Origin: a virus
Virus record (IMG/VR): IMGVR_UViG_3300028883_000060
Coordinates: 1 to 51,393 of that record
Length of the DNA stretch: 51,393 bases
Direction: 5' to 3' (one strand)
Shown here: positions 1 to 51,393 of the stretch, piece by piece
How positions within the stretch are numbered: the stretch's first letter is position 1
How the letters are laid out: each line of letters opens with the position of its first letter
The notes under the pieces: generated by a model
Databases searched by the model: none
Seen by the model: only the letters and a program-made list of their open reading frames with translations
What the model was told of the DNA's origin: nothing
Translations under genes and position numbers: made by a program

Positions 1-102
1 GTTGATTGGGAGCGGCTGGATGTTATTATGGAAGACAACGAGGATGCTGATATCTGCCCGATTTGTGGGGAAGAAGGATACTGTATCCATTGCGACCGCT
101 AA
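1..102 (+). CDS. Partial CDS, C-terminal zinc-ribbon end of an unknown protein
   Basis: The reading frame is open from the first base of the window to a TAA at 100-102, so only the last 33 residues are seen. They are acidic and end in two cysteine pairs (CPIC and CIHC), a zinc-ribbon knuckle like those in many of the small proteins that follow. The next gene starts 12 nt later, so they are probably co-transcribed. Function unknown. Confidence 0.55.
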   Translation, partial: VDWERLDVIMEDNEDADICPICGEEGYCIHCDR

Positions 103-113
103 ATGATAAAACA

Positions 114-596
114 ATGAAACACTACACAAAGTACCAAGACCCGGCGCATGGATGGGTGCGGGTTCCCATAAAGGACGTGAAAGACAGCGGAATTTACGTT
201 TCACCCTTCTCGTACACCGATGGTCGCTTTGTCTATCTGGAAGAGGATTGTGATGCGACCCGCTTTATAAGAACAACGAATTGTATCGTCACCCTATCTT
301 CGGAAGATGGTTACTGGATCAGGTCACTACAGTCTTTCTCTCAAAAAGGCAAACGGCGCTTTGCCTTGTACGCAGAAGAGGACCAAACCCACTACGTCTT
401 TAAGGACGTGATCTGGGCGTGCTCTGAAGATGAAGCAATGGAAAGGCTTCACAACATCTTGGTTGATGGTATACGCAAGCGTTACCAGGAGGGTGGGTTC
501 CAGTACATTGTGGCCTGGGTTGTGGATGACTCTGCTGGTACCGTCTGTTATTACACAAAAGAGGACATTGATAAACTGGCCCTTGACAGCCTGTAA
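114..596 (+). CDS. Hypothetical early protein, 160 aa
   Basis: The start is set at the ATG at 114 (MKHYTKYQDP). An upstream in-frame start at 63 would overlap the previous gene and lacks an initiation signal. The protein is soluble, with mixed acidic and aromatic composition and no motif I recognise. A strong sigma-70-like promoter lies inside its last codons (583-610), so the downstream gene can be transcribed separately. Function unknown. Confidence 0.6.
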   Translation: MKHYTKYQDPAHGWVRVPIKDVKDSGIYVSPFSYTDGRFVYLEEDCDATRFIRTTNCIVTLSSEDGYWIRSLQSFSQKGKRRFALYAEEDQTHYVFKDVIWACSEDEAMERLHNILVDGIRKRYQEGGFQYIVAWVVDDSAGTVCYYTKEDIDKLALDSL

Positions 597-610
597 AAGG
601 TGTGTATAAT
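583..610 (+). promoter_or_regulatory. Sigma-70-like promoter
   Basis: TTGACA at 583-588 and TATAAT at 605-610 with a 16-nt spacer. It is preceded by CCC and overlaps the stop codon of the gene upstream. It drives the gene at 652. Confidence 0.8.
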
Positions 611-651
611 TACCTTATCAGCGACTATCAACTAGATACCAGGAGATAAAC

Positions 652-966
652 ATGGCTACCGTTTTGTACCACGCAACTACCCGAGAAGTTCGTTTTGAAG
701 AGACCCCCGAAGGGGAGCAGGCACCTTTCTCGGCCTTTACTCCCGTTGCCTGTGTGTTATCGGACAGCCCGGAAGAGGTCTACCGTCTTTCGCAGCACGC
801 TTGCAACAGTTGGCTTACCGGGGAACAGGTTATGCCAATTGCCCTTGATAAAATGGACCGCACCCGTTCTACCAGTGTCGGAGATATCCTGCACATGGCT
901 GATGGTCGTTTCTTGCAGGTTGCCCGGTTCGGTTTCAAACCAGTAGAGTTTGACTACAACGCATAG
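652..966 (+). CDS. Hypothetical early protein, 104 aa
   Basis: The ATG at 652 follows an AGGAG ribosome-binding site, about 40 nt downstream of the promoter at 583-610. The small soluble protein begins MATVLYHATTREV and has no recognised domain, transmembrane segment or cysteine pair. It is followed 10 nt later by a small basic gene, so the two form one short operon. Function unknown. Confidence 0.65.
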   Translation: MATVLYHATTREVRFEETPEGEQAPFSAFTPVACVLSDSPEEVYRLSQHACNSWLTGEQVMPIALDKMDRTRSTSVGDILHMADGRFLQVARFGFKPVEFDYNA

Positions 967-976
967 GAGAGACACC

Positions 977-1105
977 ATGCCGAAAATTTCGAAGGCTAAC
1001 AAAAGGGATCAAAAGCGCCGCAAGGCACGCTATGGGCACGCAGGTGGTCGCCGGGGGTACCTGCACATCCTGAACCGTAAGAACAATGAGCGGAAGGGTA
1101 AATAA
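977..1105 (+). CDS. Small basic protein, 42 aa
   Basis: The ATG at 977 follows GGAGAG with good spacing and the frame runs to TAA at 1103-1105. It encodes a 42-residue peptide rich in Lys and Arg (MPKISKANKRDQKRRKARYG at the start, ending KGK). Its charge suggests nucleic-acid or ribosome binding, as for many short basic phage early proteins, but no family is recognised. It shares the transcript of the gene at 652. Confidence 0.55.
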   Translation: MPKISKANKRDQKRRKARYGHAGGRRGYLHILNRKNNERKGK

Positions 1106-1126
1106 AAAATTGGTCCCCTTTTACCC

Positions 1127-1154
1127 TTGACACTCCCGGAGTAATGTGTATAAT
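1127..1154 (+). promoter_or_regulatory. Sigma-70-like promoter
   Basis: TTGACA at 1127-1132 and TATAAT at 1149-1154, 16-nt spacer, preceded by CCC. It lies in the short gap before the gene at 1197. Confidence 0.8.
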
Positions 1155-1196
1155 AAGGGCAAGACAGGCAATCAACTACCTTACAGGAGCAACCAC

Positions 1197-1982
1197 ATGA
1201 CACTCTACTTACTTTCAGAATGGGAGATCAACGGCTACAACGATAGTGATTTTGAATGTGCCGTGTGGGACACCGAACAAAACGAGGTCCGCTGTATCCT
1301 GTTGGGCTCCACCCGGTTTGCGGGTAGCTACTCGGGAGAGCATATTGTTCGTGACAATCTTCCCCAGGATGTAGTTGAAGCTGCTCGTATCTGGTTGCGG
1401 GACGTCTATCTGGGCCGTTTGAAAGCTATGGATGCTTTTGACCGGGATCACCCGGACGACATCGAAGTTAATGATCGTGTGGTGCTCACCAAGGGTAAGC
1501 GGGGACACGCCTACACTCGTGTGCAGGATGACTGCCCCAAGTGCGATGGCTCCGGTAAGTGGGTTAACCCCCACAATGACCAGGATGTGCGTGAGTGCTT
1601 CGCCTGCTCCGGCTCTGGTAGCCAGGATCGGTTTGAGAAGGTCACCGTGGACGGTAAGGTACAGTGGGATCAGTTCGAAGAGGGCATCACTGGAACAGTT
1701 CTCTGGGTGGGCACCTTCCGACAAATCTATGACCGGGGGTACAATAAGCGTGGTCGTAACACTCTATCTGTTCGTGTAGTTACGGACGATGGTCGGATGT
1801 TCACCACAGAGTTGAGCAACCTGCGCCTGGAGCGAGACTATACCAGCCACCAGGAATTATTGGATCGGGCCGAATGGTTTTCTTATACCGGCAAGTTCGG
1901 TGCCGTGTTGAATAGTCGGTACGCCTGGGATAGCGATAATCCTTTTCTCAAAGCGCTCTATAAAGGAGATAAAGATGCGTAG
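1197..1982 (+). CDS. Protein with DnaJ-type zinc-finger repeats, 261 aa
   Basis: The start at 1197 (MTLYLLSEWE) has an AGGAG site. The longer frame from 1146 begins inside the -10 box of the promoter and can be excluded. Residues 113-140 carry two CxxCxGxG-like units (C113/C116 and C134/C137) in the pattern of the DnaJ central zinc domain, so one zinc-binding hairpin is likely. The flanking parts have no J-domain, so this is not a DnaJ chaperone. Its stop overlaps the next start by 8 nt, giving translational coupling. Function unknown. Confidence 0.65.
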   Translation: MTLYLLSEWEINGYNDSDFECAVWDTEQNEVRCILLGSTRFAGSYSGEHIVRDNLPQDVVEAARIWLRDVYLGRLKAMDAFDRDHPDDIEVNDRVVLTKGKRGHAYTRVQDDCPKCDGSGKWVNPHNDQDVRECFACSGSGSQDRFEKVTVDGKVQWDQFEEGITGTVLWVGTFRQIYDRGYNKRGRNTLSVRVVTDDGRMFTTELSNLRLERDYTSHQELLDRAEWFSYTGKFGAVLNSRYAWDSDNPFLKALYKGDKDA

Positions 1983-2334
1983 TGAAAATAGTCTGTTTGT
2001 GTGCCCCGTATGTATGGGGAGCAAGGCTTCCAGGTACAGCACCTTGGTATGTAACAAGTGTAATTGCCAGATGCAAGAGATATCACTGAACATCCGCATG
2101 GATGAGGTCCCGAACCAGAAAGTAAAATACATGTCTGAAGCAAACAACGTGGTCTCGGTGATCCGTCATGTAAGAGAAGCACACCAGACCGGGGTGTTTA
2201 CACAAGGATTATGGTACCACTTGGTGCAGTGGAGAGGCGTAGCAACCATCGCCTTCCAGAACTATCTGGTTGAGGGGTGGGCAGAGACTTTGGATCAGCC
2301 GCCTGCTACCTGGGATGTTGTGGGGCTGGCATGA
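1975..2334 (+). CDS. Small zinc-ribbon protein, 119 aa
   Basis: The ATG at 1975 overlaps the end of the previous gene by 8 nt, with AAAGGAG just upstream. The N-terminus has two cysteine pairs, CPVC (residues 10-13) and CNKC (residues 26-29), consistent with a zinc ribbon. The remainder is unrecognised. The stop overlaps the ATG of the next gene in an ATGA arrangement. Possibly a regulatory or host-takeover protein, but there is no direct evidence of function. Confidence 0.6.
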   Translation: MRSENSLFVCPVCMGSKASRYSTLVCNKCNCQMQEISLNIRMDEVPNQKVKYMSEANNVVSVIRHVREAHQTGVFTQGLWYHLVQWRGVATIAFQNYLVEGWAETLDQPPATWDVVGLA

Positions 2335-2531
2335 CACATCCTACTTTGTCTGATATCCTTCGGATTGTTCTGGAAGAGGCACATAAAACCGGCAAACCGC
2401 ATACTGTTATGTATATGCACACGTGCAAATATTGGGGATGGGCACCCAGGAGTGAACTATTTAATGATGATGGGTCGCCCACAGATTTCCTGAAACAACA
2501 TGCTTCCGTGTATTTTACGATTTACCCTTGA
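2331..2531 (+). CDS. Hypothetical protein, 66 aa
   Basis: The ATG at 2331 overlaps the previous stop (ATGA), so translation is probably coupled. The product begins MTHPTLSDILRIVLEEAHKT and has no recognised motif. The next promoter's -35 box overlaps its stop codon. Confidence 0.55.
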   Translation: MTHPTLSDILRIVLEEAHKTGKPHTVMYMHTCKYWGWAPRSELFNDDGSPTDFLKQHASVYFTIYP

Positions 2532-2555
2532 CACCCACGGGAATACGTGTATAAT
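2528..2555 (+). promoter_or_regulatory. Sigma-70-like promoter
   Basis: TTGACA at 2528-2533 and TATAAT at 2550-2555, 16-nt spacer, CCC before the -35. It overlaps the stop codon at 2529-2531. Confidence 0.8.
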
Positions 2556-2591
2556 CTATACATCGACAGCAACTACTACCAAGGAGCTAAC

Positions 2592-3143
2592 ATGTGTAAC
2601 AATATCTTTTTTGAGGATGATGGATTTTGCACCGCTTGCGGAACCTACCACACCGCTGCCCCTAAACGCAAGAGCACACCCACCTACAAAGACACACAGT
2701 CACGTGTGCAGGCAGTAGCCGTAGAGCCTCAGATAGAGAATGAACCAACAGACTCCTGGCAGTACATGGTCTGGGCCACACGAAAGATTGCGAAGCACTA
2801 CGGCTTTACGGTGGACATCCGTAAGGGGCGGGGCTGGAAAACCTACTGCCGCCACTCGCTTGAACGTAACCACCCTGATGCTATGCGTCCGTTGCTTAAC
2901 TATGGTATCAAAACCGTAGAAGCCTTAGACAATGACCCGAGTTTTAAATACGAGGAGTACCCCACTGTGCGGCCAGTAGTGAACTACAAACGCTTCAGCG
3001 GGCGTGCCGCTCTGCGCCAAGTTGTTTTACACGAAATGGCCCACGCTCTGGTGTACGAGCGAGGAGAGTATGTACAGGGCATCAGCCACGGTGACGCTTT
3101 CAAGAACACGTATCGGGAACTTATGAATGCAGGAATTATCTAG
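2592..3143 (+). CDS. SprT-like zinc metalloprotease domain protein, 183 aa
   Basis: The start at 2592 (MCNNIFFEDD) has AAGGAG 7 nt upstream. Residues 147-151 read HEMAH, the HExxH zinc-protease signature, inside a hydrophobic helix (VVLHEMAHAL), with a later H166 in SHGDAF as a likely third ligand. This matches small gluzincin/SprT-like domains found in phages. The N-terminus has a CTAC pair that may bind another zinc. SprT-type proteases act on DNA-bound proteins in cells; a phage role in processing host or replication proteins is inference. Confidence 0.65.
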   Translation: MCNNIFFEDDGFCTACGTYHTAAPKRKSTPTYKDTQSRVQAVAVEPQIENEPTDSWQYMVWATRKIAKHYGFTVDIRKGRGWKTYCRHSLERNHPDAMRPLLNYGIKTVEALDNDPSFKYEEYPTVRPVVNYKRFSGRAALRQVVLHEMAHALVYERGEYVQGISHGDAFKNTYRELMNAGII

Positions 3144-3152
3144 GAGAACGCA

Positions 3153-3353
3153 ATGACAAATCTATGGTGTGATTTCGAAATGGACTTTGATGTACCCGAT
3201 CTTGAACCCGGAATGGAAGGGGATATGGTTTCTTTGGGTGTGGTCCAGTTCCTTTTCTGGAAAGATGACGACCAGTCATCTTGTGTAGTAGAGGACGAAT
3301 ATGGGCGGAAGCATATTGTTTTCGTAGAAGATGTAAATTGGTTCGATGAATAG
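3153..3353 (+). CDS. Small acidic protein, 66 aa
   Basis: The ATG at 3153 follows AGGAGAACGCA, 9 nt after the metalloprotease gene, so the two are co-transcribed. The product is strongly acidic (MTNLWCDFEMDFDVPDLEPG) and contains a compact beta-rich stretch with VVQFLFWKDDD. It might mimic DNA charge as some phage inhibitors do, but nothing specific supports that. Confidence 0.55.
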   Translation: MTNLWCDFEMDFDVPDLEPGMEGDMVSLGVVQFLFWKDDDQSSCVVEDEYGRKHIVFVEDVNWFDE

Positions 3354-3355
3354 CC

Positions 3356-3384
3356 TTGACAAGGGGGAAACATTCGATTAGAAT
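3356..3384 (+). promoter_or_regulatory. Sigma-70-like promoter
   Basis: TTGACA at 3356-3361 and TAGAAT at 3379-3384, 17-nt spacer, right after the TAG of the previous gene. Confidence 0.75.
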
Positions 3385-3412
3385 AGCGGTACACTTGATT
3401 ACGGAGGTACAC

Positions 3413-3895
3413 ATGGACTACTTAGATGCACAACCAGATTGCCCTTACTGCGGCGGAAAAGAATTACCGTCATACGACTATACTTTTGAGGTTATTTGCC
3501 GTTGTCGTACGTTCAGCGGAAGCGTTGAATTTCGACCCTTAACCAAACGTGTCGATGTCGTAAACCACGCCATCAGCCCCTATCAAAAAGAGACCCCTGT
3601 GGGGTGGTTCAGAACCAACCAAAACCCGTTTGGCTACACTATCGCTTTGTTGGATGATTGGGAAGTCGATTGGTTGGTTGGTGCCGGTGTGGACCCAGAT
3701 GGCGTCTACCGGGTATACACTTCGAAAGGCACCTCGATTGCTCACTTTCGTTTTGACAAAGGTACCGTTGCATGGCTCTGTGGCAAGCACTACGCTGCTA
3801 CTGACGAAGTCCGGTTTGAATTACATCGTCCTTACAGCAAGGCTGTGGTGTTGGAAGAGTACGCCAAAGAATTGTTACAGAAGAAAGAAGGGTAG
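3413..3895 (+). CDS. Zinc-knuckle hypothetical protein, 160 aa
   Basis: The start at 3413 (MDYLDAQPDCPYCGG) has GGAGG 6 nt upstream. A longer frame from 3356 begins in the promoter. It carries an N-terminal CPYC pair with CRC downstream (about residues 10-32), suggesting a zinc ribbon, then about 120 residues without known motifs. The next gene begins one base after its stop. Function unknown. Confidence 0.6.
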   Translation: MDYLDAQPDCPYCGGKELPSYDYTFEVICRCRTFSGSVEFRPLTKRVDVVNHAISPYQKETPVGWFRTNQNPFGYTIALLDDWEVDWLVGAGVDPDGVYRVYTSKGTSIAHFRFDKGTVAWLCGKHYAATDEVRFELHRPYSKAVVLEEYAKELLQKKEG

Positions 3896-3896
3896 A

Positions 3897-4070
3897 ATGA
3901 AGACACTTAATGCTCTAATATCAGCGGTACTAAGCCTTGTGACGTTTGTATTTGTCGCAGTGGAAACCTGTATCAGCATCCTATTTGCCTTGTTCGCTCT
4001 GGTGTTTCTTGCCGGTGTAACTGGAGTTGGTGTAGTTATTTTCTTGGCTTTCGTGTCTATCTTTTTGTAA
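3897..4070 (+). CDS. Small membrane protein, 57 aa
   Basis: The ATG at 3897 follows the previous stop, with AGAAGGG upstream. The peptide is almost entirely hydrophobic (MKTLNALISAVLSLVTFVFV, then ILFALFALVFLAGVTGVGVV), giving two predicted membrane helices. Early small phage membrane proteins can serve superinfection exclusion or host membrane takeover, but function is unassigned. Confidence 0.55.
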   Translation: MKTLNALISAVLSLVTFVFVAVETCISILFALFALVFLAGVTGVGVVIFLAFVSIFL

Positions 4071-4082
4071 AGGATGTGTATT

Positions 4083-4370
4083 GTGGCTTTCGTTTTCTCA
4101 GATACCCCTTACGATGGTGTACCTTTTTCTCCGCAGTCCCATGATGAAATTACTGAAGCACAGTACAAACTACGTGTTATGCTGTGTGCCTTTTGTGGAA
4201 AGCAGGGGGAGGTTAATTTTGGGAACGTTGTCGCTAACGATGACTTGGTGCAAAACATGGGAGCAGACCCGGAATACGACGCCGGGGTTATGCTTCCAGG
4301 TAGGTACAAAGTCGTCTGCCCCCACTGCTTAGTGCCTAACCCAATCTCTACCATCGAAGGAGAAAGCTAA
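4083..4370 (+). CDS. Zinc-ribbon hypothetical protein, about 95 aa
   Basis: The preferred start is the GTG at 4083, with AAAGGA at suitable spacing. The in-frame ATG at 4074 lies inside that Shine-Dalgarno stretch. The product has CAFC and CPHC pairs about 45 residues apart, consistent with one zinc ribbon. Its stop TAA at 4368-4370 shares a base with the next ATG, so translation is coupled. Function unknown. Confidence 0.55.
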   Translation: MAFVFSDTPYDGVPFSPQSHDEITEAQYKLRVMLCAFCGKQGEVNFGNVVANDDLVQNMGADPEYDAGVMLPGRYKVVCPHCLVPNPISTIEGES

Positions 4371-4519
4371 TGCTGCGGGGACTTGTCCTGTTGGTACTCG
4401 GGTATTTTGTAATTGACTTTCTGGGCAACACGATAGGGTACTTACCTACTTTTATCTTGGGGCTGTCGGGGATTGTTTACCTGTTCCGTAAACTGGTACT
4501 ACCATATTTCAGGAGATAA
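4370..4519 (+). CDS. Small membrane protein, 49 aa
   Basis: The ATG at 4370 overlaps the previous stop (TAATG), with GGAGAAAGC upstream. The peptide MLRGLVLLVLGYFVIDFLGN and the rest contain two hydrophobic segments and a basic C-terminus (LPYFRR), so it is likely a two-helix membrane protein. It ends 3 nt before the next ATG. Function unknown. Confidence 0.5.
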   Translation: MLRGLVLLVLGYFVIDFLGNTIGYLPTFILGLSGIVYLFRKLVLPYFRR

Positions 4520-4522
4520 CAT

Positions 4523-4741
4523 ATGGCCTACAAAATGTATATTGTAAAATCCAGACTTTACACTTATTTTATCGGTGCCAATAACGTACACAATGCGGTT
4601 GAATTTTTGCTATCTGATTTCTTCTACCGGTGTAAAGATACGACTGACCTGGAAAGCGATCCCGTTTATAGCGCAGATATGTCTGCGATGTCGTTAGGGG
4701 TTGTTTGTAGGCAATCTGTAAAGTCGCCCTTGACAGACTAG
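4523..4741 (+). CDS. Hypothetical protein, 72 aa
   Basis: The ATG at 4523 follows CAGGAGATAACAT. Small protein with an N-terminal MAYKMYIVKSRLYTYFIGAN, compatible with a small alpha/beta fold. Its last codons overlap the -35 box of the next promoter. No family recognised. Confidence 0.55.
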   Translation: MAYKMYIVKSRLYTYFIGANNVHNAVEFLLSDFFYRCKDTTDLESDPVYSADMSAMSLGVVCRQSVKSPLTD

Positions 4742-4757
4742 GGAAAGCGTGTATAAT
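4730..4757 (+). promoter_or_regulatory. Sigma-70-like promoter
   Basis: TTGACA at 4730-4735 and TATAAT at 4752-4757, 16-nt spacer, CCC before the -35. It overlaps the end of the previous gene. Confidence 0.8.
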
Positions 4758-4773
4758 AGCTGTGGAGGTTGAC

Positions 4774-5163
4774 ATGAACTACGACAACTACTTACTACCG
4801 AAGGACCCTGAAGGAATGACCGTTGTTTGCGACAATCCAGATTGCGGCGACGAAGTCTGGTATGAGGATGCAGTGTTGGTGGACCCGAGTACAGATACCT
4901 GGGTGTGCGATACCTGCCGGGATCACGGCTACAAAACGCCAGAAGAGATCGTATATGACTGCGATCTGAATGACGACGGCATAGATGAACGAAGTATTTA
5001 CGTTGCCGGTGACCTATTTTTTGGTGACAAGTTTGACTGTCCGGTTTGTGGGAAACGTGGGATAGTGTGGGAAAGAAGCACTGCCCGTTGGGGGGAAGAC
5101 CCGCATCACGAATGCGTTTGCCACCACTGTAATGAAATGTTTTTTGTGTATCATACTAACTGA
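4774..5163 (+). CDS. Double zinc-ribbon protein, 129 aa
   Basis: The start at 4774 (MNYDNYLLPK) has GGAGG 6 nt upstream. It has two cysteine clusters: CDNPDC with CDTC in the N-terminal half and CPVC with CVCHHC in the C-terminal half, so two zinc sites are likely. It is acidic elsewhere. It shares an operon with the SWIM-domain gene 18 nt downstream. Function unknown. Confidence 0.6.
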   Translation: MNYDNYLLPKDPEGMTVVCDNPDCGDEVWYEDAVLVDPSTDTWVCDTCRDHGYKTPEEIVYDCDLNDDGIDERSIYVAGDLFFGDKFDCPVCGKRGIVWERSTARWGEDPHHECVCHHCNEMFFVYHTN

Positions 5164-5181
5164 GTAACGAAAGGAATAGAA

Positions 5182-5553
5182 ATGAGTAACCACGAAGTAA
5201 CACGTAATCGCCCCCACATGATGAGGATTGCAGGATATAACGGCAACGGCCCTTTGTTCGAGATCGACCCCGAAGCAGGTACCATTACCAATGTGGTCAC
5301 CGGGGAAAGCCTGGACTTTAGTGGGCAAAAGAATAAGCCCCACCACCGTCCCCCATACGTGGAAGTTCCGAGCCAGTATGACCAAGACAAAACCTACATT
5401 GTCTATATGCACGATGTAGATGATGTTACCTCCTGGACATGCACCTGCCCGGACTTTGTAAACCGCTTACGGGACACCGATGGTCGCTGTAAGCACATCG
5501 GGTATGTCTTACATAACGGAGCGTATGCCCGCTACGCACCTACGACTGGTTAA
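5182..5553 (+). CDS. SWIM zinc-finger protein, 123 aa
   Basis: The ATG at 5182 follows GAAAGGAATAGAA. Residues 87-105 fit the SWIM pattern CxCx(n)CxH: C87, C89, then C103 and H105 in CKHIGYVL. SWIM domains bind DNA or proteins and occur in transposase and helicase accessory factors. Here the domain sits alone at the C-terminus with no catalytic partner. A role in host or phage DNA transactions is plausible but inferred. Confidence 0.65.
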   Translation: MSNHEVTRNRPHMMRIAGYNGNGPLFEIDPEAGTITNVVTGESLDFSGQKNKPHHRPPYVEVPSQYDQDKTYIVYMHDVDDVTSWTCTCPDFVNRLRDTDGRCKHIGYVLHNGAYARYAPTTG

Positions 5554-5575
5554 CAGTCGTATTCGGAGGTACAAA

Positions 5576-5905
5576 ATGTTTCGTAAACTTACAATCCCGT
5601 GTTCCCCTTTTGCAATCTACTGTGAAGCTGGTAAAGATAGTAGGGCTTTCATGGAAGTCTACTTTCACATGTTTGAGTACATCATGGGTGAGAGCAAGAT
5701 TGGCGAAGTGTCTTTTTGGAATGTTGATGGCAATCGTCTGGACAACACAAAGACCTACCACGCCTATGCCCTGGAGCACAAAGAAGTATCTGGGAAGTTT
5801 GTGGTTACTTGGTTGTTTGACGGGGAATATACAGCTTACTTCTTATCAGAGGAGACCACAGCACTGTTGTCCGAGGCTCTGGACCCAGGGGGTACAGTTC
5901 AATGA
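5576..5905 (+). CDS. Hypothetical protein, 109 aa
   Basis: The start at 5576 (MFRKLTIPCS) has CGGAGG 7 nt upstream; frames starting further upstream overlap the SWIM gene. Mixed alpha/beta composition with no motif. It overlaps the next gene by an ATGA junction. Function unknown. Confidence 0.55.
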   Translation: MFRKLTIPCSPFAIYCEAGKDSRAFMEVYFHMFEYIMGESKIGEVSFWNVDGNRLDNTKTYHAYALEHKEVSGKFVVTWLFDGEYTAYFLSEETTALLSEALDPGGTVQ

Positions 5906-6297
5906 GTGAAGTCCTTACCGTAGCGACCCGCTTGCTGTGGGTAGCCAACAACGCACCCTATAACATGGATAGTAAAATTGACTTTATCCAAGGCTGGCAG
6001 CACGGGTTCCTTAATTTCACCATCCCGTCTGAAGGAAGACGTGTGCGTATACACTGGACACCATCGACCTTGCGGGCGTGGCTGGATAGATTTACGTGGT
6101 ACGTAACCTTTGAAGCCTACGGTCCCGCTTCCCTGGAAGAGAGAGAACCCAGTGCAGCGGAGAAGGTAGTCGTTTGCTTATCCTGGACGGATAAACTTCC
6201 TAGTCTATGGTTGGGTTTTTCTTCCAAGACCAAATACAAACAGTGGCTAAAGTTACACGAAGAATGGGCTGATTTGGTAGATGTTGGAGGAGTATAG
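5902..6297 (+). CDS. Hypothetical protein, 131 aa
   Basis: The ATG at 5902 overlaps the previous stop. The product (MSEVLTVATRLLWVANNAPY) is tryptophan-rich with no recognised domain. The next ATG follows after 2 nt, so 5576-6761 behaves as one coupled operon. Function unknown. Confidence 0.55.
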   Translation: MSEVLTVATRLLWVANNAPYNMDSKIDFIQGWQHGFLNFTIPSEGRRVRIHWTPSTLRAWLDRFTWYVTFEAYGPASLEEREPSAAEKVVVCLSWTDKLPSLWLGFSSKTKYKQWLKLHEEWADLVDVGGV

Positions 6298-6299
6298 AA

Positions 6300-6761
6300 A
6301 TGTCTGACTTACTTGATGATCTGAACAGTGCACTTAACCGTCCAGTAGGAATGGAGTGGATACCCCCTACTTGTATTGCCACCAGAAAAGACACCGTAAA
6401 GCCCATCCCGGCAAACGTATCCCCAAGATTACAGTACACCTTTGTCCCCACCCGATGGGATAATGTGTGGGATCGTAAAGACTATACCAAACCCCAGGAC
6501 AAGGTATTTGAAGACGTAAACAACGAAGGTACGCTCCCTTTGGTTGAGTGGGTTCTGTTTGAAAAAGGAACCGGTTATCTGTTTTGGGAAAAAGGTATGC
6601 CGCTCTTTTCATATTGGGTTGCCTACAACCAGGACTACGACCTGCTCATAAAAGTAGAGCGTGACGATGGCACAGAATATGTCTTCCGTTCTGAGTTCAC
6701 GTACAATATTGTTAGTAAGGTACACGCCTTACTGCGTGATGTACTTGACACGGAAGCGTAA
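6300..6761 (+). CDS. Hypothetical protein, 153 aa
   Basis: The ATG at 6300 has GGAGGAGTATAGAA upstream. The protein begins MSDLLDDLNSALNRPVGMEW, is tryptophan- and aspartate-rich in the middle and has no membrane segment. Its 3' end contains the next promoter's -35 box. Unrecognised. Confidence 0.55.
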   Translation: MSDLLDDLNSALNRPVGMEWIPPTCIATRKDTVKPIPANVSPRLQYTFVPTRWDNVWDRKDYTKPQDKVFEDVNNEGTLPLVEWVLFEKGTGYLFWEKGMPLFSYWVAYNQDYDLLIKVERDDGTEYVFRSEFTYNIVSKVHALLRDVLDTEA

Positions 6762-6773
6762 ATCGGATATAAT
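6745..6773 (+). promoter_or_regulatory. Sigma-70-like promoter
   Basis: TTGACA at 6745-6750 and TATAAT at 6768-6773, 17-nt spacer, overlapping the end of the gene upstream. Confidence 0.8.
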
Positions 6774-6802
6774 AGGTATAATACCTTATTTTTGGAGAAA
6801 AA

Positions 6803-7141
6803 ATGTACATACAATACAAGCCTAAGAGTGGTATGTTTGCCCTTGGTCGGGGGGAAGTACCCACCACAGACCCCGAAGAAATCCCAGAAGGCACCGTACT
6901 GATCCCCATCGGAGAAAACGGACAGGTCAACGTATCTATCCAGGATGCCACAGAACTGAAGACCGTGGTTGGGTACATCATAGAGTACGAACTTGCTCCC
7001 GGAGAAAGAGAACTGCTTGTCTCCACGCATACAGATTTGTGGTCTCTGTTTCTGAAGGTTCCTAGCGGAGCAACTATTAGTGTTGTCCAGGCTATCCTGG
7101 AAACAGACCTAGACGGTACCCCCTTCTTTATTTCTGTGTAA
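6803..7141 (+). CDS. Hypothetical protein, 112 aa
   Basis: The ATG at 6803 follows TTGGAGAAAAA. Acidic, beta-rich sequence starting MYIQYKPKSGMFALGRGEVP. The stop TAA shares its last A with the next ATG, so expression is coupled. No family recognised. Confidence 0.55.
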   Translation: MYIQYKPKSGMFALGRGEVPTTDPEEIPEGTVLIPIGENGQVNVSIQDATELKTVVGYIIEYELAPGERELLVSTHTDLWSLFLKVPSGATISVVQAILETDLDGTPFFISV

Positions 7142-7380
7142 TGTACGGAATTTTAGGTACCACTTTTGCCTTGGACGTTACTGTCCTATGTCGGGAAATC
7201 TTTATGAGTAAAGATGCTGCCGAAGATTTCCTAACTGAAGAACTTGGTAAGTATACGTTCCTAGATGTTATGCCTATGGAACGTATCTTGGACATCATTA
7301 ACGAAGTAGGGAAACATAACGTGTTACTAGTCCCTACCACTAGCTCATTATACAAGGAGAACAATGATCCAGAAACGTGA
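7141..7380 (+). CDS. Hypothetical protein, 79 aa
   Basis: The ATG at 7141 overlaps the previous stop (TAATG). The acidic small protein starts MYGILGTTFALDVTVLCREI. Its 3' end overlaps the next gene by 17 nt. Unrecognised. Confidence 0.5.
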   Translation: MYGILGTTFALDVTVLCREIFMSKDAAEDFLTEELGKYTFLDVMPMERILDIINEVGKHNVLLVPTTSSLYKENNDPET

Positions 7381-7783
7381 AAACGACATCACTAAAGCAC
7401 TATCGGTTATCTCTCTAGCGCTGATGGTCGCTTTGTATTTGTTTGTTCCGGTACAAGCATGGTCTGTTACCTTAGTCAGCTTTATCCTGGCCGGGAATAT
7501 CGGTATGTATATCGGTAGATTTATCCTTGAGAACTCAATCCATCTAACCGCTCTCGGGGTTATTTTAAGGCCGCAAGTGTTTAAGTGGTTGACATGGCTC
7601 AGAGAGACTAACGGAACTGATAAGGAGACCGAGCCCTGGTTGCCAAAATCTATGAAGACATACCTTATCCAGTTGGGGGTTGCTCTTCAGTTCGACAAAC
7701 ACAGGCGGGAAGACATGGAACGTAAAACACAAAGCCTCCTGCGTAACAAGAAGAAGAAGGCAAAACGTGGGAAACGTGGATAG
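7364..7783 (+). CDS. Membrane protein with basic tail, 139 aa
   Basis: The ATG at 7364 has AAGGAG 6 nt upstream, inside the previous gene. Two hydrophobic segments (about residues 14-30 and 35-52) are followed by a cytoplasmic tail ending in a very basic stretch of Lys and Arg. Topology suggests an inner-membrane protein with a nucleic-acid- or membrane-surface-binding tail. It lies just upstream of the replication block. Function unknown. Confidence 0.6.
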   Translation: MIQKRENDITKALSVISLALMVALYLFVPVQAWSVTLVSFILAGNIGMYIGRFILENSIHLTALGVILRPQVFKWLTWLRETNGTDKETEPWLPKSMKTYLIQLGVALQFDKHRREDMERKTQSLLRNKKKKAKRGKRG

Positions 7784-8129
7784 TATCTACGAAGCAGTCT
7801 ACGACATGACAGCAAATGACCAGATACGGTATCTAGGTATCTGGATGGAGCGCTATCCGGGAAAGTACGCTGTCTTCGAGCAGCTAATAGAGCCGTATCT
7901 AAGCCCTTTGCTTTTGTTTTCGGCACCGGTAACCAATCCAATCCTGTCCTTCTTACAGGTAATCGTTCAAGATCAAGGGCTAAATGTCGATCTCAAAAGT
8001 ATCAATCGAGACAAGCCCGTAAGGGAGTGTACTCTCTGTGGTCTTCCAGTTACATGTCTGGTGCGCAGTGGTCGGGAGGGTGACCTTCTTTGCCTTAAAT
8101 GTGGAAAAGAAACCATCCTAGACCCTTGA
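7767..8129 (+). CDS. Zinc-ribbon hypothetical protein, 120 aa
   Basis: The preferred start is the GTG at 7767, with AGAAGG 6 nt upstream. The frame is open further back but overlaps the previous gene by about 100 nt without initiation signals. It has an N-terminal helical part, and the C-terminus carries CTLC and CLKC pairs typical of a zinc ribbon. It ends inside the next promoter. Function unknown. Confidence 0.5.
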   Translation: MGNVDSIYEAVYDMTANDQIRYLGIWMERYPGKYAVFEQLIEPYLSPLLLFSAPVTNPILSFLQVIVQDQGLNVDLKSINRDKPVRECTLCGLPVTCLVRSGREGDLLCLKCGKETILDP

Positions 8130-8154
8130 CAGAAACGTAATCCCGTGCTAGAAT
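8126..8154 (+). promoter_or_regulatory. Sigma-70-like promoter for the replication operon
   Basis: TTGACA at 8126-8131 and TAGAAT at 8149-8154, 17-nt spacer, CCC before the -35. It precedes the zinc-ribbon gene at 8186 and the DNA polymerase. Confidence 0.8.
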
Positions 8155-8185
8155 AGGGTATCTCTAAAGGAGGTACCCTATTATT

Positions 8186-8668
8186 ATGTTTATTTGCCCA
8201 GAATGTAAGACCGAACAACAGCGGCGTAAGAACGGTTCTTGCCCCCACTGTCTAACTCGGGTCGAGATTTTTACTGCAAGCGATGGTACGAAATTATGGG
8301 TCCGTCAGGGGGAGGATACGCCCAACAAACAACTATTGGAATTTTGGTTTGGCCGTTTATCAGAGAGGCTCTCTCAAGAGCAGGGTAGACGTGTGACCTT
8401 CAGGCTTCATCCCTATAAGCAGAAGGCAAAATATCGCCGGGAATTAGCTCGGGCTGAAGACTTCCTGATGCAAGCTGATTGGGATTTACCATTAGCTAAG
8501 AAGGCTCTTGGAGAAGTGGTAGATAGCTGGTTCCGCCCACTGATTACTTTGTCATGGGCGGTAAACGAATACCCGGTACAACTGGCAATCGCTATGTCAT
8601 CGGCTAACGAAAGTAGCTCGGAAGAATATACTCAAAAGCGTTTAGATGCTGTGGAGGATGTATGGTAA
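8186..8668 (+). CDS. Zinc-ribbon protein upstream of DNA polymerase, 160 aa
   Basis: The ATG at 8186 follows AAAGGAGG. The N-terminus has CPEC and CPHC pairs (residues 4-22), a typical zinc ribbon, followed by a basic helical region. It overlaps the polymerase gene by 7 nt, so translation is coupled. It may be a DNA-binding or replication accessory protein; this is inferred from context only. Confidence 0.6.
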   Translation: MFICPECKTEQQRRKNGSCPHCLTRVEIFTASDGTKLWVRQGEDTPNKQLLEFWFGRLSERLSQEQGRRVTFRLHPYKQKAKYRRELARAEDFLMQADWDLPLAKKALGEVVDSWFRPLITLSWAVNEYPVQLAIAMSSANESSSEEYTQKRLDAVEDVW

Positions 8669-10668
8669 ATGATGGTTTGTCTGTTCTAAACCCCCACATA
8701 GTTACGACTGAACAAGGTGCTATTGACGTGGCATACCGCCTGGAGCAGGAAACAAAGATGGCTTTGGACATTGAAGCTACGTCCTTGTATTTTCGTGAAG
8801 CCAGGACGCATGGAGTAGCTATCGCTACACCTTCCGATGAATGGTACATCACTTATGGGACCCATCCTGCTTTCTACCGGGCCGCACATAGCCTGGGGTT
8901 GTTTGCTAATAAGTGGTGGTTTATGCACAATGCCGCCTACGATATCCCCTTTATCCGTAGATACATCCCAAACGTCCGGGTAAAAGTATTTGATACTATG
9001 CTTGCGCAGCATACCATCGACGAAAACCAGTATCTTGGGCTGAAGCCGTTAGCCTATACAAAACTAGGTGCCCCCAAAAACCTACCAGATTTCTCAGAAC
9101 TACAAAAGGAAGCCGCCCGGATGAACGACCAAAGGGGACACAAGCATATGATGGTTACTGATATGCCTTTCTCTCTTTTGGCGGCTTACGCTATGCGGGA
9201 CGTAAACTACACCCTAAAGCTAGGTGAAGTCTCCGTAAACGAGTTGCGTGAGGTAGGTATGTGGGACGTCTATATGAACTATGTGCTACCTGTACTCCCT
9301 TTGATCCTGGAAATGGAAGACGCCGGGGTGTACATCGACAAGCGTAAACTTGAAGAGATTAGAACCGAGTATACTCAAACTCTCCAAGAGCTTGAAGATA
9401 AGTGGAATATTGTTACCAACAATACCAACCCCAGATCATCCCAACAGAAGCAGGAGCTATTGTACGGTAAGCTCGGTCTTCCAGTCATCAAGGAAACACG
9501 TTCTGGTCAACCTGCTACGGATGCGCACACCATCAAGCGCCTGATTGACCGGGAAAATATTACTGATCCCGATCACCCTCTCAGCCTGTTTGTGGCAATC
9601 TCAAAGTACACTACTTTAGTAAACGTTATTGAGACCGTGGCGTACAGTATTGACCCAGACACGGGCCGGGTGTACAGTAAGTACAACCAGATCGGTGCCA
9701 AAACAGGACGTCAATCATCTTCCGGCGTAAAGGATGCCGCCGGGAATACCCGAGGAACTAACGCACAGAATGTGCCGAGTCACAGCAAAGAAGCCAAGCA
9801 GGTTCGTATGACCTGGGCCGCAGCACCCGGCAATGTTATGGGTGTCTGGGATTACAGCCAGCTAGAGTTGCGTATCTCTGCGCACTACATGGCGTCCTTT
9901 GTTTATCGCCTGAAGGAAAAAGGGTTAACTCACTACCAACAAAAAGCAGAAAAGTACAGCCGTAACAACCTGCGCCTGGAGATACCAGAGCCTCAACTAA
10001 TCCAGGCGTTTTTGAAGGACCTAGACCCACACAGGATGACGGCAAATGCTATCTTCCTGGATAGTTTGCCACCTGAAGAACTAACAGAAGAAATCATTAA
10101 GAAATTTAGAGACATTGCCAAGACAATCAACTTTGGTACGTTGTACGGGATGGGTCCCCGGAAGTTTATGGAAGCTGTGGAAATGGCTACCGGTGAAAGG
10201 ATCAAACAAAAAGAAGCCATTGAATGGCTACAGGGTTTTGGTGTAGCGTTCCCGGAATATCCCATCTGGAGAGACGCAGTCATTATGTACTGCCGTAAGT
10301 TAGGGTACGTTGAGACCATCGCCAAGCGGCGCAGAAGGCTACCCGATATCAATAGCCGGAACTATGGAGACAAATCCAGGGCAGAAAGACAGGCCGTGAA
10401 CGCCATCATCCAGGGTTCTGGTGCGGATATCATGAACTACGCAAACCTGGAAGTATTAAACTTGATTAGAAGCACGCCGTTCTTTGACGGGGTACGTTGC
10501 ATCGGGCAGGTTCACGATGAACTGGCAATTGAAGGTAGCCCGGAGCAAATCTACAAAATAGCTGAACCGGTACAGAAGATTATGGTCGATGCTGGTAAGC
10601 ACTTCGGCATTACCACGCCCCTGAAAGTTGATGGTGGTATCGGAAGCAACTGGACAGAAGCCAAATAG
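8662..10668 (+). CDS. polA: Family A DNA polymerase with 3'-5' exonuclease, 668 aa
   Basis: This is the replicative DNA polymerase. Exonuclease motifs are present: D36 and E38 in LDIEAT, the NAAYD segment of motif II and the YAMRDVNYT segment of motif III. Polymerase motif A (DYSQLELRISAH, about residue 397), motif B (KTINFGTLYG, about residue 487) and motif C (HDELAIE, about residue 618) are all intact. There is no 5'-3' exonuclease domain, as usual for phage enzymes. It overlaps the zinc-ribbon gene upstream and is followed by a new promoter and the helicase gene. Confidence 0.95.
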   Translation: MVNDGLSVLNPHIVTTEQGAIDVAYRLEQETKMALDIEATSLYFREARTHGVAIATPSDEWYITYGTHPAFYRAAHSLGLFANKWWFMHNAAYDIPFIRRYIPNVRVKVFDTMLAQHTIDENQYLGLKPLAYTKLGAPKNLPDFSELQKEAARMNDQRGHKHMMVTDMPFSLLAAYAMRDVNYTLKLGEVSVNELREVGMWDVYMNYVLPVLPLILEMEDAGVYIDKRKLEEIRTEYTQTLQELEDKWNIVTNNTNPRSSQQKQELLYGKLGLPVIKETRSGQPATDAHTIKRLIDRENITDPDHPLSLFVAISKYTTLVNVIETVAYSIDPDTGRVYSKYNQIGAKTGRQSSSGVKDAAGNTRGTNAQNVPSHSKEAKQVRMTWAAAPGNVMGVWDYSQLELRISAHYMASFVYRLKEKGLTHYQQKAEKYSRNNLRLEIPEPQLIQAFLKDLDPHRMTANAIFLDSLPPEELTEEIIKKFRDIAKTINFGTLYGMGPRKFMEAVEMATGERIKQKEAIEWLQGFGVAFPEYPIWRDAVIMYCRKLGYVETIAKRRRRLPDINSRNYGDKSRAERQAVNAIIQGSGADIMNYANLEVLNLIRSTPFFDGVRCIGQVHDELAIEGSPEQIYKIAEPVQKIMVDAGKHFGITTPLKVDGGIGSNWTEAK

Positions 10669-10679
10669 TAAGGTATAAT
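10651..10679 (+). promoter_or_regulatory. Probable promoter after the polymerase gene
   Basis: TGGACA at 10651-10656 and TATAAT at 10674-10679, 17-nt spacer. The next ATG is only 9 nt past the -10 box, so the leader is at most a few bases. Confidence 0.55.
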
Positions 10680-10688
10680 AAGGACATT

Positions 10689-10976
10689 ATGTACAACATA
10701 CTTACAGACCTACACAAAGAAGCAGAACATAAGATTGAGGAAGTCTCGAAACTCGTTGTCACACCACAAACATACGATAAGAAAAGAGTGTTTGGAGTTT
10801 CTGTAGAAGCTGGCGACGCCCAGGAGTATTTTCTGGTATCTAGTTTGTTAGCAGGTGCCGATTATACCGCAGTGAGGGTCTACCCCCATACCACACAGCC
10901 GATGACGTTTATTGTAGAGTTCTTATCCCCGGCAAACGTATGTGTCTCAGACGGAGTTCTAAGTATCTATGAATAA
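10689..10976 (+). CDS. Hypothetical protein, 95 aa
   Basis: The ATG at 10689 lies 9 nt after a TATAAT box, with AAGGA in the same gap, so it is either leaderless or has a very short leader. The product begins MYNILTDLHKEAEHKIEEVS, a likely amphipathic helix followed by a beta-rich domain. It overlaps the helicase gene by 8 nt, suggesting a replication accessory protein. No family recognised. Confidence 0.6.
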   Translation: MYNILTDLHKEAEHKIEEVSKLVVTPQTYDKKRVFGVSVEAGDAQEYFLVSSLLAGADYTAVRVYPHTTQPMTFIVEFLSPANVCVSDGVLSIYE

Positions 10977-11994
10977 GGCAGACTTTATATCCAACCAGTC
11001 TCTAGGGTCATTGACAGAAAACAGCTACGAGAAATGGGGTAACCCTATTGAAAACCGTAAAAGTTTAATCCCTTATGGTTTTCGTCCCATTGATCGAGCT
11101 ATCTGGGGTATTGCTCCTAAGGAGTTTATTATCCTCCAGGGTTTGGAAAAGGGCCGCAAAAGCACTGTGATGCACAACATCTTGAGGAGTATCTCTAAGC
11201 GTGAAAAACTAGAGAATAAGCCCACGATTGTTGTTGACATCCTGGAGTCTAGCTCAGGACCAGAGAGCGTCAAAGACGCCTTGATTTGTATGGGTGCCGC
11301 AGAATATATTATGATGTTTGGTCACAGATCGGATGGTTACTGTCCGGTATGTCAGGCCGAAATCTGTGCGGAACTACAGTTATCTGTGCGCAGCCTGCCT
11401 TTTATCACTAAAAGTAGACTACAAAGAGAAGCCATTGACGTGGCGATGCAAGAAATGTCTTCCTGGAATATCTACCTCTTTGGCCCTGGCTACACCGAAG
11501 GCCGCACGAGGGACTTGGATAGCACCCTTGATAGATGGGCCTGGATGCAAGACAACCTTGGTGCGTCTCTCTTCATTACGGATCACCTACAGCAGTACTA
11601 TAGTGGTAGGACTATGACCGACTACGAAAAGCAACAGTGGTTAATCCCCGTGTTGTCTAACTTCGTAGGAGAAAGATCAGTTACTTTGATGGCTTTGTCT
11701 CAATTGAGCCTTACAACCAGAGCAACCGGAAAAGATGGCGGGAGAATGTATGCTACCGGTGGCGCACAAGCTGCCCAGGAAGCCAACACAGTACTTCAGT
11801 CGATCTACGATGAAGATACGCCGGATATTGTAGGGCTTCAGATTGTAGAGTCAAGATACTCTGGAAGCCTGACGGTTTACGGCAAGATTGATCCCGCAAG
11901 CGGTCTTATCTACGGAGACATGAGCCTGGAAAAGCCCTACATTGAGCGTGCCCAGACCCAAAAGGAAAAGGAGTTAGCTCCCTATGGAAACTAA
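10969..11994 (+). CDS. DnaB-like (RecA-fold) replicative helicase, 341 aa
   Basis: The protein has the C-terminal ATPase core of DnaB-type helicases without the usual N-terminal domain. Residues 58-66 (GLEKGRKST) align with Walker A but place Arg where the invariant Gly precedes the Lys. LFITDHLQQYY (D205) fits Walker B, followed by a MALSQLSL sensor region. An insertion with C125, C128 and C133 (CPVCQAEIC) looks zinc-binding and is unusual here. It should unwind DNA ahead of the polymerase encoded nearby. The alternative of a RecA-like recombinase is less likely. Confidence 0.75.
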   Translation: MNKADFISNQSLGSLTENSYEKWGNPIENRKSLIPYGFRPIDRAIWGIAPKEFIILQGLEKGRKSTVMHNILRSISKREKLENKPTIVVDILESSSGPESVKDALICMGAAEYIMMFGHRSDGYCPVCQAEICAELQLSVRSLPFITKSRLQREAIDVAMQEMSSWNIYLFGPGYTEGRTRDLDSTLDRWAWMQDNLGASLFITDHLQQYYSGRTMTDYEKQQWLIPVLSNFVGERSVTLMALSQLSLTTRATGKDGGRMYATGGAQAAQEANTVLQSIYDEDTPDIVGLQIVESRYSGSLTVYGKIDPASGLIYGDMSLEKPYIERAQTQKEKELAPYGN

Positions 11995-12940
11995 TATGAT
12001 CCCCTACGATTACTCAGAAGTAGTGGTTGACTTTCTGGAAGACATTTCTGGTGTTGTTAAGACTAAGGGGGAAGAAGGCACCCCAGAAGAAAAACTACGT
12101 GCCATCATAGGTACCTTGGGAGACCTCTTTTCTTTAGAAACTCCCACGCTACTGGACAACCCAGAAGATAATATCCGTCAAATAGTCAGGAGCACTAAAC
12201 TCGCAAATATCGCTAGGGAGAAAGCCATGTATAGGCTATACCTGATGACGATCCCGAGCGTTAAGATTGACAACGGGTCTCTTGTGCCTATGTGGTGGGC
12301 CTTAGGGGACGTTGGTCTCGATTTTGAAACCCAAGAAGACTTCATTGATTGGTTCACAAAACAATCCGGGATCGGACGGGCTTCCACTTTCAGGCGTCTA
12401 CGTGTATATCAGCGTCTTGAAAAGCTCGGTATCTCCGGGAAAGATGCCTGGATGAAAGTGCTAAAGATGCCGTCAACCATGCAAGAGATCGTACAACTTT
12501 TAGCTAAGTGGAACCGTAGTGAGTTTATGGGAGTAGACGAACGGGTTGCTTTGGACCTTGCCAAAGGTGTGTTACCTGAAGCGGTTCCTGGGATCGAAGC
12601 GGCTTTCCAGGACGGTGACATAGACAAGATTGCGGAAGCATACTTCCCGGTGGCAAAGGCGATCATCCAAGAAGCAGAGACCTACGAGTCAGCAAAAGAT
12701 GCTATGCAACATATCAAGCATGACATACTTGGTACCCCTACGGTAGCGTATCGTTGGTCCGTGGATGAACAAACAATCGTGGCTACTGTGACTACGCCAA
12801 TCATCGACAACGGTACTGTAAAGGGAGAGTCACAAAGAGAAATCGCTCTGTTCATAGATGCCTTAGACCCTCCGCAACCATTGCTCGATGACATCTTTAA
12901 GAGGATACCTATCACAAATAGGCACGATCTTCCTAGTTGA
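11984..12940 (+). CDS. Hypothetical replication-region protein, 318 aa
   Basis: The ATG at 11984 overlaps the helicase gene by 11 nt and has AAGGAG upstream. It is mostly helical and acidic. Around residues 120-150 a segment SGIGRASTFRRLRVYQRLEK resembles a helix-turn-helix. It may be a helicase loader or origin-binding protein given its place between helicase and recombinase, but no family is recognised. Confidence 0.6.
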   Translation: METNMIPYDYSEVVVDFLEDISGVVKTKGEEGTPEEKLRAIIGTLGDLFSLETPTLLDNPEDNIRQIVRSTKLANIAREKAMYRLYLMTIPSVKIDNGSLVPMWWALGDVGLDFETQEDFIDWFTKQSGIGRASTFRRLRVYQRLEKLGISGKDAWMKVLKMPSTMQEIVQLLAKWNRSEFMGVDERVALDLAKGVLPEAVPGIEAAFQDGDIDKIAEAYFPVAKAIIQEAETYESAKDAMQHIKHDILGTPTVAYRWSVDEQTIVATVTTPIIDNGTVKGESQREIALFIDALDPPQPLLDDIFKRIPITNRHDLPS

Positions 12941-12965
12941 CAAGACTGGAAAAATGTAGTAGAAT
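12937..12965 (+). promoter_or_regulatory. Sigma-70-like promoter
   Basis: TTGACA at 12937-12942 and TAGAAT at 12960-12965, 17-nt spacer, overlapping the stop codon of the gene upstream. Confidence 0.75.
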
Positions 12966-13002
12966 TAGGTACCTAAGTAAACAAACTAGCATAGGAGAAA
13001 AA

Positions 13003-13533
13003 ATGTTTCTAACTCTTAAAGATACCCCCCTGTTTGATGTTCCTACCATGATGGCCCGTATCCTGCCACCCGAGGCGTATAAGGCCATCCCGTACACAAA
13101 TGTAGTAGGCTCTGATGGTTCTACACGGGAACTGACAGATATCAATCCGGCCTACTTTATCGAATTTATGAATGATGTCTTCGGTCCGGTTGGGTTTGGT
13201 TGGTTCTACCAATACGAGTCCATGAACGCAGAGTTCGATCCCGATGCGTTTAAGGGCAAGGGTGGCTGGACTATCACAATCTCTAACTTGTCTCTCTACT
13301 ACAAGTATAAAGACGAGAATGGGGAAGTGTTTACCAGCGATCCAGTTGTGGCGTCAGGTGGCGTTAAGATGCAAAAGCGGGATCATGCGGAGCGTGGCGC
13401 AATCACCAATGCTTTGAGCTCGGCAGGTGCAAAAATGGGCTGGCAGAATTGGGTGTACAAAGGTATTGTCCACCACGGTAACGTAGCCCAGGCATACAAG
13501 CACCAGCAAGAGCAAGCTGCTACAACTGCGTAA
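13003..13533 (+). CDS. Rad52/DdrA-like single-strand annealing protein, 176 aa
   Basis: The start at 13003 (MFLTLKDTPL) has AGGAGAAAAA. A longer frame begins in the promoter. The segment MNDVFGPVGFGWFYQYESMN followed by a beta-sheet and RDHAERGAITNALSSAGAKM fits the Rad52-type annealing core, in which an FGP-G motif precedes a helix resembling AVTDALKRA. Such proteins promote recombination and end repair during phage replication. Family assignment is by motif only. The last gene of the early strand, followed by a terminator. Confidence 0.6.
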   Translation: MFLTLKDTPLFDVPTMMARILPPEAYKAIPYTNVVGSDGSTRELTDINPAYFIEFMNDVFGPVGFGWFYQYESMNAEFDPDAFKGKGGWTITISNLSLYYKYKDENGEVFTSDPVVASGGVKMQKRDHAERGAITNALSSAGAKMGWQNWVYKGIVHHGNVAQAYKHQQEQAATTA

Positions 13534-13538
13534 TAAAA

Positions 13539-13559
13539 AAGGCCCCATATAGGGGCCTT
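13539..13559. terminator. Bidirectional terminator between convergent early and late regions
   Basis: Perfect 8-bp stem AAGGCCCC / GGGGCCTT with a 5-nt loop. An A run on the left gives a U tract for minus-strand transcripts, and a shorter T-rich run follows on the right. It lies between the converging genes at 13533 and 13579. Confidence 0.8.
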
Positions 13560-13578
13560 CATTCTTTATGGGGGTGGG

Positions 13579-13941
13579 TTACGACCCAAAGGCGTCGTTT
13601 ACAGCCGCTTCCAAAATTGTATCGAGTGTGTTAAGGTCGATGTAAATACCGTTGTCGTCCAGGGCCTTTTGAGCCGCCGCCAGAGCAAACTTTTTCTTGG
13701 CTTCACCAAGTTCTGCGATCTTTCCAGTTGCCCCGTTCTGCTCCGCAGCCATAACCGCATCCAACATTATCTTACGAGCGAAGTCGTAATTCTTATCTCC
13801 CATGTCTTGACGCAGTTTGTCTTCCAGAGCAGACCCAACGGCCTTCATCTGTGACACCATTACGGTCAAGATAGGCGGCAAACCAATCGTCAATACCGCA
13901 ACCAAAAGAAGGTTAGCAATATCCCATAATTCTTCAGACAT
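13579..13941 (-). CDS. Holin, LLH superfamily, 120 aa
   Basis: One N-terminal membrane helix (about residues 8-28, IANLLLVAVLTIGLPPILTV) is followed by a charged helical region and a C-terminal segment ending DLNTLDTILEAAVNDAFGS. This is the pattern of the phage holin superfamily 6 (LL-H type). Holins form the membrane lesions that release the endolysin, here probably the GH25 enzyme at 44971-46080. It is the last gene of the late strand, next to other small membrane proteins. Confidence 0.75.
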   Translation of the reverse strand: MSEELWDIANLLLVAVLTIGLPPILTVMVSQMKAVGSALEDKLRQDMGDKNYDFARKIMLDAVMAAEQNGATGKIAELGEAKKKFALAAAQKALDDNGIYIDLNTLDTILEAAVNDAFGS

Positions 13942-13965
13942 TTCTCTTGTCTCCTCGTTTACTTA

Positions 13966-14343
13966 TTACCCCTTAGGGGTTTCAAATGCCAGGATTTCTA
14001 CGGTCCCGTCCGTAACGGAACTGTCCAGCAAAACGGCGTGCTCCAGACCAGAGTCAAGGGAGTCATCCTGGTTGTACCATGCCCTAGAAAAGGCCTTGAT
14101 TAGGTGGTATTCGTCAACACCAATGGTGTATGTCCGGTCAGGGACAACCAGATCACCATCAGCATTCTTGGGAACATCAACGGTAATGGTTGCTGATCCA
14201 ACTCCGCCGTTCTTAATCAAAATGGTAACGTCACCATGCTCGTTATCAATGGCAACCCCATCAGTACCTATTTCCTCAAAAACAGTTTCGAGTTCTGTTC
14301 CAGCAGCCTCAAGCGTTTGTGTAGTAAGAGCTAGTCGAGCCAT
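13966..14343 (-). CDS. Probable minor structural (decoration-like) protein, 125 aa
   Basis: A beta-rich protein starting MARLALTTQTLEAAGTELET with an ILIKNGG...ATITVDVP core. It resembles small structural or decoration proteins in tailed phages that open MARVALTTQ, recalled from memory and not searched. It lies between holin and a membrane coiled-coil gene. A strong RBS (AAGGAG) precedes its ATG, suggesting high expression. Confidence 0.5.
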   Translation of the reverse strand: MARLALTTQTLEAAGTELETVFEEIGTDGVAIDNEHGDVTILIKNGGVGSATITVDVPKNADGDLVVPDRTYTIGVDEYHLIKAFSRAWYNQDDSLDSGLEHAVLLDSSVTDGTVEILAFETPKG

Positions 14344-14366
14344 GTTTATTCTCCTTAGTAATTTGT

Positions 14367-14894
14367 CTATTCGTTATCTACAATCTTTCCGTGTTCTTTT
14401 GGTCTTGGTCTTATCACCGGACCTGTACCATTGAACATCAGTTTATCCACTTCGTCTAGGGTCTCCCGAACCAGAGACTCAATATTCCGTACCCTAATCA
14501 TCATGTAGGCATTCATGGTATCGTAGAATGGACAATCTATGCTCTCGCTTTCGCTGGAATGGTCTTCCAGTTTATGCTCCATTTCAGATAGTATATCTGC
14601 CACGGTACGGTCTAGTACAATCAGGTGTCGGATAACATAGGTAAGAGTGCGTAAAAGTTTTTTATCTTTATCTGTAATTGTGGTATACTGCTCTGAGAGT
14701 TTACGATACAGGCCCACAGTTTCATCTGCAACAGTAGACTGAATATCTAACTTTTTCGCTTCTTCTTCTACTTCCAGTACCCTGGTTTCTAGTTTAGCCT
14801 TGATTTCGTCTCGACGAAAAGCGGCTATAGCAGAAACCAATGACGTGATTGCACCTAAAATAGATACAACGGCTACAAATATTTCAATGTTCAC
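14367..14894 (-). CDS. Membrane-anchored coiled-coil protein, 175 aa
   Basis: One N-terminal membrane helix (about residues 4-25, FVAVVSILGAITSLVSAIAA) is followed by a long charged region with heptad-like pattern (DEIKAKLETRVLEVEEEAKK), predicted as coiled coil. Position in the lysis cluster suggests a lysis accessory or spanin-like role, which is inferred. Its ATG overlaps the stop of the next upstream gene by 4 nt. Confidence 0.6.
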   Translation of the reverse strand: MNIEIFVAVVSILGAITSLVSAIAAFRRDEIKAKLETRVLEVEEEAKKLDIQSTVADETVGLYRKLSEQYTTITDKDKKLLRTLTYVIRHLIVLDRTVADILSEMEHKLEDHSSESESIDCPFYDTMNAYMMIRVRNIESLVRETLDEVDKLMFNGTGPVIRPRPKEHGKIVDNE

Positions 14895-15166
14895 AGCTTA
14901 GGACACTCCTGTTTATTTCTCCGTAGAGATATGTATCGAGCTAATCCACCCACCAATGTATTGAATAATAGCAAGCCTAGGGCAGCGTATTGTCCGGTGT
15001 TAGTACATTCGCTAATACCAAAGAGAAACAAAACAAGAGCAGAAATAAAAAGGGATAGGGCGTAGGAAAACTTAATGTAGCGACATGCTCGTTTTTCCAA
15101 ACGTGCCCCTAGTAGCTGTACTATGCCAGCAACTACAGCTATAAAAATCAATAACGCTATATACAT
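14891..15166 (-). CDS. Small integral membrane protein, about 91 aa
   Basis: Three hydrophobic segments are visible: MYIALLIFIAVVAGIVQLLG, then ALSLFISALVLFLFGI, then AALGLLLFNTLVGGL. I prefer the ATG at 15166. An upstream GTG at 15202 falls inside a terminator hairpin, but the Shine-Dalgarno GGGAG lies about 15 nt from the ATG, so the start is uncertain. A possible second holin or antiholin given the lysis context. Confidence 0.55.
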   Translation of the reverse strand: MYIALLIFIAVVAGIVQLLGARLEKRACRYIKFSYALSLFISALVLFLFGISECTNTGQYAALGLLLFNTLVGGLARYISLRRNKQECPKL

Positions 15167-15198
15167 GTTGTTAGCTATGTGCTCCCTACTAACGAAAA

Positions 15199-15218
15199 CC
15201 ACGCCTACTAGGGCGTGG
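15199..15218 (-). terminator. Probable Rho-independent terminator
   Basis: 7-bp stem CCACGCC / GGCGTGG with a 6-nt loop. On the minus strand it is followed by TTTT. It lies downstream of the gene at 15248-15685. Confidence 0.6.
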
Positions 15219-15247
15219 CTTCAGTTCAGTAAATAAGGTAACTATGA

Positions 15248-15685
15248 CTAGGCATCCAAGATAAAAGCTATTGGCTCTAGCTCGGAAGGTGAGGGGGTCC
15301 AAGGCTCCCACCGAACTTTGTTATCATCTTCCGGTACCGCTACCTTAAACGAAATAATTTCTTCTGCCCGTAGTTTTCTAACCGGTAAACTTACAGGAGA
15401 GTCGATCAGCTCTTGGTACTTCTCTTCAAAGGGCCCTTTGTTGTCCTCTTCGAACTGGTACTTACCATTTTCTGAGACAGGCTCCCCGCCATCATCTAAG
15501 ATTGCATATTCTTTTAGTAAATCCATCCAGGTCTCGTGGTAAAGTCGGTATTCTGCTTCTACCGCTTTACTGATCCTGCGTACCTGCATAGCGGCCACAG
15601 GAGACATCCTTACCTGAGATAGTTGCATAATGGGTGCGTACCCACGTGCGATGTCAATGACTTTCACATTTATGTTGTTTTCCAT
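15248..15685 (-). CDS. Hypothetical protein, DUF1617-like, 145 aa
   Basis: The start at 15685 (MENNINVKVIDIARGYAPIM) has GAGGAG upstream; six further residues to an earlier ATG are less well placed. The central part (HETWMDLLKEYAILDDGGEP, then EKYQELIDS) is reminiscent of a small phage protein family usually found between tail and lysis genes. A copy of the late motif lies upstream at 15729-15746. Function unknown. Confidence 0.6.
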   Translation of the reverse strand: MENNINVKVIDIARGYAPIMQLSQVRMSPVAAMQVRRISKAVEAEYRLYHETWMDLLKEYAILDDGGEPVSENGKYQFEEDNKGPFEEKYQELIDSPVSLPVRKLRAEEIISFKVAVPEDDNKVRWEPWTPSPSELEPIAFILDA

Positions 15686-15728
15686 TCTTCTCTCCTCATT
15701 CATTGTGGTAACTCAACCACTCAACGTA

Positions 15729-15746
15729 TTACACTGTCTACAATCG
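15729..15746 (-). promoter_or_regulatory. Late-gene motif copy
   Basis: TTACACTGTCTACAATCG on the plus strand, matching 16 of 18 bases of the two identical copies at 30143 and 34909. It is located upstream of the minus-strand gene starting at 15685. The core is a short dyad. Confidence 0.55.
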
Positions 15747-15768
15747 AATTAGCTAGGTATAGCCATGC

Positions 15769-18700
15769 TTATGACAAACTAAAGACATCAGCACATGTAT
15801 CATACAGCGAGCTAATAAAGGCATCAGATAAAGCTGTAGCAGTTAGGAAGCTAAACACCATACGTCCTTGGTTTCTGTAGGAAGAATACCCGTCCCCGTA
15901 ACTCATTATATTAAGTTGCGCAGACGAATTATACAGAGACGATAGTAGTGTTCCGGTTGTATCGGAGTTTTTAGTGTCGTTTACCCATAAATCCAAAGAC
16001 GTAGATGGAACGAACCTAAAAACACAAAAGTAGTAATTGGATGTGCTTAAGGTTTTTGATGATCCGATACTCATTACGGTAGACGTACCGTCATCAGATG
16101 CAACAGCTTGTAGTTTAGTAGTTGCATCCCGAAGGTACAACAACCACGATCTTTGGTTACCCGTGGTTAGCCACTTACCCATAACCCCTAAATTACTAGT
16201 ACCTGAGAGATCATCAAACTTAAAGATACCACCAGCGGTTAATCCTTGGTAAGATGACTCAACAAAGGCTTCCGTTCCACTAATATCCAAACCCGCTTCG
16301 TCTGCCCTGTACAAATAATCAAAGGTGCCATCGAATTGTAGATACGGAAAAACCCCGTCTATTCCTACATTGGGAGAACCAGCAGCAGTTAAGGTGCGCC
16401 CTTGCCCCGCTAGGTCTATGACATCCCCGCTTTCGTCAATACTACTGGCCCACAAACCACGCAGCCCAGGCAAAAACATAAGCATACTAATGATGTTCTG
16501 GTATGCCCTATCATTCAACTTAGTCTCTAAGTCGTCTACGTCACTTTCCAGACCAGCAATGTCAACCCCATCTACAGTACCGGTGACCGTAATGTTTCCA
16601 GAGACACTCAAATTCTCTAGTACAGATACGGTAGTTCCTGATGTATATATTGACCCGCTAGTGGTAATACTTAGCGTGTTTGCACCGTCATCTAGGGTAA
16701 TGGTTCCTGTGGCAGGGGAAGAGAGAGAGAGATTGTTTTCTAGGTATCTCAGGTTTAGTGTACCTTTGATGTACGCATCTTCCTCTACAGAAAGGTCGCC
16801 AATAACACGAACCTTGCCATCGCCAATATAAATACTAGCACTGTAAGGGTCTTGAATAATAGAAACCGCATCTACCGCACCTTGTGCACCAACCCCATAG
16901 CTGGCTTCTAAATAAAAACGAACTGCTACATACGCTGTATTGGTCGGTGCGGTATACGGTCCGAGTATATTGTTGTGCCATTGACTGCCTTGCTCCCACG
17001 TATCCGAGTTAGTGGCTAACACAGAGTAACCAGAGTCATAAAAAATTACATACGCAGTGGACGTGTAACTTCCAGTTCCAGCAATCCTGTAATTTCTGCC
17101 CCAAAAAGTAAGGTAAACTACATCACCCGCACTACGGTCAACGTAATCGCTTTGTATCTGTACGTAGTTACCAAGGTCGAGCGCATTGCTGGTAACACTA
17201 AGCCGAGCAGCGTACAACCCTCTCACGGGATCAATACTGGAAATCACCGAAGCAGTGTATTCTCCTGTTGTGCCGGATGCAGTCCAATCCGTAAGGTCTC
17301 CGGTCTCAAAACTCGGGTTCCCTAACTCATCTTCGGATGCCTCTGCACCAGAGAAAATCTGCAAAAAGTTCCTGTCTGCTGTATACTCAGTCAGGATATA
17401 CCCGGTACTATCCCCAGAGTTCTCATACCGTAGGGCATAACCGTACCGGGTCAGGGTCATGGCGTCGTTGTCGATAACCACAGACCCGTCCGCAGCCGTT
17501 AGACTACCCGTTACCTCTAGGGCAGACCCGTCCCATGAAATTTGTTGTGCAGATGGATCGCCTACCCTAAATTTGTAGGTGCCACTATCGTTCCCCATCC
17601 ACACGCCTGCACCCGTACTAAAGTTTGTGGGCAACGGGTTTCCTAGCAGAAAGGCAGGAGTGGAAGGATCGAGATAAATCGCTTCTGTACCACTATCGTA
17701 CAGAGTTAAAGCCATACCATGTACTTCGAAGTGTTGGTCAGAGAGTAAAATGTACTGGTCCGTACCTTGTTTAGCCCACAGGCCCCATTCGTCTCCGCCT
17801 TCAGCCACCCCGTTCAAGTACCCCAAACGGACGTGGGCAGTCTCACCCGCCCAAGGGTTTGTAGTCCAATCTGAGACCTGAATATATGGGGCTTCAGAGT
17901 CTATAGCAGTCAGAGTAATAAACCCGTAAGGGTCGGATGTCGAACCATAGTCCACTACGGGAGTATTGATCGGGAAAGTCCCCGTTGTAACACCGTATTG
18001 GTATGTAACATCCCAGGTTTGGGTGCCGTTGGCGTTATCTACGTAATTAGAGACACTAATCCAATGCTCTACAACAGACGTACCAGAAACAACACGTAAC
18101 TTAACAATGTCGTTGGCAGTAAACACGGCCCCGGATACACCAGGAATATCGAAAACGGTAATCGTAGTGTCTGTTCCGGCAGTGTATTCGCTAACTAATG
18201 AACTGACAGACTTTGTGATAACTTCTGAGCCTGCCAGTACTCGTTCTACGTCAGCAACAGCAGCCCCGGTATGTACGGTGTCTGCATAGATGTTCCTAAA
18301 ATCAGCATCCCCGTCCGTGGTTATACCCCAGGCCGTTGTACCACTAACCCAGTTTTGGTCAGAGATGTCGGAAGCCAGCGCAACGTTATTCGCCGGTGCT
18401 AAGATCAGATTTCCAGAAGCAGTTGTAATAGACCTAGCGCCGCCAATAAAGTCTAGGTTAGCGTTTACCTGTATGTCTGTCTGAAACTGGTGGGTTCCTG
18501 TCCAAACGGGATCAATACTCTGGTCGAGGCTGTGGGTATGGTCCGCCCGTGCAAAGTAATCTCCAGTACCTTCGGATGGTGTAGAAAGATCAACACTGTT
18601 TGCATCAGGTGCCGCTGTCTGTACTTCGTGCTTATGATCTGATCGTGAAACGGAAGTGGCAACTCCATTTGAGTTACCATCACCGGCTACCAGAGTAACC

Positions 18701-19731
18701 GGCGTGCCCACAGGAAGCCCGTGCTGGTGATCTGCACGAGAAAAGGATGTGGAACTACCTTCAGCCGAGCTATCGCCCGCAGAAAGCGTCTCAGGGCTTC
18801 CTACGGCTATTCCATGTTCGTGGTCAGAGCGGGAAAATGATGTTGCCGTTCCTTCGGAGCTAGTTCCCGGTACAATTGTCTCGGGGGTACCTGTAGTTAT
18901 TTGGTGGGTATGGTCGAGTCTAGCAACCTTGTCTAACGATCCGGGATCAGCAGCGTCCCCGGGCTGGATGGTGGTTGGGTCCGTGGTACCCCAATCTGGT
19001 TCCACTGCATTGCTGACAAAAGCCAGACCATCGCCAATGTTTATTTCAACCGTATCAGCATTTACGGTAATTCCATCACCGGCCCCTACGTTCAGGGTCA
19101 CATCGCTGGTGAGTGCTCCCCCGCCGGACAAACCAGTTCCAGCTATAACGCTTTGGTTTAGTGTGTCCGCCCGCAGTCCTACCACTGTTTGATCTTGGGC
19201 ATTTACCCCTAATACAAAAGGAGGTACGCTAGTAGGTGGGTTGAAGGTAATCTGTCCAGAAACAGTAGCGTCCGCTTGTCTAGCAATTTCTAGGGTAATT
19301 CCGTGGGGGTTAGATGCAGACTCGTGGGCATAGAAGTCATCCCCCAACTCTGAGATATCGTACCCGTCAATCGTGATACCGGCGCTCACGGCTAGGTTTC
19401 CAGTCAAGTTTCTTGAACCATCTACTAACAAGGCCGAAGGATACACGGAAGTGGGGAAGATAGCAGAAGCGTTTAGTGCTAGCAGGGTATTCGCTGTTGG
19501 GGATGCCGACGCATGGAACCCATCTACCGTGTCTGCGTTACCGGATACTGAACCGGTAAACGTGTCAGCGATTACGGTACGTGCGTAAATAGTGTCCCAC
19601 CTGCGGCCTGCACTACCGAAGTTATAAGTATCGGTGGCACCCGGACGAATGGTACCGTTTACAGATGTGTTCTTATCTCTTCTTAGAAAACTAAGACTTA
19701 GAAGATCAACACTAGCCGGATCAATTCTCAT
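15769..19731 (-). CDS. Large tail fibre / receptor-binding protein, 1320 aa
   Basis: N-terminal residues 30-70 (FGSAGRRWDTIYARTVIADT) are typical of phage fibre adaptor repeats. Residues 273-400 hold five DHxH motifs (DHTH, DHEH, DHQH, DHKH, DHTH) spaced 30-32 residues apart. The middle has fibre-type coil and beta repeats. Around residues 810-960 NPSFETGDLTDWT opens a carbohydrate-binding-like jelly roll. The C-terminal 220 residues (LQFDGTFDYLYRADEAGLDI) look like a LamG/concanavalin-like domain. Together these suggest glycan recognition on the host surface. It directly follows the baseplate gene. Confidence 0.8.
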   Translation of the reverse strand: MRIDPASVDLLSLSFLRRDKNTSVNGTIRPGATDTYNFGSAGRRWDTIYARTVIADTFTGSVSGNADTVDGFHASASPTANTLLALNASAIFPTSVYPSALLVDGSRNLTGNLAVSAGITIDGYDISELGDDFYAHESASNPHGITLEIARQADATVSGQITFNPPTSVPPFVLGVNAQDQTVVGLRADTLNQSVIAGTGLSGGGALTSDVTLNVGAGDGITVNADTVEINIGDGLAFVSNAVEPDWGTTDPTTIQPGDAADPGSLDKVARLDHTHQITTGTPETIVPGTSSEGTATSFSRSDHEHGIAVGSPETLSAGDSSAEGSSTSFSRADHQHGLPVGTPVTLVAGDGNSNGVATSVSRSDHKHEVQTAAPDANSVDLSTPSEGTGDYFARADHTHSLDQSIDPVWTGTHQFQTDIQVNANLDFIGGARSITTASGNLILAPANNVALASDISDQNWVSGTTAWGITTDGDADFRNIYADTVHTGAAVADVERVLAGSEVITKSVSSLVSEYTAGTDTTITVFDIPGVSGAVFTANDIVKLRVVSGTSVVEHWISVSNYVDNANGTQTWDVTYQYGVTTGTFPINTPVVDYGSTSDPYGFITLTAIDSEAPYIQVSDWTTNPWAGETAHVRLGYLNGVAEGGDEWGLWAKQGTDQYILLSDQHFEVHGMALTLYDSGTEAIYLDPSTPAFLLGNPLPTNFSTGAGVWMGNDSGTYKFRVGDPSAQQISWDGSALEVTGSLTAADGSVVIDNDAMTLTRYGYALRYENSGDSTGYILTEYTADRNFLQIFSGAEASEDELGNPSFETGDLTDWTASGTTGEYTASVISSIDPVRGLYAARLSVTSNALDLGNYVQIQSDYVDRSAGDVVYLTFWGRNYRIAGTGSYTSTAYVIFYDSGYSVLATNSDTWEQGSQWHNNILGPYTAPTNTAYVAVRFYLEASYGVGAQGAVDAVSIIQDPYSASIYIGDGKVRVIGDLSVEEDAYIKGTLNLRYLENNLSLSSPATGTITLDDGANTLSITTSGSIYTSGTTVSVLENLSVSGNITVTGTVDGVDIAGLESDVDDLETKLNDRAYQNIISMLMFLPGLRGLWASSIDESGDVIDLAGQGRTLTAAGSPNVGIDGVFPYLQFDGTFDYLYRADEAGLDISGTEAFVESSYQGLTAGGIFKFDDLSGTSNLGVMGKWLTTGNQRSWLLYLRDATTKLQAVASDDGTSTVMSIGSSKTLSTSNYYFCVFRFVPSTSLDLWVNDTKNSDTTGTLLSSLYNSSAQLNIMSYGDGYSSYRNQGRMVFSFLTATALSDAFISSLYDTCADVFSLS

Positions 19732-20904
19732 TTACTTTAATCCTCCTGATAGTCCCAATCGAGACATCAGCACTTCAAAACTCTGATCGGACAAACCGAC
19801 CACTAAAGCATTTGTATCTGATGATGCTGTGTAGTTCGTACTTACTACAAACGCACTCAGACGGTTAATAATTTGCCCATCTACCATACCAACCATTGCG
19901 GAGGTGACGTCCAAGTCTGTAAAGTTTACTAGGTCACCTGCCCGAATATGGTAAGGGGATTTTCTTTCCCCTGCGAAAGTCTTTATCATCCCTCGCACAG
20001 TAACCTGGATACTAGCAGTAGGCCATTGGTACTTTTCTAGGGCATAGTCTCTTAGGTCTTCTGCCATAGCTAGTCCTTCAGGGTTACCACCATTTTGGAC
20101 CACCCCTTCTCTAATACCAAACCTGTCCTGGGAATAATCTGAGTCCGCCGCAGTGGTTTTGCTGGTACCTTCGCCTTCATTGGCGTAGATTGCGAAAATC
20201 CGGTTGTAAATACTAGCTAGTTGCATAGCCATTGAGTCAGAACCAGGGTCAATGTTTTGTTCCGTAATAAAGTATCCAGCATATTCATCGAGTTCGTTTA
20301 CCGCACTAAAGAGTCTTGGGTATCGTCCTTCATAGATAGTTAGACACGCTTGACTAGCATCGCTGTCTGAATAGCCGTACCCCAGGCAACGTTCTACGGC
20401 TTCACTGATTTTAAGATCGGTAAAATCCAGCCCCAACCATGCCCCTGTTTCTGGGTCTGTTTCTGAAAGATCAAAATCTGCACCCGACAACCATGTGTCT
20501 TCTCTGTTCCAGGCGTCAATTAGATCAGCAGCATCCCCGATGATGGTAGCCAAGGTGGTTGGTCCGGTAGGGTAAATACGATCATCTAGTAAATCACCAG
20601 CCTTAGCGTAGTACCCTAGAAGAGAGATATTGAGTAGGTTTTCTGAGATACCTAGTTCTGAGATATACCCTTCGAACGCAAGGTTAAGGTACGTGTCGTG
20701 TATTTTCACATGGAACCCTAAAATTCTGGTGTAGAGGTTGTATGCTCTTTGCCTTGGAAGGGAAATAGAAAAAGACGCAGACGCAAACCCACCCTGAATT
20801 TGTGTAGCAAAAGTCAGTGTATTGCTTACGGGGAAAACACCAACCCAATCGGTGTCGTTGTTCTCTTCGTAGTCTTTCCAGATAGTAGCATAAAGTACAG
20901 CCAT
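19732..20904 (-). CDS. Probable baseplate hub / tail-associated protein, 390 aa
   Basis: It lies between the distal tail protein and the fibre gene, where siphophages encode the baseplate hub. A beta-rich N-terminal domain (FATQIQGGFASASFSISLPR) and a C-terminal segment (RAGDLVNFTDLDVTSAMVGM) resemble hub and tail-lysin scaffold domains. There is no peptidase or lysozyme motif. The last base of its stop adjoins the start of the fibre gene. Assignment rests mainly on gene order. Confidence 0.6.
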   Translation of the reverse strand: MAVLYATIWKDYEENNDTDWVGVFPVSNTLTFATQIQGGFASASFSISLPRQRAYNLYTRILGFHVKIHDTYLNLAFEGYISELGISENLLNISLLGYYAKAGDLLDDRIYPTGPTTLATIIGDAADLIDAWNREDTWLSGADFDLSETDPETGAWLGLDFTDLKISEAVERCLGYGYSDSDASQACLTIYEGRYPRLFSAVNELDEYAGYFITEQNIDPGSDSMAMQLASIYNRIFAIYANEGEGTSKTTAADSDYSQDRFGIREGVVQNGGNPEGLAMAEDLRDYALEKYQWPTASIQVTVRGMIKTFAGERKSPYHIRAGDLVNFTDLDVTSAMVGMVDGQIINRLSAFVVSTNYTASSDTNALVVGLSDQSFEVLMSRLGLSGGLK

Positions 20905-20912
20905 AGTTCTCC

Positions 20913-22376
20913 TTAGTACGCCAGGGTCGAAAAGGTAGGAATACCCCAGATTTTAACCTGGAACTCCCTGTCTCTTTCGTCTGGGGAAGTACTTAGCCCC
21001 GGGAACGCAAAGTAGAAACGTTGATCCTTTCCTGGGGTAATTGTTAATGGCGGCATCATACCGTAGAACCCTGACCAAACCTTGCCAGTTGATGTGTCTT
21101 TGTTGTATACTAGACCACGCCACGGGTTATCCACATTCAGAACTGTGTGTCCCGGGTTCCTTCTTCTGACCCAAACACGCACACCGTTACTAATAGGTAA
21201 CAAGTGCATATAATCCCAACTATATCCAGATGCTAGTGAATTTGCCCGAGTAAAAACACCTATCCACAGGTCTTCGTGTAAGGTACCAAAGTCTTCTACA
21301 TCGAGCCCAACGGGCGGTAGTTGGATCGGGGCGATGGGTAAGTGTCTCTGTGTAGACGATGCAGGCTGCACATACTCAGAAATAGAACGGATACCATACC
21401 TGACGTAGTCGTCAATACCAACAGCAAACTGTGCATTAGGTTCCGCTGCTAAATAGTTCACTAGGAAAGCATAGAACATCCCACGCATACCAGAAGGGAC
21501 GGCCCAAGTATAATCAGCAAAGGTTCCGATGTACTCCCCGGAGTAGGTATTAGTCCTGTACTGACCGTCATTGGCGTTAACATTAGATACCACACTCCCT
21601 GGATCAGCGCCCCCGGCTACGTCACTATCATCAAATACTAGTTGAGAAGGATAAGGGTAGTGTTGCTTGCCAATATAAACCCGTTGCCACGCAGACCAGC
21701 CAGATGATTGACCTACTAGTTCTATGACCGTGATATAGGGTTGGGCACCCATAACGTCATCCGCATCTATCTGTACGTAGGAGTAGTTTCCTGTACCTGG
21801 GTTTTTGACGTTTACGCCTCCGGTTTGTGCAGAAGCCACGGTTGGGTTATACAACGGGATTTCCAGACCAGAGCCCGGTTCATCATAAATAGAGAGTCCG
21901 TATCCTTGCGGGCTTAGGTAAAGAACTAGTTGTAGCCCGGGTATATAATACCCAGACCCGTCCTGTGCGTGCGCCACTTCTACAGAGAGTAGATTGGTGG
22001 GCGTAACTATGTCCCCGGCATATGCTTCAAAATAGGTTTGTTGAGACGCACCTTCAAACGCATAAGCCAATTGACCCCGAGCGGTATCCGTGATATATTC
22101 TTGACTCTCGATAGAAGTGATAACTCGTTCTAGTTTTGCCAGCGAAGTGAGAACCGCAGGACGGGTAGCCCCGTGTATAGCAAACGTAATTGTCGCCGTT
22201 CGATACTTCTTTTGGTTCTTTACCAGCCTGAAAAACCCAGGTCGTATTTCGGTTAGCTCTCGTACACTTTCCGGGGTACCAATATCAAATCCACCATCAG
22301 CGACTTTGAAAGTACTAGAGATAAAATCAATACTCTCTGAGTTATCCGTAACTAGTAGTGTAAATAGTTCTGCCAT
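20913..22376 (-). CDS. Distal tail protein-like, 487 aa
   Basis: First gene after the tape measure, the normal place of the distal tail (Dit) protein. The N-terminal 150 residues (ELTEIRPGFFRLVKNQKKYR, then ATITFAIHG) fit the Dit ring domain. The remaining 300 residues are beta-rich and may be a carbohydrate-binding extension. Its start overlaps the stop of the tape-measure gene by one base. Confidence 0.65.
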   Translation of the reverse strand: MAELFTLLVTDNSESIDFISSTFKVADGGFDIGTPESVRELTEIRPGFFRLVKNQKKYRTATITFAIHGATRPAVLTSLAKLERVITSIESQEYITDTARGQLAYAFEGASQQTYFEAYAGDIVTPTNLLSVEVAHAQDGSGYYIPGLQLVLYLSPQGYGLSIYDEPGSGLEIPLYNPTVASAQTGGVNVKNPGTGNYSYVQIDADDVMGAQPYITVIELVGQSSGWSAWQRVYIGKQHYPYPSQLVFDDSDVAGGADPGSVVSNVNANDGQYRTNTYSGEYIGTFADYTWAVPSGMRGMFYAFLVNYLAAEPNAQFAVGIDDYVRYGIRSISEYVQPASSTQRHLPIAPIQLPPVGLDVEDFGTLHEDLWIGVFTRANSLASGYSWDYMHLLPISNGVRVWVRRRNPGHTVLNVDNPWRGLVYNKDTSTGKVWSGFYGMMPPLTITPGKDQRFYFAFPGLSTSPDERDREFQVKIWGIPTFSTLAY

Positions 22377-25300
22377 TATCTAATCTGTCCTCCGAACTGT
22401 ACTCGGCTGTAGGTCTCTTTACCTAGAGCTTTCTTAACTGCCTGAACAATCTTATCTAGGTCTTGCTCTTCTCTGATGACTGGGTTGTGTATGTGTACAT
22501 GGGTTTCCCCGCCCAAGGCAGGGGACGCCTGTTCAGATATACCTACCCTACCAACCCCGTCCATTGTTAGTCCGCCGCCTGGAACCGGGGCAGCGTCCAG
22601 AGCCCATCCTAGGCCTAGGTAAGCGTGGATATTGTTGAGCGATTGTACAGACGCTATGATTGACTTCACCATATCGTCTACAGTTTTGACTAGATCGCCG
22701 ATCCCGCTTTTGATACCGATCTCAAAGCCTTCAGTTGTAAAGCCACCAAATTCCTTAAATAATTTTGAAGGTGACGCCAGTCCCAGAAGCTCCATAACCT
22801 TTTGTACAGCGGCGTCTACAACATCTTTGATAGCGCCTACGACCTTGTCACCCATTGAGTTTAGGCCGTCAATGAAGCCCTGCATAACGTTCTGTCCGAA
22901 TGTCCAGAAGGTGGGTTCACCAGTACCTAGGCCAAGCATTTCGGTTACCTTAGTTTTAATCGCTTCGATCCACGCAACGATAGCTTCTCCGGTAATGCCG
23001 GTGTTCTCCTCAATACCTGTAATGAAGTTGTCGATTAGGTTTCCGGCCCATTCCTTAAAGGTGTCTACATATCCTTCTAAGGTTGTAGCCAACCCAGATA
23101 CCCAGGTTTCGATAGTAGTACGGGCTTCCTCGATAGTTGTACTGATTTTAGTGGTAATGCCTTCAAAAACAGAACTAACCTTTGAAACAATCAGTGCCCA
23201 GGCCAATACAGCAGCAGAGCGGATCAGGGTCCATCCTAGGGATAGCTTTTCTCGTATCTCCGCTATTTTTCTTCCGACTGTTACCCCGGCGTTTACCAGG
23301 GCATTCGTAACGATTTCCTTGAAGGTTTCCCAATACCCGCCGAACTTAGCCCAAAAATCTCCAGCCTTGGATACCAGTCCTGCAAACCACGCCGCAAAAG
23401 AAGTTACCACAGCTAGTCCCCAGGCAGAGACAACAGCGTGCCATGTTACCAGTTTCATAATGAACCCGGCAATCCAACCTACTACGTAACCTAGACCACG
23501 TGCAAAATAGAAGGCCGCAGTACCCAACATCTGGAACATGTTGGCGGAACCTTCAGTACCAAGCGCAGTCTTTAGTCTTTCCCAAGCATCCTTTAGAGAG
23601 TTCCACGCTAGGGCTAGTTCATCAAAAGCGGGTGTCTTTTTAAGGGCCAATTCAAACCCTTCGATAAAGTCACCGATGATCGGAACATCCTTGATGTCGA
23701 AATCTTCAAACAACGAACCAAGATCGAGGCCTTCAGACTCAGCAAAATCTTCCCACTTTTGTTTTACTTCATCCACAAAACCTGCGCCCGCATCAGCCCA
23801 TTCCAGGATCGTGTCTTTGATCTTTTTAGCCAGGGTTCCGAGACGGTACATGGTATCATACATGGTACCAAAACCAGTATCTTCTGGATCACGGGGTTGC
23901 ATACCGTTGAAGGCATCAATAAACCCTTGCAGAGCTAACTTACCTTCTTCAATACGTTCTTTTACGCTGTTAAAGTTATCTTCTAGTTCGCTAAGATCAA
24001 CGTCTGGGTCGGGCCAATCGCTGTCTGGATCACCAAATCCGCCACCGGGAGCGGTCAAAGCACTTTTTACGCCTTCCAGAGTATCAGCAATTCTCTGGAA
24101 TAAGTCTTCCTGCGTCTGCATGGCGTCAACCATAGCTTTCTGCATTTCGACCTGTTCTTTGTAGTAAGCAGCCTGTTCTTCCAGTGCTTCTTGCTCTTCA
24201 TCCAGACCACGCAAGTTATCGTCTCGGGCACGTTGTGCGGCCCGGATAGCTCTAATCTTATCTTTGATGTTTTTGGTGCTACCCGCAATACCCTTTAGTT
24301 CGTCTGTGTAGGTACGCTTGACTTGTTTGCGCCGTTCTTCGATGGCCGCAATTTTTTCCTGAATACGGTTGTACTCCAACCAATTCTTTACTAGGTCACG
24401 AACATTGTCAGCAATCGGACCGAGGCCAGAAGTCACCTTAGCCAGCATTGCTTCGTCAATTATACCTGTCTCGTTAAACTTAGCTATCAATTGAGACAAG
24501 CCAAACCGTGCCGCAGCTACCTTTTCCAGGGCACCCGCCAAGTCTTTTCCACTTAGCCCACGAGTTAGCCACTGTTCAATGGTCTGACCAATTTCACTTA
24601 GAATACTAAAGTCAGCCTTCTTGAACCCTTCAAGATAGGCTTCCATGATCTTAGCACCCCATTTATTGATCGTCTTCAGCGGACCTGCTTTAGGAGGCGA
24701 GTGTCCTTGGAAGAAACTGGCAATCAGGTTGGCAACCCAAGTTAGGGCCCGAGCAATGTAAGTAGCTGCACCTGCAATGAACCCACCAGCGTATGTTTCG
24801 GCCAGACGTTCGCCCCAGGCAGTAGCCTTTTCAGCGAGATCAGTAAAGAAAGCCGCAATGTTTTCAGCACCAATGACAAAGTATGCTATAATTCCAGCTA
24901 TGGCTGCGGCAACCAATCCAGGCCAAGATAGAAAGGCCTGCCCGACCATAAGGATAGGTTTTAGTAGACCTAGGACCGAACCGATAGCGGTAGGGATCAA
25001 CATAATAATACGACCAAACCCCAGGATGACCAAGGATAAGGCGTTCGCTAATTGACCAAACATAAATAACGCAGGCCCCAATGCAACAGCCCCAACAGCA
25101 CCCAAAACAATCATTCGCTTGGTGCCACCATCCAGAGACTTGAACCACTCATTAAATAGACGTAAAGCGGGAACTAATACCTGGATTATCTGGTTTATGG
25201 TAGGCAGTAAAGCATCCCCAAGGGTAATACCTACATCGTTGATGTTGTTCTTTAGGAGGCCCATCTGGTTTTTGGTGGAAGTCATCGCTAACTCATACTC

Positions 25301-26521
25301 TTTCATCAGAGACGTAGAGTTGTTCCACTGGTTTTCTGCTAGTGCTAAGTTATCTGACAAAGTAGCAATATTACCAGACAGGCCAGCCAAACCACGTCCA
25401 CCACGCAAACCACCGATCTCCATCGCTTCACCAAGGGCAACGGCTTTACTTTCTCCGTCTGCCATTGCTTTTGTAAGGTCAATGATAACGCCAAAGGCGT
25501 CCTCTTCAATAGCAGTCAAAACTGCTTGCGCATCAGCGTATTTTTCTGTACCAGCCATTGCAGCAGCAACAGCATCGGCGTTCTGAATTAGACCCGTGGT
25601 TAGACGTGCCAAAGCGGTACCAGCTTCGCCTTCAGAGAACCCCATGTCAATCAGAGTAGCGTTGAATGCCGCAGCCTGCCAAGAGTTGATCCCCAGGAGT
25701 TTAGCGTTTTGTGCCCACTTACCCAAACTGTTTGCTATCTGTTTAGCAAAGGCAGCGTTATTGTTTTCTAGCTCATTCATAACGTTAGCTAGTTTGTTGA
25801 TCCCTGAAATGTCAAGGTCAAATGCTGAAGCAAGTTTACCTAAAGCCAGAGCAGCCGCTTCCGCCGCCATGTCAGTAGAGATTGCGAACATGTTAATGAT
25901 TTCAACAAACTTTGCTATGTCGTCAGGAGCCTTAACCCCCATCTGTCCCACGATTTCCGCAATCTGTAGCAGTTCTACGTGTCCAGTAGCAGTGTTCTTT
26001 GCTAGCTCACGCATCATATCAGACAGGGCTTTCATCTGTGGAATGGTGTTACCTGTAACTTTTTGGACCCTCTTTAGGGCGTCCTCAAAGTCAATAGCTG
26101 TGTCTGCCTGTGCGTTTAAAAACGCAGCCAGAGGAACAGACACCATGAAGGTGAGTACTTTACCCACCGTAGAAACAGACTGAGATAGCAACCTTAGAGA
26201 GTCACCAACAGACTGAATGTTCTTTTGCCAACTTGTAAAAGTAGATTTTATCTTATTGACTTTGGTGTCAATAGCATCTATCGCACCCCCTAGTTTGTTT
26301 CTACCAGCTTCTAGTGCTCCCCCTATACCCCCGAATAGTCCACCCCCTTTAGAGGGAGTGGACATAGTTTGTGTTAGTTTAGCTTGTGCACTGGCAGTAG
26401 CTTTTGATGTCTTCTGTAAGGTCGAAATTAGCTTGTTGACCTTACCAGTCAGAGCATCAACTTGCTTTTGTGCGTTACTGGTATCGCCTTTGATAGATAG
26501 GAGTATGTTCTTGGTTGCCAT
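22376..26521 (-). CDS. Tail tape-measure protein, 1381 aa
   Basis: This is the longest gene of the window, lying after the tail chaperone genes. The sequence is Ala/Lys-rich and helical, with N-terminal coiled coil (KQVDALTGKVNKLISTLQKT), a TMP core (GQMGVKAPDDIAKFVEIINM) and several hydrophobic segments around residues 440-560 and 1020-1060. It sets tail length and helps DNA ejection. The C-terminus has a DNIHAYLGLGWALD-like end without a recognisable lytic domain. Confidence 0.93.
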   Translation of the reverse strand: MATKNILLSIKGDTSNAQKQVDALTGKVNKLISTLQKTSKATASAQAKLTQTMSTPSKGGGLFGGIGGALEAGRNKLGGAIDAIDTKVNKIKSTFTSWQKNIQSVGDSLRLLSQSVSTVGKVLTFMVSVPLAAFLNAQADTAIDFEDALKRVQKVTGNTIPQMKALSDMMRELAKNTATGHVELLQIAEIVGQMGVKAPDDIAKFVEIINMFAISTDMAAEAAALALGKLASAFDLDISGINKLANVMNELENNNAAFAKQIANSLGKWAQNAKLLGINSWQAAAFNATLIDMGFSEGEAGTALARLTTGLIQNADAVAAAMAGTEKYADAQAVLTAIEEDAFGVIIDLTKAMADGESKAVALGEAMEIGGLRGGRGLAGLSGNIATLSDNLALAENQWNNSTSLMKEYELAMTSTKNQMGLLKNNINDVGITLGDALLPTINQIIQVLVPALRLFNEWFKSLDGGTKRMIVLGAVGAVALGPALFMFGQLANALSLVILGFGRIIMLIPTAIGSVLGLLKPILMVGQAFLSWPGLVAAAIAGIIAYFVIGAENIAAFFTDLAEKATAWGERLAETYAGGFIAGAATYIARALTWVANLIASFFQGHSPPKAGPLKTINKWGAKIMEAYLEGFKKADFSILSEIGQTIEQWLTRGLSGKDLAGALEKVAAARFGLSQLIAKFNETGIIDEAMLAKVTSGLGPIADNVRDLVKNWLEYNRIQEKIAAIEERRKQVKRTYTDELKGIAGSTKNIKDKIRAIRAAQRARDDNLRGLDEEQEALEEQAAYYKEQVEMQKAMVDAMQTQEDLFQRIADTLEGVKSALTAPGGGFGDPDSDWPDPDVDLSELEDNFNSVKERIEEGKLALQGFIDAFNGMQPRDPEDTGFGTMYDTMYRLGTLAKKIKDTILEWADAGAGFVDEVKQKWEDFAESEGLDLGSLFEDFDIKDVPIIGDFIEGFELALKKTPAFDELALAWNSLKDAWERLKTALGTEGSANMFQMLGTAAFYFARGLGYVVGWIAGFIMKLVTWHAVVSAWGLAVVTSFAAWFAGLVSKAGDFWAKFGGYWETFKEIVTNALVNAGVTVGRKIAEIREKLSLGWTLIRSAAVLAWALIVSKVSSVFEGITTKISTTIEEARTTIETWVSGLATTLEGYVDTFKEWAGNLIDNFITGIEENTGITGEAIVAWIEAIKTKVTEMLGLGTGEPTFWTFGQNVMQGFIDGLNSMGDKVVGAIKDVVDAAVQKVMELLGLASPSKLFKEFGGFTTEGFEIGIKSGIGDLVKTVDDMVKSIIASVQSLNNIHAYLGLGWALDAAPVPGGGLTMDGVGRVGISEQASPALGGETHVHIHNPVIREEQDLDKIVQAVKKALGKETYSRVQFGGQIR

Positions 26522-26524
26522 TTA

Positions 26525-26944
26525 TCACTCTCGGATTGTTTTGACGCCTTTAAATAGCGGGTTTCCTGATGGGTCCGGTTCCCCCGGAGCTAACAAGATG
26601 CGTGTTTCACCACTAGGTACCTTATCTCGAAGGTGAGCCAACTTTCCTCTCCGTGTGCGCAACCACGGCATTCTCTTTTCTAAAGCTCTACCAACTTTCT
26701 TTGCATACTTCTCTAAACTCTTGCCACCTTTCTTGTCCATCGGTGTTCGAGCTAGAGGCATAAGCATCATAATATCTTGTACGAACCGGGTTTTATCTTC
26801 TTGGATCAACTTCCAGGTAGAGAGCAACCATTCCTGCCCGTACAAATAAACATGGTCTAGGATTTCATCATCCGTCCAATTATAGGCTACTCGGATATCG
26901 TGGAGGATTCTTGCTCCGGTTCCTGTTCCGTATCGGATGTTGAG
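26525..26944 (-). CDS. Tail assembly chaperone frameshift extension (gpT-like)
   Basis: The frame is open from the slippery site at 26944 to its stop at 26525. The only possible internal start is a TTG at 26845 with no good Shine-Dalgarno, so it is most likely made only as a -1 frameshift extension of the gene at 26887-27312. The fusion would be about 262 aa: 123 from the first frame and 139 from this one. It contains basic, Trp-containing helices (LYGQEWLLSTWKLIQEDKTR). In lambda-like phages the G-T fusion binds the tape measure during tail assembly. Confidence 0.75.
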   Translation of the reverse strand, partial: LNIRYGTGTGARILHDIRVAYNWTDDEILDHVYLYGQEWLLSTWKLIQEDKTRFVQDIMMLMPLARTPMDKKGGKSLEKYAKKVGRALEKRMPWLRTRRGKLAHLRDKVPSGETRILLAPGEPDPSGNPLFKGVKTIRE

Positions 26945-27312
26945 AAAAAACTGTCAAGTAGCCTCCTCAACGTAGGGTGTTGCTCGTATACTACAATCCC
27001 CGCCTGGATCAGAGTGGCAGCATCAAAATACAGCATAGCCTCTTCCTCGCTGCATCCAGTAAGGGCCGGGAACAAATCAATCAAAGCGTCCACTGACAAC
27101 TTGTCTAGGATGCCAAGCAAGAACCCCAACCCATCCAGGCCTTCAAGTTCGGCGGAACTCTGAAAAGCATTGAAAATTTCTTGCCCGTATTTTGAAGCCC
27201 ACTGCATAATCCCGTGGACCTGTCGAGCCTGTTGTACGCCGTAGCTGATAAGCTGGTATTCCTTATCGGCAATAAATACACTGGTTCCTTCTAAATAAAC
27301 TGGTTGTGTCAT
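26887..27312 (-). CDS. Tail assembly chaperone (gpG-like), 141 aa
   Basis: Gene order (tail tube, this gene, tape measure) and size identify it as the tail assembly chaperone. The product is acidic and helical (LDGLGFLLGILDKLSVDALI) with a Glu-rich C-terminus. A canonical slippery heptamer T TTT TTC lies at 26950-26944 in its frame (codons AGT TTT TTC). The -1 frame then stays open to 26525, giving the extended product. It starts at 27312 with AGGAG upstream, just past a terminator. Confidence 0.8.
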   Translation of the reverse strand: MTQPVYLEGTSVFIADKEYQLISYGVQQARQVHGIMQWASKYGQEIFNAFQSSAELEGLDGLGFLLGILDKLSVDALIDLFPALTGCSEEEAMLYFDAATLIQAGIVVYEQHPTLRRLLDSFFSTSDTEQEPEQESSTISE

Positions 27313-27330
27313 TAGTTTCTCCTAATAAAA

Positions 27331-27350
27331 AAGCCGCCCATAGGCGGCTT
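27331..27350 (-). terminator. Rho-independent terminator after the tail-tube gene
   Basis: Stem AAGCCGCC / GGCGGCTT with a 4-nt loop, followed by a T run on the minus strand. It lies between the tail-tube gene and the tail chaperone, so it should lower expression of genes after the tube protein. Confidence 0.8.
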
Positions 27351-27370
27351 AGTGGTAAATTGTTGCTAGA

Positions 27371-27799
27371 TTACGCTGGTGTTGCTGTCACCCTTGACAG
27401 GGCACCTTGCCCCTCAAAGTCAACGTCCAACGAAGCGTAATCGTCCGTGGTAATGCCGTGCTCTACGCTAGTCAAAACGGCCAAACCTTGCCAAGCATCT
27501 GTAGTATTGCGGGATACCCAGATTCGAAGCGATACAGTAGTACCGGCCACAACTTGGTCAAAAATGGTGTCGTCTGAGTCGTCGTAGTACCCAGAGGCAC
27601 TACCGCTCCAGGACATCCATGTCCTGGCCTTTGTGATCCACGCCGCAGAGAGGCTTGCAACGAAAGGTTTGTACTCAGCCGTATCAACGCTGATTGAGAT
27701 ACTAATTTCGTTCCGCTCTGGCAGAGTATTGTAAGTCACAAAAGTAGGGCTGTCGGTTGCCATCTGGATCAGGGCGTCAATTCCAACTATTGCTGCCAT
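27371..27799 (-). CDS. Major tail (tube) protein, 142 aa
   Basis: Small beta-rich protein directly before the tail chaperone pair, which is the position of the tube subunit. The opening MAAIVGIDALIQMATDSPTF and the C-terminal VTSVEHGITTDDYASLDVDF-type sheet fit tube proteins of the short-tube family. It is followed by a strong terminator, as expected for a high-copy structural gene. Confidence 0.75.
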   Translation of the reverse strand: MAAIVGIDALIQMATDSPTFVTYNTLPERNEISISISVDTAEYKPFVASLSAAWITKARTWMSWSGSASGYYDDSDDTIFDQVVAGTTVSLRIWVSRNTTDAWQGLAVLTSVEHGITTDDYASLDVDFEGQGALSRVTATPA

Positions 27800-27941
27800 T
27801 ATCTTTTCTCCTCAATTAAAAAATTTTATCGTGTCATAGCCACTCTCCTCAGCGCATGAGTGTTCTCGGGGATTTTTGTGTAGTGTGTATCTGCTCTTCT
27901 AACAATACGCCTTCTCGTTTTTGCGTATCGTCTCGTCGGTT

Positions 27942-27951
27942 TCTACAATCG
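27942..27951 (-). promoter_or_regulatory. Partial late-motif copy
   Basis: TCTACAATCG matches the 10-base right half of the late motif. It lies in the 155-nt stretch upstream of the tail-tube gene. Only half is conserved, so weight is low. Confidence 0.3.
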
Positions 27952-27954
27952 TGG

Positions 27955-28344
27955 CTATCGTTTCTTATACTGGGAGTACCTCTTTACGGTGCCTCTTTCC
28001 GCCTTAACTGGTGGTTTGGCGGGGAAAGAAGAACGAACTAAAAGCAAAGAACCAGTCTTCAAGCCACGCCACGCAAATGCAATCACTTTCTCAGCCACTT
28101 TCTCGGAGTAGTCATTACTAATGTCCAGGATTGTATCTCCTAAAGTGTTGCTGTCCGGGCGCATGTGGGCGAATTTTAGAACCAAATCAACGTGCTTGTC
28201 TTCCCACGTAGTCATTTTTGCCAGGGGGTCTTCCTTTGGTTTGGGCTGGTCCTGTTTAGCTACCTTTTTCTCTACAACAGGCTTGCGTTCTTTTTCCTCT
28301 TCCTTTTCTTTAACCTGGAAGGTGTCTGTTTTTTCATCAACCAT
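27955..28344 (-). CDS. Lysine/glutamate-rich hypothetical structural-region protein, 129 aa
   Basis: The N-terminal 50 residues are highly charged (KEKEEEKERKPVVEKKVAKQ), probably disordered. The rest is a helical domain (LVLKFAHMRPDSNTLGDTIL) with a basic tail. It sits between tail-terminator-like and tail-tube genes, so a head-tail joining or assembly role is possible. No family recognised. Confidence 0.6.
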   Translation of the reverse strand: MVDEKTDTFQVKEKEEEKERKPVVEKKVAKQDQPKPKEDPLAKMTTWEDKHVDLVLKFAHMRPDSNTLGDTILDISNDYSEKVAEKVIAFAWRGLKTGSLLLVRSSFPAKPPVKAERGTVKRYSQYKKR

Positions 28345-28356
28345 CGTTTTCTCTCC

Positions 28357-28809
28357 TTATTGAATACTTCTATCCAGCACTTCTACGAAGAACGGTAGAA
28401 AGTAAAATGTAATATCATTAAGTTTACCAATAATGGGGTCCCCGAGCTCAGTTACATATGCTAAGTCAGCGGTACCGTTTAGCCGTGGGTTTGTTTGCAG
28501 TGTTTGGGGGATGCGAGAGACCACTTCTCTAAGCGCACCTTCAATATCATCATGGTACCTAATCATGTATACCCCAGAAATAACCCAGGCCCAATGGATG
28601 TTCCCGATTGTGCGCCTTGGTTTACTTGTGCCACCACCGAAGTCTAGTACACACGCATCTGTAGCCGTTTCGTCTGCACGGATGCCTTCAAAAGCAGTGT
28701 CGATGTCCCCAATCTGTAGCCGGGTAGCATCTAATCTATCAGAAAAGGCAGATAGAAATACTGTGCGAAGCGCAGACTCAATTTCCTCATAACGCAATGG
28801 ACTACTCAT
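28357..28809 (-). CDS. Tail terminator/completion-like protein, 150 aa
   Basis: The start at 28809 (MSSPLRYEEIESALRTVFLS) has GGAAAG upstream. The frame extends 15 codons further but overlaps the next gene without a signal. Size and position after a gp10-like gene and before the tube gene match tail terminators. A sheet-rich core (NIHWAWVISGVYMIRYHDDI) is compatible. Assignment by order. Confidence 0.6.
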   Translation of the reverse strand: MSSPLRYEEIESALRTVFLSAFSDRLDATRLQIGDIDTAFEGIRADETATDACVLDFGGGTSKPRRTIGNIHWAWVISGVYMIRYHDDIEGALREVVSRIPQTLQTNPRLNGTADLAYVTELGDPIIGKLNDITFYFLPFFVEVLDRSIQ

Positions 28810-29536
28810 TCTTTCCTCCAAGTAAAGACATGCCCATGTCTTCCGCAATTTCAAGCCCCAGGTCTTGGATGATCTGGGTTATCTTTTGATTGTCTTTCTT
28901 AAATACATAGTCCGGGTAGTTGAACCGACCAGACCCTTTTGGAAACAGTTTCATCCAGTTTGAAGTGGTTCTTTGTGTACCGTATCTGTACAAAGCATAT
29001 CGTAACGCATATAGCCCTCTTAGAGCTATCTCAGACGGTTTCATAGAGCTCTCTGGTTTTAACCCTACGCCACCAAACCAGCGGGACCTAGAAAATGGGG
29101 TACCATTCTGGGACACCAACTTGTCCAACACAACATTCGGTGTTCGTTTGCTTCTGCGTACCCCGGTTTCGTAATCGGTTTCGTGGTAGTATAGTTTGAT
29201 ACCTTTATCCGCCGCCCACTGTCTCAACTTCTCAATCGGAACCTTAGAGCCAGGGGGTAACCCTTCTCTGATAATTCGATTGGCACGGGTAATGTTCCCT
29301 TCTTCAATTGTCCACTCCCCTTTGTTCCACTTCGTAGAAATGTTCTGCGCCGCTCTACCAGACGCACCCACATCTTCCCTAGCTCCTGGCTGTAAAACAG
29401 CAGAGAATCGTTCCTGGAGCCGTACAACAGAATCTAGGCCACGGTCGTACAGGGAGTTTACGAATAAATCCTGTAAGTCCTGTTCTTTTAGTAGTTCTGT
29501 TATAGGGGGTGTGCTGGTAAACGTCAGCTTTATCAT
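28802..29536 (-). CDS. Head-tail connector (HK97 gp10-like region), 244 aa
   Basis: Positioned after the head-tail adaptor gene. It contains helix-rich N-terminal VNSLYDRGLDSVVRLQERFS, a Lys-rich middle and C-terminal IRRG-like DQKITQIIQDLGLEIAEDMG. These are features of gp10-like neck/completion proteins, which are usually shorter. A central RWFGGVGLKPESSMKPSEIA segment is unusual. It overlaps the terminator-like gene by 8 nt. Confidence 0.55.
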   Translation of the reverse strand: MIKLTFTSTPPITELLKEQDLQDLFVNSLYDRGLDSVVRLQERFSAVLQPGAREDVGASGRAAQNISTKWNKGEWTIEEGNITRANRIIREGLPPGSKVPIEKLRQWAADKGIKLYYHETDYETGVRRSKRTPNVVLDKLVSQNGTPFSRSRWFGGVGLKPESSMKPSEIALRGLYALRYALYRYGTQRTTSNWMKLFPKGSGRFNYPDYVFKKDNQKITQIIQDLGLEIAEDMGMSLLGGKNE

Positions 29537-29539
29537 TGA

Positions 29540-30121
29540 CTACCCTATTCTAAGTTGTCGTTTATAGATCGTAGTTCTCATAATACCCTTCAAGTGAGAA
29601 ACCAGACCCATACGATCAACCGGTGACGCTTCTCCGCCCCGAGTATGGTCTCGACCATCATCAACCATAGTAGAAAATTTTAGACTTGCATCCGCACCAC
29701 CACGAGCATCGTAGTTATTGATCGCTACGATCATGGTCGCAGCCGCTAGTCTAATGTCTTCTGGGACGGTCCCTTCTCCAGCCGTGTAGGTGATCTCTAC
29801 GTTTCTGATACCACGAGTGAAAGTTAGTCCATTTTTTAGTTCAATGAAGTATTCACCAACGTACAGGTTATCTGCGTCCACCGCAGCACCGTCTATAGTT
29901 ACAGATGACACGGCAATGATGGGGCTGTGTCTTGTGCGTAAAAGAGCAGTACCATCCCCAGATTTACAGTCGGTATACTCTGCGCTGGTATTACCTAGAT
30001 CGCTAAATCCCGTAAAACTGCGGATAAGGCCCTCCACCATATCGCTCCAGCTATCTGGGATAGTCGTAGGCATTGTCTGGATGTCTCTTACATCTTGTTC
30101 CGTGCATAAGGTCCACGCCAT
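29540..30121 (-). CDS. Head-tail connector / adaptor protein (gp6-like), 193 aa
   Basis: Follows the major capsid gene, with a CTEQDVRDIQTMPTTIPD N-terminus and a helix set typical of phage gp6-like connectors (EDIRLAAATMIVAINNYDAR). A beta hairpin follows (VEITYTAGEGTVP). A copy of the late motif is 21 nt upstream of its start, giving separate control from the capsid gene. Confidence 0.65.
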   Translation of the reverse strand: MAWTLCTEQDVRDIQTMPTTIPDSWSDMVEGLIRSFTGFSDLGNTSAEYTDCKSGDGTALLRTRHSPIIAVSSVTIDGAAVDADNLYVGEYFIELKNGLTFTRGIRNVEITYTAGEGTVPEDIRLAAATMIVAINNYDARGGADASLKFSTMVDDGRDHTRGGEASPVDRMGLVSHLKGIMRTTIYKRQLRIG

Positions 30122-30142
30122 TTCTTTACTCCTATTTAAGGT

Positions 30143-30160
30143 CTACATTGTCTACAATCG
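30143..30160 (-). promoter_or_regulatory. Late-gene motif
   Basis: CTACATTGTCTACAATCG on the plus strand, identical over 18 bases to the copy at 34909-34926. It lies between the MCP terminator and the connector start at 30121. Contains the dyad ATTGT-CT-ACAAT. Confidence 0.65.
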
Positions 30161-30181
30161 TGTCTCAGTTGATACTATAAA

Positions 30182-30216
30182 ACAAAAAAAGGATAGACGC
30201 CGAAGCATCTATCCTT
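30182..30216 (-). terminator. Strong terminator after the major capsid gene
   Basis: 9-bp stem AAGGATAGA / TCTATCCTT around a TTCG-containing loop, followed on the minus strand by a run of T. It lies just past the capsid gene's 3' end. Confidence 0.85.
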
Positions 30217-30242
30217 AGTGTGGGCTGATCTGCTACGCAGGA

Positions 30243-31553
30243 TTACGCCAGCTTAACGTTACGGGTAACACTGATTAGCTCAGGGAAAACAACCCGTGGA
30301 GCAACGTAGGTCTTGATGAAGTAATCATAGGCGTCCTTTGTACGAGCAAGCTCAACAAAGTTAAACATTTCCATGTCTTCGCCCATGTCATCGTACAGCG
30401 CTCGGATACCAAGACCACGTTCGGGGTTCAGGTTCAAAGCCACGATGATCTGTTCACCAGTTTCCAAAGGAGTAACCTGGGTTACAGGTGTCTGGTCTCC
30501 AAGGTCTACGTAGGTTGCTACAGTACCGTTCACGTCGCCGTTGGCGTCATAGGTCTTGGCCGCAATGATATCGACCAACTGGAAGTCGCCAGTACCACCC
30601 TTTTGGCGGAAGATCATGTACGCATAAGCGTTAGCATCCGCAGTCCAGGCAACAGTAACTTTCTGGTTCAAAGTAACGGTAACGTCTGAGCCAATTTTCG
30701 CACCAGCAACCTGCTCACCTTCCATGGTCACAGAGGCGATACGCCAGTTATAGTCATCCGCCGCAAACGAACCACCGGAAGCGGGGGTACCGCTTGTGGT
30801 GCTCGGGCTGGTTGATGTAGACTGTGGTACGGTGTAGTAGCTTTCATAGATCGGTGTTTCGCCATACGCACGCATTACCAAACGACCATCCAGCAACTCA
30901 GCACTTTGCAGCGGCATAGAAACCTTGGTCTGTAGACCATCGACAACCTGCTTCATCTGTTGACCCATCATGAAGATACGAGGGTCGTTCTTAACACCAC
31001 GATAGCGGGTGATGTCGTAGAGCATGTTGTCCAAAGCGGTCAAAGTAACCTTAGCGCCAGCGTGATCGTGGACATTGGCAGGAGCCTCAGAGTATACAAT
31101 CGGCAGGATACCGGACGCCTGATAAGCGTCGCCGGTCCAGTCGTAGTCATCCGCAACACCGTACAGCAGCATCCATTCCATCGCATCTGCCATACCTTCG
31201 AGGCTATTCATGATTTCCTTTTCCAGGGCGTTGATGAACTTGGCGGTAACTCGCTGTGCAAAGCCGGTTACGCTACCCCAAATACGGATAATCTTCAACT
31301 GAACAGTCTTGCGGGTGTAGGTGCCCTTCTGGTTGGTGCCGTCTGCGGCTTCACCCTCAAACCAACCACTAGGGTGGGAGGTCTGAACGGTATATTCGTG
31401 TGTCTTGCCTTCGGCAGGATCAACACTGACCAACTCAAACAGAGGAGCAAGGTTCAGCAACTCATCCTTCAGAACCGGGTCAAGGTTTTCGGGAATAAGC
31501 GCTACGGCATCTGTAGATGACAGAGCCTTGTTAATCTCAGTTTTGTGTGCCAT
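30243..31553 (-). CDS. Major capsid protein with Ig/fn3-like insertion, 436 aa
   Basis: Gene order (protease/scaffold, this gene, connector) and its terminator identify the major capsid protein. N-terminal residues 1-230 contain coat-type segments (PAEGKTHEYTVQTSHPSGWF, FMMGQQMKQVVDGLQTKVSM). Residues about 230-350 form a Ser/Thr-rich linker and a fibronectin-III-like domain (DVTVTLNQKVTVAWTADANA), probably a surface-exposed insertion. The C-terminal part returns to coat fold (LNLNPERGLGIRALYDDMGE). Confidence 0.8.
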   Translation of the reverse strand: MAHKTEINKALSSTDAVALIPENLDPVLKDELLNLAPLFELVSVDPAEGKTHEYTVQTSHPSGWFEGEAADGTNQKGTYTRKTVQLKIIRIWGSVTGFAQRVTAKFINALEKEIMNSLEGMADAMEWMLLYGVADDYDWTGDAYQASGILPIVYSEAPANVHDHAGAKVTLTALDNMLYDITRYRGVKNDPRIFMMGQQMKQVVDGLQTKVSMPLQSAELLDGRLVMRAYGETPIYESYYTVPQSTSTSPSTTSGTPASGGSFAADDYNWRIASVTMEGEQVAGAKIGSDVTVTLNQKVTVAWTADANAYAYMIFRQKGGTGDFQLVDIIAAKTYDANGDVNGTVATYVDLGDQTPVTQVTPLETGEQIIVALNLNPERGLGIRALYDDMGEDMEMFNFVELARTKDAYDYFIKTYVAPRVVFPELISVTRNVKLA

Positions 31554-31573
31554 GTTTCGTTTCTCCTAAGAAA

Positions 31574-32137
31574 TTATTTTGTAAACATCCGGTGCAGGGT
31601 CTCATGCAGAGACTTGCGGACTTCTGTTTCTTCCTCGTCCTGGCTTTCGTCATCATCGACCGGGATAATGCTCTTGTGTGCATTTTCGGGGATTTCCGCC
31701 GCATCGTCATCCGCTTCATTTTCGATATCACTGTCACTACCATCAAGGTCTTCTGTTTCAGTCTCGATATCGCTCTGTGAAGGGAGCAACGCTTTAGCTA
31801 GATCACCAACCAAACTGGTAAGAGCATCCACACGTTCCGACAACTCGCCAATACTACGTGAAATATCATCCGCTTCATCAGCATCGGTGATTTCGTCTTC
31901 TTCAATCGTAGAACTTTCGTCTTCTACTTCTTCCGTATCCGATTCGTCCTGAAGGTCTTCGTCGGTTTCTTCTTCTGCTTCTGCTTCAGCGTCAATCTCT
32001 TTTGAGACTTCTTCATCGGCAACAGGTTCTTCGGGAGCTTCATCGGTTTCAGCTTCTTCGGTAGAAGTATCTTCCTCTTCTAGCTCGGCGTCTTCCACTT
32101 CGGCTTCCAGGTCTTTTGTTTTCATTTCTTCAGACAT
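31574..32137 (-). CDS. Probable nested scaffolding protein, internal start, 187 aa
   Basis: The in-frame ATG at residue 188 of the protease gene (MSEEMKTKDLEAEVEDAELE) is preceded by GAGGAG at 32149-32144, spaced 6 nt. The protein from it is the acidic coiled-coil scaffold without the protease. This mirrors lambda C/Nu3. Function is known for the family; the internal start is inferred from sequence. Confidence 0.55.
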   Translation of the reverse strand: MSEEMKTKDLEAEVEDAELEEEDTSTEEAETDEAPEEPVADEEVSKEIDAEAEAEEETDEDLQDESDTEEVEDESSTIEEDEITDADEADDISRSIGELSERVDALTSLVGDLAKALLPSQSDIETETEDLDGSDSDIENEADDDAAEIPENAHKSIIPVDDDESQDEEETEVRKSLHETLHRMFTK

Positions 32138-32698
32138 TGTAGTCTCCTCGTTTAAAATAGTTTGCATACTTTTTCCAACAGAAAGAAACCCGAAGCGGTC
32201 AATTAAAAGACGCAATGAGCCCGTAATAGCGTCTTTCTGTAGAGCCGCATCATAGTTTCCGGGGTGGTCTACCAAAGAGATTTCTCCCAACAGGTAATCA
32301 TTAATCAGCATTCCACCATCGTCAAGGAACTCAATAGAGTCAATATCTATCATAGCGCCTATAGATAGGGCTGATAAAAGTCCACTCTCGACCTGTTGGA
32401 TTGCTTTTGGTTCAATGACTTCTAGCTTTACTTGGTTCCATTCCAGCCCGTCTTCTTCACCGATACCCAAAACCTTACCAACAGGGTCCGGCTGGTGCAT
32501 TCGTCTAATGTTCCCCCATTGTCGATATGCTCTAATTGCCCGTTCGGTTGCTCCACGAGTAATGATATCCCCGTGCATGTCTTTTTGGTCAGAAGTAAAG
32601 AAACCGGTAACAACCAGGGTACCTTTTTCTGTCCGTGACAATGCTTCTTTCTGAATAGGAACCCCCATCACCTTTGTAATCGTTAGTTTGTCTGTCAT
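31574..32698 (-). CDS. Prohead protease fused to acidic scaffold, 374 aa
   Basis: Residues 25-150 are an HK97-type (S78-like) prohead protease: FFTSDQKDMHGDIITRGA, catalytic H68 in RRMHQPD, S112 in ALSIGAM and the EISLVDHPGN end motif. Residues about 188-374 are extremely acidic with coiled coil (GELSERVDALTSLVGDLAKA), as in scaffolding domains. An in-frame ATG at 32137 with its own GAGGAG site suggests separate production of the scaffold. Upstream of the capsid gene, as expected. Confidence 0.85.
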   Translation of the reverse strand: MTDKLTITKVMGVPIQKEALSRTEKGTLVVTGFFTSDQKDMHGDIITRGATERAIRAYRQWGNIRRMHQPDPVGKVLGIGEEDGLEWNQVKLEVIEPKAIQQVESGLLSALSIGAMIDIDSIEFLDDGGMLINDYLLGEISLVDHPGNYDAALQKDAITGSLRLLIDRFGFLSVGKSMQTILNEETTMSEEMKTKDLEAEVEDAELEEEDTSTEEAETDEAPEEPVADEEVSKEIDAEAEAEEETDEDLQDESDTEEVEDESSTIEEDEITDADEADDISRSIGELSERVDALTSLVGDLAKALLPSQSDIETETEDLDGSDSDIENEADDDAAEIPENAHKSIIPVDDDESQDEEETEVRKSLHETLHRMFTK

Positions 32699-32961
32699 TA
32701 TTTGTTTTCCTCAGCAGCTTTTCTGATAAGGTTTCCTCTGGCCTTTCCCATAACCCGGTTAAATGTACTTGGTTTAACTTCCAAGATAGCTTCGCACGAT
32801 ATACCCTTTACGTTGCCAGGAAACTCAATCATGTTAGACCATGTAGGTTTCCAGCGCTCGTACAAAACATCACACACATCTTCTGGGATATATCCATCTA
32901 TAATCGTTTCAGATGGAACAGCAGGAGTATGTACATCAGTAATAGTGTATAGCTTATTCAT
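32698..32961 (-). CDS. Hypothetical protein, 87 aa
   Basis: Begins MNKLYTITDVHTPAVPSETI and ends with a basic helix (RGNLIRKAAEENK). The stop base overlaps the protease start (1 nt) and its own start overlaps the previous gene by 8 nt, giving coupled translation between portal-proximal genes. Unrecognised. Confidence 0.55.
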   Translation of the reverse strand: MNKLYTITDVHTPAVPSETIIDGYIPEDVCDVLYERWKPTWSNMIEFPGNVKGISCEAILEVKPSTFNRVMGKARGNLIRKAAEENK

Positions 32962-33274
32962 TCTCTATATCTCCAATTGTAGCTTCTTCTTCTTGTCTCA
33001 ATCTGGCTATTTCTGCCCGTATCTCGGTACTAACCCCACGTACCGCAGCCGATGACATAGCACTAGACAAGGCGTCTATCAGTTGGTTAATCGCCCGCAA
33101 TACTGGATCAGACGGGTACCATACTTTCTTTCTGTTACACTTAGGGCACGTAATAACTAAGTTCGCTCCCTGCGTCTTGACTTCAGCAGAACTGTCTATG
33201 ACCAACTCTTTTCCAATTAAATTTCCTAGGGTAGTCCCACACCCTATACACACCCAAACGTTATGTTTACTCAT
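32954..33274 (-). CDS. Zinc-ribbon hypothetical protein, 106 aa
   Basis: The start at 33274 (MSKHNVWVCIGCG) has GAGAAG at 6-7 nt; an ATG two codons upstream is too close to it. N-terminal CIGC and CPKC pairs about 35 residues apart form a zinc ribbon, followed by a helix (RAINQLIDALSSAMSSAAVR) and coiled coil. It overlaps the portal stop. Function unknown. Confidence 0.55.
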   Translation of the reverse strand: MSKHNVWVCIGCGTTLGNLIGKELVIDSSAEVKTQGANLVITCPKCNRKKVWYPSDPVLRAINQLIDALSSAMSSAAVRGVSTEIRAEIARLRQEEEATIGDIENE

Positions 33275-34892
33275 ATTCATCTTCTCTCAGAACTTGTATA
33301 ATCCGGGTAAAAATATCATCTATCTCTTGCTTGGTATTTGCCCGGTCTAGTTGTTTTTGGATTTCTTTGGCAGACAATTCATCAAACATGTCTGGTACAA
33401 AGTCTCTTGATCCAGGATTGCCAAACCTGTTCTTAGCAAAACGTTTCCAGGTATGCGCTTCACTAATCAAGGCATCTGTACGGGTTCTTCTATCGTGATT
33501 ATCCCCCCGTTCGGGAGCAGGCGAGTCTTCAGTAGGATCACCATCGTCCGGTTCTTCTTCCCGTCCTTCAGGCGGGGAACCTTGTGGCTCAACAGGATCA
33601 TAGTCAATTTCACTACTTCTTTCCTTCAACTGGTCAAGGAACATATCACCAGTTTCGTCTTTACGTGGTGGTTTGGAAATCGTAGCACGGATTTCATTAG
33701 GCGTAACAGAGTTAGCCTGATAGTACCGCATATTCAAAGTGGCCCGTTCCAAAGCAGTCAGGAAGTCTGGGGAGTTAAAAGCAAAACGGTAATCCCGATA
33801 TCCGAACTCACGAACATTGACCTGCCAATATAGTCCTTCTTCCATTATACGGAACAGGGGCTCCATAACGGACTCGTGAAACTCTCTTCGAGCTTCAGCC
33901 ATACCAGAAGCGGTCATATCTTCCACCAAACCAACTTTCGGTCCGCTTACTCCAGTAACCGCAAATTCCTCTTCACGAGTAGAACGCCTGCTTTCGTTAT
34001 ACGGTAGGTCTGTTGGAAGGTCCCCAATCTTGTGTACTTTGAAGTCTCCCTGCACAACAATAGGGGAGCGACCGGCATTCGATGGGCCTCTCCATCTGGT
34101 TGTGACTTCTTCCACAAAATCCTGAAAACTCTCCGGGGAAATCTCAGCAGGCAATTGGTAAATTAACTCGGGTCGAGTGTTATTCTGTAGGTAAGAACGG
34201 GCAAGAAGTTGTAAGTAGATATCAATCGGGAAGGTAAAGTCTGCCAACGCAACTAGGTCTGACGATCCCATAGGGGAGCCTGCGAAGTCCGGGTTTATAA
34301 TGTAAACAACGTCTTTAGCGTTTTCGTATTCTACCGGACTACCTTTACCGTTAACCGGATAGGCTCGGAATGCTGGACTTTGGAAGTTGCCAAACTGATC
34401 CACATTAGGAACCATAAAGCCTGGGATATGATCCATACTAACGGCTTCACCTTTGGTATTTCTGACAATATGAAACGCTACCTGCCCAAATAACTTCAGG
34501 TACATCGCCCCGGCAACGATCTTATAACCCATGTTGTAGTAATCGTTGATGTTGTTCCAGGTGCCAGCGGGCTCGGCATAGAACCGATATAACTTCTTAC
34601 GATGTAGTTCTTTTTCTCTCCCGGAGTAGTTCTTGTCCGGTACGATGTCCCACCACGCACCTACAGCAGAACGCCCAATCAACGCAATAGCCGCTCTCAA
34701 ATATCCATGCGTATCTATCAAGGTGTACAAGTCCTGCAATGCAAGCAGCCTTGTCCTGGTCTCTCCATACGATGATATTTTAGCGGTATCCGTTGCAGGG
34801 GTTTTTCGTAAAACGCCTTTTGACGTCTTAGCAAATCCTATTTTCCCCGTGGTTACCGTTGGGGTTTGTGATGAAATAATTTGTAGACTCAT
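33267..34892 (-). CDS. Portal protein, 541 aa
   Basis: First gene of the late strand. N-terminal clip and stem regions are typical of siphophage portals (RNTKGEAVSMDHIPGFMVPN, LARSYLQNNTRPELIYQLPA), with a central FAVTGVSGPKVGLVEDMTAS segment. The C-terminus is acidic with an intervening Pro/Glu/Asp linker and a short helical tail. It forms the dodecameric DNA gate at the capsid vertex with the terminase at 38798. A copy of the late motif lies 16 nt upstream. Confidence 0.85.
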   Translation of the reverse strand: MSLQIISSQTPTVTTGKIGFAKTSKGVLRKTPATDTAKISSYGETRTRLLALQDLYTLIDTHGYLRAAIALIGRSAVGAWWDIVPDKNYSGREKELHRKKLYRFYAEPAGTWNNINDYYNMGYKIVAGAMYLKLFGQVAFHIVRNTKGEAVSMDHIPGFMVPNVDQFGNFQSPAFRAYPVNGKGSPVEYENAKDVVYIINPDFAGSPMGSSDLVALADFTFPIDIYLQLLARSYLQNNTRPELIYQLPAEISPESFQDFVEEVTTRWRGPSNAGRSPIVVQGDFKVHKIGDLPTDLPYNESRRSTREEEFAVTGVSGPKVGLVEDMTASGMAEARREFHESVMEPLFRIMEEGLYWQVNVREFGYRDYRFAFNSPDFLTALERATLNMRYYQANSVTPNEIRATISKPPRKDETGDMFLDQLKERSSEIDYDPVEPQGSPPEGREEEPDDGDPTEDSPAPERGDNHDRRTRTDALISEAHTWKRFAKNRFGNPGSRDFVPDMFDELSAKEIQKQLDRANTKQEIDDIFTRIIQVLREDEYE

Positions 34893-34908
34893 ATCTCTCC
34901 TTCACACA

Positions 34909-34926
34909 CTACATTGTCTACAATCG
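34909..34926 (-). promoter_or_regulatory. Late-gene motif before portal gene
   Basis: CTACATTGTCTACAATCG on the plus strand (read CGATTGTAGACAATGTAG on the transcribed strand), ending 16 nt before the portal ATG. Identical to the copy at 30143. Confidence 0.65.
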
Positions 34927-34933
34927 GAGACAC

Positions 34934-34960
34934 AAAAAAAGCCCCCGGCTATGCGGGGGC
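34934..34960 (-). terminator. Terminator after the exonuclease gene
   Basis: Stem GCCCCCG / CGGGGGC (34941-34960) with 7 T on the minus strand. It separates the exonuclease transcript from the late operon. Confidence 0.85.
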
Positions 34961-34981
34961 AGTGTTTGCGCTTTAGATACC

Positions 34982-35656
34982 TTATTTAGTAGGCCCTACA
35001 TTATCGAGCCATTTTCTTGTCCGTTGGGCAAGGTTCATATAGATACGGTGGTTTACCATGACCCCACCCAAGGCACGGTGGACATCATCTTCCGGGTCCA
35101 CACCTAACTGGATTGCAATGTTCTTCGCACTCTTGCCCTTACGTCCCATTCCAATAAATGGAACAATAAACTTGCTTTGGGCCACATCGTATTGTTCCAT
35201 ATTGTCCATGACCCGAGGTTGCCCAACGGCCCACCCATACTTGCGTGCAATCGCCGGGGCTTCTTCCCATAGAAAGTCCAGATCAAAACCAACATTGTGC
35301 CCGACAATATACGTCTTGGTGCCAACCACCTTGTTTTCTTTCAGCCAATCTGCAAACATCTTCCAGGCAACGTCCTTAGGAACCCCTTCTTCCCTTAGGA
35401 TTTCGGGTGTAAATCCATTTACCTGTAGAGCACGGGGGTTAGCTTTAGCAATCAACTCTTCAGTTGGACAAATAACCTGCGAAAACGATGACGAAATGCT
35501 CCCGTCTGTCTCCATCAACGCAGCACCAATCTCCAGGACACATGCGTCAGGGATGTCCCTGTTCAGTCCTGAAGTCTCAAGATCAAAAAATATAACCCGT
35601 TTTGTGAACCCCACTTCCCCCGGTTTCGGTAAATCCGTACTGAAATCAATATTCAT
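34982..35656 (-). CDS. DnaQ-like 3'-5' exonuclease (DEDD), 224 aa
   Basis: The start at 35656 (MNIDFSTDLPKPGEVG) has AAGGAG spaced 8 nt; nine extra upstream codons are not initiated well. FFDLETSG (D25, E27) is exonuclease motif I, GHNVGFDLDFL motif II, and HRALGGV carries the DEDDh histidine. It may proofread or process ends in phage or host DNA or RNA. It has its own promoter (35685-35713) and terminator, so it is a separate unit. Confidence 0.8.
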   Translation of the reverse strand: MNIDFSTDLPKPGEVGFTKRVIFFDLETSGLNRDIPDACVLEIGAALMETDGSISSSFSQVICPTEELIAKANPRALQVNGFTPEILREEGVPKDVAWKMFADWLKENKVVGTKTYIVGHNVGFDLDFLWEEAPAIARKYGWAVGQPRVMDNMEQYDVAQSKFIVPFIGMGRKGKSAKNIAIQLGVDPEDDVHRALGGVMVNHRIYMNLAQRTRKWLDNVGPTK

Positions 35657-35684
35657 TATGTGCGTCTCCTTTTCCAGCGGCACA

Positions 35685-35713
35685 AGTATACCACAAGTCC
35701 CGTGCTATGTCAA
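35685..35713 (-). promoter_or_regulatory. Promoter for the exonuclease gene
   Basis: On the minus strand TTGACA (35713-35708) and TATACT (35690-35685), 17-nt spacer. It overlaps the 3' end of the gene upstream. Confidence 0.7.
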
Positions 35714-35950
35714 ATCCTTTAGCTCTATTAGCGTAGCTGTTTTAGACGACATAACAGCTAGATTAGAACCAGCCGGTAGAGACTTAGTCAGGTTCTCCAC
35801 TTCACCGTCTGACAGAGGATCAGATACAACTAGCAGGTAGTAATTATCCTTTTGGAGAGAAAATACTTTGGACTCGAACAAAGCAGAGAACATATCCAAA
35901 GCAAACGACCTATCGTTTTTAATGGCATTGAGTAGTAGTTTTTTCAGCAT
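35705..35950 (-). CDS. Hypothetical protein, 81 aa
   Basis: Begins MLKKLLLNAIKNDRSFALDM. A short alpha/beta protein with no recognised motif. It has its own minus-strand promoter 10 nt upstream of the ATG (35960-35988), so the leader is very short. Function unknown. Confidence 0.55.
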   Translation of the reverse strand: MLKKLLLNAIKNDRSFALDMFSALFESKVFSLQKDNYYLLVVSDPLSDGEVENLTKSLPAGSNLAVMSSKTATLIELKDLT

Positions 35951-35959
35951 AGTGGATAT

Positions 35960-35988
35960 AGTATATCATGTTTGTATAGATATGTCAA
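35960..35988 (-). promoter_or_regulatory. Minus-strand promoter for the gene at 35705-35950
   Basis: TTGACA (35988-35983) and TATACT (35965-35960), 17-nt spacer, on the minus strand. Confidence 0.7.
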
Positions 35989-36008
35989 GTATTTCTTTAC
36001 ACAAACTA

Positions 36009-36024
36009 ACCCATAAGACACAAA
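36009..36024. repeat. Intergenic repeat copy 1 (AACCCATAAGACACAA)
   Basis: A 16-base sequence, AACCCATAAGACACAA, repeated exactly at 49680-49695. Here it lies between divergent promoters before the primase-polymerase gene. Both copies are followed by GGTT or GGTTT and an AT-rich stretch. Possibly a regulatory or replication-related site; function unknown. Confidence 0.5.
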
Positions 36025-36060
36025 GGTTATAGTATGAACCTTAAAATTCTTCGTATCGCC

Positions 36061-36089
36061 TTGACTTTATACGTAAGGTGGTATATAAT
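36061..36089 (+). promoter_or_regulatory. Promoter for the primase-polymerase gene (leaderless)
   Basis: TTGACT (36061-36066) and TATAAT (36084-36089), 17-nt spacer. The ATG of the gene is at 36097, at or next to the expected +1 position. Confidence 0.7.
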
Positions 36090-36096
36090 CTTAGAC

Positions 36097-37509
36097 ATGA
36101 CACAATTTCCCACTCACTACCACGATTTAGGATTTAAGACCCTACCTGTATCCTATGGGAAAAAAGCATCACCACCTCCAGGATGGACACACACCGACAG
36201 TCAAGAATTATGGGGGAATGTCCGTGGGCGTAGTAACGTTGCTATCCAAGCAGGGCCTAACAACGCCTTTCTTTTAGACCCAGATACCGAAGTAGGTAGT
36301 CGGGTAGTCGCTGAATACCTGAAAGAAAAAGGTATAGATGCCTGGAAAGTAATAACTTGGCGAGGCTATACCCACTATTGGGTGCGTACAATAGCTCCAA
36401 GCAATACACAATGGAACGGTAAACTCAGGGATGGTATGGGGGATTGGCGTCTTAAGAACGGCTATGGGCTAGTTGCCCCTTCGTTTGTTCGAATGGGGTC
36501 GTCTTCCGGGTTCTACCGGGAGCCGGTCACAAACCCAAACCACGTTCCCTTTGTTGAGTGGTCCGATCTCCTGCCACTTCTCCAACTCGCTAGATCGAAT
36601 ACTAATGACAAAGCCAGGGTTACGTCTCTACCTGTTCCGGTTGTTAGAAGAGCACTACCGGAATGGCTAAAGCATACTCTACAAGAAATAGAACCAACTG
36701 TAGGAACTCCAGGACCCACCCCCATTAGTGTTGGTTCCCGTCACTGGACTTCTCGCTCAGAAGCAGTCATGAGTATCGTAATGTCTGCTATCCTTAATGG
36801 CTACAGCTACCGGGAAGTAATGAAGTGGCTAGATGGATATAAGACATACAACTGGTGGACATCCACTACCGCTAAGGCAGTCGATTGGTTAACAAACGAA
36901 GCAGATAGACCAACTTTGTCCAGGCTCTATAACTCTGAGTTCGATGTTTCCATGAAGGATCAAGATGTTCTTAGGGCAATGTTGTCGATCCTATGGTACG
37001 TGGGCACTCTCGAAGGCGGCGTCTCTAATCGAGATATCCAGATGTTGGTGTCTCGTGGCAGACACTCAGTATCCGCATCTGTCTCAAGGCTGATGAAAGC
37101 GGATATTATTTCCTTGGTAAAACCATCCGAGGGTAAGATAGCATCTATTTACCGAGTAAACCCGGAGAAAGCTACCGGCGAAAGAGAGCACCACGTATTG
37201 GATGGATTGCACCAAGAAGCCTTCAGACACGGTGGTATCTCTCCTTCCCAAAGAAAAGTAGTAGCAGTGCTACAAAGCACAAGCATGTCGGTTAAGGACA
37301 TCAGCAAAACTACTGGAATTAGTACGTCGGGAGTGTATTATGCCGTCAAAAGATTACGGTCTTTTGGGATCGTTACATCCGAAAACGGACTTATAGGTTT
37401 ATGTCCGGTTACAAAGCAACAGGTTCACTCAACCCTAGATGTACAGGATAAATACCTAGTACGCAAGCATAGGATCGCTGAAGAAAGAAGAGCTTATAAC
37501 AGAGGGTAG
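36097..37509 (+). CDS. Primase-polymerase (Prim-Pol) with C-terminal winged-helix domains, 470 aa
   Basis: The start at 36097 sits 7 nt after the -10 box, so the mRNA is probably leaderless; an ORF to 36034 overlaps the promoter. The N-terminal 130 residues fit the bifunctional primase/polymerase domain: DPD at 61-63 (metal ligands), H93 in YTHYW and D116 in GDWR. The C-terminus has two winged-helix-like segments (GGVSNRDIQMLVSRGRHSVS, SVKDISKTTGISTSGVYYAV) instead of a helicase. It likely primes DNA synthesis for the polymerase and helicase at 8.6-12 kb. Confidence 0.8.
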   Translation: MTQFPTHYHDLGFKTLPVSYGKKASPPPGWTHTDSQELWGNVRGRSNVAIQAGPNNAFLLDPDTEVGSRVVAEYLKEKGIDAWKVITWRGYTHYWVRTIAPSNTQWNGKLRDGMGDWRLKNGYGLVAPSFVRMGSSSGFYREPVTNPNHVPFVEWSDLLPLLQLARSNTNDKARVTSLPVPVVRRALPEWLKHTLQEIEPTVGTPGPTPISVGSRHWTSRSEAVMSIVMSAILNGYSYREVMKWLDGYKTYNWWTSTTAKAVDWLTNEADRPTLSRLYNSEFDVSMKDQDVLRAMLSILWYVGTLEGGVSNRDIQMLVSRGRHSVSASVSRLMKADIISLVKPSEGKIASIYRVNPEKATGEREHHVLDGLHQEAFRHGGISPSQRKVVAVLQSTSMSVKDISKTTGISTSGVYYAVKRLRSFGIVTSENGLIGLCPVTKQQVHSTLDVQDKYLVRKHRIAEERRAYNRG

Positions 37510-37511
37510 GC

Positions 37512-37540
37512 TTGCAACATATTTTGCTGGATGGTATAAT
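37512..37540 (+). promoter_or_regulatory. Probable sigma-70-like promoter
   Basis: TTGCAA (37512-37517) and TATAAT (37535-37540), 17-nt spacer, before the HTH gene at 37570. Confidence 0.55.
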
Positions 37541-37569
37541 ATGACAAATTATATCCAAATAGGTAAAAT

Positions 37570-37782
37570 ATGAACCCATCCAGTGACGACCTACTTGCCG
37601 CTACGAATATACTACTAAAGATGCCCGTGGAAACACGGGCTGTTTTTGCTTTAATTACTGAGGGGTACAGCCAAGTAGAGATTGCTTATCTAATGGGCGT
37701 CCGCAAGAATAGGATCAGCCAACTGAAGTTAAGAGCAAGAAGAGTGATAGTGGAGAAAATACAAGATGAGCAGACCACATAA
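37570..37782 (+). CDS. Sigma-region-4-like HTH protein, 70 aa
   Basis: Residues 25-62 (ALITEGYSQVEIAYLMGVRK, then NRISQLKLRARRVI) match the helix-turn-helix of sigma factor region 4. The protein is too short to be a full sigma factor. It may act as a transcription regulator for the terminase operon or for late promoters. It overlaps the next gene by 17 nt. Confidence 0.6.
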   Translation: MNPSSDDLLAATNILLKMPVETRAVFALITEGYSQVEIAYLMGVRKNRISQLKLRARRVIVEKIQDEQTT

Positions 37783-37990
37783 ATGTATGGCGGGATGCGG
37801 AAGGCGTATTACATGGCGCTTTGCAATTTGTAGCTCATGTGAGGAAATCTACGGCAACCGGGCCACTGACTGGCCTGATTGGTTACGAGAGCGTTGGAAC
37901 ATGACCCAAAGGGATCGCCGCAGAGAAAAGAAGATCATAAAATACGAGACCGAAGCAGGTCTAAATGACGAGGTTTTTGATGCAAAGTAA
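37766..37990 (+). CDS. Zinc-binding protein upstream of the terminase, 74 aa
   Basis: N-terminal CMAGC and CSSC pairs form a probable zinc site; the rest is Arg/Lys- and Trp-rich (NRATDWPDWLRERWNMTQRD). It overlaps the previous and next genes (17 and 11 nt), so it belongs to the terminase operon. Possibly an HNH-like or DNA-binding accessory; no HNH catalytic residues are visible. Confidence 0.55.
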   Translation: MSRPHKCMAGCGRRITWRFAICSSCEEIYGNRATDWPDWLRERWNMTQRDRRREKKIIKYETEAGLNDEVFDAK

Positions 37991-38789
37991 ACAACTTTCG
38001 GTACCTAAAGAAATAAATTGGTCAGAGCTTACCGACCATGTAGCTGATCTAGTAGACCTACACGGGTTGTCTCCGAAAGCCTTAGAAGCCTTACCTTATT
38101 TGATGGCGGGTTTACCCCAAACAGAGGTGGCTAAAGCGATTGGTGTTACCCGTCCAACCGTATCCAATTGGATCAGGAAGTACCCTGCCATGCAAGTAGC
38201 CGTTGAAAAAGGTAAGGAAATGGCTGCGGAGTATCGCTTGTCTATGCTAGAAGGACAATTCATTAAAGCAGTCGAGGTGTCATCTAAGTTACTAGGTATA
38301 GATTTCACTTCTCGCTTGGACGCTGATGGGGACGTAATAGAAGATGAAGTCATCAACGCCAAACTAGCTACTGCCCTAGGTCAACACGCTAGGTTTATCA
38401 TTGGTCTTTTTGTATCCCCAAAGAAAGATATTACCGTTACTCACGAAGCTGGAGATTCCTTGTTCGCCGCTCAAAAAGAAGCACTTGACTACATGACCCA
38501 ACAAATTCAGGAGCTTGACGATGAAGATGGTCCACTAGACGTTGCCTATCGTATTGTGGACTCTAACGTACACAACGAAGGACCAATGGTGCGCAGTGAT
38601 GGCGAACCAAACTTCGGTAAACTAGGGGAGCTAAATACAGACCCGGAACTAGGAACACAGTGCCATGATTGTGGGCAGTGGTTCCAGTCTTTGTCGTCAC
38701 ATATTAGGAAGTCGCTAAATCTAACTCTATCTGAGTATGAATTGATGTATGGACTAGAGCCGGGAAGCGTTTCAAAAACATCCCCATAG
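37980..38789 (+). CDS. terS: Terminase small subunit with Ros/MucR-like zinc finger, 269 aa
   Basis: The start at 37980 (MQSKQLSVPKEINW) has GAGG 6 nt upstream; 5 extra codons to 37965 are less likely. Residues 45-68 (LPQTEVAKAIGVTRPTVSNW) are a helix-turn-helix typical of terminase small subunits. The C-terminal segment from C227 and C230 through H240 (CHDCGQWFQSLSSHIRKSLN) matches the Ros/MucR zinc finger, an unusual fusion for a TerS. It recognises the packaging site and loads the large subunit encoded 8 nt downstream. Confidence 0.75.
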   Translation: MQSKQLSVPKEINWSELTDHVADLVDLHGLSPKALEALPYLMAGLPQTEVAKAIGVTRPTVSNWIRKYPAMQVAVEKGKEMAAEYRLSMLEGQFIKAVEVSSKLLGIDFTSRLDADGDVIEDEVINAKLATALGQHARFIIGLFVSPKKDITVTHEAGDSLFAAQKEALDYMTQQIQELDDEDGPLDVAYRIVDSNVHNEGPMVRSDGEPNFGKLGELNTDPELGTQCHDCGQWFQSLSSHIRKSLNLTLSEYELMYGLEPGSVSKTSP

Positions 38790-38797
38790 AGGTATAG

Positions 38798-40669
38798 ATG
38801 GACTTAAACGAAAAACTATCAGCCGTAACTTTACGGGACATCTTATCGTTTGGCATCGCCAACATCCCCCTTGGTGATGATAAACTGTGGTCCGTCAATA
38901 GCCGTAAGTGGATGGTCGATCTGTACAAGGTAGTAAATCCTTACTGGATTGAAAAGAAACCCATAGGCCAACCTAAGACATTTGTTTGTACCAAGTCTAC
39001 CCAGGCGGGTGTCACCACAATGGCTTTGGTACGCCTGTTACACTTCATGACCCACTGGACAGGCAAAATCATGTATATGATGCCTCGCCAAAAAGACGTA
39101 CTCGACCTTGTGGGTACCCGTCTGGACCCCATGCTGGACGCTTCTCCCATGCTGTCTAAGTTACGGGGCACCCCAGACAATATGCAGACTAAAAAAATCG
39201 GTAACAGTTTCGTGTACTTCCAGGAAGGTACAATGGAACCACGTTCTATCCCGATTGATTTATTGTTTGTTGACGAAGTTGATCTAACAGACCCGGCCAA
39301 TATTGGTACAGCAACCAACCGTCTTGACGCATCATCCTGGGCACTTCGCTATTATCTGTCCACGCCAACCATTAACAACTACGGTATCCATAAAATGTGG
39401 TTGGCATCTGACATGCGTAAGTGGCTCGTGAAATGCCCCAAGTGTGGGGCAGAACAAGAAATAAAATGGGACGAAAACCTAGTTGTAAAAGGCGATCCAG
39501 CAGACCCAGACGATGTCTACTACACGTGTTCTAGGTGCAGGGACTCACGTCTAACTATCCCGCATATACAAACCGGCAGGTGGGTACCTATGAAGCCGGA
39601 TAGGTCAGACACTACCGTTGGGTTCCATGTGCACCAGATGCTAACCACACCGGCAGATATCTTATATGCACAGTATCGTGATCCATTAGAAAGCGAAGTT
39701 GAGTTTCACAGAAAAAGACTTGGAATGCCTTTTGAGATTGGTGGGGGTTCTCTTGACTCTGATGAAATTAAAGCCGCATGTTGGCTTGACGCACCTTATG
39801 ATGTCGAACTAAGGCACGATGGTATCAGTCGATACTTTTGTGGGATTGACCAAGGTAACCAGCTTCAGTGTGTGATTGCAAAACTAGAGCCCGGAAGCGA
39901 AATACCAAAGATCGTCCGAGTAGAACTAATCGAACAGGAGAAAGGGTTTAGTAGGGTCGCTCAGTTAATGCGGTTCTTTAGGATACAAAAATGTGTTTTG
40001 GATGCTAACCCTAACCGGCACTCTTCCGTAGCAATCGCCGCCGATTTTCCAGGCAGAATCTATGTTTCCTACTACAACGAATCTGTGGTGTGGTACACTA
40101 CTAAAAAGAAATATATCGGGGATAAGCCATACTTCCAAGCATACATTGACAGGACTATGGGATTTGATGATTTGATCCAGAAAATCCGTAACGGACAATG
40201 GGGTATCTACGGTGATCTGGGTAGTCTACCGCAAGACGTATACACTCTATTAGACCAAACAACGGCACTAAAGCGAGACACAGAAGAACGAGTACGTGGC
40301 GGTATCAAAATAGAAGTACCTGTGTATCGCTCTACCAGAGCAGACCACCTTGGTCACGCTTGGAGCTACCTAAATGTAGCCGTTAACATGGGTAGGTTGG
40401 CGTCTGGTAGGATCGCTATCGTGTCCGAGAAAAACAGAGAAGATGAAACAGAAGACTTCGAAAACTCTTTAAGAGAAGGCATAACAGACGAAGAGTACCG
40501 TGAGATAATGTATCACCTTGCAGAAGTTAGTCACGATGAGTTACAAGCATGGATAAACGGAGAGCAAAAGTCTGTCGTACTACAGATAAAACTCGGGTTC
40601 TTGCCCGAGTACCCGGAAGATAAGATTAAACAGGTAGTTACATTGTATTTGTTGACAAACAAAAACTAG
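38798..40669 (+). CDS. terL: Terminase large subunit (GpA-like), 623 aa
   Basis: The packaging motor and nuclease. Walker A is the deviant type seen in lambda gpA, with the lysine shifted upstream (KSTQAGVTT, residues 66-74). Walker B is LLFVDEVD (D159, E160). A zinc-binding insert (CPKC, CSRC) follows, then nuclease-domain acidic sites (CGIDQGNQ, VLDANPNRHSS, RADHLGHAWSY). Length fits the GpA family. The ATG follows GAGG, in the same operon as the small subunit. A promoter overlaps its 3' end. Confidence 0.92.
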   Translation: MDLNEKLSAVTLRDILSFGIANIPLGDDKLWSVNSRKWMVDLYKVVNPYWIEKKPIGQPKTFVCTKSTQAGVTTMALVRLLHFMTHWTGKIMYMMPRQKDVLDLVGTRLDPMLDASPMLSKLRGTPDNMQTKKIGNSFVYFQEGTMEPRSIPIDLLFVDEVDLTDPANIGTATNRLDASSWALRYYLSTPTINNYGIHKMWLASDMRKWLVKCPKCGAEQEIKWDENLVVKGDPADPDDVYYTCSRCRDSRLTIPHIQTGRWVPMKPDRSDTTVGFHVHQMLTTPADILYAQYRDPLESEVEFHRKRLGMPFEIGGGSLDSDEIKAACWLDAPYDVELRHDGISRYFCGIDQGNQLQCVIAKLEPGSEIPKIVRVELIEQEKGFSRVAQLMRFFRIQKCVLDANPNRHSSVAIAADFPGRIYVSYYNESVVWYTTKKKYIGDKPYFQAYIDRTMGFDDLIQKIRNGQWGIYGDLGSLPQDVYTLLDQTTALKRDTEERVRGGIKIEVPVYRSTRADHLGHAWSYLNVAVNMGRLASGRIAIVSEKNREDETEDFENSLREGITDEEYREIMYHLAEVSHDELQAWINGEQKSVVLQIKLGFLPEYPEDKIKQVVTLYLLTNKN

Positions 40670-40680
40670 TGTGGTATAAT
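40652..40680 (+). promoter_or_regulatory. Sigma-70-like promoter before the structured leader
   Basis: TTGACA (40652-40657) and TATAAT (40675-40680), 17-nt spacer, inside the last codons of terL. The expected start lies about 40687, at the edge of the pseudoknotted leader. Confidence 0.8.
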
Positions 40681-40686
40681 ACTTTT

Positions 40687-40763
40687 GTGTTACCTCCTGG
40701 GCATGGGGCGTGTAGGCTTGCCACGCCAATGGTAGCCATGCTGTAACCAGCCAGAAGCAAGCC
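40687..40763 (+). ncRNA. Structured RNA leader with a 7-bp pseudoknot
   Basis: Nested helices GTTAC/GTAAC (40689-40693/40743-40747), GCATGG/CCATGC (40701-40706/40736-40741) and GGCGTG/CACGCC (40707-40712/40722-40727) close a loop whose bases GGCTTGC (40715-40721) pair perfectly with GCAAGCC (40757-40763). This is an H-type pseudoknot just after the promoter. It ends about 27 nt before the ATG at 40791, so it could be a riboswitch-like leader or a separate RNA. No known family recognised. Confidence 0.65.
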
Positions 40764-40790
40764 ATTCAATAACTAGGAGAACATAAAACT

Positions 40791-41081
40791 ATGAGCGAAT
40801 CACATTTGTGGGACTTTAATTGTTATTACGGAAGGAGTGGGACGGTTAGCGGGATGTTTATCGCCGCCCAAAAAGAAGTAGACGACATTATAGGTAAGAC
40901 CGTATACTTTGGTGAAATCCTCGGGAAGCACTCAGAAGTATATTTCCGCATTGAAAAGAGACACCTTACTAAAGTCGATGTTAGCCAGGAGTGCGTATCG
41001 GAGTTGTTTAACGCCTACGGTAGCAATACCTTGAGCGGATACAACCCTTTGGATTATTACGATGACGAAGATGAAGAGTAA
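40791..41081 (+). CDS. Hypothetical protein behind the structured leader, 96 aa
   Basis: The ATG at 40791 follows AGGAGAACATAAAACT. Starts MSESHLWDFNCYYGRSGTVS and ends with a run of Asp and Glu. It is the only gene whose leader carries the pseudoknot, so it may be controlled by it. Stop overlaps the next gene by 11 nt. Function unknown. Confidence 0.6.
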   Translation: MSESHLWDFNCYYGRSGTVSGMFIAAQKEVDDIIGKTVYFGEILGKHSEVYFRIEKRHLTKVDVSQECVSELFNAYGSNTLSGYNPLDYYDDEDEE

Positions 41082-41241
41082 TAAACACCAAGACATCATG
41101 AAGAAGCTCAGGTCAGCAGGATGGGTACGCAACCCAGACGGTACTTGGTCAGAACCTAGCAGGCCCGAAGTACGTATGCCTATTATGACGGCGTATTATA
41201 CAATGCTACGTGGTTCATCCCGTTTTACCCTGGAGAAATAA
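41071..41241 (+). CDS. Hypothetical protein, 56 aa
   Basis: The ATG at 41071 lies within the end of the previous gene and the frame is open to TAA at 41239-41241, whose last A begins the next ATG. Starts MKSNKHQDIMKKLRSAGWVR. The overlap with genes on both sides supports a translated small gene. Unrecognised. Confidence 0.5.
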   Translation: MKSNKHQDIMKKLRSAGWVRNPDGTWSEPSRPEVRMPIMTAYYTMLRGSSRFTLEK

Positions 41242-41438
41242 TGTACCTAGAACGTCAGATTGGTGGCATAGACTACATTGAGCTACACTGTGATGGCAAG
41301 TACTGCACAAACTGGCAAAGAGTAACCGCTGACGAAAGCGGTCAACAACGTCTTTTGTTTGCTGGTTGGATTGTAGACAACGGTAAACACTTTTGTCCGT
41401 ACTGTAGAAAAGACAGACAAACACAGAACGTAAAATAG
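41241..41438 (+). CDS. Small zinc-knuckle protein, 65 aa
   Basis: The start overlaps the previous stop (TAATG) and GGAGAAATA lies upstream. It has a C-terminal CPYC pair and an earlier Cys pair (HCDGKYC), consistent with one zinc site. Function unknown. Confidence 0.5.
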   Translation: MYLERQIGGIDYIELHCDGKYCTNWQRVTADESGQQRLLFAGWIVDNGKHFCPYCRKDRQTQNVK

Positions 41439-41463
41439 TATCAAACGATACTTAGGAGGGAAA

Positions 41464-41727
41464 ATGGCTAGACTTACTGTAGTATTTGTATGGAATGGAG
41501 AGACCGGGGAATACACCTTTCCAGATTCTTTTACCGTACCAGAAATAGAGAAGAAAATAGAAAAATGCTCCAAGGCAAAGATCATACGTATACCGTCATG
41601 TCTGGGAGAGGTAGCATGCGGCCATTGTCGATCTGTATACCTTGTTCCTTATAGTAATATTATTAGATTTGTGGTTGATCTTGAAGAAAACGAATCTTGC
41701 CCGGACCCTAACTGCCATAAGTCCTAG
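41464..41727 (+). CDS. Hypothetical cysteine-rich protein, 87 aa
   Basis: The ATG at 41464 follows TAGGAGGGAAA, a strong site. Cysteines at CSKAK, CLGEVACGHC and CPDPNC could form a zinc site. Start MARLTVVFVWNGETGEYTFP. Function unknown. Confidence 0.55.
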   Translation: MARLTVVFVWNGETGEYTFPDSFTVPEIEKKIEKCSKAKIIRIPSCLGEVACGHCRSVYLVPYSNIIRFVVDLEENESCPDPNCHKS

Positions 41728-41730
41728 GCA

Positions 41731-41759
41731 TTGACACAGCAGTAGAACTACGGTATAAT
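41731..41759 (+). promoter_or_regulatory. Sigma-70-like promoter (leaderless gene)
   Basis: TTGACA (41731-41736) and TATAAT (41754-41759), 17-nt spacer. The ATG of the next gene at 41767 is only 7 nt after the -10 box. Confidence 0.75.
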
Positions 41760-41766
41760 GATCTCT

Positions 41767-41919
41767 ATGGAAAAGAAGAGATTATCCCCCATTTCTGCTT
41801 TGGCCTTATGCGGCCTTATTGCTGTGGTAGCTATCGTTGTTCTCTCAACCGTAGGTACTCACCCACTATTTATTATACTACTCCTGATGGTTTTGATGTG
41901 GATCGTTGGTAGGGTATAA
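41767..41919 (+). CDS. Small membrane protein from a leaderless start, 50 aa
   Basis: ATG at 41767, no Shine-Dalgarno, immediately after a strong promoter, so initiation is probably leaderless. MEKKRLSPISALALCGLIAV and the rest give two hydrophobic helices. It stands alone before the tRNA array. Function unknown. Confidence 0.55.
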   Translation: MEKKRLSPISALALCGLIAVVAIVVLSTVGTHPLFIILLLMVLMWIVGRV

Positions 41920-41932
41920 GACATAACTCCCC

Positions 41933-41948
41933 TGATTGTAGAAAATTG
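41933..41948 (+). promoter_or_regulatory. Late-motif-like site before the tRNA array
   Basis: TGATTGTAGAAAATTG resembles the late motif read as CGATTGTAGACAATG, matching 12 of 15 aligned bases. It lies 4 nt upstream of the -35 box of the tRNA promoter, so it may be an operator linking tRNA expression to late genes. Inferred. Confidence 0.4.
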
Positions 41949-41952
41949 ACCC

Positions 41953-41981
41953 TTGACAAAGTCTTTATTGTCTGCTAAAAT
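41953..41981 (+). promoter_or_regulatory. Promoter of the first tRNA block
   Basis: TTGACA (41953-41958) and TAAAAT (41976-41981), 17-nt spacer, CCC before -35. Expected transcript start is about 16 nt before tRNA-Trp. Confidence 0.75.
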
Positions 41982-42004
41982 TGTTTTCATCAACACAGTA
42001 TATT

Positions 42005-42079
42005 AGCGGGTAGGTCTATGGTGACCAAGCGGACTCCAAACCCGACTGTAGGCAGGTTCGATCCCTGCACCCGCTGCCA
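42005..42079 (+). tRNA. tRNA-Trp (CCA)
   Basis: Acceptor AGCGGGT / ACCCGCT, discriminator G and an encoded CCA end (42077-42079). Anticodon loop CTCCAAA gives CCA. The stem has an A-C mismatch next to the loop. It is one of the few with an encoded CCA. Confidence 0.85.
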
Positions 42080-42172
42080 TGTACATCCCTTTTCCTCTCA
42101 GGGTCACGAGAGTACCGTGCTTTCAGGTCAAACGGAAGCGGGAGTGTAGGCTCGAAACCCCTACACATTCTT

Positions 42173-42245
42173 GCCGGAGAAGCTGAAATGGTTCAGCACT
42201 GGTCTGATATACCAGCGGGTGAGAGTTCGAGTCTCTCCTCCGGTA
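42173..42245 (+). tRNA. tRNA-Ile (GAT)
   Basis: Acceptor GCCGGAG / CTCCGGT, D arm GCTG/CAGC, anticodon loop CTGATAT with stem CTGGT/ACCAG, T arm GAGAG/CTCTC, discriminator A. No encoded CCA. Confidence 0.88.
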
Positions 42246-42781
42246 CTAGCTGACCCACCACGTGTGGGCACAGTAACCTACAACTGATGCGCAGGGCAAC
42301 GAAGTGACCTTGCAGGGAGTAACGCCCCTTATACCGTCTGTGAAAGCGTTTGAAGCGGACGGGTGCTGCGGTAAAAATCCGACATGAGTTGTAGAGCGTA
42401 CCATATGGGAGCCAATGGTTGGGGCTTGTCCAGCCATCCCCGGCACCGGGAGAGCAGTGCCGCCGAGATTGAAACGAGCGCTAGTTTCTGTTTTGTAGAC
42501 CCTAGTAAGCAGTTATGATCTCCCCGTAAAAGGTCAGCGGGAAACTTCACCGTCCTGGGCGTTAATGCTACAGCGGATACCAGACGAACGTCCTACTGGA
42601 CTATGGTAGTCTTGGTCAGTCGGTCAGGTAAAGCTAACCTGATAAAGCCGCACGGTGATTATAAGTACATGAAAGCGTTCCGGCTAATGCAACCCACGTC
42701 GAGTAGTGTACGCCGTCACAGCTTATACGAATGTGGTCCTACAACGGTAAATATTATCCCTTTCTATAACTGTGACATTCC
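42246..42781 (+). ncRNA. Large highly structured non-coding RNA, candidate ornate phage RNA
   Basis: About 530 nt without a credible gene, packed with helices. Perfect or near-perfect stems include CTACAACT/AGTTGTAG (42278-42285 with 42387-42394), ATGGTTGG/CCAGCCAT (42415-42422 with 42430-42437), CGGCAC/GTGCCG (42441-42446 with 42457-42462), GAAAC/GTTTC (42471-42475 with 42484-42488), CCGTC/GACGG (42334-42338 with 42358-42362), CTGG/CCAG (42555-42558 with 42580-42583), TCAGGT/ACCTGA (42624-42629 with 42637-42642) and GTCACAG/CTGTGAC (42715-42721 with 42770-42776). The position between tRNAs of a phage array is that of GOLLD and ROOL RNAs. Family membership is not tested. Confidence 0.6.
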
Positions 42782-42854
42782 GCCTGGATGGTGTAACGGA
42801 CTAGCACGCAGTCCTGCGAAGACTGAGATAAAGGTTCGAGTCCTTTTCCGGGCA
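42782..42854 (+). tRNA. tRNA-Arg (GCG)
   Basis: Acceptor GCCTGGA / TCCGGGC with one T-G pair, D arm GTGT/GCAC, anticodon stem CAGTC/GACTG with loop CTGCGAA (GCG), T arm AAAGG/CCTTT, discriminator A. Confidence 0.85.
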
Positions 42855-42865
42855 CTAGTATGTAA

Positions 42866-42939
42866 GCCTCGCTATAGTCAACTGGTAGACGGTCTCCCTT
42901 ACATGGAGAAGGCTCTAGGTTCGAGTCCTAGGCGGGGCA
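42866..42939 (+). tRNA. tRNA-Val (TAC)
   Basis: Acceptor GCCTCGC / GCGGGGC, anticodon stem TCTCC/GGAGA with loop CTTACAT (TAC), T arm CTAGG/CCTAG, discriminator A. No encoded CCA. Confidence 0.85.
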
Positions 42940-43027
42940 CTATCTACACCATACGCTCGATGGTACTACCCGGTTAAATGGGTTGAAGAAACCAAACGGT
43001 GGTGCGGAGTTAAACCGATAAAAATAA

Positions 43028-43101
43028 GGGGCCATCGTCTACGTTGGTTAGGACAGGAGACTTTCACTCTCCAGAACGGGGATCGTCACCCCGTGGCCTC
43101 A
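43028..43101 (+). tRNA. tRNA-Glu (TTC)
   Basis: Acceptor GGGGCCA / TGGCCTC, anticodon stem GGAGA/TCTCC with loop CTTTCAC (TTC), T arm CGGGG/CCCCG with loop ATCGTCA, discriminator A. The 88-nt gap before it has only short hairpins. Confidence 0.85.
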
Positions 43102-43112
43102 CAGTTTCCCCC

Positions 43113-43141
43113 TTGACAAACAACTGTATATAAGGTAAAAT
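43113..43141 (+). promoter_or_regulatory. Sigma-70-like promoter (leaderless gene)
   Basis: TTGACA (43113-43118) and TAAAAT (43136-43141), 17-nt spacer, CCC before -35. The next ATG is 7 nt after the -10 box. Confidence 0.7.
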
Positions 43142-43148
43142 AGGGCTA

Positions 43149-43316
43149 ATGAAAAACACGTCTGCTAAGAAAGCAAAACAGACTGTCGTTATTGGTCTGG
43201 ACTGGTGGTGCCCAAAGTGTGGCAAGAAAAATAGTCTGTTTAACCCCGTGTGCGCACATTGTGGTAGAGAAAGCAAACTGGCGGCTAGGATTTTCTCTGA
43301 CTATATTGTGCGTTAG
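43149..43316 (+). CDS. Zinc-ribbon protein from a leaderless start, 55 aa
   Basis: The ATG at 43149 is 7 nt past the -10 box of the promoter at 43113-43141, with no Shine-Dalgarno, so a leaderless mRNA is likely. CPKC and CAHC pairs (residues 21-38) form a typical zinc ribbon after a basic N-terminus. Function unknown. Confidence 0.55.
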   Translation: MKNTSAKKAKQTVVIGLDWWCPKCGKKNSLFNPVCAHCGRESKLAARIFSDYIVR

Positions 43317-43340
43317 GCGGCAAATGGAAAGGCTGCTTCC

Positions 43341-43487
43341 ATGAAGATATTATTTTTATTTACGGCATTGCTGATGGTGTACTTGTTAACTATCCCAAAG
43401 TCTTTACCAAAAGAAGGCGATAGAGAAAGAGCAAAGGCAATGTTACTTGTACTGTTTGGGGCCGTAATAGGGTACTTTTTATCTTAG
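43341..43487 (+). CDS. Small membrane protein, 48 aa
   Basis: ATG at 43341, with GGAAAGG about 8 nt upstream. MKILFLFTALLMVYLLTIPK and AMLLVLFGAVIGYFLS are two membrane helices joined by a charged loop. It lies between the zinc-ribbon gene and tRNA-Glu(CTC). Function unknown. Confidence 0.5.
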   Translation: MKILFLFTALLMVYLLTIPKSLPKEGDRERAKAMLLVLFGAVIGYFLS

Positions 43488-43513
43488 TAAGTCTCGTGTT
43501 AAACGTTATTTAA

Positions 43514-43588
43514 GGGATCGTAGTCTAATTGGACCAGGACGCCACGTTCTCAGCGTGGAAGATAGGGGTTCGAGTCCCCTCGATCTCA
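43514..43588 (+). tRNA. tRNA-Glu (CTC)
   Basis: Acceptor GGGATCG / CGATCTC, D arm GTCT/GGAC, anticodon stem CCACG/CGTGG with loop TTCTCAG (CTC), T arm AGGGG/CCCCT, discriminator A. Confidence 0.85.
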
Positions 43589-43603
43589 CAGAAAGGTAAC
43601 ACT

Positions 43604-43732
43604 ATGTCAGCACCTTTGGAAGAAGAAGGAAAACAGATAGTTAGAGAAATAGGACTAATGGGGATCATTATTTGCCTGAAGTTCATACTCACTGTTGCGC
43701 TGATCTGTGCTGGCCTCAATCTATTTATTTAA
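43604..43732 (+). CDS. Small membrane protein, 42 aa
   Basis: ATG at 43604 with AGAAAGG upstream. MSAPLEEEGKQIVREIGLMG then one hydrophobic helix (IIICLKFILTVALICAGLNL). It fits exactly between two tRNAs, ending 3 nt before the next. Function unknown. Confidence 0.5.
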   Translation: MSAPLEEEGKQIVREIGLMGIIICLKFILTVALICAGLNLFI

Positions 43733-43735
43733 CCT

Positions 43736-43808
43736 GCCCTGGTAGTGTAATGGATAGCACACAATGCTCCTAACGTTGTAGGTCTAGGTTCGAGTCCTAG
43801 CCAGGGTA
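43736..43808 (+). tRNA. tRNA-Arg (CCT)
   Basis: Acceptor GCCCTGG / CCAGGGT, D arm GTGT/GCAC, anticodon stem CAATG/CGTTG with loop CTCCTAA (CCT), T arm CTAGG/CCTAG, discriminator A. Confidence 0.85.
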
Positions 43809-43833
43809 CTAATTAGTTTAATTTGGAGTTGAA

Positions 43834-44034
43834 ATGTATTTACTTACCGAAAGACTTCTCAGCAATAATAACGCAGAACTAAAGATACACTATAGGAAGC
43901 CGTACTTTTTCATCCGTGTACAAATAGACGGGATTACTCGCTATCAGATACAGACAAGTACTCTGGCGCTTGCTTTTGAGTTTCTTGAAGAAGAAATCCA
44001 AAACAACCCGGCTATGTGGACTGAGTGTATCTAG
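43834..44034 (+). CDS. Hypothetical protein, 66 aa
   Basis: ATG at 43834 with TTGGAG 5 nt upstream. Begins MYLLTERLLSNNNAELKIHY, a small alpha/beta protein. Its 3' end overlaps by 23 nt the 3' end of the convergent minus-strand lysin extension. Unrecognised. Confidence 0.5.
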   Translation: MYLLTERLLSNNNAELKIHYRKPYFFIRVQIDGITRYQIQTSTLALAFEFLEEEIQNNPAMWTECI

Positions 44035-44992
44035 GTCTTAGATTAGGTATCCCAGATAAGCGCCAACTGGTATAGTACTTAGGAGTGCTGTACCCTTTGT
44101 ACGGTAAGTACTGTAGCGCAATCCACCCGTTTTGTATCTTACCCCATACGCCTGTGGGACACGGATAATACCGTGTTACGGTTACGGATGTCCACGGCTT
44201 GATGTACTCAATAACCGTGCTGTCGTATACGCTTGGGACATCCCTTACAGCAAGCGAAGCGTTAGTAATAACTGTTTTTGGTAGACGGGGGAAGAACTCT
44301 ACCCGCATCGAACAATATTTGTCCTTGAAAGGTATCCACGCTGGTCCTGGTGCTATAACGGGGAAGTAGACTTCCTGAGCGGTTCCAATCTTTGATCCAG
44401 ATGAAATATTAACGTAGTACCCGTTTTTGTGTCCTGCCATGAAGTGCAGGATACGGGTTCCAGCAGTCGTATGGTTCACGTCTTGTACGGACGGAGGGGG
44501 GTCAGTAATATCAAAAGCGTCTATCCTAATTCCAGTGGATGTCCTTTCGAGAACCTTAACCACAGTACCGGACGATACAATAAATTCCGGCTTAGGCATT
44601 TCATCTTCTGACATATACTCGATCTGCCACGGATCAATTTGTTGGTTAGGATCACCAGCCGCATTGATCCATCCCGCTTCCACCTTAAATACTACATTGA
44701 CGGCATCAGGTTTACCGTTAGGGTCTAGCGGTCCGTGACTGTTTAAATCCCGTACAAACAACATCCAGTCCTTAGACAAACGCTGTCTAGGCCACTGAGA
44801 CGCATCCCGCCCGTCTTTTCTGCGTAAAGGGACAACTAGCGGATAAGTGTCTGCCTGTTTATTTCCGCCCCAGAAGTCAGGCAGAGCGCTCCTAAACACT
44901 GGACTATCCTCCCTAATGATAGCTAAGGTGTCATCTTCGCTTAGGTTCGATGATAGGTACGGTAGGTTAGTTACTTTTTTTTTAACAACCAC
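44012..44992 (-). CDS. SH3-containing protein, probable frameshift extension of the endolysin, 326 aa
   Basis: It overlaps the end of the endolysin gene by 22 nt, and the frame is closed by a TAA just before its GTG at 44992. The overlap contains the slippery site A AAA AAG (44980-44974), and the frame relation is -1. It may therefore be translated as an extension of the lysin, though the GTG with weak Shine-Dalgarno could start it alone. It ends in an SH3b-like wall-binding segment (NASLAVRDVPSVYDSTVIEY, TRYYPCPTGVWGKIQNGWIA). The middle is unrecognised. Confidence 0.65.
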   Translation of the reverse strand: MVVKKKVTNLPYLSSNLSEDDTLAIIREDSPVFRSALPDFWGGNKQADTYPLVVPLRRKDGRDASQWPRQRLSKDWMLFVRDLNSHGPLDPNGKPDAVNVVFKVEAGWINAAGDPNQQIDPWQIEYMSEDEMPKPEFIVSSGTVVKVLERTSTGIRIDAFDITDPPPSVQDVNHTTAGTRILHFMAGHKNGYYVNISSGSKIGTAQEVYFPVIAPGPAWIPFKDKYCSMRVEFFPRLPKTVITNASLAVRDVPSVYDSTVIEYIKPWTSVTVTRYYPCPTGVWGKIQNGWIALQYLPYKGYSTPKYYTSWRLSGIPNLRPRYTQST

Positions 44993-46080
44993 TTAGCGGT
45001 CCACCCGGCGTAGACCCCATACTTTGCGGGTACCCACACACCTCGGCCTTTGCTGTCCGGTATTGCGGTGGATGGGTCCACAAGGATATTTGCCGAATAA
45101 GGCATACCGATCACAACGTCCCCTGTTTCTGGGGTTTCCCGTAAGCGAAGGTTGGGGTTCGCCATAACAATGTACTCTTCTGTGTACTTGTCGCCTGGGG
45201 GACTACCACCTTCGTGGCTATGGTTTTCGAAATCTTCTCTGAGGACTGCAAGAGTGGCGTCTAATTCATCGCAGCGCTGTTTTAGTTCTAAGTATTCTTG
45301 ACTACTCATATCACCTTCTCCATCGGTTGTTATCCAGGCAGAATAATCTTCCATTGTGCCGTTGAAATCGTTTGTGTCAATACTTGCTGAAGCGGCACCA
45401 TATGTCTTACCGCAGCCGCCGCAAACTGTACAATTATCACATGTTTGCCAGAGTATCCAGGTCTCCCCGGCGTAGTACCACTCTAAAGGAATACTAGGAG
45501 CAGGCGGGTTACCGTAGTGCGCAATCCATAGATCACGCTCCGCAATCTCTGGCATCCAGGCAACGTTGTCAGACCACCCATAGTAGGATGTGTAAATACC
45601 AATACGTACTCCAGGACACAGTCTATCCATTTCATCAAGAAATTCCCGTATCCAAGTGCGCCCCTGTACTTTTGTGTAACCCGAAAACCCATAATTCTCT
45701 ACGTCTAGCCAATGACGGGTAATCTCTGTAGCTTTTCGGTATTCGTCTTCTGGTAGAGAGTTGATCTGATTGGCCCAGAATTGAGCAGACGCCTTAGCTG
45801 TACAGCGCATATCCGCAAAGTGGTAAGTACCAAAGAAAATGCTCCTTGCCAATAGCTCAGTAATGTAAAACATGTACCGAATGTCTTCCCAAACACCCTG
45901 ACTGGCTTTTACAATAACGCCGATCCCATCAGACGTCTCGTATACATCAAAGTCAAACATCCTAGAACCATCATAAGCACACTGGTACTTACTGATATCA
46001 ATCACTACCCTAGCGTATTGCGATGTAGTTCTTTTGATGACTTGTTGTATTTTGTTTTTAACCTTGACAAGTAAAGACAT
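44971..46080 (-). CDS. GH25 endolysin (muramidase) with SH3 domain, 369 aa
   Basis: Start at 46080 with GAAGGAG at good spacing. Residues 25-240 fit glycoside hydrolase family 25: catalytic D28 (VVIDISKYQ), D126 and E128 (WLDVENYG), then YTSYYGW and WILWQT. A Cys-rich insert (CDNCTVCGGCGKTYG) follows. A linker and a C-terminal SH3-like domain (residues about 305-369, RLRETPETGDVVIGMPYSAN) end in KKK. It cleaves peptidoglycan for lysis with the holin at 13579. The gene ends in a slippery A run. Confidence 0.85.
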   Translation of the reverse strand: MSLLVKVKNKIQQVIKRTTSQYARVVIDISKYQCAYDGSRMFDFDVYETSDGIGVIVKASQGVWEDIRYMFYITELLARSIFFGTYHFADMRCTAKASAQFWANQINSLPEDEYRKATEITRHWLDVENYGFSGYTKVQGRTWIREFLDEMDRLCPGVRIGIYTSYYGWSDNVAWMPEIAERDLWIAHYGNPPAPSIPLEWYYAGETWILWQTCDNCTVCGGCGKTYGAASASIDTNDFNGTMEDYSAWITTDGEGDMSSQEYLELKQRCDELDATLAVLREDFENHSHEGGSPPGDKYTEEYIVMANPNLRLRETPETGDVVIGMPYSANILVDPSTAIPDSKGRGVWVPAKYGVYAGWTAKWLLKKK

Positions 46081-46081
46081 T

Positions 46082-46128
46082 TTTGGTATACTCCTTCTCA
46101 GACACTACAATTGTAGGTATATACCAAA
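46082..46128. promoter_or_regulatory. Divergent operator region with nested palindromes
   Basis: Inverted repeat TTTGGTATA (46082-46090) / TATACCAAA (46120-46128) flanks the palindrome CTACAATTGTAG (46105-46116). It separates the lysin gene (minus) from the gene at 46140 (plus) and shares CTACAAT half-sites with the late motif. Confidence 0.6.
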
Positions 46129-46139
46129 GGACTGGTTAC

Positions 46140-46418
46140 ATGGAATGGAATGCTATCACAGAAGAAAACAAACCAAGACTATATCTTGCTTTGTGCGTCA
46201 GCTTTAACTACGAAAGTGAACCGGTTCTTGTAACACACAAGGATTGGTCATCTTCTCAAAAACACTGTAGGTTTGCGAGGTTGTTTGCAAAAGATAAGAA
46301 CGCTCCCCTCTCTGAAATGTGGTGGGCTACGGATCGTCACGGAGAAAAACTTGATCCTACCCACTGGATGCCCCAACCTGAGCCGTTAGTCCCAGGAGTT
46401 AAACCTACGCTATACTAA
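46140..46418 (+). CDS. Hypothetical protein divergent from the lysin, 92 aa
   Basis: The start at 46140 (MEWNAITEENKPRLYLALCV) has AAAGGA at 8 nt; a frame to 46083 would cross the operator region. Trp-rich small protein with no known motif. It ends 2 nt before tRNA-Thr. It may be a regulator or wall-related protein; unknown. Confidence 0.55.
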   Translation: MEWNAITEENKPRLYLALCVSFNYESEPVLVTHKDWSSSQKHCRFARLFAKDKNAPLSEMWWATDRHGEKLDPTHWMPQPEPLVPGVKPTLY

Positions 46419-46420
46419 TT

Positions 46421-46493
46421 GCCGATGTGGTCGAGTGGTTAAGACGCCTTCTTGGTAAGAAGGAAATCAGGAGTTCGACTCTCCTCTTCGGCT
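46421..46493 (+). tRNA. tRNA-Thr (GGT)
   Basis: Acceptor GCCGATG / CTTCGGC with a T-T mismatch at pair 6, anticodon stem CCTTC/GAAGG with loop TTGGTAA (GGT), T arm AGGAG/CTCCT, discriminator T. Confidence 0.8.
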
Positions 46494-46580
46494 CAAAGGT
46501 CAAGCCAGAGGTAACGAGTGGTATATGCTTCAGTGCTAGTCTGGACGCCAGCTTTATCGCAGAACCACTGACCAAAGTAA

Positions 46581-46652
46581 GCCCGTCAGCCAACGGATAG
46601 GCGGCTTGTCTTCGAAACAAGTAAAATCAAGGTTCGATCCCTTGGACGGGTA
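46581..46652 (+). tRNA. tRNA-Arg (TCG)
   Basis: Acceptor GCCCGTC / GACGGGT, D arm GCC/GGC, anticodon stem CTTGT/ACAAG with loop CTTCGAA (TCG), T arm CAAGG/CCTTG, discriminator A. Before it, 46494-46580 holds nested hairpins (GGTCA/TGACC, GTGGT/ACCAC, CTGG/CCAG) but no tRNA. Confidence 0.82.
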
Positions 46653-46665
46653 CTAGAATTGCCCC

Positions 46666-46694
46666 TTGACAACACAAACATCTTGTAGTAAAAT
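46666..46694 (+). promoter_or_regulatory. Promoter within the tRNA array
   Basis: TTGACA (46666-46671) and TAAAAT (46689-46694), 17-nt spacer, CCCC before the -35. Confidence 0.75.
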
Positions 46695-46726
46695 ACTTCT
46701 ACAAGGTTAGTTACATGACCGGGTTT

Positions 46727-46790
46727 TGCTCTGATGGCTCATTTGGTAGAGCACACAAAAATATAGCAGGTTCGGCTCCTGCCAGGGCAA
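46727..46790 (+). tRNA. tRNA-like element without an anticodon arm
   Basis: Acceptor TGCTCTG / CAGGGCA, D arm GGCTC/GAGC with GGT in the loop, and T arm GCAGG/CCTGC with loop TTCGGCT are all well formed. Between the D and T arms is only a 13-nt AT-rich linker, with no anticodon stem or loop. Total 64 nt. It may be a deleted tRNA pseudogene or a tRNA mimic. Discriminator A. Confidence 0.6.
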
Positions 46791-47021
46791 CAGTTAGGTA
46801 GGTTGGTTGACACTGGATAGTAAATGCCAGAAAGTTAACAAGCGCTAAAGACCTACGTGGGCCTACACGAGTGTGGGTAGCCACAGTCACCTAAAGCGCC
46901 TATAATGGTGACGTTGAACCTTAAAACAACTGCCGAACAACGAGGCGTTGACGTGCTTGACACGTAGCCACGCCTACATCAGTTCCTCCCTGATGAGACC
47001 CGTGAGGTCGTGGAAAACCAC
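46791..47021 (+). ncRNA. Structured spacer RNA between tRNA-like elements
   Basis: Possible helices: TTAGGT/ACCTAA, GTTGAC/GTTAAC enclosing CTGG/CCAG, and CCTACAC/GTGTGGG within GTGG/CCAC. There is no coding frame with support. Probably structured RNA of the array transcript; identity unknown. A hammerhead-like CTGATGA at 46990 lacks the matching GAAA junction. Confidence 0.4.
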
Positions 47022-47140
47022 GCCCCCATAGCTTAGTGGTAGAGCGACTATGGAGTCCTGCATGATAAGATATGGACAAGGTACCACCGGAGGTAGTCAT
47101 GCAGCCATAGTAGGCGGGGGTTTGAATCCCCCTGGGGGCA
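47022..47140 (+). tRNA. tRNA-like element with enlarged anticodon arm
   Basis: Acceptor GCCCCCA / TGGGGGC, D arm GCTT/GAGC and T arm GGGGG/CCCCC (loop TTTGAAT) are intact. The anticodon arm is replaced by a long hairpin: ACTATGG/CCATAGT, then a 4-nt bulge, then CTGCATGA/TCATGCAG (47058-47065 / 47097-47104) closing a 31-nt loop. No normal 7-nt anticodon loop can be drawn. It could be an intron-containing gene or a tRNA mimic. Confidence 0.6.
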
Positions 47141-47171
47141 GCCACGGGTGTAGGCAGTAAAGTTACAAACT

Positions 47172-47245
47172 AGTCTTGTAGCTCAGTTGGTTAGAGCGTT
47201 GCGTTGACATCGCAAAGGCCGTTGGTTCGAGTCCAATCAAGACTA
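47172..47245 (+). tRNA. tRNA-Val (GAC)
   Basis: Acceptor AGTCTTG / CAAGACT, D arm GCTC/GAGC, anticodon stem TTGCG/CGCAA with loop TTGACAT (GAC), T arm GTTGG/CCAAT, discriminator A. Confidence 0.88.
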
Positions 47246-47246
47246 C

Positions 47247-47332
47247 TGCGGAGTAGAGTAGTGGCCTAGCTCACTGGTCTCATAAGCCAGTACGTTTGAT
47301 AAACGTCAGGGGTTCAAATCCCCTCTCCGCCT
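47247..47332 (+). tRNA. Type II tRNA with CAT anticodon
   Basis: A long variable arm (ACGTTT/AAACGT) as in Leu, Ser or Tyr tRNAs, but the loop is CTCATAA (CAT). Acceptor TGCGGAG / CTCCGCC leaves the first pair as T-C, like the 1-72 mismatch of initiator tRNAs. Anticodon stem CTGGT/GCCAG, T arm AGGGG/CCCCT. Could be Met, initiator or a special tRNA. Confidence 0.7.
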
Positions 47333-47335
47333 TAT

Positions 47336-47411
47336 GCCGATGTAGCATAGTCTGGCCTAATGCGCCATGCTCATAACATGGAGATCATTGGTTCAAATCC
47401 AATCATCGGTA
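47336..47411 (+). tRNA. tRNA-Met (CAT)
   Basis: Acceptor GCCGATG / CATCGGT, D arm GCAT/ATGC, anticodon stem CCATG/CATGG with loop CTCATAA (CAT), T arm ATTGG/CCAAT, discriminator A. It could also be Ile (lysidine-modified CAT). Confidence 0.82.
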
Positions 47412-47504
47412 CACACCCTTGGTGAGGTCCCCGCTTTGTGGGGTGGGCCGGGGCCAATACCTAAATAACACCCCACACACAACCTACCATAAAGGAGAAG
47501 CACC

Positions 47505-47690
47505 ATGAAGTTTTACAAGCATATTACCCAGATTGACCCTGAAGTACAGGCCCGTTGGGATAAGTTTTCCCGCACACGGAATCCTGCGGACCGTCCTTCC
47601 GGCCCTAAAGGACCTACCCCGAAGCTGGTAATCTCGAATGTTAAAAGCGGTTCTTCTGGCCCGTGGCAACCGTCCAAGAAGACTACCTAG
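47505..47690 (+). CDS. Hypothetical protein, 61 aa
   Basis: ATG at 47505 with AAAGGAG at 7 nt. MKFYKHITQIDPEVQARWDK and a basic, Pro-rich tail. It fits between tRNA-Met and tRNA-Arg(TCT). The leader 47412-47504 holds GC-rich hairpins (CCCC/GGGG). Function unknown. Confidence 0.5.
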   Translation: MKFYKHITQIDPEVQARWDKFSRTRNPADRPSGPKGPTPKLVISNVKSGSSGPWQPSKKTT

Positions 47691-47695
47691 AATAC

Positions 47696-47768
47696 GCCGC
47701 CATAGCTCAATGGATAGAGCAGTGGTCTTCTAAACCAAAGGTTGAAGGTTCAAGTCCTTCTGGCGGCG
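47696..47768 (+). tRNA. tRNA-Arg (TCT)
   Basis: Acceptor GCCGCCA / TGGCGGC, D arm GCTC/GAGC, anticodon loop CTTCTAA (TCT) on a TGGT/ACCA stem, T arm GAAGG/CCTTC, discriminator G. Confidence 0.85.
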
Positions 47769-47904
47769 CTGATGATTGTAGTACGTTACTAACATACCAA
47801 AGGCTTGAGTTGGCAGGTCTCAGTCGATACAAATTAAACTGCCCCCCACGAAGACCGTGAAGTTATGATAGATATCTCGTAGTTTCACGTAGTGGGGTTA
47901 CTAC

Positions 47905-47976
47905 GCCGCTGAAGCATAGATGGCGATGCGCCGGTCTTGTAAACCGGGGAGTGGAGTTCAAGTCTCCACAGCGGCT
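47905..47976 (+). tRNA. tRNA-Thr (TGT)
   Basis: Acceptor GCCGCTG / CAGCGGC, D arm GCAT/ATGC, anticodon stem CCGGT/ACCGG with loop CTTGTAA (TGT), T arm TGGAG/CTCCA, discriminator T. The preceding 47769-47904 carries hairpins CCCCAC/GTGGGG and GTGAA/TTCAC. Confidence 0.88.
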
Positions 47977-47977
47977 C

Positions 47978-48006
47978 TTGACAGAGTACTCCTTTCGTGA
48001 TATACT
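47978..48006 (+). promoter_or_regulatory. Promoter after tRNA-Thr
   Basis: TTGACA (47978-47983) and TATACT (48001-48006), 17-nt spacer, starting 2 nt after tRNA-Thr. Confidence 0.7.
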
Positions 48007-48039
48007 TGTTTTTGGTGCAAAATACGAAAGGAGATCGAC

Positions 48040-48114
48040 ATGCCATTGCTTTTACTTATCTTGTTTGTGCTTGCAATGTTTGGTTTGTCCTATTGTTCTG
48101 GTCAATCATTTTAG
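48040..48114 (+). CDS. Very small hydrophobic peptide, 24 aa
   Basis: ATG at 48040 with a strong GAAAGGAG site and its own promoter. The product MPLLLLILFVLAMFGLSYCS plus 4 residues is a single hydrophobic helix with one Cys. The strong signals argue it is translated despite its size. Function unknown. Confidence 0.45.
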   Translation: MPLLLLILFVLAMFGLSYCSGQSF

Positions 48115-48122
48115 TGAAATAT

Positions 48123-48195
48123 GGGCGGTACGTATTGGCGAGTGGTACGTCCGGCTTGCACCCGGAAAGACAGGGTTTGACTCCCTGACCGTCCA
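48123..48195 (+). tRNA. tRNA-Ala (TGC)
   Basis: Acceptor GGGCGGT / ACCGTCC, D arm CGTA/TACG, anticodon stem TCCGG/CCGGA with loop CTTGCAC (TGC), T arm CAGGG/CCCTG, discriminator A. The 3rd pair is G-T, the alanine identity signal. Confidence 0.85.
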
Positions 48196-48312
48196 CATGA
48201 CTGCTCTAGTCTAGTCAGCTAGGGCCGAAGGTACGGATAGTAGTAGACCATAAACAGAAGTCCCGTACTGATCCAGCAGAACTGGACGGTATACTGAGAG
48301 GTATACATTCAT

Positions 48313-48384
48313 GTGTCTGTAGCTCAATGGTAGAGCAATGGTCTCTTAAACCAAAGGTTGGTGGTTCGATCCCACTCAGGCACA
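48313..48384 (+). tRNA. tRNA-Lys (CTT)
   Basis: Acceptor GTGTCTG / CAGGCAC, D arm GCTC/GAGC, anticodon loop CTCTTAA (CTT) on TGGT/ACCA, T arm GGTGG/CCACT, discriminator A. Before it, 48196-48312 has hairpins (GTACGG/CCGTAC, CCAG/CTGG, GTATAC/GTATAC). Confidence 0.83.
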
Positions 48385-48392
48385 CAAACCTT

Positions 48393-48466
48393 ACTCTCGT
48401 GGTGTAGCGGCCTAACATACTGCCCTGTCAAGGCAGAGATCGCCGGTTCGAATCCGGTCGGGAGTG
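48393..48466 (+). tRNA. tRNA-Asp (GTC)
   Basis: Acceptor ACTCTCG / CGGGAGT, D arm GTGT/ACAT, anticodon stem CTGCC/GGCAG with loop CTGTCAA (GTC), T arm GCCGG/CCGGT, discriminator G as expected for Asp. Confidence 0.87.
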
Positions 48467-48469
48467 CTA

Positions 48470-48498
48470 AAGCCCGCAGAAATGTGGGCTTGTTTTTT
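48470..48498 (+). terminator. Rho-independent terminator after tRNA-Asp
   Basis: Stem AAGCCCGC / GTGGGCTT with a 6-nt loop, then G and TTTTTT. It ends this tRNA block. Confidence 0.85.
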
Positions 48499-48518
48499 AT
48501 CTACATACGTGGTATAAT
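48490..48518 (+). promoter_or_regulatory. Possible promoter overlapping the terminator
   Basis: TATAAT at 48513-48518, with a weak TTGTTT at 48490-48495, 17-nt spacer. The ATG of the next gene is 9 nt downstream of the -10 box. Confidence 0.5.
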
Positions 48519-48527
48519 GTACTCACT

Positions 48528-48965
48528 ATGGAATCTGTACTATCTAAAAACCTACGGTATTGGTTTGGTAAGCGCTGTAATTATCAGGCGTCTTCAGCGG
48601 AAGTCTCTGCGCTTACGGCTGCGCATCTGGCTTTGATGACTGAGCACCCAATTTCATCTGGCAAACTTATACACGCTAGAACCGGAACCCACGTAGCGAA
48701 AAGGTGGAACCGCATAGTGGTAGGTGCGCACGGTCCATATGTTGAGTTTACTCACTACCAGGATTTCTTCAGCAAACTAATAATCCCTGAGGACCAACTC
48801 TGGAGAGCAGAAGATAAACGGTACAAAGATAGAGTTAAGTACGTGCATTACGAGCTTTCAACCGTTCCTGGTATGAAAGTATACTTTCAAAGGAAGCCAG
48901 TAGTTTACGCTGATTACCGACCGGACGGGTTCTACATAGACTTGTACGAACTAGTAAATGAATAA
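48528..48965 (+). CDS. Hypothetical protein, 145 aa
   Basis: ATG at 48528 lies 9 nt after a TATAAT box with no Shine-Dalgarno, so nearly leaderless. Begins MESVLSKNLRYWFGKRCNYQ; mixed fold, basic and aromatic, with RPDGFYIDLYELVNE at the end. Followed by a terminator. Unrecognised. Confidence 0.55.
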   Translation: MESVLSKNLRYWFGKRCNYQASSAEVSALTAAHLALMTEHPISSGKLIHARTGTHVAKRWNRIVVGAHGPYVEFTHYQDFFSKLIIPEDQLWRAEDKRYKDRVKYVHYELSTVPGMKVYFQRKPVVYADYRPDGFYIDLYELVNE

Positions 48966-48979
48966 CCAAATCTACACTG

Positions 48980-49003
48980 ACCCCGCTACAGGCGGGGTTT
49001 TTA
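48980..49003 (+). terminator. Rho-independent terminator
   Basis: Stem CCCCGC / GCGGGG with a short loop, then TTTTT. It follows the gene at 48528. Confidence 0.85.
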
Positions 49004-49004
49004 T

Positions 49005-49033
49005 TTGACATCCCTTCAAAAATATGATATACT
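49005..49033 (+). promoter_or_regulatory. Promoter of the HNH gene
   Basis: TTGACA (49005-49010) and TATACT (49028-49033), 17-nt spacer. ATG at 49043. Confidence 0.7.
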
Positions 49034-49042
49034 TCTAGTATT

Positions 49043-49519
49043 ATGTTAGGTGGTCTAGGACTTCCAGTTGAAAAAAGAGACAATAAAACCGTCAGCTTTG
49101 ACGATTATATTGTTACCACCACCGGTCGAAATCTCCTTCTAGTAGTAGAAAGTAATTATTGTACGATGACTACTATGGATGTGACCGGAAAATTTCGTAC
49201 CTTTGACCGCAGAACCGTAGACTGGAACACAAAGCTGCACGGCAATCGGCCATCGCAGACGCATTTTAACAGGATGATTTTAGCTAACCTGTATGGCTAC
49301 CAATGTTTGGCATGTGGGGTAGACGACGAACACCTTACCGTGGATCACGTTGTTCCCCGAGCAGAAAACGGCTGGAGTAGTTTATCAAACCTACAGTTGC
49401 TATGCAAAACTTGTAACGTTGCCAAAGCGGATACCTGGATCGACTACCGGTTTTTAACACCAAGCGAGTTGTTTTGGTTATGGGCTGAAGAGTACCGCAA
49501 CAGAATAGAAGGATTGTAG
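49043..49519 (+). CDS. HNH endonuclease, 158 aa
   Basis: ATG at 49043, 9 nt past its -10 box, with no clear Shine-Dalgarno. Residues 88-125 carry the HNH fold: CLAC (C88, C91), D101-H102 in TVDHVVPRAENG, N116 and CKTC (C121, C124). It may be a free-standing homing nuclease targeting the tRNA array, or a packaging nuclease; nothing decides. N-terminal 80 residues are unrecognised. Confidence 0.8.
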   Translation: MLGGLGLPVEKRDNKTVSFDDYIVTTTGRNLLLVVESNYCTMTTMDVTGKFRTFDRRTVDWNTKLHGNRPSQTHFNRMILANLYGYQCLACGVDDEHLTVDHVVPRAENGWSSLSNLQLLCKTCNVAKADTWIDYRFLTPSELFWLWAEEYRNRIEGL

Positions 49520-49629
49520 AAAACACTATGACACTATCGCAACACTCCCCCTTTGGTTTTTCATATGGGCTCAATCAGAGTCTAGTTTGTGTTGGGTAGC
49601 GTCTGGGTCTTATTAGTTCTCCGTTTCCT

Positions 49630-49658
49630 GGGCTACCCCACAAAGGTAGCCCTTTTTT
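49630..49658 (+). terminator. Rho-independent terminator after the HNH region
   Basis: Stem GGGCTACC / GGTAGCCC with a 7-nt loop, then TTTTTT. Stretch 49520-49629 holds no supported gene. Confidence 0.85.
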
Positions 49659-49679
49659 GTTGTCTTATTTTACAGTAAT

Positions 49680-49695
49680 TAACCCATAAGACACA
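49680..49695. repeat. Intergenic repeat copy 2 (AACCCATAAGACACAA)
   Basis: Matches 36009-36024 exactly over 16 bases. It is followed by GGTTTATATATAG and a perf. hairpin GTAGGCC/GGCCTAC (49709-49726). Function unknown. Confidence 0.5.
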
Positions 49696-49747
49696 AGGTT
49701 TATATATAGTAGGCCTTTCGGCCTACAACTGAGACCAGAATTGGCCC

Positions 49748-49776
49748 TTGACAACTAAAGTAGTCTGTAGTAGAAT
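49748..49776 (+). promoter_or_regulatory. Promoter of the second tRNA/tmRNA block
   Basis: TTGACA (49748-49753) and TAGAAT (49771-49776), 17-nt spacer, CCC before -35. It precedes tRNA-Tyr and the tmRNA. Confidence 0.75.
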
Positions 49777-49859
49777 AGGTTTACATCGGAACATTAATAA
49801 CTGAATAGCAACACAACTATAAAATAACGTGTCGCCTTACCCCTAGGCGGCACACACTT

Positions 49860-49938
49860 GGACAGGCTGTCATGGGCGAGACAACCCGGCTGTAACCCGG
49901 CGCTTAACGGCTTGTAGGTTCGACTCCTATCCTGTCCA
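49860..49938 (+). tRNA. tRNA-Tyr (GTA)
   Basis: Acceptor GGACAGG / CCTGTCC, D arm GTC/GAC, anticodon loop CTGTAAC (GTA) on a CCGG stem, medium-long variable region, T arm GTAGG/CCTAT, discriminator A. It ends 4 nt before the tmRNA. Confidence 0.8.
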
Positions 49939-49942
49939 CTAA

Positions 49943-50231
49943 GGGGATGTATTGGACTCGATTGGCGTGAGTATGCTAAAGGTTCGTGCACATCTAATTA
50001 AACGCAAAAGAACAAACTCTTGCTGATGCTCTGTTCGGCGGCATCCCGTCTTTAGCCGAGCAACTGTTTTCTGCGCCCGTAGCAGTAGCGGCCTAGTAGT
50101 TACTCTTGGTGGGTTCACCCTAGCCTAGTCATCCCCAGGTGGACAAGCTCTACTCCGTGAGTGACGGAGAACGCACGTAAAAGCCTGACCCGAAAATGAC
50201 CAAGACGCCGGTTCGACCCCGGCCATCTCCA
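49943..50231 (+). ncRNA. ssrA: Transfer-messenger RNA (tmRNA, ssrA)
   Basis: The 5' end GGGGATGTATTGGACTCGAT matches the tmRNA tRNA-like start, and the 3' end has T arm GCCGG/CCGGC (loop TTCGACC) and acceptor CATCTCC plus A. Their acceptor pairs include G3-U70, the alanine identity signal. A tag frame runs from GCA at 50004 to TAG TAG at 50094-50099: 30 residues beginning AKEQTLADAL and ending PVAVAA, as expected for a proteolysis tag. At 289 nt it is short but in range. It rescues stalled ribosomes with SmpB. Confidence 0.88.
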
Positions 50232-50292
50232 CATGTCTCACTTGTGTGTTCTGAGACAGTCAACTAAATAGAATACATTGATACCGGGACTC

Positions 50293-50354
50293 CGGGTTTG
50301 CCGGACAAGCAGGTAGCGCCTGACGTGTGGGTTCGACCCCCACAGACCCGACCA
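50293..50354 (+). tRNA. tRNA-like element with reduced or absent anticodon arm
   Basis: Acceptor CGGGTTT / AGACCCG (50344-50350), T arm GTGGG/CCCAC with loop TTCGACC, discriminator A and an encoded CCA that abuts the next tRNA. Only 27 nt lie between acceptor and T arm, with a GGTAG D-loop motif, too short for a D arm and an anticodon arm. Probably a truncated proline-like tRNA or mimic. Confidence 0.5.
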
Positions 50355-50429
50355 GCCAGCGTGAAGGGAATTGGCATACCTCGCATACTTAGAATATGTG
50401 GCTTACTGGTTCGAATCCAGTCGTTGGCA
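50355..50429 (+). tRNA. tRNA-Leu (TAG) with a short variable loop
   Basis: Acceptor GCCAGCG / CGTTGGC, D loop GAATTGGCATA, anticodon stem GCATA/TATGT with loop CTTAGAA (TAG), T arm ACTGG/CCAGT, discriminator A. The variable region is only 5 nt, whereas bacterial Leu tRNAs normally have a long arm. Confidence 0.8.
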
Positions 50430-50523
50430 CACAGTCTTTTTCCCAAGACTTGAAGTAGGGCCTCTAATGACGTAACTAGTGGCGATGGGAAACTTGCCGA
50501 GAGTACCGGAAGCTGCGTCGCCT

Positions 50524-50595
50524 GGAGTTGTGCTAGTAACGGTAACTAATCCCCTTGAAGCGGGGAAATTCTCAGTTCGAATCTGAGCGACTCCA
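50524..50595 (+). tRNA. tRNA-Phe (GAA)
   Basis: Acceptor GGAGTTG / CGACTCC, short D stem TAG/CTA, anticodon stem TCCCC/GGGGA with loop TTGAAGC (GAA), T arm CTCAG/CTGAG, discriminator A. Before it 50430-50523 has a long hairpin (GGCGA/TCGCC). Confidence 0.85.
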
Positions 50596-50670
50596 CATCC
50601 GCTTATACCAGAGGTAGCGGAATATAAACGATCTGGTAACTGCCCAAACCGTATGTCGGAAGGGCACTAT

Positions 50671-50743
50671 AGGGAAGAAGAGTTGACGGTAACTCGCTTG
50701 CTTTGGGAGCAAGAAGATGTGGGTTCGACCCCCACCTTCCCTA
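50671..50743 (+). tRNA. tRNA-Pro (TGG)
   Basis: Acceptor AGGGAAG / CTTCCCT, D arm GAGT/ACTC, anticodon stem CTTGC/GCAAG with loop TTTGGGA (TGG), T arm GTGGG/CCCAC, discriminator A. Before it 50596-50670 carries hairpins (CCGCT/AGCGG, ACCAGA/TCTGGT). Confidence 0.87.
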
Positions 50744-50750
50744 CTAAGGC

Positions 50751-51393
50751 TTAGGATGATAAAGTAATCGCCATCCGAGCAGGCTCAATTGTGCGGTTAG
50801 CACCAGATGTTTGGTAGGCCATTAGTTGAACGTAGTCTCCGGCATCCAAAAATATCTCCCAACTAAAACACTGACCGAGGTCATCGGCTCCTGGGGACGG
50901 TACTGACGATGTGCAAAACCATCCACTACCGTTTCTACGCAAGTCAAGTATTCTGCGCCCACTGCTATTGCCATCCCAGATACAGTTCACGTGGAATGTA
51001 TACCACCCACTAGTAATGGCTGTCACCTTACCCGGTGCCGAGATATCAAACAGCCCTAGTTCGTCTCTTACAATATTATCGAACAGTACTATAGTACTGA
51101 GATCGTCCGCTACTACCATGGTCCCTGTAATTAGGGTTCCTTTTTTGCCAGAGTTTTGACCGATAGCGCCAAGCAGGTGTTGGTAGGTTGCTAGTTTTGA
51201 TGTCCGTATTATGGTAGGGTGTGCTACGACCCAAGGAGAAGTAATTTCCACCGGAGTAGACCACGTTCCGCCACCGTTCTCATCCCACCCATCTGTGTTT
51301 TCAGAGTAGTACACGGCCACAGTATCAAACCCATCATGCTCATTCATGTAGATGCGCCAAGTGTCGTCATCTATTTGCACCAAACAAGGTGCT
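50751..51393 (-). CDS. Tail fibre / glycan-binding protein, C-terminal part (partial)
   Basis: The frame is open to the right edge of the window, so the N-terminus is missing. The visible part begins with a beta-propeller-like strand (DDDTWRIYMNEHDGFDTVAV) followed by NENGGGTW-type turns. The C-terminal 130 residues (SGWYTFHVNCIWDGNSSGRR, FLDAGDYVQLMAYQT) look like a C1q/TNF-type trimer domain used by fibres. It is probably a second receptor-binding protein. Stop at 50751. Confidence 0.65.
   Translation of the reverse strand, partial: APCLVQIDDDTWRIYMNEHDGFDTVAVYYSENTDGWDENGGGTWSTPVEITSPWVVAHPTIIRTSKLATYQHLLGAIGQNSGKKGTLITGTMVVADDLSTIVLFDNIVRDELGLFDISAPGKVTAITSGWYTFHVNCIWDGNSSGRRILDLRRNGSGWFCTSSVPSPGADDLGQCFSWEIFLDAGDYVQLMAYQTSGANRTIEPARMAITLSS

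Follow-up and report, generated by a model that had tools for sequence, protein, structure and literature searches.

In the window (the whole 51,393-bp stretch of viral DNA analysed), a conserved −1 frame transition at a run of nine A's very probably allows one GH25 endolysin gene to yield two lysins, of 369 and 689 aa. The window was compared with a relative found via its terminase (68% identical), the IMG/VR contig IMGVR_UViG_3300009506_000009 (98.9 kb; locus L002/G001). The sequence of the junction, its phase, its conservation, the −1-frame coding right after the slip and the lack of a start codon shared by the two genomes were all seen directly; from these we infer the occurrence and rate of the shift, the machine behind it and the role of the long form. 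Under the proposed scheme, a single mRNA would bear both frames, and the majority of products would end at the TAA after ...WLLKKK; this 369-aa GH25 muramidase would have a small SH3-like domain at its C-terminus. A fraction of products would cross the A9 with a net −1 frame change and continue to position 44012, giving the 689-aa lysin, which would gain a ~230-aa region of no recognised fold plus a second, SH3b-like wall-binding domain. That slippage on this one conserved A9, whether by RNA polymerase or by the ribosome, sets the ratio of the short to the long, doubly wall-anchored endolysin is a reading that we consider reasonably probable.

The lysin gene and the frame junction

The predicted short form is encoded by ORF1 (369 aa; 46080-44971, minus strand). 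Its GH25 catalytic domain covers residues 27-217 (Pfam PF01183, E=9.5e-19; muramidase M1, PDB 1jfx, E=4e-7), PHROG endolysin families match the protein (best E=3.7e-21), and its C-terminus is weakly SH3-like and ends in LLKKK*. An AGGAG leader is found 10 nt 5′ of the ATG in the window and the relative alike. Close to the end of the GH25 domain lies a CxxCxxCxxC four-cysteine cluster (residues 214-225; about 45405-45441, minus strand), which is conserved between the two genomes (CDNCTVCGGCGK / CDNCTTCGACGK) and is possibly metal-binding.

The lysin gene sits within a tRNA cluster of this 51.4-kb siphovirus contig; the cluster harbours 20 tRNA genes in the window (42005-50744) and 16 in the portion of the relative covered (L002 12439-21662). 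No lysin promoter was recognised directly upstream of the gene. A promoter-like TTGACA-17-TATACT is present over the lysin start at 46064-46092 (plus strand) and is kept in both phages (L002 16029-16057, plus strand), yet this plus-strand site faces away from the lysin; allowing at most two mismatches, the window has 25 occurrences of the pattern versus 9.8 expected. An LLH-type holin (PF09682) is encoded at 13579-13941 (minus strand), ~31 kb from the lysin gene, thus the lysis genes are non-adjacent.

Several elements of the original prediction were read directly in the sequence: the GH25 frame ends TTA AAA AAA AAG TAA, and the frame that follows is in the −1 phase, overlaps it at the A run and is closed by a stop just upstream of a GTG. 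The 3′ end of ORF1 reads TGG TTG TTA AAA AAA AAG TAA, with the 0-frame stop at 44973-44971 (minus strand). The second frame (ORF2; 44986-44012, minus strand) stays open to 44012, ~320 residues past the slip. At the junction, the −1 frame of the window reads GTG GTT GTT AAA AAA AAA GTA ACT, and the stop that closes it upstream is TAA at 44995-44993 (minus strand), the relative having TGA at the aligned codon. The overlap at the A run is short, as had been proposed, and leaves ~24 nt open to a shift rather than the ~20 nt first estimated. Within it are found the A9 run (44983-44975, minus strand) and the heptamer A AAA AAG (44980-44974, minus strand), the phase of which suits −1 tandem slippage and which is immediately followed by TAA. 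The junction therefore combines a slippery sequence located at the overlap with the phase that a programmed −1 frame transition calls for. After the shift, reading would proceed as AAA AAA GTA ACT AAC, and the predicted fused product of 689 residues would read ...LLKKK-VTNLPYLSSN... across the junction (junction-spanning sequence, ...WLLKKKVTNLPYLSSNLSE).

The A9 is the only homopolymer of at least 8 nt in the window and in the sampled 40 kb of the relative, and the next-longest homopolymers in the window are three A7 runs. The bare presence of a 9-nt A/T run in the window is unremarkable (0.7 A/T runs of at least 9 nt expected in the whole window; first-order Markov estimate); an A9 in phase inside a 24-nt overlap, and in two genomes, is surprising against chance. 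None of 20,000 base shuffles left ORF2 open.

Comparison with a diverged relative

The comparison rests on two genomes, both metagenome assemblies. The relative carries both frames between tRNA genes, each with 64% aa identity to its counterpart in the window. The junction, TTAAAAAAAAAGTAACT, is identical over 17 nt in the two genomes, heptamer included, stands in the same phase and is directly followed by TAA; it is the longest identical DNA stretch in the aligned pair, the runner-up being 14 nt. Slip site, phase and downstream frame are thus all conserved in this diverged relative, and the A9 and the frame relation, the conservation of which in related phages had been suggested as a check on the prediction, are both retained.

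Both frames are under purifying selection, as dN is ~0.29-0.30 with silent sites at or near saturation (between window and relative, dN 0.30 and dS 2.3 for ORF1, dN ~0.29 and dS undefined through saturation for ORF2). Between the slip and the earliest GTG of the window that is plausible as an internal start lie 26 codons, and of the three frames only the −1 frame shows protein conservation over them (BLOSUM62 sum of 82, versus 2 and 11 for the other two), with 16 of the 26 residues identical and third-position change in excess (p=0.0027). This stretch must therefore be translated, and a frame change at the A9 would be the simplest of the routes that both genomes share. Codon identity across the lysine run was considered as proof of selection and rejected, since in the remainder of both frames, too, lysines that are conserved often retain their codon (9 of 13 do).

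ORF2 of the relative is closely followed by a strong hairpin (L002 13971-13990) that has a T-rich tail on each strand. Its sequence suggests that it is likely a terminator, and a terminator-like hairpin directly behind ORF2 is expected if both frames form one unit.

Further homologues were sought in several collections. In IMG/VR, searches with single proteins, with alignments of ORF1, ORF2 and terminase, and with DNA polymerase found the pair on one contig only; scans of genome contigs returned no further relative, and phage and plasmid collections held no relative of ORF2. Among 17 other GH25 loci (23-33% identity), an ORF2 relative was present in none, and of the 15 in which the GH25 gene end could be read, none had an A-run slip site there, the other two running off their contigs. 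A homologue with both parts fused in a single frame, which would be strong support, was not found in the searches made.

Routes to the second frame

The net −1 frame change might have two sources, acting singly or together: RNA polymerase slipping on the A9 could insert one more A, the resulting A10 bringing the frames into line, and tRNA-Lys could undergo −1 tandem slippage at A AAA AAG. We regard RNA polymerase and ribosomal slippage as about equally credible, with a slight preference for RNA polymerase; the protein would be the same either way.

That RNA polymerase slippage on the A9 alone gives the long form, the phase of A AAA AAG being incidental, is a tentative reading with close to, though short of, an even chance. 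A homopolymer of approximately 8 or more A/T, as looked for in transcriptional slippage, is present at the junction in both genomes as A9. A nine-A run, no stimulator and two kinds of lysine tRNA together resemble Thermus dnaX (PMC5009743), a run acting without stimulator parallels tssM1 (PMC4256274), and A-runs longer than 7 are tied to transcriptional realignment (PMC3711429). For example, tssM1 of Citrobacter rodentium, with an A11 and no stimulator, yields two protein forms by transcriptional slippage of ~20-25% (PMC4256274), and dnaX of Thermus, an organism with two lysine tRNAs, relies on RNA polymerase slippage (PMC5009743). The in-phase heptamer with its terminal G speaks against this reading, though a random phase would fit one-third of the time.

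That the ribosome alone makes the long form, slipping by −1 at A AAA AAG in the manner of E. coli dnaX, has a chance lying rather below even. In favour of this, the phase of the heptamer fits exactly, few heptamers are more shift-prone in E. coli (PMC4066793; PMC5009743) and a stop codon lies immediately 3′, but no stimulator was detected: the downstream sequence folds no better than shuffles (z about +0.6 in each genome), and no obvious AGGAGG-like element is found directly 5′ of the slip in either genome. Neither of the two features that characterize ribosomal frameshifting of the dnaX/IS type, a 3′ structure or an upstream Shine-Dalgarno-like element, was thus seen. Moreover, both phages encode a tRNA-Lys(CUU), which should make the ribosome less prone to slip at AAG (cf. 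dnaX of Thermus, PMC5009743), and nine A's are kept, not six. Together, the lack of a detected stimulatory structure and the tRNA-Lys(CUU) in both phages make RNA polymerase slippage a serious candidate beside ribosomal slippage.

It is improbable that ORF2 is instead a separate gene, expressed through re-initiation or an internal start codon (GTG 44992, or a later GTG after GGAGG) as a free wall-binding subunit of the sort that endolysins such as CTP1L make from internal in-frame starts (PMC4777826). In the window, the overlap does contain a GTG, its ribosome-binding site match being 3 nt at best, and a later in-frame GTG is preceded by a good ribosome-binding site; this candidate internal start (44915-44897, minus strand, approximate to a few bases) has GGAGG 8 nt 5′ (upstream AGGGAGG) and lies 86 nt past the start of the conserved TTA-A9 motif. 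However, the −1 frame of the relative reads TGA CTG GTA CTT AAA AAA AAA GTA ACT, with no ATG, GTG or TTG before the run and none until 35 nt past the motif start, and no ribosome-binding site was found before its later ATG codons. GTG 44992 is therefore not a shared start. The later GTG is not conserved either, the relative having GTC, then ATG, at this position, and no AGGAGG-like site, so that the downstream frame is devoid of an independent start shared by the two phages. In addition, the 26 codons conserved in the −1 frame lie 5′ of the internal start. Judging from the sequence of the window, an ORF2-only product from its internal GTG could be made alongside the fusion.

Far less probable is a single ordinary gene for a 689-aa lysin, the true run being an A10 that both assemblies miscount. 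Homopolymers are error-prone and one added A joins the frames, but the A9 is identical in two separate contigs with saturated silent sites and frames only 64% identical, neither of which holds another run of at least 8 nt in the sequence covered; the homopolymer error considered in the original prediction is hence unlikely. A recent gene breakage with ORF2 as a decaying remnant is hardly tenable, for the interruption of the frame, a pseudogene hallmark, is shared by two genomes at 64% aa identity, and ORF2 has kept ~320 codons free of stops, its dN being low and its dS saturated. Both the sequencing-error and the pseudogene readings were rejected on conservation in the relative.

Predicted products and comparison with known systems

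As the −1 frame extension of the lysin, ORF2 would contribute a C-terminal SH3b-like domain (44293-44015, minus strand) to the long form. Pfam gave no match for this domain, which was recognised by AlphaFold and Foldseek. The model of the C-terminal 93 aa of ORF2 has a pLDDT of 74 and matches lysostaphin (Foldseek probability 1.00) and the cell-wall-binding domain of phage 2638A (~0.99), these high probabilities being accompanied by modest E-values (0.02-0.3). On this model, the C-terminus of ORF2 is likely an SH3b-like wall-binding domain. The SH3b-like portion comprises only ~60-70 residues preceding the ORF2 tail. Structure prediction for the whole of ORF2 gave no usable model (pLDDT 37), the C-terminus alone being modelled well, and its first ~230 residues had no family match in Pfam, PHROG and further family searches. 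Thus the length of the fusion originally predicted (~690 residues) agrees with the 689 obtained here, while of its two SH3-like domains the second accounts for just a small part of the second frame.

Given the modelled domain, the long form would likely be a second, more strongly wall-bound lysin, and the likely use of the frame change would be to release a compact, diffusible enzyme together with a wall-anchored form at a set ratio. If this is true, the composition of the lysin, and perhaps also diffusion or the timing of lysis, would hinge on how faithfully the host transcribes or translates, and ~320 lysin residues would escape ordinary gene callers.

Most of the programmed frame changes known in phages concern tail and capsid genes. 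To our knowledge, frameshift-made lysins have rarely been reported, in line with the expectation that use in an endolysin would be unusual. Like the lysin here, a Lactococcus phage lysin (Shearman 1994) is reportedly encoded by two overlapping genes, a likeness that rests on the description given by citing papers (PMC10885494, PMC4777826). A precedent is nevertheless on record, as the PRFect authors, citing Shearman 1994, count lysins among the genes known to contain a frameshift (PMC10885494). The lysin frame change predicted here is thus well supported by the two-genome comparison, but as a frameshifted lysin it has an earlier precedent.

The two contigs also share a putative tail assembly chaperone G/GT pair (window 26525-27312, minus strand; relative G001:C1:2587-3003). 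A canonical T TTT TTC slip site (~26950-26944) near the end of the G-position gene, just upstream of the tape measure gene, is kept in both phages, and the GT-like extension is conserved in the −1 frame in window and relative. The G-position gene had no family match and is named from its position before the tape measure gene. With T TTT TTC at the G/GT position in both phages, this two-contig comparison recovers a known kind of frameshift. Like the lysin case, tail chaperone G/GT joins two frames of a tailed phage by a fixed −1 fusion; its product is a structural assembly factor, whereas a lysin is concerned here.

E. coli dnaX and IS3-family transposases use the same heptamer in the same phase as the lysin site. 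In contrast, the dnaX site and the majority of IS sites come with a stimulator, either a structure downstream or a Shine-Dalgarno upstream, neither of which was found at the lysin site, and the dnaX shift shortens the product, whereas the lysin shift would lengthen it. In tssM1 (A11), Thermus dnaX and Shigella mxiE/spa13, an A-run near a stop gives two protein lengths, as predicted here (PMC4256274, PMC5009743), and tssM1, like the lysin junction, has no stimulatory structure (PMC4256274); the lysin run is an A9 in a phage, with slippage predicted from sequence, versus the A11 of tssM1.

Two-form endolysins arising from internal starts are known (PMC4777826, PMC7098653, PMC3111421). In CTP1L, LysIME-EF1, phage 2638A and Ms6 LysA, one gene gives two lysin forms that differ in domains, as proposed here; there a shorter product is made from an internal start in the same frame, whereas here a 3′-terminal frame change would produce a longer form. 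A conserved endolysin frame change would therefore be a third route to two forms from one locus, beside internal starts and separate subunit genes.
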